This document shows positions 1-24,019 of a stretch of 24,019 nt of DNA, piece after piece. The notes under the pieces are model-generated. The model was not told the origin of the DNA. It saw only the letters and a program-made list of their open reading frames with translations, and made no database searches. A program made the position numbers and the translations under genes. The stretch comes from a virus, in IMG/VR virus record IMGVR_UViG_3300032665_001702, positions 1 to 24,019 of that record; one strand, 5' to 3'. Positions within the stretch are counted from its first letter, which is position 1. Every line of letters starts with the position of its first letter.

Positions 1-359
1 TGTAATCCGTTCTTCTCAATCAACTCAACACAAGATTGTACATGGTTAGGATCAAACCAATTGTCTTGGTCAAGATATAAGATGTAATCGGTATTAACTA
101 GGTGAGTAAATGAAGCATAGATTCGATGGCCATAGAAACCACCTTTACCAACATTCAAAGGCAAATTACAAACGGTAACATTAGTTTTAAATTTTGGATG
201 TTTCTCACACCACTTCAACATATTTTTTACAACATAACCATATTCACCACCATCAACAACAACATAACATTGTGTATCATATGTTTGGTTTAATACGGAG
301 TTTACTGCATCAATCAACTCTGGTGACCCAGTAGTTGGTATAATCACGGTTGCGGTCAT
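1..359 (-). CDS. GT2-type glycosyltransferase, N-terminal part (cut by window edge)
   Basis: The first 119 codons of a minus-strand gene run off the left edge. The start ATG is at 359, two bases past the preceding gene's stop. The opening TATVIIPTTGSPELIDAVNSV and the later YLDQDNW (about residues 95-101) match the GT-A fold of family 2 glycosyltransferases: an N-terminal nucleotide-binding strand followed by a DxD-like metal/sugar-nucleotide motif, here D-Q-D. Family knowledge: such enzymes transfer a sugar from a nucleotide sugar. In T4-like phages they may act on phage DNA, virion proteins or host surface glycans. Donor, acceptor and C-terminal domains cannot be judged from this fragment. 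It is the last visible gene of the unit that begins at 1957. Confidence 0.8.
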   Translation of the reverse strand, partial: MTATVIIPTTGSPELIDAVNSVLNQTYDTQCYVVVDGGEYGYVVKNMLKWCEKHPKFKTNVTVCNLPLNVGKGGFYGHRIYASFTHLVNTDYILYLDQDNWFDPNHVQSCVELIEKNGL

Positions 360-360
360 A

Positions 361-639
361 TTAATCTTTAGTCAGTTTTAAAATCTTCTCAATTTGTGCC
401 TCAATGGCTGGTTTACGATTAGGCCAATATATATATTCTTTGTCTCCAGTCGAATGTAATTTGGTCAAGAATGGAACAATCATCTTTTCTAATTCCTTCA
501 ACCTTGCTTTGTAATCGTCTGCCGTTGCAACAGTTTTATTAATTACAGAGTTATATTCTTCTTCAGAAACAGCAGAGAAACCGAAATCGTTAACGGTTTC
601 ATATTGCTTGGCCAACTTATCAAAATCAATTAATGACAT
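361..639 (-). CDS. Conserved-looking hypothetical protein, 92 aa
   Basis: I chose the ATG at 639 (MSLIDFDKLAKQYE) because it follows the upstream stop directly (TAATATG). A GTG at 651 would add four residues and overlap that stop. The protein is soluble and mostly helical, with an acidic/lysine-rich middle and a C-terminal segment containing YIYWPNRKPAIE. I have the impression that a YIYWPNR-type motif recurs in small proteins of marine T4-like phages, but I cannot assign a function. It sits between the 438-aa unknown and the GT2 gene, with only one base to the glycosyltransferase start, so translation is probably coupled. Confidence 0.7.
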   Translation of the reverse strand: MSLIDFDKLAKQYETVNDFGFSAVSEEEYNSVINKTVATADDYKARLKELEKMIVPFLTKLHSTGDKEYIYWPNRKPAIEAQIEKILKLTKD

Positions 640-640
640 A

Positions 641-1957
641 TTAGAATCCACATTCTTTTTCTAGTAATTTCTTAAAATCAGGATTTAAAGTACCTTGAAA
701 TTGTGGTTGAGGATTGAAAGAACCTTTATATCTAATTTCTAGATCCAATAAGGTTAGGTCACCTCTTTTTAATTGTAAAAATATTTTTGCTGCGTCAGCT
801 TCATCTTTTTTACTTTCATTTACCACAATTTCATATTTCTTATTGTGATACTTTTCTTCAATTCTAGTTAATCCACACAAAGTAGTTTTTAAAGGTAGTA
901 CCGTAGCACTCCCAACACTAACTGTACCTTTGTTAGCATTCACATTACCTACACCAGTAACTAGAAAAAAATTAAAACTATACTTCTTCAAATCATCAGA
1001 ATCAAGCTCTTCAAACAACTTAGTCTTTAATATAATATTTAATAATGTATCCGCAAACAAATCTGAATACTGGTTCATTACTGCAATAAATTCTTTCCAT
1101 AAAGGGTTACTAGTTTCAGCCAAAGATTTATTGACAAAATATCTCATGGATCTTTTATCAGACATAACTTTCCTGTCCATTGAAGAAGGACTTGGAATGT
1201 ATCCTCCATCAGGATTATTATAGAATCCTTTGGTATCGATATAAGACCTATCAAACAAAGTTTTATCTCTTTGTTTAGCTTCAAACAATTCTTTTTTACC
1301 TTGTTCGGTTCTTTTTAAAGAATCAAAATTTTTAATATCTTTTTTATTAATAATTCCTTTGGAAACAGCATCAATAACAAGTCCAGCAAAGTAATCTCGT
1401 CTTGCATCGGCCAAAGTTTTTTTAACTTTATCAAATTTACTACCATTCAATAAAGTATCAAAAGCCTTATTAATAAGTGTTGGTTCTCCAGCACCAATAT
1501 CACGTTTCTTTTTTAACGACACACCATAAAAAGTTTTCTTATCGGCGGTTATAATGACATCAGCAGAATTATAATCTGTAAATCCATAAGCATTGACCTG
1601 AAACTTCTGCACTTCTCTTGGCCAAACATTACCTGTCATGTAAATGGATGGAGACAATCTTTTTCCACCCGCTTCACCGGCCGCAGAAAGATATTGACGA
1701 ACTCCCATTGCTGCTGAAATTCCAGCTGCTAAATCTTTTAAGGCTTCGTTATTATTTTCATCCATTAAATCAGTAAAACCCTTTTCAATGGTTGAGTTAC
1801 CAAAGTGTATTGTTTTATCTTTTCCTGATTGTATTCTTTTTTTAGCTTCGACCATTAATCTACGCAAAGAACCTACGTCCTTCGAATATTCCAGTAATTC
1901 ATCATCTGGATACATCATAGCTGCGGCTAACATAATTTCCGAGGCTTCATATGCCAT
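641..1957 (-). CDS. Hypothetical protein, 438 aa (possible nuclease-like motif)
   Basis: This is a full-length gene with a GGAG ribosome site eight bases before the ATG. It has no signal peptide or membrane segment. Near residues 130-152 the sequence SADVIITADKKTFYGVSLKKK has an aspartate, a hydrophobic strand, and then S-L-K-K-K. This spacing is reminiscent of the D...(E/Q)xK core of PD-(D/E)XK nucleases or Holliday resolvases, but the middle acidic residue is not clear, so the resemblance is weak. The rest is lysine-rich and helical, ending in a beta-rich region. It begins a transcription unit separate from the replication operon: a 39-bp gap before it holds a promoter-like AT-rich box. Function unknown; a structural or DNA-interacting role is possible. 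Confidence 0.7.
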   Translation of the reverse strand: MAYEASEIMLAAAMMYPDDELLEYSKDVGSLRRLMVEAKKRIQSGKDKTIHFGNSTIEKGFTDLMDENNNEALKDLAAGISAAMGVRQYLSAAGEAGGKRLSPSIYMTGNVWPREVQKFQVNAYGFTDYNSADVIITADKKTFYGVSLKKKRDIGAGEPTLINKAFDTLLNGSKFDKVKKTLADARRDYFAGLVIDAVSKGIINKKDIKNFDSLKRTEQGKKELFEAKQRDKTLFDRSYIDTKGFYNNPDGGYIPSPSSMDRKVMSDKRSMRYFVNKSLAETSNPLWKEFIAVMNQYSDLFADTLLNIILKTKLFEELDSDDLKKYSFNFFLVTGVGNVNANKGTVSVGSATVLPLKTTLCGLTRIEEKYHNKKYEIVVNESKKDEADAAKIFLQLKRGDLTLLDLEIRYKGSFNPQPQFQGTLNPDFKKLLEKECGF

Positions 1958-1980
1958 TTTAAATCTCCGTTGTGTAAGAG

Positions 1981-1991
1981 TATTTATTATA
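1981..1991 (-). promoter_or_regulatory. Possible late-type/sigma70 -10 box for the 438-aa gene
   Basis: On the minus strand the 39-bp gap upstream of the 438-aa gene reads TATAATAAATA. It contains a TATAAT hexamer (1986-1991) overlapping AATAAATA (1981-1988), one base from the T4 late consensus TATAAATA. No convincing -35 hexamer lies 16-18 bp upstream, which favours the late-promoter reading. Confidence 0.4.
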
Positions 1992-1996
1992 CACCA

Positions 1997-3106
1997 TTAA
2001 CGGATAATTTGTATATGTTCACCCGAATTCCACACTTCAAGTTTTGTACGGAGGCGTCCATCGGCCTTTAAAGATTCATATCTATTACTTGCCTTTTGTT
2101 TCCACCAAGTAATGATATTTTCAAGTTTGTGTTTCTCATAGTTTTCACCAGGTAAAAGGACATCCGTTTTACAGTTCATGTAATCAACGGTATTCTTAAA
2201 ACCATAGTCAGAAGTATAATATCTTTTCTTCTCTGTCAACTTTTTGGCGTTCTCAATCGTTAAAGAGAATGCCTCTCCTTCAGGTGTACCTTTAAGTGCT
2301 GCTTTGGTTAGAGCAATAATCTTTGTGAAGGTTCTCAACTTTCTACTTGTAGTGGATGTATCTCCAGCCAACAAATCTCCAGTAATATTCTCCACATAGT
2401 TCTTCAAATCATGGTATCTTTGTCCATGCATCATCGGTACAATATCAGATTCAGTCAAACCTTGGAAACGAATATAAGGTTTCATACCATCATATTGTGA
2501 TACGGTCTTACTGGAACCATACAAACTGGTAGTTTCAAATAGACATACATTCATGTCATATTTCTTATTACACATTTCACGAACTTCATGACTGGTGCAA
2601 ATCGCAGATAGAAGTTTACCACCTAGATAATTAAAACCGAACGGTTGTGCTGGTACAATAACGAAACCCATAACAGTAGCAGTATTGAATCGTTTAGCAG
2701 TATCAGGTTGCTGAATCCAGACCTGCCCCAAGTATTCATTACGAGGTTTCATATAGATTACTGGTGAACCCAAACGAATGAAACCTAGAACCTTTCCCGA
2801 CTTCTTCTCCATAACTGCCAACTGAACATTCTTGCCAACTGGTGCTTTGTTGATGTGTGAACTGGTAATTGCCAGTAGTGTTTCCCATTGACTGTTTGGT
2901 ATCTCACAGACATCAATTTCCATATCATTTGGATGCACAGTGAAATCAGAAAACAAATCATCTTCTGGTGGAAATAAAGAAGATGGTAACTTTTCAAGGT
3001 CTTTCAATTTCTCATCACGCATGTATTCTTCGGTATTTACAATGTTACTGAAATAATCATTGAATACTTTGGAACAATGTAATGCTTGTTCTCTGGTGAG
3101 AATCAT
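1997..3106 (-). CDS. DruA/DUF4338-like protein, 369 aa
   Basis: The ATG at 3106 overlaps the gp41 stop (ATGA). The central part, about residues 105-215, has the pattern I associate with DUF4338, the domain of the Druantia defence protein DruA: a GKVLGFIRLGSP segment, then VMGFVIVPAQPFGFNYLGGKLLSA, then a CLFETTSLYG strand, corresponding to the family's FLILP...nLaS..L...LLETF series. The C-terminal third is basic, helical and unlike DruA as I know it. Relatives seem to occur beside the helicase in marine T4-like phages, so a housekeeping role linked to replication is as likely as defence or counter-defence. The family call rests on pattern recall only. If that is wrong, it is an unknown replication-operon protein. 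Confidence 0.55.
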   Translation of the reverse strand: MILTREQALHCSKVFNDYFSNIVNTEEYMRDEKLKDLEKLPSSLFPPEDDLFSDFTVHPNDMEIDVCEIPNSQWETLLAITSSHINKAPVGKNVQLAVMEKKSGKVLGFIRLGSPVIYMKPRNEYLGQVWIQQPDTAKRFNTATVMGFVIVPAQPFGFNYLGGKLLSAICTSHEVREMCNKKYDMNVCLFETTSLYGSSKTVSQYDGMKPYIRFQGLTESDIVPMMHGQRYHDLKNYVENITGDLLAGDTSTTSRKLRTFTKIIALTKAALKGTPEGEAFSLTIENAKKLTEKKRYYTSDYGFKNTVDYMNCKTDVLLPGENYEKHKLENIITWWKQKASNRYESLKADGRLRTKLEVWNSGEHIQIIR

Positions 3107-4482
3107 ACTTTAAACCCTTCAAATTTCTTATGTTGTATTTTGTTTTGTGAACCGATTGGCGCAGTGCCAGCATCAGCCAAACCAGATTGTGCAGATTGTT
3201 CAATATCATACAACCTCATCTTAGCACGGTCAACACCAATCGTAAATCGTTTGTAATAACCAGGGTCATTATACCGATTCTTTAATTGTTTAACCATGAT
3301 TTGTCCCATGGCTTCCAAATCTTCACTTGTAATTAAGGCGAACATCAAGTCTGCGGTGGCTGGGAGTCCGAATGATTCACTGGTGTCCTCAAGACCTGGA
3401 TCGCTGCTTGTAAATCCTGATCGAGTGGTCTGTGTGGCGCTAACAATAGGCACATTAAACTCCACCGCAAGTCCTCTAAGTTCTTCAGCAATCGATTTAA
3501 CATAGGTGTACGAATTAATATTTGCGCCAGCCTTAATACGAGAACTACAACAAATATTAAGGTAATCAATAAAGATAATATCAGGAACAAAAGACTTTTT
3601 AAGATTAAGTTCATTTAGTAATGTCCTAAAGTGTGTGACGGAAGCGGATGCTGTTGGATATTCTTTGATAATAAGTTTACCAGTTACCTTCTCTTTAACT
3701 TTGGCAACTTTCTTATCATACATTTCTTTTGGTAAATCAATCAGGTCATCTAAGGTAACATTCAATAAGTTAGCATCAATTCGTTCTGCTATCTTTTCTT
3801 CAGCCATTTCCATAGTGATGTATAAAGCGTTCTTGCCTTGGACCATAGCGCCTGCTGCCACATGGCACATAAACAAAGATTTGCCAACACCCGTACCAGC
3901 CAAAGCAATATTGAGAGTCTTAGTTGGAAGACCACCTTTTGTAATCTTGTTGAAGTAATCGAGGTCGAAAGGAATTCGCTCCTCTTTTCTATGATAGAAA
4001 TCAAAGCGAGCATCAGAGTTTTCAAGATAATCATGTCCTACTGTTGTGTCGAAGGATACCGCCAAGGCGTCCGATAATATAGAGGGAATCGCACCTTTGT
4101 CTTGGGCTTTGTCTTTTCCATCGAGAATAGAAATGGCCCGTAATACACCATTGTATATCGCCTTCTCTTGGCAAAACTTTTCCGTCTTGTCGACAAGCCA
4201 TTGAACCTCGGTTTGTTCTTGGCGATGATTGTTAATTTCCGTGAGATAAGTTTCGCAGTTCTTAACTTCGTCATCTGATAGATTGGTCTTTTCTTTGACG
4301 GCAATACTAAGTGCTTCAATCGATGGCGGTGTATTGTAGTCCTGCGTGAATGATGTAATTTCATTGAATAATGTCCTCTCTGTTCTGTCAGAGAAATATT
4401 CTTCTTTAAGGAATGGTAATACTTTTCTTAGATATTCTTCATTGAATATCAGTGATTTCAGAATCGCTTGTTCCAGTTTCAT
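3103..4482 (-). CDS. 41: Replicative DNA helicase, T4 gp41/DnaB family
   Basis: This is the hexameric 5'-3' helicase that unwinds the fork ahead of gp43 and works with the gp61 primase. I start it at the ATG at 4482, giving 459 aa, with AGGAAA upstream; a TTG one codon earlier is less likely. An N-terminal DnaB-like helical domain (1-110) is followed by a RecA-like ATPase core. Walker A is GTGVGKS (196-202). A catalytic-glutamate strand, YITMEMAEE, lies near 221-229. Walker B is DIIFIDYLN (301-309), and the sensor-like SATQTTRSG is at 348-356. The length is close to T4 gp41 (about 475 aa). The 5' end overlaps the preceding small gene by 44 bases and the 3' end overlaps the DruA-like gene, showing tight coupling. 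Confidence 0.95.
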   Translation of the reverse strand: MKLEQAILKSLIFNEEYLRKVLPFLKEEYFSDRTERTLFNEITSFTQDYNTPPSIEALSIAVKEKTNLSDDEVKNCETYLTEINNHRQEQTEVQWLVDKTEKFCQEKAIYNGVLRAISILDGKDKAQDKGAIPSILSDALAVSFDTTVGHDYLENSDARFDFYHRKEERIPFDLDYFNKITKGGLPTKTLNIALAGTGVGKSLFMCHVAAGAMVQGKNALYITMEMAEEKIAERIDANLLNVTLDDLIDLPKEMYDKKVAKVKEKVTGKLIIKEYPTASASVTHFRTLLNELNLKKSFVPDIIFIDYLNICCSSRIKAGANINSYTYVKSIAEELRGLAVEFNVPIVSATQTTRSGFTSSDPGLEDTSESFGLPATADLMFALITSEDLEAMGQIMVKQLKNRYNDPGYYKRFTIGVDRAKMRLYDIEQSAQSGLADAGTAPIGSQNKIQHKKFEGFKV

Positions 4483-4762
4483 CAATTATTTCCTGCTCAA
4501 TGTTAGATGACATAAGCTCAACGAGCAAGTCACCAATATAGTTTCTAAATGCTTCATCTTTTTCCATCTTCTTAGGCTTCATTACAGGAGATTCTATCAC
4601 ATCATAAGCGAAAAGTAAATAGACATCTGCACCTTTTTCTTCAAACTTTACTTTACCATATTTGAATATGGTATTCTTGTATGGTCCGTCTAAGAATTTA
4701 ATATGTACCGCAGATGCATCTTCTTTAGGATAGATAAAACAATAATCAATACCTTCAATCAT
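4439..4762 (-). CDS. Hypothetical protein of the uvsX-41 interval, 107 aa
   Basis: The start is placed at the ATG at 4762 (MIEGIDYCFIYPKED), with GGAG about eight bases upstream. Longer in-frame starts would run far into uvsX. The gene overlaps the end of uvsX by 8 bases and the start of gp41 by 44. The protein has an N-terminal beta-rich half (FIYPKEDASAVHIKFLDG, then YLLFAYDVIESP) and an acidic C-terminal tail with many E, D and S residues. Position and size are typical of the small conserved open frames between uvsX and 41 in marine T4-like phages. I know no function; a helicase-loading or accessory role is only a guess from location. Confidence 0.75.
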   Translation of the reverse strand: MIEGIDYCFIYPKEDASAVHIKFLDGPYKNTIFKYGKVKFEEKGADVYLLFAYDVIESPVMKPKKMEKDEAFRNYIGDLLVELMSSNIEQEIIDETGTSDSEITDIQ

Positions 4763-5837
4763 CTTCCACTCCGTTAGTAGTCTCCACCGTATCAAACAAA
4801 TCTTCTTCACCATCTTGCATAATGGCACCAGAAGCAATTTGATATTGGTCTTTTACATAATCTTGAAATTTCGTACTTGTGATAAGTGACATCCAGAAAT
4901 CTTTGGTATCGGTTTCTTTCTCACGATATTTCTTTTCTTCTATTTCGCCTGTTTTTGGATCAACTTTACTATACCATCCATTCGAGGGTTTAACAACAAA
5001 TCCACCAGCAAGTGCGATATCAAGTAACCCTGACCAACGGCTAATACCGCCATCAAAAGTAACAGATACAGGGATCTTAGATTTCTCTTTGACATAGCGA
5101 CTCTTTTCAACGTTAATAATAAAATTATAACCGGTAATTTCTTTACCGTCTTTTTCTTGTTGACGACCCAATACAAAAATATTATCAGCTGAGTAATATG
5201 AACCTGTACCACCACCAACGATTGCTTTAGGGAACATTCCAATTTCCATGTAAGTATGGTTAACTACAACCATTGGAATATCTTTGAGTGATAAATGTGG
5301 AGTTACCATTCTGAATAGAGACTTAACTGCCTTTGCTCTGGACATATCACCAACAGTTTTACCTTCTAAGGCATCATTAACTTCTTTGATAGATGCCAAA
5401 TTACCAATTGAATCAACAACAATAATCAGATGGTCACCACGTTCAACCTGATTCATCTGTTGCATGATATCAATCTTCAACTGCTCAATGTCAGTAAGAG
5501 GGGTATGAAGAACACGACTAGTATCAATACCAAAGGAATCAAAATAGGATTGCGGCGTTCCAAACTCCGAATCGTAGAATAAAAGAGCTGCATCAGGATA
5601 TTTGTCCAAGTAAGATTTGGCCATCAATAATGAAAATGCTGTCTTAAAATGTTTGGATGGACCTGCCCACATTGTAAGACCTGGTGTTAAACCACCGTCT
5701 AAACGACCACTCAAGGCCACGTTAATAATTGGTACTGAAGTTGGGATCATGTCCTTCTGAGTGAAGAACTTGGACTTCGATAGAATAGCAGATTCTTTAA
5801 TACTACTATTCTTTTTGATTTTATCTAAAATGCTCAT
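4755..5837 (-). CDS. uvsX: UvsX RecA-like recombinase
   Basis: This is a strand-exchange ATPase for recombination-dependent replication and repair. Walker A is GPSKHFKT (59-66), nearly identical to the diagnostic T4 UvsX form GPSKSFKS. The catalytic glutamate is in YDSEFG (E92). Walker B lies in HLIIVVDSIGNL (136-147). A mobile-loop region with GGGTGSYYSADN (208-219) follows. The length of 360 aa is normal for UvsX (T4: 391). The acidic C-terminus (EEDLF...GVEDD) fits the family's regulatory tail. The start overlaps the membrane-protein gene by ATGA, and the end overlaps the next small gene. Expression is expected early from the 9653-9681 promoter. Confidence 0.95.
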   Translation of the reverse strand: MSILDKIKKNSSIKESAILSKSKFFTQKDMIPTSVPIINVALSGRLDGGLTPGLTMWAGPSKHFKTAFSLLMAKSYLDKYPDAALLFYDSEFGTPQSYFDSFGIDTSRVLHTPLTDIEQLKIDIMQQMNQVERGDHLIIVVDSIGNLASIKEVNDALEGKTVGDMSRAKAVKSLFRMVTPHLSLKDIPMVVVNHTYMEIGMFPKAIVGGGTGSYYSADNIFVLGRQQEKDGKEITGYNFIINVEKSRYVKEKSKIPVSVTFDGGISRWSGLLDIALAGGFVVKPSNGWYSKVDPKTGEIEEKKYREKETDTKDFWMSLITSTKFQDYVKDQYQIASGAIMQDGEEDLFDTVETTNGVEDD

Positions 5838-6724
5838 TTACTTTCCTTTTCACGAAACGAATATGGTGCCTCATAATCATACTTAGGCTCTAGTATTTTG
5901 GTGGAGATACCGGCCGACTTAACCTTTTTTGATTGAACAGGCGTCTCGATTGAAGCGATGTTTTCTTTTTCGATTTCAATTTTATTACTCTCCCGTTCTT
6001 CATCACTTTGAATTGTTGAAATCCCACCTTCAGAAGAAATCTCGGTATCGTCAGTCTTGCTCTCATCTTTCTCTTTCAAACTAATATTCGCAGATATCAA
6101 TAATAACACAGCTAATGGGTCAAATACAACCATTATTAGCATGATTACCAGTCTTACTGCTTTATCTAAACCATTCTCATCATTACCATATATCATATCG
6201 GCAACATATTTGATAGGTCCAACTTCTGCCACTAGTTTATTTGATTCTTTTAAAAGTGGTAATTTTCTTTTATTAATATCTGCCAGTTCTCTTTGTGTAT
6301 CTTGTATTTGTTTATCTAATTTGTTACTGGCATTAGATGGTTCTTTGGCACGAGCCATCAAATAATCCAATTTATCTTGTGTCATCTTTTCTTGTTGATT
6401 CAAAGATTTCACTTCTACAATATTTGAACCAGCATCTAATGTAGAATCAATATGTGCCTTAGATAAAAAACCAAAAATACCCATACTTGTAATCAACATA
6501 AGAATTACTACAGCTGATGTCAAATATGTTTTTAATAAAAGTGGGCAGGTCTTCCAATTACGATACAGCCATGATGCAGTAACTAACTTACTCATCTCAA
6601 GGACCGAACCCATAAAAACGATTGGCCAAAAAGCACCAGTAAAGATTGCCGCTAATCCAATTACGGAATAATAAGCGGCAATACCTGATAACAATATGGC
6701 AGATAAGAATGTCAAATAAATCAT
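5834..6724 (-). CDS. Four-TM membrane protein with central coiled coil, 296 aa
   Basis: Hydrophobic segments lie at about residues 4-30, 33-50, 67-87 and 188-213. A long charged helical stretch (105-170), rich in K, Q, E and D, sits between the third and fourth segments and is likely a coiled coil. A hydrophilic, low-complexity tail (215-296) ends in basic and acidic residues. The gene lies between gp43 and uvsX with ATGA overlaps on both sides, so it is made together with the replication enzymes. I have the impression that similar proteins occur at this place in marine T4-like phages. A plausible role is tethering replication or recombination to the host inner membrane, but this is inferred from context and no enzymatic motif is visible. 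Confidence 0.75.
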   Translation of the reverse strand: MIYLTFLSAILLSGIAAYYSVIGLAAIFTGAFWPIVFMGSVLEMSKLVTASWLYRNWKTCPLLLKTYLTSAVVILMLITSMGIFGFLSKAHIDSTLDAGSNIVEVKSLNQQEKMTQDKLDYLMARAKEPSNASNKLDKQIQDTQRELADINKRKLPLLKESNKLVAEVGPIKYVADMIYGNDENGLDKAVRLVIMLIMVVFDPLAVLLLISANISLKEKDESKTDDTEISSEGGISTIQSDEERESNKIEIEKENIASIETPVQSKKVKSAGISTKILEPKYDYEAPYSFREKESK

Positions 6725-9279
6725 GAAAAGAAATCCTCCAAACTACTTACTTTTTCGGTTGTCCATTTCATACAAGTCAAAATCACTTTAATTGGTTCTA
6801 AGAATGCCTTATCGAACTGAACATCATAATCCACATAATCATCAAGACCAAACTCTTTTGGTAAACGACCAGGGAAAGAAATGACAGTATCTTTAAATGG
6901 GTTAGGCATCTTTAGATAACTATACTTCAATTTCTCACCTTCTTGAATCAACGGATACTTTTTGGTAAGATTCATCTTCTTTAGATAGTGATTATACAAG
7001 ATAGCACCTTTGACATGCATTGGTGTTCCCAATTTGTATAACTGTAATGAATCTGTATACTTACTTAGCCCATTACATCCACGAGGTGATGAGATTTCTT
7101 CCGGTGGTAACTTTCTAAAATCTTCTCTAAAGTTCCTAATGAAGTTGTGCATATCATCTTCAGTACCATTCATCATGATTGAAATAGATTCTTTCATCTT
7201 CTCACGAATAACAGCAGGAGTGGAAGATTTAATCATTTCAAGACCCATAACTTTTAATTCTGGTTCTTTGTATTGTACACCTTCGTTGTTATATACGTTC
7301 AGAATATAACGCTTCTTGGCAGTCCAAATACCCTTGTCAGAAAGACCTTCTCGTTTCATCTGCATCTTTTGGTCATAAGCATGAACATAATCAGCAAGTT
7401 CTTTATATGACTTATCAATGAATGGTTGAATTTTATCTTCACAGATTTTATCCATGAGAGAGATTACTTTTTGTTTATCTGAAGTATCCTTGATAAACTT
7501 ATTAACCAATTCTCCCATTCGAAGGTAAATTGAATCAGTATCAGAAGCAATAACATAATCAACATCTTTAGTCTCCAGAATTTTATTCATCCATTGATTA
7601 ATCTTGGCTTCAATCCAACGAATACTTAATTGCCCAGCAGTCGTGACACCAAGCGCCATACGGAGGTCATAAAAACGAAAGTACTGAGAACCCAAAGCAC
7701 CATAAGCAGAGTTAAGAGAAACTTTTTTTGCCAACTGAATGTTGTTATATTTTGCAATACGTTTTTCAATTTCATATTTTTTGGATTCATCAGGTTCATT
7801 TTCATATTCCTGTTTTGCTTTCAACATCATCTTTTTGAACTTGGAACGGTCAGTATACATTTCTTCCATCATTCTAGGTAAGAAACCTTGAATGTCTGTA
7901 CGGAAGAATTGACCATTTGGAGTAATTGTTACTCCTTCCAAAATCGATGTATCCACATCTTTTGCCAGCATCTTATCTACTGATACACCAGCGGATAGAA
8001 TCGCTCTCATCGATTCTGTATAGTTCTCAGGTTCAATCAAAGTCTCCGGTGAGATATTGTATTGCATCATCAAATGTGGATAAAGTGAATTCAAGTCAAA
8101 CGAGGCAACCCACTCATGAGCACCAACTTGAACTTCTTTAACATAAGCACCTTCAAACATTCCATCTTTTTCTTTGATGATACGTGGTGGTACAATGATA
8201 CCTTTCTCAAACAAATAAGAATTTGTCAAGGCATCCCACATACGAGTTTGAGCAAAGATGTCCTCAAAGTTTGTCTTGGTATCATAAGCCAAGGTTACAC
8301 CCAACTCGAGTAACTTTAACTTATCTTCCAACTTGATAATCAACTCAACGTCTTTGATGTTATACTCAATAAACTTTTGATAGTTCAAACGATATAAAGA
8401 ATGTAGGTTATCATATTCATCATATGAAATCTTACCTTCACCGAGTTCAACTTGAGCAATGGCATCCAAACGATAAGACTCTTGTGACTTTCCACCAGGA
8501 GCATACCATTTGTACAGTTCAATATAATCGAGAGATTCAACACCCATCAAATTATAGGCAATCATTTCTCTACCATTGATTTTTGTTCTACGCTCACCAA
8601 TGTAATTCCAAGGTGATAATTTCTTGGTCAAATCTTCACCAAGAATCTTACGAAAACGATTGATGATATATGGTTCATCAAAGAACTTAGTATTCCAACC
8701 AGTGAGAATGTCTGGACATTTATCAGTCCACAGGTGCAAGAATTGACGGCATAAAGAATGTTCATCTTTACACTTAACATAAATTACCCGTGAAGTATCA
8801 TTCTCTTTATCGAGAGTTTTATCATAATCACCACAACCAAAGACATACGTATCGCCACCAAGATACTTGATAGCAATAGCAGTAATAGGTTCATTTGCTT
8901 GGTAGGGATCAGGGAATCCATTCTCAGAACCAACCTCAATATCGATTACACCGATTAGAACTTTATCAAAGTCATAATCAACCATACCAGTATGTTGGTC
9001 GGCAATATAGGCATATTCAAATCGTGTTTGACCATAGATTGTAGGAGTACCATGAACACCATCAAACTGTTTAATGAAGTCTTTGGCGGACCTCATATCA
9101 GTAAAGATTTTCTGGTCTAGACACTTACCATCTAATGTTTTAAAGTTGGTTTCTCTCTTGGATGGAATATAGAGTGAAGGAGAATACTCGATTCTCTGCT
9201 TCACCCGCTTACCATCTAAGATACCTCGGTAAAGTATGTTATTACCGAATGACTGTACGTTCGTATAGAAGTTAGCCAT
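6721..9279 (-). CDS. 43: DNA polymerase, family B (T4 gp43 type)
   Basis: This is the phage replicative polymerase with proofreading. Exo I is VIDIEVGS (D113, E115), Exo II NTKFFD (196-201), and Exo III YNIKD (306-310). Polymerase motif A is DLNSLYP (395-401), motif B KKVSLNSAYGALGS (518-531), and motif C ASDTDS (578-583). KKRY (655-658) is the conserved primer/template-binding motif. The C-terminus SSLEDFFS resembles a sliding-clamp-binding peptide, as at the gp43 tail. At 852 aa it is slightly shorter than T4 gp43 (898). All catalytic residues are present, and no intein or intron interrupts it. The start ATG overlaps the stop of the upstream small gene (TAATG). Confidence 0.97.
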   Translation of the reverse strand: MANFYTNVQSFGNNILYRGILDGKRVKQRIEYSPSLYIPSKRETNFKTLDGKCLDQKIFTDMRSAKDFIKQFDGVHGTPTIYGQTRFEYAYIADQHTGMVDYDFDKVLIGVIDIEVGSENGFPDPYQANEPITAIAIKYLGGDTYVFGCGDYDKTLDKENDTSRVIYVKCKDEHSLCRQFLHLWTDKCPDILTGWNTKFFDEPYIINRFRKILGEDLTKKLSPWNYIGERRTKINGREMIAYNLMGVESLDYIELYKWYAPGGKSQESYRLDAIAQVELGEGKISYDEYDNLHSLYRLNYQKFIEYNIKDVELIIKLEDKLKLLELGVTLAYDTKTNFEDIFAQTRMWDALTNSYLFEKGIIVPPRIIKEKDGMFEGAYVKEVQVGAHEWVASFDLNSLYPHLMMQYNISPETLIEPENYTESMRAILSAGVSVDKMLAKDVDTSILEGVTITPNGQFFRTDIQGFLPRMMEEMYTDRSKFKKMMLKAKQEYENEPDESKKYEIEKRIAKYNNIQLAKKVSLNSAYGALGSQYFRFYDLRMALGVTTAGQLSIRWIEAKINQWMNKILETKDVDYVIASDTDSIYLRMGELVNKFIKDTSDKQKVISLMDKICEDKIQPFIDKSYKELADYVHAYDQKMQMKREGLSDKGIWTAKKRYILNVYNNEGVQYKEPELKVMGLEMIKSSTPAVIREKMKESISIMMNGTEDDMHNFIRNFREDFRKLPPEEISSPRGCNGLSKYTDSLQLYKLGTPMHVKGAILYNHYLKKMNLTKKYPLIQEGEKLKYSYLKMPNPFKDTVISFPGRLPKEFGLDDYVDYDVQFDKAFLEPIKVILTCMKWTTEKVSSLEDFFS

Positions 9280-9584
9280 TAACCTAAGATAATCTTTTGT
9301 TCTGGAACGATAAGGTTGGAACTGAATAGTTCTTCATAATGTTTAACAAAATCTTCAGATGGTGTATAAGAGTAGACCACGTGTTTTTTTGAGAAAGCCA
9401 TAGTACAAGACTTCTGTTCACCGTGGATAGGGAATGGTGAGAATCCTACGTTGGCCTCACCGCCTTGGCCACGAATAACTGTGATTCCAACTGGATTTGA
9501 GATAACAAACTCAATTTCCGATTGGAATTCGAGGTCTCCGACCACATCCTCGCCTGTAATTAATTTAAGTGCATAAACATTCAT
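9279..9584 (-). CDS. Small beta-rich hypothetical protein, 101 aa, first gene of the replication operon
   Basis: The ATG at 9584 follows an ATTAGGAG ribosome site. The protein begins MNVYALKLITGEDVVGDLEF, has alternating beta-strand-like segments, a glycine-rich turn (GQGGEANVG), and ends in a strand with VPEQKIILG. The N-terminal pattern 'LKL.TGEDVVG' resembles Sm/LSm-like small barrels common in phages, which suggests a nucleic-acid-binding role, but I cannot confirm this. It is the first gene behind the perfect early promoter and overlaps the gp43 start by one base, so it is probably an early protein. It is not an obvious RegA. Confidence 0.7.
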   Translation of the reverse strand: MNVYALKLITGEDVVGDLEFQSEIEFVISNPVGITVIRGQGGEANVGFSPFPIHGEQKSCTMAFSKKHVVYSYTPSEDFVKHYEELFSSNLIVPEQKIILG

Positions 9585-9610
9585 ATAGTTCTCCTAATGA
9601 TTAAAAGTGG

Positions 9611-9618
9611 CATAAATA
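9611..9618 (+). promoter_or_regulatory. Late-type promoter box for the curli operon
   Basis: CATAAATA, one base off the T4 late consensus TATAAATA, faces the rightward operon about 70 bp before its first ATG. It lies inside the initially transcribed region of the opposing leftward promoter. No sigma70 pair is visible for the rightward genes, so late expression by a T4-like gp55/gp33 system is the simplest reading. Confidence 0.5.
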
Positions 9619-9652
9619 TACCTGTAATGATACTTATATTGATGATTTACTG

Positions 9653-9681
9653 ATTATATACGATTAACCAACGATTGTCAA
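9653..9681 (-). promoter_or_regulatory. Consensus sigma70 promoter of the replication operon
   Basis: On the minus strand, TTGACA (9676-9681), a 17-bp spacer and TATAAT (9653-9658) form a perfect housekeeping promoter firing leftwards into the 101-aa gene and gp43. The start point should be near 9646, leaving a leader of about 60 nt. The -35 end is only 8 bp from the ATG of the divergent gene at 9689. Confidence 0.85.
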
Positions 9682-9688
9682 TATAACT

Positions 9689-9967
9689 ATGGACTTTTTT
9701 AAATTAGTTGCCGAACTAGGCTTTCCAATTGCTGCCGCTATGGCAGGTGGATACTTTGTGTTCCTGACCTTGAAATTTATCTTGGCAGGTGTCTCGTCCT
9801 CAGTCAAGGGGTTAAGTGGTATTATTACCGCCTTGGACAATCGTGTTAAAACAATGAACCATGATGTTATCAGAATTGATACTCTAATGTCAAGCGCATT
9901 GGGAGTTAAACCTGATCTGGAGCGTATTGCTCGTGCTGATGGTAAGAATGATGCGAGGAGAGATTAA
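9689..9967 (+). CDS. Small single-TM protein, 92 aa (paralogue of the next gene)
   Basis: The N-terminus MDFFKLVAELGFPIAAAMAGGYFVFLTLKFIL contains one hydrophobic span (about residues 10-33). It is followed by an amphipathic helix (40-70, including ITALDNRVKTMNHDVIRIDTLM) and a charged tail. It shares with the next protein the layout MD-(F/P)-x-(K/E)-LV-x-(E/K)-x-GFPI, a glycine/alanine TM and an 'I.ALx(N/D)R(V/I)..M(N/L).D.IR(I/L)' helix. Size and topology resemble small holin-like proteins, but the placement at the head of a curli-export operon suggests an accessory to envelope assembly. The Shine-Dalgarno is weak. The stop overlaps the next ATG (TAATG). Confidence 0.75.
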   Translation: MDFFKLVAELGFPIAAAMAGGYFVFLTLKFILAGVSSSVKGLSGIITALDNRVKTMNHDVIRIDTLMSSALGVKPDLERIARADGKNDARRD

Positions 9968-10248
9968 TGGATCCAGTAGAATTAGTTAATAAGTATGGTT
10001 TCCCTATCGTGGCCGCTGGTGGCATGGGATACCTTATATTTTATGTATGGGAGTGGGCAACAAAAGAAATTAAACCCGTATTAAGTGAAGCCAGTAATGT
10101 TTTGATTGCTTTGATTGACCGTATCAGGATGTTGGATAATGATTTGATTAGATTAAATCAGAAACTCAACGTTGTGTTGATGTTACGGGAAATTAAAGAT
10201 GAAGAAAATAAGGATTCTAAAAAGTCTAGCTCTAGCGTTATTAAGTAG
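9967..10248 (+). CDS. Small single-TM protein, 93 aa (second tandem paralogue)
   Basis: MDPVELVNKYGFPIVAAGGMGYLIFYVWEW provides one N-terminal TM (about 9-30). An amphipathic helix follows, with LIALIDRIRMLDNDLIRLNQKL (40-62), then a lysine/serine tail. It is clearly related to the preceding protein, so this is a tandem duplication with divergence. Its last 50 bases overlap the start of the CsgF-like gene. Function is not known; a holin-like or scaffolding membrane protein is possible. Its linkage to CsgF/CsgG is the best clue. Confidence 0.75.
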   Translation: MDPVELVNKYGFPIVAAGGMGYLIFYVWEWATKEIKPVLSEASNVLIALIDRIRMLDNDLIRLNQKLNVVLMLREIKDEENKDSKKSSSSVIK

Positions 10249-10660
10249 CTCCACTTTTGCAACAACTATTGCTGATTACCAGTTTAAAAGTCCATCACTT
10301 AACGGTAATGGATATGGCACATTCCAGATGGCATTGGAAAATGAGCAATATTCTCGTGCGCAAGCAATTCAACAGGCACTAGCAGCCGCACAAGCAACGG
10401 CAGCTTCAAACGCAGCCAATACTCCAATCAATCAATTTCTAACAAATTTAGAGTCTCGTATTTACGCTCAAATTTCTCAAAACTTGGCAACTGCCATGTT
10501 TGCTGGAGGTTCTGCTACTTCCGGTCAAATGAACTTCCAAGGTAATACAATTTTTTGGACCAATAATGGTACATCAATTCAATTACAAGTGACTGACAAT
10601 GTAGGTAATGTAACTACAATTAATGTTCCACTTGGATCATTCAATATTACAGGACAATAA
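10199..10660 (+). CDS. csgF: CsgF-like curli assembly protein
   Basis: The precursor is 153 aa, with a signal peptide MKKIRILKSLALALLSSSTFA cleaved near residue 21. The mature start has YQFKSPSLNGNGYGTF, matching the F(R/K)(N/S)P.FGGNP..G motif with which CsgF enters the CsgG pore. The C-terminal half has SRIYAQISQ, then GNTIFWTNNGTSIQLQVTD...TTINVP, corresponding to the CsgF DYIV.I....G.L.L.VTD....ST.I.V end. Family role: CsgF caps CsgG outside the outer membrane and couples secretion to nucleation. An alanine/glutamine-rich linker (50-75) is expanded relative to E. coli CsgF (138 aa). The start overlaps the upstream gene by 50 bases. It is preceded by GGGA, and no later start keeps the signal peptide. 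Confidence 0.88.
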   Translation: MKKIRILKSLALALLSSSTFATTIADYQFKSPSLNGNGYGTFQMALENEQYSRAQAIQQALAAAQATAASNAANTPINQFLTNLESRIYAQISQNLATAMFAGGSATSGQMNFQGNTIFWTNNGTSIQLQVTDNVGNVTTINVPLGSFNITGQ

Positions 10661-11622
10661 TGAAAAAATTATTACCAATATTTTTAATCGTATTACTTTC
10701 TGGTTGTGCTATCTCACAAAAGGTGGGATTGCTCGATGCTAAACCAGTAGTACCAAAAAATGAACTTCAAAAAGAGTTTGATGATGTTCCACCACCAGCA
10801 AACGGTAAATTAACTGTTGCGGTTTATAGTTTTCAAGATAAAACTGGACAACGTAAAGCAATTCCTGGTATTGCTAGTTTCTCTACCGCAGTTACACAAG
10901 GTGCTGATGCTTTGTTGATTCGTTCATTACAAGATGTAGGTAAAGGTACATGGTTCGAAGTTGTTGAACGTGGTAACATCGATGCTCTGACCAAAGAAAG
11001 ATTAATCATCACACAAATGAGAGCTGCATATGAAGGCAACAATGCTCAGAAATTAATGCCTTTGACTTTTGCTGGTATTATCTTAGAAGGTGGTATTATT
11101 GGTTATGATACTGGCTTAGAATCTGGTGGTGTTGGTTATAATTTCTTAGGTATAGGACCAACCACACAGTACTCCAAAGACATCGTAACAGTAAGTCTAC
11201 GTGCTATCTCAGTTAATACTGGTAAAGTCTTGGCAACTGTCACCGTAACTAAGGTAATCTATTCTACTGCTGATGCAATGGCAATATTTAAGAGTATAGA
11301 TCCATCTGGTTTTTCTAACCTAGGATCACAACTATTCAATTCAAGTACCGGATCCACTGGTGCTGCTGCAGCAATATTCCAATTTGAAGCAGGATTAACA
11401 ATTAACGAAGCAACAACAATAGCATTAAAATCAACGATTGAGGCCGCAGTCATTGAATTAATTAAAGAAGGCCAAAGAAAAGGTGTTTGGGATTATTCAC
11501 AGATTAAAGAAGTTCCAATTAGTGCAATTCCTACAAAAACACCAACAATTCCACTTGGTATGTCACCATCTAAAGGCACACCAGCGGATGTAGAAGCAAA
11601 GATGGGTGTAGTAAAACAATAA
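10660..11622 (+). CDS. csgG: CsgG-like outer-membrane curli secretion channel lipoprotein
   Basis: A lipobox LLSGC places the lipidated cysteine at residue 16. The mature protein follows CsgG closely. VAVYSFQDKTGQRK (53-66) matches VSVYNIQDETGQFK; FSTAVTQGADALLIRSLQD matches FSTAVPQSATAMLVTALKD; ILEGGIIGYDTGLESGGVGYNFLGIG (141-166) matches the IMVEGSIIGYESNVKSGGVG region. Family role: a nonameric outer-membrane pore for unfolded curlins. The constriction Y-N-F of E. coli appears to be I68, S73 and F74 here, so only the phenylalanine is kept. At 320 aa it is longer than E. coli CsgG (277), because of a Ser/Gly/Ala insertion near 215-235 and a C-terminal extension. It is coupled to CsgF by TAATG. 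Confidence 0.95.
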   Translation: MKKLLPIFLIVLLSGCAISQKVGLLDAKPVVPKNELQKEFDDVPPPANGKLTVAVYSFQDKTGQRKAIPGIASFSTAVTQGADALLIRSLQDVGKGTWFEVVERGNIDALTKERLIITQMRAAYEGNNAQKLMPLTFAGIILEGGIIGYDTGLESGGVGYNFLGIGPTTQYSKDIVTVSLRAISVNTGKVLATVTVTKVIYSTADAMAIFKSIDPSGFSNLGSQLFNSSTGSTGAAAAIFQFEAGLTINEATTIALKSTIEAAVIELIKEGQRKGVWDYSQIKEVPISAIPTKTPTIPLGMSPSKGTPADVEAKMGVVKQ

Positions 11623-11634
11623 AAGGAAAAAGAA

Positions 11635-12543
11635 ATGAAAAAAAGTCTAGCCAAATTTGTTATGATGACGCTAGCCGTTCTGGTGAATTACTCGTATGCG
11701 GGTGATAATACCATTTATATTAATCAATCCGGCAGTAACTCTAATGTTTCAGTTACACAAAACGGAGCAGGTGATGCAGTAGAAGGTGTACAAAGCACAG
11801 GTTCTAGTGCTACTACTCCAGCAGTTATTGTTGGTAATAGTAATAATGTAACTGTAAACCAAGTAGGTACTGGTGATACATTACAACTTGGAATTCAAAC
11901 AACTATTGCTAATGGTATTTCCAACGGCAACAATTATAGTTACTCTATTACTGGTAGCAATTCTACTGCTGTAATTAACAGTAACAATGATGGATCAGGA
12001 ACAAGTGCAAGTAATAATATTAACGTAAACCAAACAGGTAATACATCTAATTTAAATGTTAATCTATTGGGAACAGGCAACAACTTGACAGCAACAACTG
12101 CTGGTGGTACAAGCAATAGTGTAGTGGCCACAATTAACGGTACAGGTAATAACGATACTGTTACTATGAATGGTGGTGGTGCAAATAGTTTTACTTTAAA
12201 TCAAGGTAACTCTACAACTGCCGCAACAACTAGCAATGTTACATTAAGTTCTACTGGTGCAAGTAATACTTTTGGAATTACTCAAACTGGTGGTACTAAT
12301 GGTAATACTGTTACTGTTGGTGGTTATAGTGCTACTACAAATACTCCTAGTGGAGCTTTGAATGGTTCTAGTAACACGGTTACTGTATCTCAAACAGGTG
12401 CAGCAGATAATACCTTTATATTAGGATTAACTGGAAGCACCAACACAGTTAGTGTAACACAATCGGCAAGCTCTGGCAACAACACTACTAATATTCAAAC
12501 CAGCGGTAGTAATAATAGTTGGACAATTCACCAGACACATTAA
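11635..12543 (+). CDS. Curlin-repeat protein (CsgA/CsgB-like), 302 aa
   Basis: A signal peptide (cleaved near A22) precedes about 280 residues of Asn/Gly/Ser/Thr-rich curlin-type repeats. Examples are NTIYINQSGSNSNVSVTQNG (25-44), NNVTVNQVGTG (70-80), NNINVNQTGN (127-136), NTFGITQTGG (211-220) and SNTVTVSQTGA (246-256). The chain ends in SWTIHQTH. These follow the curlin pattern N-x-(V/I)-x-(V/I)-x-Q-x-G with internal Q/N ladders, so a beta-helical amyloid subunit is expected. It is longer and less regular than E. coli CsgA (151 aa). It lies immediately after CsgG with AGGAA before the ATG, so it is the likely substrate of the pore. Whether it behaves as major subunit or nucleator cannot be told. 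Confidence 0.88.
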   Translation: MKKSLAKFVMMTLAVLVNYSYAGDNTIYINQSGSNSNVSVTQNGAGDAVEGVQSTGSSATTPAVIVGNSNNVTVNQVGTGDTLQLGIQTTIANGISNGNNYSYSITGSNSTAVINSNNDGSGTSASNNINVNQTGNTSNLNVNLLGTGNNLTATTAGGTSNSVVATINGTGNNDTVTMNGGGANSFTLNQGNSTTAATTSNVTLSSTGASNTFGITQTGGTNGNTVTVGGYSATTNTPSGALNGSSNTVTVSQTGAADNTFILGLTGSTNTVSVTQSASSGNNTTNIQTSGSNNSWTIHQTH

Positions 12544-12704
12544 TGTCTAATTTACTTCACATGTATCAGGCCTGGTGTTCAGGTAATGACAATACTGATC
12601 CAAAAGCCTTTATAGAGTTTGTAGCAAATCGTAACAAGCAAAGTATTGAAAGTGTAATGAAAGAATTGGAAAATTGTAAATGGTTCAAACAACGAAACGA
12701 TTAA
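12543..12704 (+). CDS. Small hypothetical protein, 53 aa
   Basis: It begins at the ATG sharing a base with the curlin stop (TAATG) and ends 25 bases inside the FecR-domain gene. A longer start 24 bases upstream would lie within the curlin gene and is less likely. The protein (MSNLLHMYQAWCSGND...) has no signal peptide or TM. It appears helical, with C, W and several acidic/basic residues, and ends ELENCKWFKQRND. It is one of the few operon products expected in the cytoplasm. Function is unknown; a regulatory or chaperone role would be speculation. Confidence 0.6.
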   Translation: MSNLLHMYQAWCSGNDNTDPKAFIEFVANRNKQSIESVMKELENCKWFKQRND

Positions 12705-13825
12705 AATTATTGGTGGCCACATCATTTGTGGTCACCTTTAATTGCTTTGCTGCCGTTGGTACTATAACAGAACAAGTAAACACCCCTCCCAACATTCAAC
12801 GAGCAAAATCCACATTAACTGGCGCCAAAGGTACTGGTGTCGAAATGGCGGATACCATCAATACAAAACAAGGTAAAGTCGGCATTGTATTTGCTGATGA
12901 CACAAAGGTACAAGTAAATGAAAACTCCAAGCTGGTTATTGACGAGTTTGTTTATGATCCAAAAAGTAAAACATCAGGTAAGTTGGCGCTTAATATGGCT
13001 GCTGGTACGGTGCGTTACGCTTCTGGTGCGATTGCTCATAATAATCCTAACTCGGTTGCTATCAATACTCCAACAGCAACTGTGGCGGTTCGTGGTACCG
13101 ATTTCACCGCCACAGTAGATGAATTAGGTGAAAGTACATTTGTTTTACTTCCTTCTTGTCCACGAAAGAATATGTTACCTGACGAGATAGAGAGAGAATG
13201 TAAAACTGGTAAAATTGAAGTTAGTAATGAATCGGGAACAGTTACATTGGATATGGCATTTCAAGGCACTAAAGTTACATCTAGAAATGTGGCACCAAGT
13301 AGACCAGTTACATTACATTTAACAGAAGATGCCATTAGTAATATGTTGATCTTGGCACCACCACAAGAAATCAAAGCTGCACAAAAACAACGTGAAGAAG
13401 AAAAGCAAATTGCTCAAAGTGCCTTGAGTCAAGACTTTTTAAAAGGTGTTGATTTGAGTAGTGTTCTTGCTGCTGAAAATACTCAAATTTATTCCAACCA
13501 ACTTCAACGTAACTTTTTAGACAATGAATTTCTGGCCAATGTATTACAGTTATTGAACGAACAGTTAGCACAAGAATTTGGTGATTTGTTGGCACCAAAA
13601 AAGAACACTTTATTACCAGATTATAATTCTAAAACTGGTGTAGTTGCAACAGTAGATGCAATATCAGTTCAATTGTGTCGGTCTGATTCAGGTAACAATA
13701 CTTCATGTATCACAACACCCAAAACTCAAAATGCCACCGTCAGTCAAACTCAATCTGGTAATGTAACTATTACAAACCGTATTAATGCTGGTGGAAATAC
13801 TTTTATAACAACAAAGCAGAACTAA
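12680..13825 (+). CDS. Periplasmic FecR-domain protein with curlin-like tail
   Basis: A signal peptide (cleaved near A24-A25) is followed by a FecR domain at about 45-150. Its hallmarks are GTGVEMADTINTKQGKVGIVF, DDTKVQVNENSKLVI, GKLALNMAAGTVRYASG and AINTPTATVAVRGTDFTATV. Family knowledge: the FecR beta-solenoid domain senses or relays signals in the periplasm, and free-standing exported FecR proteins are often encoded beside CHASE2 cyclases, as here. There is no N-terminal anti-sigma segment or TM, unlike classical FecR. The middle (225-320) is helical and glutamine-rich. The last 40 residues (NATVSQTQSGNVTITNRINA) look like a degenerate curlin repeat. C160, C173 and a C-terminal pair could form disulphides. 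Confidence 0.85.
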   Translation: MVQTTKRLKLLVATSFVVTFNCFAAVGTITEQVNTPPNIQRAKSTLTGAKGTGVEMADTINTKQGKVGIVFADDTKVQVNENSKLVIDEFVYDPKSKTSGKLALNMAAGTVRYASGAIAHNNPNSVAINTPTATVAVRGTDFTATVDELGESTFVLLPSCPRKNMLPDEIERECKTGKIEVSNESGTVTLDMAFQGTKVTSRNVAPSRPVTLHLTEDAISNMLILAPPQEIKAAQKQREEEKQIAQSALSQDFLKGVDLSSVLAAENTQIYSNQLQRNFLDNEFLANVLQLLNEQLAQEFGDLLAPKKNTLLPDYNSKTGVVATVDAISVQLCRSDSGNNTSCITTPKTQNATVSQTQSGNVTITNRINAGGNTFITTKQN

Positions 13826-13826
13826 C

Positions 13827-14504
13827 ATGAAAAAATTATTAATCTTCTTATCTTTAATTTCAACTATAGCAATGGCTGATTCGTTTGATGCTTCAGTTGG
13901 TGCCTTATCCGATTATCGTTTTCGTGGTATCAGTCAAAGTGATTTAAAACCTAGTGCCATATCACAAGAAGAATATTCTGCTGATAATGGTATTTGGTTA
14001 GGAAACAAACTTGATACTGTTAGTAAACAAGAATATTTAAATGGTACAGGTATTGAGTCTGACTATTATATTGGATGGACCCATAAATTTGATGATATTA
14101 AAATATATGTGGGAGATTATGAATACACTTATCCTGGTGCCACAAACTATAATACAAATGAAGTATTTGCTCAATTGAGATATTCAAATATTACTTTAAA
14201 ATATTATCGTAGTTTAACTGATTACTTTGCAATACCAGGCACAACTGGTACTCAGTATTATAGTGTAGATTATTATTTACCTATCAAAGATGTTACATTT
14301 GTTTCTCATGTTGGTCACACACAAAATGCTTATTCATATTCGGATTGGAAGTTTGGTCCAACAATGAACATTTATGGTGTTGATGCTTCACTATCATATT
14401 ATTGGAATTCTGGTATGAGTTCCGATTTTAAATTAATGAATACTGTAAATGGCAATCAACTTTATCGTAACTCTGTTGTATTAGGATTAAGTAAATCATT
14501 CTAA
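13827..14504 (+). CDS. TorF/Gcw_chp-type outer-membrane beta-barrel protein
   Basis: A signal peptide, MKKLLIFLSLISTIAMA, is followed by ASVGALSDYRFRGISQSD (22-39), the diagnostic opening of the Gcw_chp / TorF putative porin family (SDYRFRGISQS). Alternating strands rich in Y, F and W follow. The chain ends in LGLSKSF with C-terminal Phe, the BAM targeting signal of outer-membrane proteins. At 225 aa it is in the family's range. It lies one base after the FecR gene and shares TAATG with the second curlin gene. Possible jobs are a surface porin, an anchor for exported fibres, or superinfection exclusion through receptor replacement. The sequence does not decide between these. Confidence 0.85.
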   Translation: MKKLLIFLSLISTIAMADSFDASVGALSDYRFRGISQSDLKPSAISQEEYSADNGIWLGNKLDTVSKQEYLNGTGIESDYYIGWTHKFDDIKIYVGDYEYTYPGATNYNTNEVFAQLRYSNITLKYYRSLTDYFAIPGTTGTQYYSVDYYLPIKDVTFVSHVGHTQNAYSYSDWKFGPTMNIYGVDASLSYYWNSGMSSDFKLMNTVNGNQLYRNSVVLGLSKSF

Positions 14505-15823
14505 TGAAACGATTTTTATTATTACTTCTTTTTTTCTGTTCTTCTGCCTTTGCTCAATTTTCAAGTGTTGAGTTTGGTGCAGCACAAATTGCCGACACAC
14601 AATGGGATACAGGTAATTGTTTAAGTTCGAATACATGTACCATATACAGTAAAAATTTAGGTGGCACTTATGAAACAGGAAGTTGGACACCATTATCATC
14701 AGGCCAGTATGTTAGTTTTGTTTCTAGTGGAAATTCAACATATCCTTGGCAGATGAATTTATATAATAGTAATGGATCATTGAATAGAGTTTTGGGTATA
14801 GGTCAAATTATTGTACGAGGAACATATAATGGAAACTACTATATGTTCTTTACAAATGCAAATTATAATGGTACATTATTGAGTGCTCAAGTTGGTATGA
14901 CAGGTTCATCTGGATTTACATTTACAGGAACAGAGAATCCAACAGTTGCACAAACCAATGCGGCCGCTGCAAGTTGGACCAATACACCATTGACTGGTGG
15001 ACAAACTTATATACCAGCACCAACGTATGTTAGTGGTATTACTGGTACACAACAAACACAAGTTAATACTGTTAATGCTAGATTGGCCGCTTTAACAAAT
15101 TCAACACCTAATCAAATTTATATTAATCAAGTTGGTTCTGGTGATATACACAATTATACACAATCAGGACCAGGTAATATTATTGACGGTGCAACATACA
15201 TCAATTCAACTCCCGGTTACACACAAGTTGCTTCTATTACTGGTGGATCAAATCAAGTAAAGATTAGACAAGGCGATCCACAATCTAAATCAGGTAAAAA
15301 CATTATTGATTTAAATGTAACCGGATCAGGTAACATTTTGAACTTAAATCAAGGAACCGATTCTGCTGGTACATATACCGGTTTAGATACTGGTGGACAT
15401 TATCAATATGATTATATTAATGGTGCAACAAATAGTGTAACTGTTGTACAAGAAAATACTGGTGCAAACGAAGGTATGTACTCATCATTATATCTTAATG
15501 GCAATTTGAATACTGTTGGTATCACACAAACTGGCACAGCTAAGATGCAATTGTTTGCATCAGTTACAGGTAACAGTAATACACTAACAACAAGTCAGAC
15601 AGGAACAGGTGCACATTATTTAAGTGTTACTGAAACTGGTAATGGAAATTCAGCAGTGGTTACTCAAAATAACAGTAGTGCTCCTGGTGCTAATGCTGCC
15701 ACGATAGTTCTAAATAACAACGGAGCACCTGCTTCGGTAAATGTAACACAAACCGGTGGACAAACTTATAACATTACACAAACTTGTGTAACTACATGTG
15801 GAACTGTAACAGTACATCAATGA
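14504..15823 (+). CDS. Curlin-repeat protein with long unique N-terminal region, 439 aa
   Basis: A signal peptide is cleaved near A17. Residues 18-200 form a non-repetitive, beta-rich domain with two cysteines (C39, C45) that I do not recognise. From about 203 the chain becomes curlin-like: NQIYINQVGSGD, NILNLNQGT, NSVTVVQENTG, NTVGITQTGT, NTLTTSQTGTG and NSAVVTQNN. It ends TQTCVTTCGTVTVHQ with another cysteine pair (C428, C432). The end VTVHQ echoes WTIHQTH of the first curlin. A fibre-tip adhesin, nucleator or cell-attached subunit is plausible, with the N-terminal domain giving specificity. The gene overlaps the porin stop and the cyclase start, so the proteins are made together. Confidence 0.82.
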   Translation: MKRFLLLLLFFCSSAFAQFSSVEFGAAQIADTQWDTGNCLSSNTCTIYSKNLGGTYETGSWTPLSSGQYVSFVSSGNSTYPWQMNLYNSNGSLNRVLGIGQIIVRGTYNGNYYMFFTNANYNGTLLSAQVGMTGSSGFTFTGTENPTVAQTNAAAASWTNTPLTGGQTYIPAPTYVSGITGTQQTQVNTVNARLAALTNSTPNQIYINQVGSGDIHNYTQSGPGNIIDGATYINSTPGYTQVASITGGSNQVKIRQGDPQSKSGKNIIDLNVTGSGNILNLNQGTDSAGTYTGLDTGGHYQYDYINGATNSVTVVQENTGANEGMYSSLYLNGNLNTVGITQTGTAKMQLFASVTGNSNTLTTSQTGTGAHYLSVTETGNGNSAVVTQNNSSAPGANAATIVLNNNGAPASVNVTQTGGQTYNITQTCVTTCGTVTVHQ

Positions 15824-17823
15824 AAAAATTATTACTTTCTCCTTGGACAGCAATACTAACTCTTGTTTTATTGGTGTTTATTCGTATACAGGATCCAACT
15901 TTTGTTGAGTCGGTAAGACTTCGTTATTTTGATACTCTAATTACTTCCAAACCAGTAACACAATCACAAATTCATGTTGTTAATATTGATGATGCCACCG
16001 TGGCACAAAAAGGTCAATTCCCATTTCCAAGAGGTGAATACTCAAAGATTATTGAAGATTTATATAAACGAAATGCTGGACTTGTTGTATTTAATATTTT
16101 TATGCCAGATAAAGATAGATTCTCACAAGATTCTAATTTGGCTAGATCACTTAGATTATATCCTGCCATACTTCCTCAGATTGGTAGTTCTGATGTATCC
16201 ACCACTAAAGTAATACCTTTTAGACCAGGTGTTTCAGTAATTGGCCAAGGTACTGCTGGCGTAAGTTATAATTCTATTTTACCCAATGTGAAAGCTATAA
16301 ATGAAAGCGCTGCTGGTATTGGTGTTGTTAATACTCTCCCCGAAATTGATGGCGTCACCAGACGTGTGCCAATGGTCGTTCAATCCCAAGGATTGTTATA
16401 CCCTTCAATCTCTCTTGAAACACTCAGAGTTGCCTCAGGAGACCCTAGTTTCCAAGTTAAACTCAACGACCTTGGAGTACAAGCAGTTAGAATTCCAAAG
16501 TTTGGAAAAATCGACACAGACAGCTTGGGTAGAATTTGGGTTGATTGGTCCTCAAGACCAATTGAACACTCTGCTATCAACTTACCATCCGATTTCCAAG
16601 GTGGAATTGTCATTGTCGGACTTACAGCCAAAGGGCTTAACAACCCTGGCGCAACAAGTGTGGGGTCAACCTATCCTCATTACTTACAAGCGGCTATATT
16701 AGATACTGTTACATCAGGTACTATTATTTCTAGACCAGATTGGTCTGATGGTGCCGAATTATTATACACCTTTATTTTTTGTATAATATCACTTTTCTTT
16801 ACGAGGTATACACATGGTTACATCGCAATCATCGTTATGGCAATTGGATCCTTTTTCTTCGGCCATGAATTATTCAATCGATACAATTACCTACTTGATG
16901 TTACTTTCCCACTTTGCACCATTACTCTTGTTTTCACACATGGCTATGTTGTCAAATTCCTGTCGGAATTAAAACAAAAACTTCAAATTAAAAAACAGTT
17001 TGGTACATATCTATCGCCTGCTTTGGTAGAAAAGTTACAAAAGAATCCAGAGTTACTCCGACTTGGGGGAGAATCACGGGAACTGTCTATTATGTTTACT
17101 GACGTAAGAGGCTTCACCACCATCTCTGAACACTATGGAGAAGATGTACAAGGTCTCACTAAGATTATGAATCGATACATGACTGCTATGACAGCAAAGA
17201 TTATCGAAAATAATGGTACTTTGGATAAGTATATTGGCGATGCTCAAATGGCTTTCTGGAATGCTCCATTAGATGAACCGCAACACGCCAAAATGGCCGT
17301 TAAAACTGCACTACAAATGATGGAGAGTTTAGATGAATTTAACGATGAAGTTACTAAAGAGGGTGTGCCAGCTTTTGGCATGGGTCTTGGCATTAATACT
17401 GGTACCGTTGTTGTTGGTAATATGGGCAGTGACCAGCGGTTTGACTATACTTGTCTTGGAGATTCTGTTAATCTTGCATCCCGTCTTGAGGGACAAAGTA
17501 AACCGTATGGTGTCAGAATTATTCTTGGACCCATTACCGCCAAGCAAGTAAAAGATGAATATCCTGTAACTGAATTAGATTGTATTGCTGTTAAAGGTAA
17601 GACTCAAGGTGTGAAGATATTTACACTAGAAAAATCTAATTGGAAACACGAAGAATATCTTGATGCCTACTACAATGGTGATTGGGTTAAAGCGTTGGAA
17701 TATGCTAAGAAATTAGCGGAAGAAAATAATGGTTTGAAGCATTATTACGAGAACATGATTGAAAGACTGGAAGAAGGAGTTCCATCCACATGGGATGGAA
17801 CCTATAGAGCTACTAGTAAGTAA
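15820..17823 (+). CDS. CHASE2-domain class III adenylate cyclase, 667 aa
   Basis: This is a membrane sensor expected to make cAMP. The start is the ATG at 15820, overlapping the curlin stop (ATGA). An N-terminal TM (8-23) leads to a periplasmic CHASE2 domain (about 30-300, with HVVNIDDATVAQKGQFPFPR and GIGVVNTLPEIDGVTRRVP). Three TMs follow (about 312-328, 331-348, 356-378) and then the cyclase domain (about 415-605). The metal aspartates are D428 (MFTDVRGF) and D474 (YIGDA). The adenine-recognition pair is K470 and T544, as in class IIIb adenylate cyclases. The transition-state residues N551 and R555 are in SVNLASRLE. All catalytic residues are present, so it should be active. A short helical tail follows. 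CHASE2 cyclases beside FecR genes are known in bacteria but unexpected in a phage. Confidence 0.93.
   Translation: MKKLLLSPWTAILTLVLLVFIRIQDPTFVESVRLRYFDTLITSKPVTQSQIHVVNIDDATVAQKGQFPFPRGEYSKIIEDLYKRNAGLVVFNIFMPDKDRFSQDSNLARSLRLYPAILPQIGSSDVSTTKVIPFRPGVSVIGQGTAGVSYNSILPNVKAINESAAGIGVVNTLPEIDGVTRRVPMVVQSQGLLYPSISLETLRVASGDPSFQVKLNDLGVQAVRIPKFGKIDTDSLGRIWVDWSSRPIEHSAINLPSDFQGGIVIVGLTAKGLNNPGATSVGSTYPHYLQAAILDTVTSGTIISRPDWSDGAELLYTFIFCIISLFFTRYTHGYIAIIVMAIGSFFFGHELFNRYNYLLDVTFPLCTITLVFTHGYVVKFLSELKQKLQIKKQFGTYLSPALVEKLQKNPELLRLGGESRELSIMFTDVRGFTTISEHYGEDVQGLTKIMNRYMTAMTAKIIENNGTLDKYIGDAQMAFWNAPLDEPQHAKMAVKTALQMMESLDEFNDEVTKEGVPAFGMGLGINTGTVVVGNMGSDQRFDYTCLGDSVNLASRLEGQSKPYGVRIILGPITAKQVKDEYPVTELDCIAVKGKTQGVKIFTLEKSNWKHEEYLDAYYNGDWVKALEYAKKLAEENNGLKHYYENMIERLEEGVPSTWDGTYRATSK
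17779..17801 (+). other. Perfect 9-bp hairpin at the 3' end of the cyclase gene
   Basis: GTTCCATCC and GGATGGAAC pair around the loop ACATG, 22 bases before the cyclase stop. No T-run follows on either strand, so this is not a standard terminator. It could stall polymerase or protect the mRNA 3' end where the rightward operon meets the leftward genes. It is within coding sequence. Confidence 0.4.
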
Positions 17824-18024
17824 TTAAGCGTAAGTGTCCACTTCAACAGCACCAGCTGAATATGATAATTCACCATCAAGGTCATAAACCTTAACGGTAT
17901 GTGAATTCAAACTATCAGCAAAACTGCGTGCGTCAGATTCATTAGTAAAAATGTTTTCGAGAGTTAAGAGTTCGCCATTATACCAATGTTGGCTAACTAC
18001 TCTGTGGTGATTATGTTTCGACAT
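17824..18024 (-). CDS. Small hypothetical protein, 66 aa
   Basis: The ATG at 18024 has a strong AGGAG ribosome site. The sequence MSKHNHHRVVSQHWYNGELLTLENIF, followed by DARSFADSLNSHTVKVYDLDG, looks like a compact alpha/beta protein: a strand, a helix with DARSFAD, and a strand. A histidine-rich start is notable. The stop lies directly against the stop of the convergent cyclase gene. It may be transcribed with the GT-B gene upstream, or from the late-type box at 18122-18129. Function unknown. Confidence 0.7.
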   Translation of the reverse strand: MSKHNHHRVVSQHWYNGELLTLENIFTNESDARSFADSLNSHTVKVYDLDGELSYSAGAVEVDTYA

Positions 18025-18033
18025 TTGTTTCTC

Positions 18034-19047
18034 CTAAAGGAAATATTTGGACCATATTTTTCTGGTCTTGTTAGTATAATGTTTAAGGTTATGTTGATTC
18101 CAAAACACATTTAATCTAGGGTATTTATATGCTTTAGATAATGCATTACAGATATCCTTTGAATCCGTACAATCGGCATTAGCTGTTGACCATGGAATTT
18201 CTTCACTTCCAACCAATGGAACACCCTGTGATACCAGATCGGCACCAACGATATTGAAGGTTTCAGAGAAATTACATTGCATTCCAATGTCCATCCTAGA
18301 ACATAATTCCAAGAATTCTTCTCTTGGAGTCCATTGATGATTGATTAACATATGTCCTCTAGAATGAATCTGTTGAAACAGTCCTTTGAGGTTATTGATA
18401 GATGAATTACCATTCATTTCAATACGACCAGCATTCACATGGAATCTTAGTTTTTTACCAATCTTCTCAGCAAATTCGATAGCAGCAAATGCTTGTACTA
18501 AATGATTTTTTAATGGACGAATTGCACCAAAACAAGATATATCAACCCATTCTTTATCTCTGTTGAATTTTTTATATTTGTATTCTTGTGGATAAAAATT
18601 AGGTAAATAAATTACTTTCTTTGTTCCCAAATAGAGTTGAATTTCTCTCAACATTCTAGGTGCATTACAAGCAATCTTCACATTTTTAAATGTTGCATAA
18701 TCGCCTAACCAGTCCATGGCCATACCTTCACCTGCCATAAATGGCATTTCAGAATGCAAACGAATAATCCATTGAACACTTGGATGCAATTTTTGGAGAA
18801 TATTGAATTTGGTCGGAACAACCCATAATGCCTCAATGATAACATGAGTGGGTTTGTGTTTGTTGACTAGTCTATCAATACAATTGTTATCAATAGCAAC
18901 TTCTAAAACCGAATTGAATCCTGCTTCAACCAACATGTCGTTCATAAACTTAGCAGAGTTATATAAACCTGTACTTAATCCAATATGAGAATGTACTTTA
19001 GCGTTGTAATCTTCTCTGCGTTTGAGTATGAATAATATTTTTGACAT
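18034..19047 (-). CDS. GT-B glycosyltransferase (GT4-like), 337 aa
   Basis: I start at the ATG at 19047 (MSKILFILKRREDY). The longer start at 19092 would lie upstream of the late promoter box that faces this gene. The N-terminal Rossmann-like half (1-150) includes the LSTGLYNSAKFMNDML helix. The C-terminal half has CFGAIRPLKN (172-181) and the nucleotide-sugar region NFSETFNIVGADLVSQGVPLVGS (259-281), matching the E-x7-E / GvPvv pattern of GT4 enzymes (E262 and a downstream acidic position). Family role: transfer of a hexose from UDP/GDP-sugar. The target could be modified phage DNA or a surface glycan. It lies downstream of the tRNA cluster. Confidence 0.78.
   Translation of the reverse strand: MSKILFILKRREDYNAKVHSHIGLSTGLYNSAKFMNDMLVEAGFNSVLEVAIDNNCIDRLVNKHKPTHVIIEALWVVPTKFNILQKLHPSVQWIIRLHSEMPFMAGEGMAMDWLGDYATFKNVKIACNAPRMLREIQLYLGTKKVIYLPNFYPQEYKYKKFNRDKEWVDISCFGAIRPLKNHLVQAFAAIEFAEKIGKKLRFHVNAGRIEMNGNSSINNLKGLFQQIHSRGHMLINHQWTPREEFLELCSRMDIGMQCNFSETFNIVGADLVSQGVPLVGSEEIPWSTANADCTDSKDICNALSKAYKYPRLNVFWNQHNLKHYTNKTRKIWSKYFL
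18122..18129 (-). promoter_or_regulatory. T4-type late promoter box upstream of the 66-aa gene
   Basis: An exact TATAAATA on the minus strand lies inside the 3' part of the GT-B gene, about 98 bp before the ATG of the 66-aa gene. It would give that gene its own late transcript. An octamer can occur by chance in AT-rich DNA. Confidence 0.4.
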
Positions 19048-19081
19048 GACGAACCAATATGAGTTTTGTGAATTAAAACTA

Positions 19082-19089
19082 TATTTATA
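19082..19089 (-). promoter_or_regulatory. T4-type late promoter box for the GT-B glycosyltransferase
   Basis: An exact TATAAATA on the minus strand lies 34 bp upstream of the chosen ATG at 19047, in the short gap after the tRNA array. Position and exact match make this the best late-promoter candidate in the window and support the shorter GT-B start. Confidence 0.65.
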
Positions 19090-19117
19090 CAATGGAAATA
19101 TTTCGATTTTATTACAT

Positions 19118-19192
19118 TGGTTGCGGAGGAAGGAATCGAACCTACGCCCTCTGGCTTATGAGACCAGCGCTCTACCTCTGAGCTACTCCACG
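19118..19192 (-). tRNA. tRNA-Met(CAT), initiator-like
   Basis: This is a cloverleaf with encoded CCA. The acceptor is CGTGGAG/CTCCGCA with A73, the anticodon loop CTCATAA, and the T-arm GTTCGATT. The 1-72 pair is a C-A mismatch, the hallmark of bacterial initiator tRNA. However, the anticodon stem has only two of the three G-C pairs typical of initiators, and the 11-24 pair is elongator-like. It may be an initiator-like tRNA or a decayed elongator. Confidence 0.8.
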
Positions 19193-19579
19193 ACTGAACT
19201 AATCATTGTTGAGAATACTGTTACATGTTTAAGACCGTATGGTAGTTAGACGTTTAAGGTCATCTCTTTCGAGCCTTGCCATCAATCTCCTGAAATTGCG
19301 TTACGTTCCGTCTCAGCATACGGAACTACCTCAATAAGTGGGCTGCTTTTAATCAGGATGGTGATCCTCCCTAACAGTTGGGATTGCTTACTCTTTCGCT
19401 CACATTCTCAACAATGCCTTCTGTCCCTAAACAAAAGGCCTTGTGTCTTTCTAATCTTGGACGACAATCCTCATGCCTTGAATAAGGTTACTTGGACTCG
19501 GCCCGGTGTCCTAATATTTTTAGCCAAAGTGTGCATAACTTTCTAGGGAATGAAAGACATAGGCATGGCACCTTTGTTT
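19193..19579 (-). ncRNA. Gene-free, strongly structured stretch between tRNA-Met and tRNA-Asn; candidate ncRNA
   Basis: These 387 bases hold no substantial reading frame, and the local GC is higher than in neighbouring spacers. On the minus strand, CATTGTTGAGAAT (19404-19416) and ATTCTCAACAATG (19204-19216) form a perfect 13-bp long-range stem. Inside it is GTTCCGT/ACGGAAC with an 8-nt loop, and a near-repeat CTTAAAC-N3-TAAC occurs twice. The 5' part offers AAACAAAGG/CCTTTTGTTT and TGTCTTTC/GAAAGACA pairings, plus CATGCCT/AGGCATG that would interleave as a pseudoknot. It would be transcribed after tRNA-Asn from the 19818-19846 promoter. I could not match it to RNase P RNA, tmRNA or group I/II introns. 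A 17-codon frame with AGGAG (19229-19282, MARLERDDLKRLTTIRS) lies inside it. Confidence 0.4.
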
Positions 19580-19655
19580 TGGCTGCCTCGGCTGGGCTCG
19601 AACCAGCGACCAATTGATTAACAGTCAACTACTCTACCAACTGAGCTACAAGGCA
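19580..19655 (-). tRNA. tRNA-Asn(GTT)
   Basis: The acceptor is TGCCTTG/CGAGGCA with G73 and encoded CCA. The anticodon stem GTTGA/TCAAT holds the loop CTGTTAA. The T-arm is GCTGG-TTCGAGC-CCAGC. All arms pair normally (one G-T in the acceptor and one in the anticodon stem). Confidence 0.95.
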
Positions 19656-19662
19656 TCAAATC

Positions 19663-19736
19663 TGGAGCGGGATGACAGAATCGAACTGACAACAACAGAT
19701 TGGAAATCTGTAGTTTTACCATTAAACTAATCCCGC
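19663..19736 (-). tRNA. tRNA-Gly(TCC)
   Basis: The acceptor is GCGGGAT/ATCCCGC with T73 and encoded CCA. The anticodon stem ACAGA/TCTGT holds the loop TTTCCAA. It reads GGA/GGG. It lies 7 bases before tRNA-Asn in transcript order. Confidence 0.95.
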
Positions 19737-19741
19737 AAATC

Positions 19742-19808
19742 TGGAGCGGTGTACTGCTTTGCTCAGCTAATACAAAAGGGTATTTTGTATCGTACTATTA
19801 CACACCGC
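19742..19808 (-). ncRNA. tRNA-like RNA with CCA end, not a canonical tRNA
   Basis: Sixty-seven bases fold into a reduced cloverleaf. The perfect 7-bp acceptor GCGGTGT/ACACCGC is followed by T and CCA. A D-like mini-hairpin is GTA-ATAG-TAC. The central hairpin ATACAAAA/TTTTGTAT has 8 bp but only a 5-nt loop (TACCC), leaving no normal anticodon loop. The last arm GCTG-AGCAAAG-CAGT has a 7-nt loop lacking TTC. It lies between tRNA-Thr and tRNA-Gly, and a good promoter fires about 3 bases before its 5' end, so it is probably expressed and processed. It could be a decayed tRNA or a functional mimic. Its acceptor shares GCGG with the adjacent tRNA-Gly. Confidence 0.55.
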
Positions 19809-19817
19809 ATATTTAAT

Positions 19818-19846
19818 ACTATAACATTACTTATACACAAAGTCAA
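19818..19846 (-). promoter_or_regulatory. Sigma70-type promoter upstream of the tRNA-like RNA
   Basis: On the minus strand, TTGACT (19841-19846), a 17-bp spacer and TATAGT (19818-19823) match 5/6 and 5/6 of the consensus. The predicted start near 19811 is almost at the 5' end of the tRNA-like RNA. Transcription would continue through tRNA-Gly, tRNA-Asn, the structured stretch and tRNA-Met. Confidence 0.7.
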
Positions 19847-19864
19847 TACATTATCTGGTATACT

Positions 19865-19938
19865 TGGTGCCCTCACACAGAATCGAACTGCGAATTGATG
19901 ATTACAAATCAACTGTTATACCGTTTAACTATAAGGGC
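19865..19938 (-). tRNA. tRNA-Thr(TGT)
   Basis: The acceptor is GCCCTTA/TGAGGGC with A73 and encoded CCA. The anticodon loop TTTGTAA sits on the stem GTTGA/TCATC, which carries a T-T mismatch at pair 28-42. The T-arm is CGCAG-TTCGATT-CTGTG. It reads ACA and lies 6 bases after the metallophosphoesterase stop. Confidence 0.9.
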
Positions 19939-19944
19939 TATCCG

Positions 19945-20553
19945 TTACTCAAATTCAAATCTACCAAAACCTTCGTATGTATACTCTGGTTGTCCTTGTT
20001 CTTTAATCTTCTGTAATACATCTTCAAAAAGAATAGGTTTAAATCCTGTTTGTTCCACAGATACGTTGAAGTACCATGGATCAATATCGTTACTATACAG
20101 GATTTCTCCAGTCTCGGCAACAACTCCTTTTGGTAGTCTTACACGATTACTATGTAAGTGTCCGTGAATGTTGGCACCAAAACGACCTTTAGAATCGGCA
20201 TGTACCGGAATGTGAGATAGAATCATGTTGTTCATTACATGGTAACCACGAATGTCTCTAAAGTATTTTGTGTAATCTTCCATTTTAAAAATGTCATGGT
20301 TACCACGAATTAAAACTTTATCACCATTCAGTCTATCAAGAATCTGTAATGACTTACGGTTAATTACAACATCACCAAGGTGATATACTTTATCGTTTGG
20401 TCTTACTGTATCATTCCATAATTTAACCATCGCTTCATCCATTTCATTTGGATCAGTCCATGGCCTAATTTTAATTCCTGTGTCGTTATGTGTGAAGCGG
20501 CAAACACCAGCGTGGCCGAAATGTGTGTCGCTTACTAGAAATACTGACGGCAT
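19945..20553 (-). CDS. Calcineurin-like metallophosphoesterase, 202 aa
   Basis: The two-metal phosphoesterase motifs are in order: D9-x-H11 (VSDTHFGH), GD at 60-61 (YHLGDVV), GNHD (84-87), SH at 113-114 (ILSHIPVH), and GHLH (131-134). Length and motif spacing fit small phage and bacterial phosphoesterases that cleave phosphomonoesters or diesters. The true substrate (cyclic nucleotide, nucleic-acid end, protein phosphate) is unknown. It has a strong AAGGAG before the ATG and lies among tRNAs. An end-processing role for RNA or DNA is one option. cAMP hydrolysis, which would oppose the phage cyclase, is another, but neither is shown by sequence. Confidence 0.9.
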   Translation of the reverse strand: MPSVFLVSDTHFGHAGVCRFTHNDTGIKIRPWTDPNEMDEAMVKLWNDTVRPNDKVYHLGDVVINRKSLQILDRLNGDKVLIRGNHDIFKMEDYTKYFRDIRGYHVMNNMILSHIPVHADSKGRFGANIHGHLHSNRVRLPKGVVAETGEILYSNDIDPWYFNVSVEQTGFKPILFEDVLQKIKEQGQPEYTYEGFGRFEFE

Positions 20554-20574
20554 TTGATACTCCTTTCTTTAAAA

Positions 20575-20651
20575 TGGTGGGCCTTGTTGGACTTGAACCA
20601 ACGGCCAATCGATTATGAGTCGATTGCTCTAACCAACTGAGCTAAAGGCCC
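20575..20651 (-). tRNA. tRNA-Ile2 (CAT, lysidine type)
   Basis: The acceptor is GGGCCTT/AAGGCCC with A73 and encoded CCA. The anticodon arm is ATCGA-CTCATAA-TCGAT. Although the anticodon is CAT, the body closely follows E. coli tRNA-Ile2 (CGACTCATAATCG, then GGTTCAAGTCCA) rather than elongator Met. It probably becomes k2C-modified by host TilS and reads AUA, a codon useful in AT-rich genes. Confidence 0.8.
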
Positions 20652-20655
20652 GAAA

Positions 20656-20743
20656 TTGTTATAGTGAAATGTATACACAGGCCGCTAACTGTAGCATTGC
20701 GGTAACAGTCGAACTGATGCTTCTATACATTTCACTATAACAA
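20656..20743 (-). repeat. 20-bp perfect inverted repeat enclosing a structured 48-nt loop
   Basis: ttgttatagtgaaatgtata (20656-20675) and its exact reverse complement (20724-20743) can form a 20-bp stem. On the minus strand the enclosed 48 bases can form AGCAT/ATGCT (with CAGT/ACTG inside) and ACAG/CTGT hairpins. The stem ends 4 bases before the 5' end of tRNA-Ile2. It covers the last third of the small basic-protein gene, so it is also translated. It has no T-run, so it is not a terminator. An RNase III-type processing signal or a small inserted hairpin element would both fit. Confidence 0.7.
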
Positions 20744-20865
20744 CTTCTTTTTGACTTCTCACTACGTCTTACTGCTTTATTACTTTTGCGATGACTCCCT
20801 GCTTTTCGAAACAATGCCAATTTGACAAGATAGTTCCGAGGTTGGGGAGTATTTTTCTTTTTCAT
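20659..20865 (-). CDS. Small basic protein, 68 aa, with hairpin-encoded C-terminus
   Basis: The ATG at 20865 follows a perfect AAGGAG. The first 40 residues (MKKKNTPQPRNYLVKLALFR, then KAGSHRKSNKAVRRSEKSKR) are strongly basic. I have the impression that similar RN..V.LA..RKAG.H.K..KA.RR.EK proteins occur in marine T4-like phages, where they end soon after this motif. Here the frame continues through the 20-bp inverted repeat, adding 27 unrelated residues (SCYSEMYRSISS...VYISL). This suggests that the original 3' end was altered by the repeat. It is likely a nucleic-acid-binding protein, but no function is known. I rejected an upstream in-frame extension because it runs through a structured leader and tRNA-Tyr. 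Confidence 0.65.
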   Translation of the reverse strand: MKKKNTPQPRNYLVKLALFRKAGSHRKSNKAVRRSEKSKRSCYSEMYRSISSTVTAMLQLAACVYISL

Positions 20866-20895
20866 AATACTCTCCTTAAAAATACGGGGCTCGTT

Positions 20896-20956
20896 GTGTA
20901 AACGGGACGGCCACCTCCGTTGTTGTCGGCCGAGAATCCTCAACCCATTGTTACAC
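20896..20956 (-). other. Structured leader upstream of the small basic-protein gene
   Basis: On the minus strand GTGTAACAATGGG and CCCGTTTACAC form an 11-bp stem with two bulges. It encloses a CGGCC/GGCCG hairpin with a 15-nt loop. The GC-rich hairpin stands out in an AT-rich spacer. It lies between tRNA-Tyr and the AAGGAG of the small basic-protein gene, so it may control that gene or punctuate processing of the tRNA transcript. Confidence 0.4.
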
Positions 20957-20970
20957 TCAATACAACAAAC

Positions 20971-21054
20971 TGGTGGGGAATACTGGAATCGAACCAGTCG
21001 TGCCATAGGCGGCGGATTTACAGTCCACTGCATCACCATTGATGCTTCTTCCCC
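20971..21054 (-). tRNA. tRNA-Tyr(GTA)
   Basis: This is a class II tRNA with a long variable arm. The acceptor GGGGAA-/TTCCCC region carries A73 and encoded CCA. The anticodon arm is GTGGA-CTGTAAA-TCCGC and the T-arm ACTGG-TTCGATT-CCAGT. The long variable loop (about 13 nt) and GTA anticodon agree. Confidence 0.93.
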
Positions 21055-21060
21055 AAAACT

Positions 21061-21137
21061 TGGTAACCTGTACGGGATTCGAACCCGTGAATGTCACCGT
21101 GAAAGGGTGATGACTTAAGCCACTTGTCGAACAGGTT
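21061..21137 (-). tRNA. tRNA-Glu(TTC)
   Basis: The acceptor is AACCTGT/ACAGGTT with A73 and encoded CCA. The anticodon arm is TCACC-CTTTCAC-GGTGA and the T-arm CACGGG-TTCGAAT-CCCGT. The A1-T72 pair and A73 differ from E. coli Glu (G-C, G73). The identity rests on the TTC anticodon and the Glu-like arm. Confidence 0.9.
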
Positions 21138-21147
21138 ATAAAACTTT

Positions 21148-21179
21148 GTTACTAACACAATTTTAGTTTGTCTAGTAAC
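21148..21179 (-). other. Hairpin upstream of tRNA-Glu
   Basis: GTTACTA/TAGTAAC (7 bp) with an inner ACAA/TTGT (4 bp) lies between the predicted promoter and tRNA-Glu, ending 10 bases before the tRNA 5' end. It lacks a T-run. It resembles the other hairpins placed just before tRNA 5' ends in this array. Confidence 0.45.
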
Positions 21180-21191
21180 TCAACAGAAACC

Positions 21192-21219
21192 ATTATACAC
21201 TAACCACAGAAAAACACAA
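21192..21219 (-). promoter_or_regulatory. Possible promoter before tRNA-Glu
   Basis: On the minus strand TATAAT (21192-21197) is preceded by TTGTGT (21214-21219) with a 16-bp spacer. The -10 is perfect and the -35 weak. The 130-base gap between tRNA-Pro and tRNA-Glu has no gene, which fits a promoter here for tRNA-Glu, tRNA-Tyr and downstream genes. Confidence 0.5.
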
Positions 21220-21267
21220 GCACAATTTTTGATATTGTTGTTTCCATACAACAACTATACCAGGTAA

Positions 21268-21342
21268 TGGTCGGAGATGAATGAATCGAACATTCGAACT
21301 CTCGGCCCCAAACCGAGCGACTTTCCACTAGCCTAATCTCCG
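21268..21342 (-). tRNA. tRNA-Pro(TGG)
   Basis: The acceptor is CGGAGAT/ATCTCCG with C1-G72 (typical for bacterial Pro), A73 and encoded CCA. The anticodon arm is CTCGG-TTTGGGG-CCGAG and the T-arm GAATG-TTCGATT-CATTC. It reads CCA. Confidence 0.94.
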
Positions 21343-21348
21343 TGTCGT

Positions 21349-21374
21349 ATATTTACTATTATAATAGTAAATAT
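21349..21374. repeat. 26-bp perfect AT-rich palindrome between tRNA-Trp and tRNA-Pro
   Basis: The 12-base arm atatttactatt (21349-21360), the central AT and aatagtaaatat (21363-21374) form a perfect palindrome, flanked on both sides by TGTCGT-like bases. In RNA it would fold into a hairpin ending 6 bases before the tRNA-Pro 5' end. No T-run follows, so processing or protein binding is more likely than termination. Confidence 0.7.
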
Positions 21375-21392
21375 GTCGTTTTACAACTATTA

Positions 21393-21466
21393 TGGCATCC
21401 CGCTAGGGAATCGAACCCCAACTAAGGCGTTTGGAGTGCCTTGTGCTACCACTACACCAGCGAGAA
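21393..21466 (-). tRNA. tRNA-Trp(CCA), 5' end overlapped by homing-endonuclease gene
   Basis: The anticodon arm is AGGCA-CTCCAAA-CGCCT (an A-C mismatch closes the loop). The T-arm is TGGGG-TTCGATT-CCCTA, with G73 and encoded CCA; Trp tRNAs have G73. The acceptor is TTCTCGC/GCGGGAT, with a T-T mismatch at 1-72 and a T-G pair at 4-69. The first 15 bases are also the last five codons of the GIY-YIG gene, which may explain the imperfect acceptor. Confidence 0.8.
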
Positions 21467-22114
21467 CTTGATTTTTCTTCCTTTACTCCAACCTTCTGGA
21501 ATATTTTCTTCTTTTTTTATCTTTCTATTTTCAACACCATTTGTAATCCACATTGTACCATATTGTGTATTTTTTTCTCCATCATGTTTGCCTTGATGTG
21601 AGTTGGACATTTTTAGTTTAGTTTCATTTTTATGTTTTTTACCTGGCCATATAGTTTTTAATCTACTAATTGTTCTTTCTCTATATTCAGAATCAGTTTT
21701 ATATTTTTCTTTTAAACCTTCAGAAATTGATTGTTTATATTGTTCATCAAAATCTTTATCATTCTTTCTTTTTTCTTGTAAATTCTTTGCCATCATTTTT
21801 AAATGTGGTAATTGGTGTGTATGTAAATCGGGATTATTATTATTAAAATCCCAACCACCTTGGCCACCTTTTTTTAAATTATAAGAATGTTTACCTAATT
21901 CAACCAATTCTTTTTCTTTCAAATACATTTCTTCCGAAGAATCTGCTTCATAAATTATATCTTTAGTAAATTTATCAACTCCATATTTGTTAATGGCTTT
22001 CTTAATTATTTTACCTGAACCCATATAACCATCATTTTTATCATTGGTCTTATGTGCTCCAATATAAATTTTACCATTTACTTTATTAGTAATTTTATAG
22101 ATTAAATAAAACAT
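21452..22114 (-). CDS. GIY-YIG homing endonuclease, 220 aa
   Basis: This is a free-standing mobile endonuclease, SegA-like. The start is the ATG at 22114 with GGAG upstream. The N-terminal nuclease domain (1-95) has LIY (4-6) as a variant of GIY, YIG (17-19) and the G-Y-M-G-S-G-K segment (32-38), followed by the ELGKHSYNLKKGGQGGW motif. The middle is a charged helical linker. The C-terminal NUMOD3-like DNA-binding motif (GKKHKNETKLKMSNSHQGKH) comes before a final WITNG segment. It lies between tRNA-Ser and tRNA-Trp and ends inside tRNA-Trp. Its codon use is even more AT-rich (A/T third positions, poly-Asn) than its neighbours, in line with separate mobility. Confidence 0.9.
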   Translation of the reverse strand: MFYLIYKITNKVNGKIYIGAHKTNDKNDGYMGSGKIIKKAINKYGVDKFTKDIIYEADSSEEMYLKEKELVELGKHSYNLKKGGQGGWDFNNNNPDLHTHQLPHLKMMAKNLQEKRKNDKDFDEQYKQSISEGLKEKYKTDSEYRERTISRLKTIWPGKKHKNETKLKMSNSHQGKHDGEKNTQYGTMWITNGVENRKIKKEENIPEGWSKGRKIKFSLV

Positions 22115-22182
22115 CTTATACTCCAAAAAGTTATCATATTATTATATATAAAAGTTCAAATCTCACACTCTCTGGTTAAAAC

Positions 22183-22273
22183 TGGCGGAAGGATGGCGTA
22201 ATCGAAACCCTGGCCATTTCTGGCTCCACTTGTGTTCAAAACAAGGCTTGCATCCCCGGCAAGACAACCTTCC
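22183..22273 (-). tRNA. tRNA-Ser(TGA), T-arm imperfect
   Basis: The acceptor is GGAAGGT/TCCTTCC (T-T at 7-66) with G73 and encoded CCA. The D-arm is CTTGC/GCAAG. The anticodon arm is CTTGT-TTTGAAC-ACAAG, with a class II variable hairpin GCCA-GAAA-TGGC. The T-arm (GGGTTTCGATTACGCC) does not form a clean 5-bp stem with a 7-nt loop, so the gene may be damaged or need unusual folding. Confidence 0.7.
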
Positions 22274-22282
22274 ATAAAACTT

Positions 22283-22359
22283 TGGTGGAGGTGACAGAGA
22301 ATCGAACCTGCGACCTACTGCTTGCAAAGCAGCCGCTCTACCAACTGAGCTACACCCCC
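22283..22359 (-). tRNA. tRNA-Ala(TGC)
   Basis: The acceptor is GGGGGTG/CACCTCC with A73 and encoded CCA. The G3 partner is T70, so the G3-U70 alanine identity pair is present. The anticodon arm is GCTGC-TTTGCAA-GCAGT and the T-arm starts GCAGG-TTCGATT. This is the first tRNA after the terminator at 22361-22394. Confidence 0.95.
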
Positions 22360-22360
22360 A

Positions 22361-22394
22361 AAAACAAAAAACCCTAGATGTTTAGTCTAGGGTT
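22361..22394 (-). terminator. Rho-independent terminator (possible attenuator)
   Basis: On the minus strand AACCCTAGA-CTAAACA-TCTAGGGTT (9-bp perfect stem, 22370-22394) is followed by TTTTGTTTT. It lies between a strong promoter at 22503-22531 and tRNA-Ala. Its 5' arm can instead pair with an upstream segment (see the leader entry), so it may be conditional. Confidence 0.85.
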
Positions 22395-22497
22395 CGTTGT
22401 CGTGAAACTTGTTACTAAAATTTACAAACGAACCCCTACCTGCCATGTTCCGGCTGGTGATGTATTATAGGATGCGCTTATGTGTAAATTTTTCATT
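22395..22497 (-). ncRNA. Short promoter-proximal leader RNA with competing structures; attenuator candidate
   Basis: From the predicted start near 22497 the RNA holds AAAATTTACA (22483-22492) pairing perfectly with TGTAAATTTT (22417-22426). It has a hairpin ACCAGCC-GGAACAT-GGCAGGT (22438-22458). GGGTTCGTT (22427-22435) pairs perfectly with AACGAACCC (22390-22398). The last pairing takes five bases of the terminator's 5' arm, so the terminator and this helix exclude each other. With the first stem it would be a pseudoknot. The same RNA carries the 24-codon frame described separately. It resembles either a leader-peptide attenuator or a riboswitch-like switch controlling readthrough into the tRNA genes. 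Confidence 0.5.
22422..22496 (-). CDS. Possible leaderless 24-codon frame in the leader RNA
   Basis: ATG at 22496 lies at or next to the predicted transcription start, so there is no ribosome site. The frame reads MKNLHISASYNTSP, then AGTWQVGVRL, and stops inside the 3' strand of the 10-bp stem. The GGGTTCGTT antiterminator segment lies within its last codons, so a translating ribosome would cover it. It may be a leader peptide, a tiny protein, or chance. Confidence 0.35.
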   Translation of the reverse strand: MKNLHISASYNTSPAGTWQVGVRL

Positions 22498-22502
22498 GTT
22501 CT

Positions 22503-22531
22503 ATTATATAGGCTCTTTTTTTGTTTGTCAA
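22503..22531 (-). promoter_or_regulatory. Consensus sigma70 promoter before the tRNA array
   Basis: On the minus strand TTGACA (22526-22531), a 17-bp A-rich spacer and TATAAT (22503-22508) form a perfect promoter right after the homospermidine synthase stop. It should start transcription near 22497 towards the leader, terminator and tRNA-Ala/Ser genes. Confidence 0.85.
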
Positions 22532-22550
22532 CTATTATTTTGGTATATTT

Positions 22551-23987
22551 TTAGGTCCACACACGGAAGTTTTCATACTTACATGGGTTAGATTTATCGA
22601 ACTCACGGTAGAATAGTGAATTGGTATCTTGTGATGGAGTCCATTTTGAAAACACAGTCACTAATGGTTCCCAATACATATCACCGATTGCCAAGATTTC
22701 TTCGAATGGTAACATTTCTGGCTCAACATAACCTTCACGTGGATTGTTAATCATCCAAACGATGGCACCTAACATAGAACCAGCAACCTGCATTGAAGTA
22801 GCATTTTCGCCTTCAACCAATTTACGAGCACCGTGAATATCTAATTGTGAACCATGCCACATACAGAAGTCATCACCAATTAACAATACACCCAACTCAT
22901 CCATACCTGAAACAATTTCATCTTTCAGAATACGTTGGTCTTTTTGTAAATCTAATTCGTTGCCACGCATCTCATGTAATGAAGCAATAGCAGCATCACA
23001 AGGTTGATAAACATAATACACAGATGGTCTAAATGATTTATCTTTAGTTTCAAAATATTGAGACATTGTAACAGACTCAGAATGTTGAATACAATAACCA
23101 TTATATTGACCACCATCTGGTACCCATGAACGCATCATAGTTACACAACCTGGTTGAGTTAAGTAAGCAGCAGTACCTTGAGACTTACCACCTTCTGGAT
23201 GTTTATCTTCGTGTGTACCCCAACCCATTTCTGTTGGTGCTCTACCTTCTGCCCAAAATCCTTCACAAGACCATGTGTTGGTAAATTCTTGTTTAGTTTT
23301 TGGTTCATCGATAACTTGTTGGTCACGTTCAGCAATATGAACTACTTTAACACCAAGTGACTTCATCAACTGAGCCCATTCTTCTTTAGTAGAAGGTGTT
23401 GTAACTTTTTTACCATTCTTGGCAGCAAGTTTCAACAAAGCACGTTTAGTCAAATGTGTTACATAACCTGGATTTGCACCGTGTGTTACACAACAAGTAG
23501 GTGCATCATGTAGATATTCATCCATTGCTTCACGAACTACATTATGAGTATGAAACAAAGTTCTCTCATTTAATTTTGTAATAGTTTCATCAGGATGATG
23601 TTCCCAACGTTCAAGTGATGTGTCAATTTCCATCACTCCGTTTTCCATACACCACTCTAACAAAGCTTGTGCTTCAATGTTTAATGAAGCATTGATAATC
23701 ATATCACCTTCACCAACATAAGTGCCAATAACTTTTTTGTAATTGCCAGGTGTAATCTCTTTACGAACGTAGTTTACACCAGAACCTGCATGGCGTCTTA
23801 GAAAGAGTGACCTGTGGTCATCACGTTCTATAACTGTAACATTCTTGGGATCTACTACGATGTGACGGAGAACAACTGGAAGAATTGCTTGTCCGACTGA
23901 ACCATATCCGATGATAAGAATTTTACCATCAAATTGTGCATACTTTTCGTATTTGGTTTTGTCGAATTCTTTAAATGGAATAGGCAT
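22551..23987 (-). CDS. hss: Homospermidine synthase, 478 aa
   Basis: This is an NAD-dependent enzyme that makes sym-homospermidine from putrescine (or putrescine plus spermidine). The N-terminal Rossmann fold has KILIIGYGSVGQAILP (22-37, GxGxxG). The saccharopine-dehydrogenase-like body follows, with ITPGNYKKVIGTYVGEGDMIINASLNI, CCVTHGANPGYVTHLTKRALL, GCVTMMRSWVPDGGQYNGY, and near the end GSMLGAIVWMINNPREGYVEPE. The length equals bacterial homospermidine synthases (about 475-480 aa), and the gene appears intact. The ribosome site is weak. It is unusual in phages and is probably an auxiliary metabolic gene supplying polyamine for DNA packing or host stress. The upstream promoter lies outside the window. 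Confidence 0.92.
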   Translation of the reverse strand: MPIPFKEFDKTKYEKYAQFDGKILIIGYGSVGQAILPVVLRHIVVDPKNVTVIERDDHRSLFLRRHAGSGVNYVRKEITPGNYKKVIGTYVGEGDMIINASLNIEAQALLEWCMENGVMEIDTSLERWEHHPDETITKLNERTLFHTHNVVREAMDEYLHDAPTCCVTHGANPGYVTHLTKRALLKLAAKNGKKVTTPSTKEEWAQLMKSLGVKVVHIAERDQQVIDEPKTKQEFTNTWSCEGFWAEGRAPTEMGWGTHEDKHPEGGKSQGTAAYLTQPGCVTMMRSWVPDGGQYNGYCIQHSESVTMSQYFETKDKSFRPSVYYVYQPCDAAIASLHEMRGNELDLQKDQRILKDEIVSGMDELGVLLIGDDFCMWHGSQLDIHGARKLVEGENATSMQVAGSMLGAIVWMINNPREGYVEPEMLPFEEILAIGDMYWEPLVTVFSKWTPSQDTNSLFYREFDKSNPCKYENFRVWT

Positions 23988-24019
23988 AGTAACTCGTCTA
24001 AAAAATTGATATTATGGAG

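Follow-up and report, generated by a model that had tools for sequence, protein, structure and literature searches.

Phages of tiny free-living bacteria devote 5-8 kb to curli genes, and the purpose is debated; PMC7029224, PMC9004378 and PMC9599517 offer differing guesses. The closest described system is the pelagiphage type VIII secretion module, for which PMC9599517 (2022), and earlier in part PMC7029224 (2020), gives the order CsgF-CsgG-curlin-FecR-(curlin)-adenylate cyclase. The Methylophilales phage Melnitz was described as lacking csgA and csgB, and no clumping was seen in culture (PMC9004378). In bacteria, Campylobacterota are reported to encode a CHASE2 cyclase next to a FecR outer-membrane protein (PMC9239204), a Burkholderia operon of FecR and a CHASE2 kinase controls biofilm (BiofilmReg, PMC5192318), and in the Sinorhizobium NsrA-CyaD/CyaK systems an outer-membrane barrel feeds a CHASE2 adenylate cyclase (PMC7529298, PMC13001267).

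The window, meaning the whole stretch of DNA analyzed, is an IMG/VR virus record of 24,019 bases encoding a T4-type DNA polymerase, UvsX, and a DnaB-like helicase. It is a fragment of a T4-like phage and carries a curli/FecR/cyclase operon at 9689-17823. All genes of the operon lie on the + strand in the order membrane-protein pair, CsgF, CsgG, curlin 1, FecR, porin, curlin 2, and CHASE2 cyclase. The genes named in an earlier note on this DNA were all found where it had placed them on the + strand, with Pfam domain matches to FecR, Gcw_chp, CHASE2, and Guanylate_cyc. The note had the module span 12680-17823; the genes of that span stood, but the true start is 9689, with two membrane proteins of ~92 aa upstream. 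Junctions are tight, as the porin ATG directly follows the FecR stop codon and the cyclase ATG overlaps the stop codon of curlin 2. CTAAATA, the late-promoter motif, showed a single match against 5.7 expected and so no enrichment, scans for sigma-70 promoters and terminators scored barely above shuffled sequence, and an Rfam search returned tRNAs only and no riboswitch.

The upstream proteins A (9689..9967, +; 92 aa with one membrane segment; phrog_18771, E = 1e-34) and B (9967..10248, +; 93 aa; phrog_18771, E = 2e-33) align with each other and are tandem paralogues sharing the conserved tail PD.DRI.R.DGK.DAR.D. For the viral module, PMC9599517 reports a histidine kinase in front, sometimes two. 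No kinase domain was matched in the pair by Pfam or NCBIfam, and the reading of the pair as histidine kinases was rejected for its size and domain matches. Where the gene is present it is always paired in roomy viral loci (57/57; found in 57 of 63 loci), the pair lying upstream in 34 of them and downstream in 23. Among named phages, it was seen only in those carrying the curli module. The pair looks vaguely holin-like, according to a weak PHROG match.

Four genes point to fiber export. CsgF (10199..10660, +; PF10614, E = 1e-14; phrog_35372) has an uncertain start codon, its reading frame overlapping the preceding gene. It is followed by the outer-membrane secretion channel CsgG (10660..11622, +; PF03783, E = 3e-41), which has a lipoprotein-like N terminus and is 41% identical to CsgG of Melnitz. 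Curlin 1 (11635..12543, +; PF07012, above cut-off) is the predicted fiber subunit; its AF2 model consists of about 20 short strands spaced mostly 11-12 residues apart, and a fold search of the PDB gave nothing significant. A second repeat protein of 439 aa (14504..15823, +) had no Pfam curlin match. It was called curlin-like because of N/Q-rich repeats in the second half of its sequence and because Melnitz gp103, in the same slot, is annotated as "curlin associated repeat protein." The N termini of FecR, the porin, and both curlins resemble signal peptides. Neither the gate protein CsgE nor the regulator CsgD of canonical bacterial curli operons was matched among the reading frames of the operon (Pfam, NCBIfam). 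Gene content and models thus indicate a phage-borne curli (type VIII) export operon at 9689-17823 that is predicted to form fibers.

The exported FecR protein (12680..13825, +; PF04773, E = 2e-10; full-length match to phrog_37870) consists of a signal sequence, a FecR beta domain at about residues 27-200, a helical linker, and, in the AF2 model, a C-terminal curlin-like strand stack at 321-379. Foldseek matched the signaling domain of PupR. The protein does not have the traits of an anti-sigma FecI/FecR regulator, as its FecR domain starts right after the signal-peptide-like segment, and none of the operon genes matched a sigma factor in Pfam or NCBIfam. Across the family, the best curlin-like window fell within the last 45 aa in 95 of 124 FecRs compared with 25% of shuffled tails, and in only 1 of 28 non-curli bacterial FecRs. 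A strict curlin kernel was present in 48 of 60 FecR tails versus 8.9 in shuffles; the control tails of CsgF, CsgG, and the cyclase contained it in 0/113, 4/122, and 5/128 cases. Glutamines are conserved at Q358 (56/60) and Q380 (60/60) with a spacing of 21-22 residues, and the Q-Q spacing in curlins peaks at 11 and 22/23. AF2 predicted six strands about 11 residues apart (pLDDT about 91-95), a pitch matching that predicted for curlin 1. The tail in the window is itself a degenerate copy, which by inspection does not match the strict kernel, and Foldseek gave no direct structural match of the tail to CsgA. FecR therefore ends in a curlin-like tail, a feature new relative to the known phage module. 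This tail suggests that FecR senses the fiber itself. It ties the fiber genes to the cyclase genes in concrete molecular terms, so that three proteins would suffice for testing the sensing model.

The gene separating FecR from curlin 2 encodes an outer-membrane porin of the Gcw_chp/TorF family (13827..14504, +; PF09694, E = 1e-21; TIGR02001), which scored 75.2 bits against a cut-off of 47.15 in NCBIfam and 78.5 against 24 in Pfam. As a single-protein query of viral sequences it gave no matches, and a two-sequence alignment recovered two loci, one of them the known L087. The porin occurs at the same place in L087/L283 and L284, and autotransporter-type barrels lie near this position in other phages. 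Thus, the porin that the earlier note had counted as part of the operon is present here and recurs in only three phages; as a general rule, its role as an integral part of the module was rejected.

The last gene encodes a CHASE2 class III adenylate cyclase (15820..17823, +; PF05226, E = 9e-35; PF00211, E = 9e-22; phrog_35576, 968 bits) with relatives among the cyclases of the PDB. The start is most likely ATG 15820 rather than TTG 15784, because relatives begin with MKKLLLSPW. Membrane segments at the N terminus and in mid-protein enclose CHASE2, and the catalytic domain is C-terminal. The window cyclase has all catalytic residues: D440, K482, D486, T556, N563, and R567, covering the two metal-binding aspartates, the substrate-binding lysine and threonine, and the transition-state asparagine and arginine. 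By its residues it appears catalytically complete, as had been claimed, and is predicted to be active. D440, K482, D486, and R567 are retained in 121/121 family cyclases, and the full set including T/S556 and N563 in 85 of the 121, the window among them. The other 36, including that of Melnitz, have D556 and S563 in place of T/N, making their activity uncertain. In the tree, the module cyclases group as a single clade, separate from the non-curli CHASE2 cyclases of alphaproteobacteria.

The idea that no such phage system was known did not survive the comparison with published phages. PMC9599517 (2022) already described curli genes of viruses together with FecR and an adenylate cyclase, and both Melnitz and Pelagibacter phage HTVC008M carry the complete set, with FecR, the cyclase, and the pair of small membrane proteins, in the order CsgF-CsgG-curlin-FecR-curlin-cyclase. 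Their proteins are roughly 36-41% identical to those of the window. Two curlin-repeat genes are annotated in Melnitz, contrary to its description in PMC9004378. Recurrent synteny across phages, proposed in the earlier note as a check, was borne out: CsgF, CsgG, FecR, and cyclase occur together in 109 of 158 viral contigs. Roomy viral loci anchored on FecR had CsgG in 67/67 cases and a cyclase within 6.5 kb, usually on the same strand, in 36/39; loci anchored on the cyclase had FecR and CsgG in 55/56. Linkage of CsgG, FecR, and cyclase is thus near-obligate across viral contigs, and the gene order recurs far beyond chance. The module occurs in T4-portal-bearing records of 141-357 kb.

Two Caulobacteraceae genomes (L164, L218) carry a chromosomal csgF-csgG-curlin-curlin-fecR-CHASE2 cyclase row on one strand. 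Their presence runs against a published claim that bacterial curli operons are free of such regulators. These copies correct the view of the regulators as a viral addition and offer a bacterial relative for functional tests. Three MAG contigs (L165, L166, L168) resembled bacterial copies at first sight but were set aside, as they have the phage membrane-protein pair and are probably misbinned viral contigs. Nesting of the Caulobacteraceae within the viral cyclases was rejected as proof of phage-to-bacterium transfer, the AU test permitting viral monophyly (p = 0.41). Curli-free pairs of adjoining FecR and CHASE2 cyclase genes, whose existence in bacteria had been noted earlier, turned up in about 27 genomes when 240 from alphaproteobacteria were tallied by hand.

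The best model, which we hold at slightly below an even chance, is a curli export operon with a built-in fiber or envelope sensor, in which FecR would report the state of curlin or fiber to CHASE2 and so tune host cAMP. The fiber would be built from the curlins and leave through the outer membrane by way of CsgG and CsgF. FecR, exported to the periplasm, may bind curlin (waiting subunits or the fiber base) by beta-strand pairing through its C-terminal strand stack, and its FecR domain may touch the periplasmic CHASE2 of the cyclase. The state of export or assembly would then alter cAMP synthesis; cAMP production, the sign of regulation, and the benefit are likewise presumed. No cNMP-binding domain is encoded in 12 related phage records, so any cAMP readout would be the host's, presumably through its cAMP receptors, since no phage-encoded ones were found. 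A few phages could gain an outside input through a barrel in the outer membrane, here Gcw_chp, by analogy with NsrA and the Sinorhizobium CHASE2 cyclases. More tentatively, FecR may employ a curlin mimic in a viral amyloid-sensing relay, monitoring curli subunits or fiber in the periplasm and switching the cyclase so that cAMP tracks export; the same relay would operate in Caulobacteraceae sharing the operon by transfer, as a fiber-state checkpoint for phages and bacteria.

That FecR is instead a CsgB-like nucleator or anchor, its tail seeding or tethering the fiber, its FecR domain holding to the cell, and the cyclase being separate, we consider unlikely. The curlin kernel and pitch of the tail, the position of the gene between two curlins, the failure to identify a separate CsgB, and the occurrence of FecR-like domains in very long surface proteins of bacteria, with open frames reaching about 6,900 aa, all agree with it. 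The curli-free bacterial pairs of FecR and CHASE2 cyclase favor signaling, however, and both roles are compatible. In a module for aggregation or superinfection exclusion, as proposed in PMC7029224 and PMC9599517, curli would coat infected cells, either for "sibling capture" or to keep other phages off. The complete set of fiber genes would serve this, but FecR and cyclase would be left as inherited regulatory baggage with little role. Retention of the cyclase in nearly all roomy FecR loci, with invariant metal-binding residues, is not the pattern of baggage, making this reading rather improbable.

A CsgG/CsgF gated outer-membrane pore that times lysis, with FecR and cyclase controlling the gate, extends the pore that Buchholz et al. 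2022 (PMC9004378) proposed for Melnitz on the basis of synteny and the structure of CsgF, and the vaguely holin-like aspect of the adjacent pair agrees with it. Its premise was the supposed absence of curlins, yet curlins occur in both the window and Melnitz, and the curlin-like FecR tail implies that fiber material matters; we regard it as very unlikely. Least credible, almost to the point of dismissal, is the reading that the phage of the window acquired one bacterial operon recently and by accident. The same six gene families do stand in a row on the two Caulobacteraceae chromosomes, so the cluster in a bacterium that the earlier note had envisaged exists, but it is not recent: the closest cyclases are viral, at 74-82% identity versus 44% to Caulobacteraceae, within one large old clade spread across many phages, and recurrent synteny contradicts a single event. 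The envelope/fiber-to-cAMP loop remains the best-fitting mechanism, with the FecR tail as its specific clue.

Compared with the pelagiphage module as given in the available part of PMC9599517, the window follows the order CsgF, CsgG, curlin, FecR, with the cyclase downstream, carries the Gcw_chp porin as an extra gene after FecR and before curlin 2, and has the ~92-aa membrane-protein pair where one histidine kinase, or two, would stand; that part of the account mentions neither a CHASE2 sensor nor a curlin-like tail on FecR. Melnitz and HTVC008M are without the porin, and the Melnitz cyclase has D/S at 556/563. The Caulobacteraceae operon is made up of the same gene families, and the trees of its cyclase, FecR, and CsgG place it in one clade with the phage modules, but it differs in its bacterial flanks, in lacking the membrane-protein pair and porin, and in having both curlins ahead of FecR. 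The Campylobacterota and Burkholderia units share an exported FecR-domain protein coupled to a CHASE2 enzyme and, unlike the phage module, are without curli genes; the non-curli alphaproteobacterial FecRs examined lack the curlin-like tail of the phage protein. Sinorhizobium NsrA, a large barrel protein (barrel at about residues 600-1200) that is not Gcw_chp and is without curli, is likened by arrangement. The gene set in ocean phages was thus already known, and what is new is the FecR tail, the Caulobacteraceae copies, the porin in only three phages, and the lack of a cAMP-binding protein in 12 records.

The IMG/VR virus record consists entirely of the window (24,019 bases). It encodes a T4-type DNA polymerase, a UvsX-like recombinase, a DnaB-like helicase, and ten tRNAs, and the polymerase was closest to those of cyanomyophages (about 50%). 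Thus, the window is part of a T4-like myophage genome. Replication genes extend up to position 9584 on the minus strand, and the curli-FecR-cyclase operon occupies 9689-17823 on the plus strand. All of the genes that the earlier note had named there are present. The FecR stop (13825) adjoins the porin ATG (13827), the porin stop and the ATG of the second curlin overlap (both 14504), and so do the stop of that curlin (15823) and the cyclase ATG (15820, a better placed start than 15784). The only larger intergenic gap, 136 bases, lies ahead of fecR. Because the genes abut or overlap, the arrangement fits a single transcript.

Several further genes were seen in the window. A minus-strand gene at 18034-19092 (352 aa) had no Pfam match, and a similar gene with an FILKRREDY N terminus adjoins the curli module in the related phage loci L087/L283 (one locus) and L284. 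The minus strand also carries a DruA-like stretch protein (1997-3106; PF14236, E = 4e-10; phage-conserved phrog_19197), a GIY-YIG/NUMOD3 homing-endonuclease-like gene between tRNA genes (21452-22126), and a saccharopine dehydrogenase/homospermidine synthase-like gene (22551-23987), possibly an auxiliary metabolic gene.

Scans of viral sequences, one with the cyclase and one with FecR, yielded more than 500 relatives apiece, and the best 80 of each were used. The recurrent synteny called for in the earlier note was found: CsgF, CsgG, FecR, and cyclase occurred together on 109 of 158 distinct viral contigs. Where enough sequence was present on the relevant side, FecR-anchored loci contained CsgG in 67/67 cases and the cyclase in 36/39, and 55 of 56 cyclase-anchored loci contained both FecR and CsgG. 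Membrane proteins of about 92 aa, always at least a tandem pair, were present in 57 of 63 roomy viral loci (upstream in 34, downstream in 23) and, among named phages, only in those with curli; the pair belongs to the module. Of the 12 larger related records tested, 9 encoded a T4 portal protein, and these measured 141-357 kb, so the module occurs across T4-like phages, very large ones included.

The porin proved to be the variable part. Its presence in the window was confirmed, but elsewhere it is optional: Gcw_chp was found in three phages (the window, L087/L283, and L284), always between FecR and the second curlin. Other relatives encode an exported protein of 664-677 aa with a C-terminal phenylalanine between FecR and cyclase, and an autotransporter beta-domain was significant in two of four tested. 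Outer-membrane barrels thus enter this region repeatedly, yet remain optional. Sinorhizobium NsrA is a precedent for a barrel feeding a CHASE2 cyclase, and a Sinorhizobium cyclase without CHASE2 produced cAMP constitutively (PMC5498481). Many relatives carry a calcineurin-like phosphoesterase and a group 1 glycosyltransferase between curlin and cyclase (L042:7102-9001, L098:12307-14047, L114, L124, and L284), suggesting envelope modification within the same operon. One related phage has a DNA/RNA non-specific endonuclease with a signal-peptide-like N terminus between FecR and cyclase (L040:6978-7733).

The FecR domain, which structurally resembles the PupR periplasmic signaling domain, is common to all 60 viral FecRs that were aligned. 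Beyond this domain, Gln380 (60/60) and Gln358 (56/60), 21 or 22 residues apart, are among the most conserved positions; the published curlin kernel N-x-psi-x-psi-x-Q-x-G-x-x occurs twice per 22-23 residues (PMC10192328). In 95 of 124 viral FecRs, the best window of a weight matrix built from curlins of the same operons lay among the final 45 residues, compared with 25% in shuffled tails; the same was true of 1 of 28 non-curli bacterial FecRs, some of which were cut by locus ends. The strict kernel was found in 48 of 60 FecR tails (8.9 expected from shuffles) and was almost absent from CsgF, CsgG, and cyclase tails. AlphaFold2 predicted six strands for residues 321-379 (pLDDT about 91-95) spaced by about 11 residues, the pitch also predicted for curlin 1. 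Among the bacterial matches listed for the FecR profile, only a curli-linked Caulobacteraceae copy matched over the full length; the others end ahead of the tail. The window tail (GNTFITTKQN) is degenerate and by inspection lacks the strict pattern, so the claim of a curlin-like tail applies to the FecR family.

Among 240 alphaproteobacterial genomes sampled, a hand tally gave about 27, not counting genome G001, in which FecR adjoined a CHASE2 cyclase. FecR is likewise reported to be paired with a CHASE2 cyclase in Campylobacterota (PMC9239204) and with a CHASE2 kinase in a Burkholderia biofilm operon (PMC5192318). This adjacency is a common bacterial arrangement, and by analogy signaling from FecR to the CHASE2 cyclase is the natural reading of the phage pair. 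From its sequence and predicted fold, the tail could read curlin by binding it, which would give a reason for the pair to sit in a curli operon. The main rival explanation is that the curlin-like tail makes FecR a nucleator or anchor of the fiber. If FecR instead signals, putative downstream steps would be control of the cyclase, of either sign, cAMP formation, and a host response. None of the 12 larger related phage records encoded a cNMP-binding domain. The catalytic residue set of the window cyclase is complete, as the earlier note had stated. Across 121 family cyclases, the active-site residues 556 and 563 switch together (Thr/Ser with Asn in 85/121, Asp with Ser in 36/121, mixed in none), and this switch occurred at least three times on the tree; Thr/Ser with Asn is the state in each of the 29 non-curli bacterial cyclases examined. 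Similarity to the C-terminal tail of the CHASE2 cyclase was also seen in a stand-alone phage protein of 100-130 aa (L087:6025-6372, L066:1577-1948, L084:2583-2888, and others), whose gene often precedes csgF.

Chromosomal copies were found in two Caulobacteraceae genomes. The metagenome-assembled contig L164 carries csgF, csgG, two curlins, fecR, and the CHASE2 cyclase in one row. The flanking genes encode glycosyltransferases, a PycTM-domain protein, an S9 peptidase, and a TonB-dependent receptor. The PycTM gene (Pycsar effector membrane domain; L164:12506-13096; PF18967, E = 9e-25) lies directly downstream of the operon. The six genes recur in L218 (genome G421), where their flanks differ. 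These were the only 2 of 24 alphaproteobacterial csgF loci with FecR and cyclase nearby, some others being cut by contig ends. Both operons contradict the statement in PMC9599517 that FecR/cyclase-type genes are absent from bacterial T8SS operons. The module cyclases all grouped in one clade (support 100), separate from 29 alphaproteobacterial CHASE2 cyclases unlinked to curli, with both Caulobacteraceae copies beside viral L079, L080, and L083; in the FecR and CsgG trees both paired with L080. A purely viral cyclase clade was not rejected (AU p = 0.41), so transfer between phage and bacterium may have run in either direction.

The earlier note knew of no phage system joining a FecR-cyclase pair to curli, but such systems are on record. 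In a tblastn search of 50,697 phage records, only isolates of the Methylophilales phage Melnitz and Pelagibacter phage HTVC008M gave matches covering most of the cyclase and of FecR (36-40% identity), both phages being annotated in the order CsgF-CsgG-curlin-FecR-curlin(-like)-cyclase. A curli operon was reported in pelagimyophages in 2020 (PMC7029224), and a lysis pore was proposed in 2022 (PMC9004378). PMC9599517 (2022) describes pelagiphage curli regions with curlins, FecR, histidine kinase, and adenylate cyclase, and viral curli and FecR at 65/65 GOV2.0 stations, including transcripts. It was the sole match when the literature was searched for phage, curli, adenylate cyclase, and FecR together; the words "porin" and "CHASE" are absent from its main text. 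The phage module is real, widespread, and already published, and the window copy is unusual in its porin. As far as our searches show, both the curlin-like tail of FecR and the chromosomal copies in bacteria are new.

Follow-up and report, generated by a model that had tools for sequence, protein, structure and literature searches.

Non-proteinogenic tRNA-Gly molecules of Staphylococcus, which donate glycine to the cell wall, have lost determinants for EF-Tu (PMC9976931). They retain glycine identity while lacking elongation determinants, as the phage RNA described here also appears to, but they are full-size and cellular, whereas the phage RNA is 66–72 nt long, with an 8-bp central stem, a 5-nt central loop and no Fem-type partner that we could find. 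An equally compact core occurs in tRNA-Pyl, which works in translation (PMC7609411). It has been proposed (van den Berg 2023, PMC10264068) that phage tRNAs with altered anticodon loops evade tRNases of the host; these are phage-encoded and altered in the same loop, yet are full decoding tRNAs, while our mini-RNA cannot plausibly decode. Plant-virus tRNA-like structures are viral tRNA mimics recognised by a synthetase, but they form the 3′ ends of genomic RNA, unlike the free small RNA encoded by this DNA phage. The open-access literature on phage tRNA-like RNAs and glycine-tRNA mimics yielded no description of the family.

The window analysed here (24,019 nt from a T4-like aquatic phage; positions 1 to 24,019 of IMG/VR virus record IMGVR_UViG_3300032665_001702) carries on its minus strand, at 19742..19808, a putative mini glycine-tRNA mimic of 67 nt, including an encoded U73-CCA end; we assign it to class 1 of the family from its sequence, fold, family covariation and CM match. 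The minus-strand DNA (19808..19742) reads GCGGTGT GTA ATAG TAC G ATACAAAA TACCC TTTTGTAT TA GCTG AGCAAAG CAGT ACACCGC T CCA, giving the RNA GCGGUGU-GUAAUAGUAC-G-AUACAAAA-UACCC-UUUUGUAU-UA-GCUG-AGCAAAG-CAGU-ACACCGC-U-CCA. The 7-bp acceptor is joined by a 3-bp D hairpin, GUA-AUAG-UAC, with a 4-nt loop (19792..19801, minus strand), an 8-bp central (‘anticodon’) stem and loop whose last pair is 32:38 (19770..19790, minus strand), and a 4-bp T-arm (19753..19767, minus strand) with a 7-nt loop, AGCAAAG, which by sequence and alignment is without T54-Psi55-C56. A first-pass annotation had listed a perfect 7-bp acceptor with U73-CCA, a shrunken D hairpin, an 8-bp central hairpin with a 5-nt loop and a 7-nt loop without TTC, and all of these are present. 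Its phrase ‘no anticodon loop’ was right only in part: the loop has 5 nt, not 7, but this loop, UACCC (positions 33–37; 19778..19782, minus strand), carries C35 and C36, the glycine anticodon doublet. The predicted fold of the window RNA has an energy of −20.0 kcal/mol (z = −3.8), with none of 200 shuffles equally stable, and sequence comparison shows a compact L made of the acceptor, the 3-bp D hairpin, the 8-bp stem with its 5-nt loop, the short T-arm and a D-loop:T-loop elbow pair.

Standard tools pass over this RNA. ARAGORN called ten tRNAs in the window, none of them the 67-nt RNA, and in the family it called none of the 133 class 1 copies and none of the 101 class 2 copies. Rfam gave no match at the window RNA even at E ≤ 10, RF00005 included, and none of 4,227 Rfam models matched at the family RNAs. 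A custom CM (R1) scored the window RNA at 91.6 bits (E 5.5e-22), the window being among the model’s own sequences and the E-values rough. ARAGORN also missed a likely tRNA-Ser(UGA) elsewhere in the window (22187-22273, minus strand), where the Rfam tRNA-Sec model scores 33.9 bits, below its gathering score.

Scanning IMG/VR with the acceptor alone gave a cluster of 66–69-nt RNAs alongside ordinary 74–77-nt tRNA-Gly genes. A second scan, with the D hairpin and CCC fixed and the acceptor free, gave 114 stretches, including a few leftover chance matches with no acceptor. Class 1 as assembled comprises 109 copies, equal to 55 distinct sequences, on more than 100 IMG/VR phage contigs. Class 2 RNAs (66–72 nt, loop GUCCA, T-loop UGCRANU) occur on roughly as many further contigs, with at least 50 distinct sequences parsed among the matches listed, and some contigs carry both classes together. 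The scans used exact patterns, so about two hundred phage contigs, the two classes combined, is a minimum estimate, and the composition of the set is shaped by the patterns. A similar pattern, run once over 84,980 genomes of prokaryote species, gave four matches, none with the fold; a cellular origin was therefore rejected, and the RNA appears to be a phage RNA.

Other unusual elements were seen in these phages. A 58-nt element that shares the GCGGUGU...ACACCGC-UCCA acceptor, but has one hairpin only and lacks the CC loop, is present at 1856-1913 of L002 (minus strand), and also in L004 and L065; it matches the family model weakly (16.4 bits, E 0.22). Full-size tRNA-Gly-like genes with the odd T-loops UGCAAGU, AGCGUAA and GGCAGAA lie in L035 (a 173 kb contig), L030 (10072-10145) and L005 (1243-1318), and aberrant glycine tRNAs look common in phages of this kind.

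Covariation in related phages, which the first-pass annotation had proposed as a check, proved strong. In the class 1 alignment of 55 sequences, 96.2% of cells are paired, compared with 83.1% in shuffles (cells being sequences, not independent events), and pairing falls to about 30% when the partner is slid by one column. Changes on both sides were found at 14 of the 23 class 1 pairs; these include a D-loop:T-loop pair and the whole 8-bp central stem, where up to five pair types occur at one position. Pair 32:38 is Watson-Crick in 55/55 (AU in 32, GC in 23). Class 1 shows no variation in the D hairpin, which the search pattern fixed there, while the D-stem covaries in class 2, in which 97% of cells are paired and two-sided changes occur at 14 of 24 pairs. 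The last base of the D-loop, G in the window, covaries with the T-loop C: this equivalent of G19:C56 is GC in 46 sequences and AU in 9, so the tRNA elbow contact is apparently kept; the nine AU sequences have other traits in common, and the change may be a single event. Acceptor position 7 is mismatched in half of the class 1 sequences.

These data bear on whether the RNA is a decayed tRNA or a processing spacer in a tRNA operon. A same-strand tRNA-Gly lies no more than 120 nt away at 26 of 54 class 1 loci and, in the window, an ordinary tRNA-Gly(UCC) called by ARAGORN (19663..19736, minus strand) lies 5 nt downstream and has a 14-nt flank in common with the RNA, which may therefore have arisen by tandem duplication. 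That adjacency and flank would suit decay or a spacer. Such a reading is scarcely credible, however, given compensatory changes in both classes, stand-alone copies with a terminator, the conserved loop doublet, and the comparison of the window RNA with its near relative L066, in which eight of nine substitutions preserve pairs. A decayed tRNA-Gly was thus rejected on covariation and on the breadth of the family; as the first-pass annotation had argued, this is not simple decay, since relatives on more than 100 contigs keep the same odd RNA instead of a normal tRNA.

The key test of identity was to scan with acceptor and loop both left free. GCGG...CCGC-U-CCA was then found in 48/48 distinct class 1 sequences, although acceptor positions 5–7 took nine forms, and CC was found in 48/48 loops (UACCC, CACCC, UUCCC, UACCA, UACCU and others), including the few that parse ambiguously. 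The equivalent class 2 scans gave 30 and 11 distinct sequences with CC in every loop, and all complete class 2 sequences have GCG...CGC-U-CCA; acceptor position 4 varies (G46 A2 T2 among the matches listed). Across both classes, with the loop left free, C35 C36 is therefore present in 89/89 distinct sequences. The published bacterial glycine identity set is U73, G1-C72, C2-G71, C35 and C36 (PMC9976931). At the level of sequence, the conserved bases of the family (G1:C72, C2:G71, U73, C35 and C36) thus track what bacterial GlyRS reads. The first-pass annotation had suggested that the RNA might mimic tRNA to occupy synthetases, RNase P, CCA enzymes or a tRNA-cutting defence nuclease; a promoter-driven, CCA-ended tRNA mimic under selection it appears to be, but the conserved identity set narrows the likely partner to host GlyRS or another factor that reads tRNA-Gly, not synthetases generally.

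Two further readings of these invariant bases were weighed. An antisense-type small RNA, with its C-rich loop pairing with target mRNAs, would fit a small hairpin loop whose CC never varies and the existence of stand-alone promoter–RNA–terminator genes; we regard it as very improbable, with just two loop bases invariant and with the acceptor G1C2G3, U73 and CCA left without a role. Alternatively, the RNA could be a decoy or protected substrate for a defence enzyme that attacks tRNA-Gly, either an anticodon nuclease or a TacT-type acetyltransferase, any recognition by GlyRS being incidental. The proposal that altered-loop phage tRNAs evade tRNases (PMC10264068) lends this some precedent; TacT reads U73 and G71, both kept in the family (PMC9976931), and host-type promoters suggest early expression. 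TacT would, however, leave the conservation of C35 C36 unexplained, and the strictly conserved U73 and G1C2 are not easily accounted for by an anticodon nuclease, so we judge a defence target unlikely.

Features needed for decoding and normal elongation appear, from the alignments, to have been lost. A decoding tRNA has a 5-bp anticodon stem and a 7-nt loop with U33 and a purine at 37; here the stem has 8 bp and, because the covarying 32:38 pair is Watson-Crick, the central loop is 5 nt, not 7. In class 2 this pair is flipped from UA to AU in two members. Loop position 33 is U, C or G (G33 in class 2), position 34 is A, U or G, and position 37 is C, A or U, with C37 in most class 1 sequences; neither U33 nor a purine at 37 is kept. 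T54-Psi55-C56 and G18G19 are likewise absent, the T-loop being AGCAAAG or UGUGAAU, with G at position 55, and the D-loop AUAG or AUAA. The 4-bp T-stem and the frequent mismatch at position 7 would fit reduced EF-Tu binding, although this is suggestive only.

As in the tRNA-Pyl of, for example, Methanomassiliicoccus alvus, the phage RNA has no linker between acceptor and D-stem, a 4-nt D-loop, a tiny variable region, no G18G19 or T-Psi-C and a lengthened anticodon stem. The likeness is of architecture only: the stem is 8 bp, not 6, the loop 5 nt, not 7, and the identity that of glycine, not pyrrolysine, with U73 and an NCC loop in place of the G73 discriminator and CUA anticodon.

Larger relatives were sought among cultured phages. 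Among named phages, blastn queries with the window RNA and one class 2 RNA brought up no genuine relative. With filters off, the family model gave 19.6 bits (E 0.003) for Pelagibacter phage HTVC008M and 29 bits (E 1.4e-5) for Pelagibacter phage Mosig; searching the whole records with this model, which at first look gave no candidates, did not recover these RNAs. The HTVC008M RNA (NC_020484 91140-91213, plus strand; 21141-21214 of our locus L317) is an unannotated gene that resembles tRNA-Gly(ACC), has the T-loop AGCGUUA and is the only tRNA that ARAGORN calls in the whole genome, which has been listed with 0 tRNAs (PMC7029224). The Mosig RNA (MT647606 7779-7852, minus strand; locus L321), also unannotated, is 74 nt long and Gly(ACC)-like with T-loop GGCAGUA; it was missed by ARAGORN, has an apparent promoter of its own and overlaps an annotated small hypothetical protein. 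Both resemble class 1 in the GUA...UAC D-stem, ACC in the loop, G55-C56 in the T-loop and GCGG...UCCA, but differ from the family in their 74 nt, 5-bp stem, 7-nt U33-ACC-A37 loop and larger D-loop. By sequence they are probably larger relatives of the family and, given that 7-nt loop, the lineage may once have decoded GGU.

HTVC008M has the same run of csgF, csgG and adenylate/guanylate cyclase genes as the window, which ties the window to its phage group. Within this csgF/csgG/FecR/CHASE2-cyclase run, the window encodes a secreted-looking protein of 302 aa (11635-12543, plus strand) in which a curlin repeat scores over the Pfam cut-off. It is a candidate curli fibre subunit, a component described as missing in papers on related phages. 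The ORF at 14504-15823 has similar-looking repeats and no Pfam match.

An unusual but functional elongator tRNA-Gly reading GGN, built like compact tRNA-Pyl or mitochondrial tRNAs, would be consistent with NCC at the loop centre, with the full-size Gly(ACC) relatives and with the ability of tRNA-Pyl to work in translation. It fits poorly with the fixed 5-nt loop, with C37 in most of class 1, G33 in class 2 and a variable position 34. Moreover, phage contigs already have tRNA-Gly UCC and GCC: four large records (G001, G003, G004 and G005; fragments or of unestablished completeness) carry both along with exactly one copy of the RNA each. A working elongator therefore seems improbable to us.

The arrangement of the gene was compared across loci. 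The window has a sigma-70-type promoter, TTGACT-N17-TATAGT with TG before the −10 (19818..19846, minus strand), with the same spacing in relatives, as in the comparison with L066; its −10 ends 9 nt before the RNA, placing +1 about 2–3 nt upstream, much as the first-pass annotation had it. A single promoter of this type is within chance in the window’s region (16 found against 13.1 expected). Across the family, however, a promoter-like sequence is conserved: window-type promoters are predicted at 33/85 class 1 loci (2.9% in shuffles) and 36/82 class 2 loci (3–4% in shuffles over the two classes), mostly ending 9 nt upstream, and terminators at 23/79 class 2 loci, compared with 1.8% in shuffles. 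Locus L046 is a full unit of promoter, RNA and a strong terminator beginning 7 nt past CCA. The suggestion that the RNA heads a tRNA transcript would fit the window, where tRNA-Gly(UCC) and then tRNA-Asn follow on the same strand, but is not a requirement, as no tRNA gene lies within 1.5 kb at 7/54 class 1 and 15/43 class 2 loci. In the 105 kb record G006 (a fragment or of unestablished completeness), tRNA-Gly(UCC), 68 nt from the RNA, is the sole tRNA match.

No partner gene emerged from these neighbourhoods. ORF clustering around 104 loci found no conserved neighbouring enzyme, only common T4-like genes such as GroES-like. The L038 RNA, a related one, and several genes of class 2 have no tRNA nearby and are flanked by a DUF4338 gene and a T4-like peptidase gene. 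The DUF4338 (DruA) gene, at 3884-5227 of L046 and 4469-5806 of L038, is directly upstream of stand-alone RNAs. This adjacency is not evidence of partnership, because the protein is encoded in all ten large contigs tested, several of which have the RNA inside a tRNA cluster. Close to the RNA or the tRNA cluster, a small basic protein (MKKKNTPQPRNYLVKLALFRKAG...) is encoded repeatedly, at about 20659-21039 of the window (minus strand), 7691-7876 of L203 and 5183-5401 of L204.

The pattern of kept glycine identity with lost elongator features, and the loss of EF-Tu determinants by the Staphylococcus tRNAs (PMC9976931), would also suit a glycine donor that GlyRS charges, that is kept off EF-Tu and that serves a non-ribosomal aminoacyl transferase, much as in the staphylococcal cell wall. 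Against such a donor, which we think has a low probability, are the lack of a constant neighbouring enzyme around family loci and the finding that eight phage records of 105–180 kb have neither a FemAB (PF02388) nor a peptidyl-tRNA hydrolase (PF01195) gene.

The explanation that we favour, at about even chances for the chain as a whole, is a non-decoding glycine-tRNA mimic that host GlyRS binds and probably charges, and whose role is that of decoy or sink; sequence comparison establishes the fold and the glycine identity, while charging and purpose are conjectural. The RNA would be transcribed from a host-type promoter and trimmed at its 5′ end, with its CCA already encoded. It would then be bound, and probably glycylated, by host GlyRS, and the glycylated RNA would be a poor substrate for EF-Tu and the ribosome. 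Acting in trans, it may decoy or sequester GlyRS or other tRNA-Gly-recognising host factors. Several points tell against this explanation: the GlyRS of the host may need more than the conserved bases, the 8-bp stem displaces the CC doublet from its place in a normal tRNA, the larger Pelagibacter phage relatives have a 7-nt U33-ACC-A37 loop, and the neighbourhoods revealed no conserved partner gene.

We suggest, more tentatively and at somewhat less than even chances, that these RNAs may constitute a new class of phage effector RNA, derived from tRNA, charged by GlyRS, unusable by the ribosome and spread in T4-like phages of aquatic bacteria, where it would divert or decoy the glycine-tRNA system. 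Missed by ARAGORN in every copy examined, yet widespread in phage contigs, the RNA appears to have been overlooked and to do something other than ordinary translation, and as a small defined RNA it would allow simple tests of charging and binding. If the proposal is true, the family would be a natural experiment that splits tRNA function, keeping synthetase identity and discarding codon reading, and it would bear on a long-standing question, why phages carry tRNAs.
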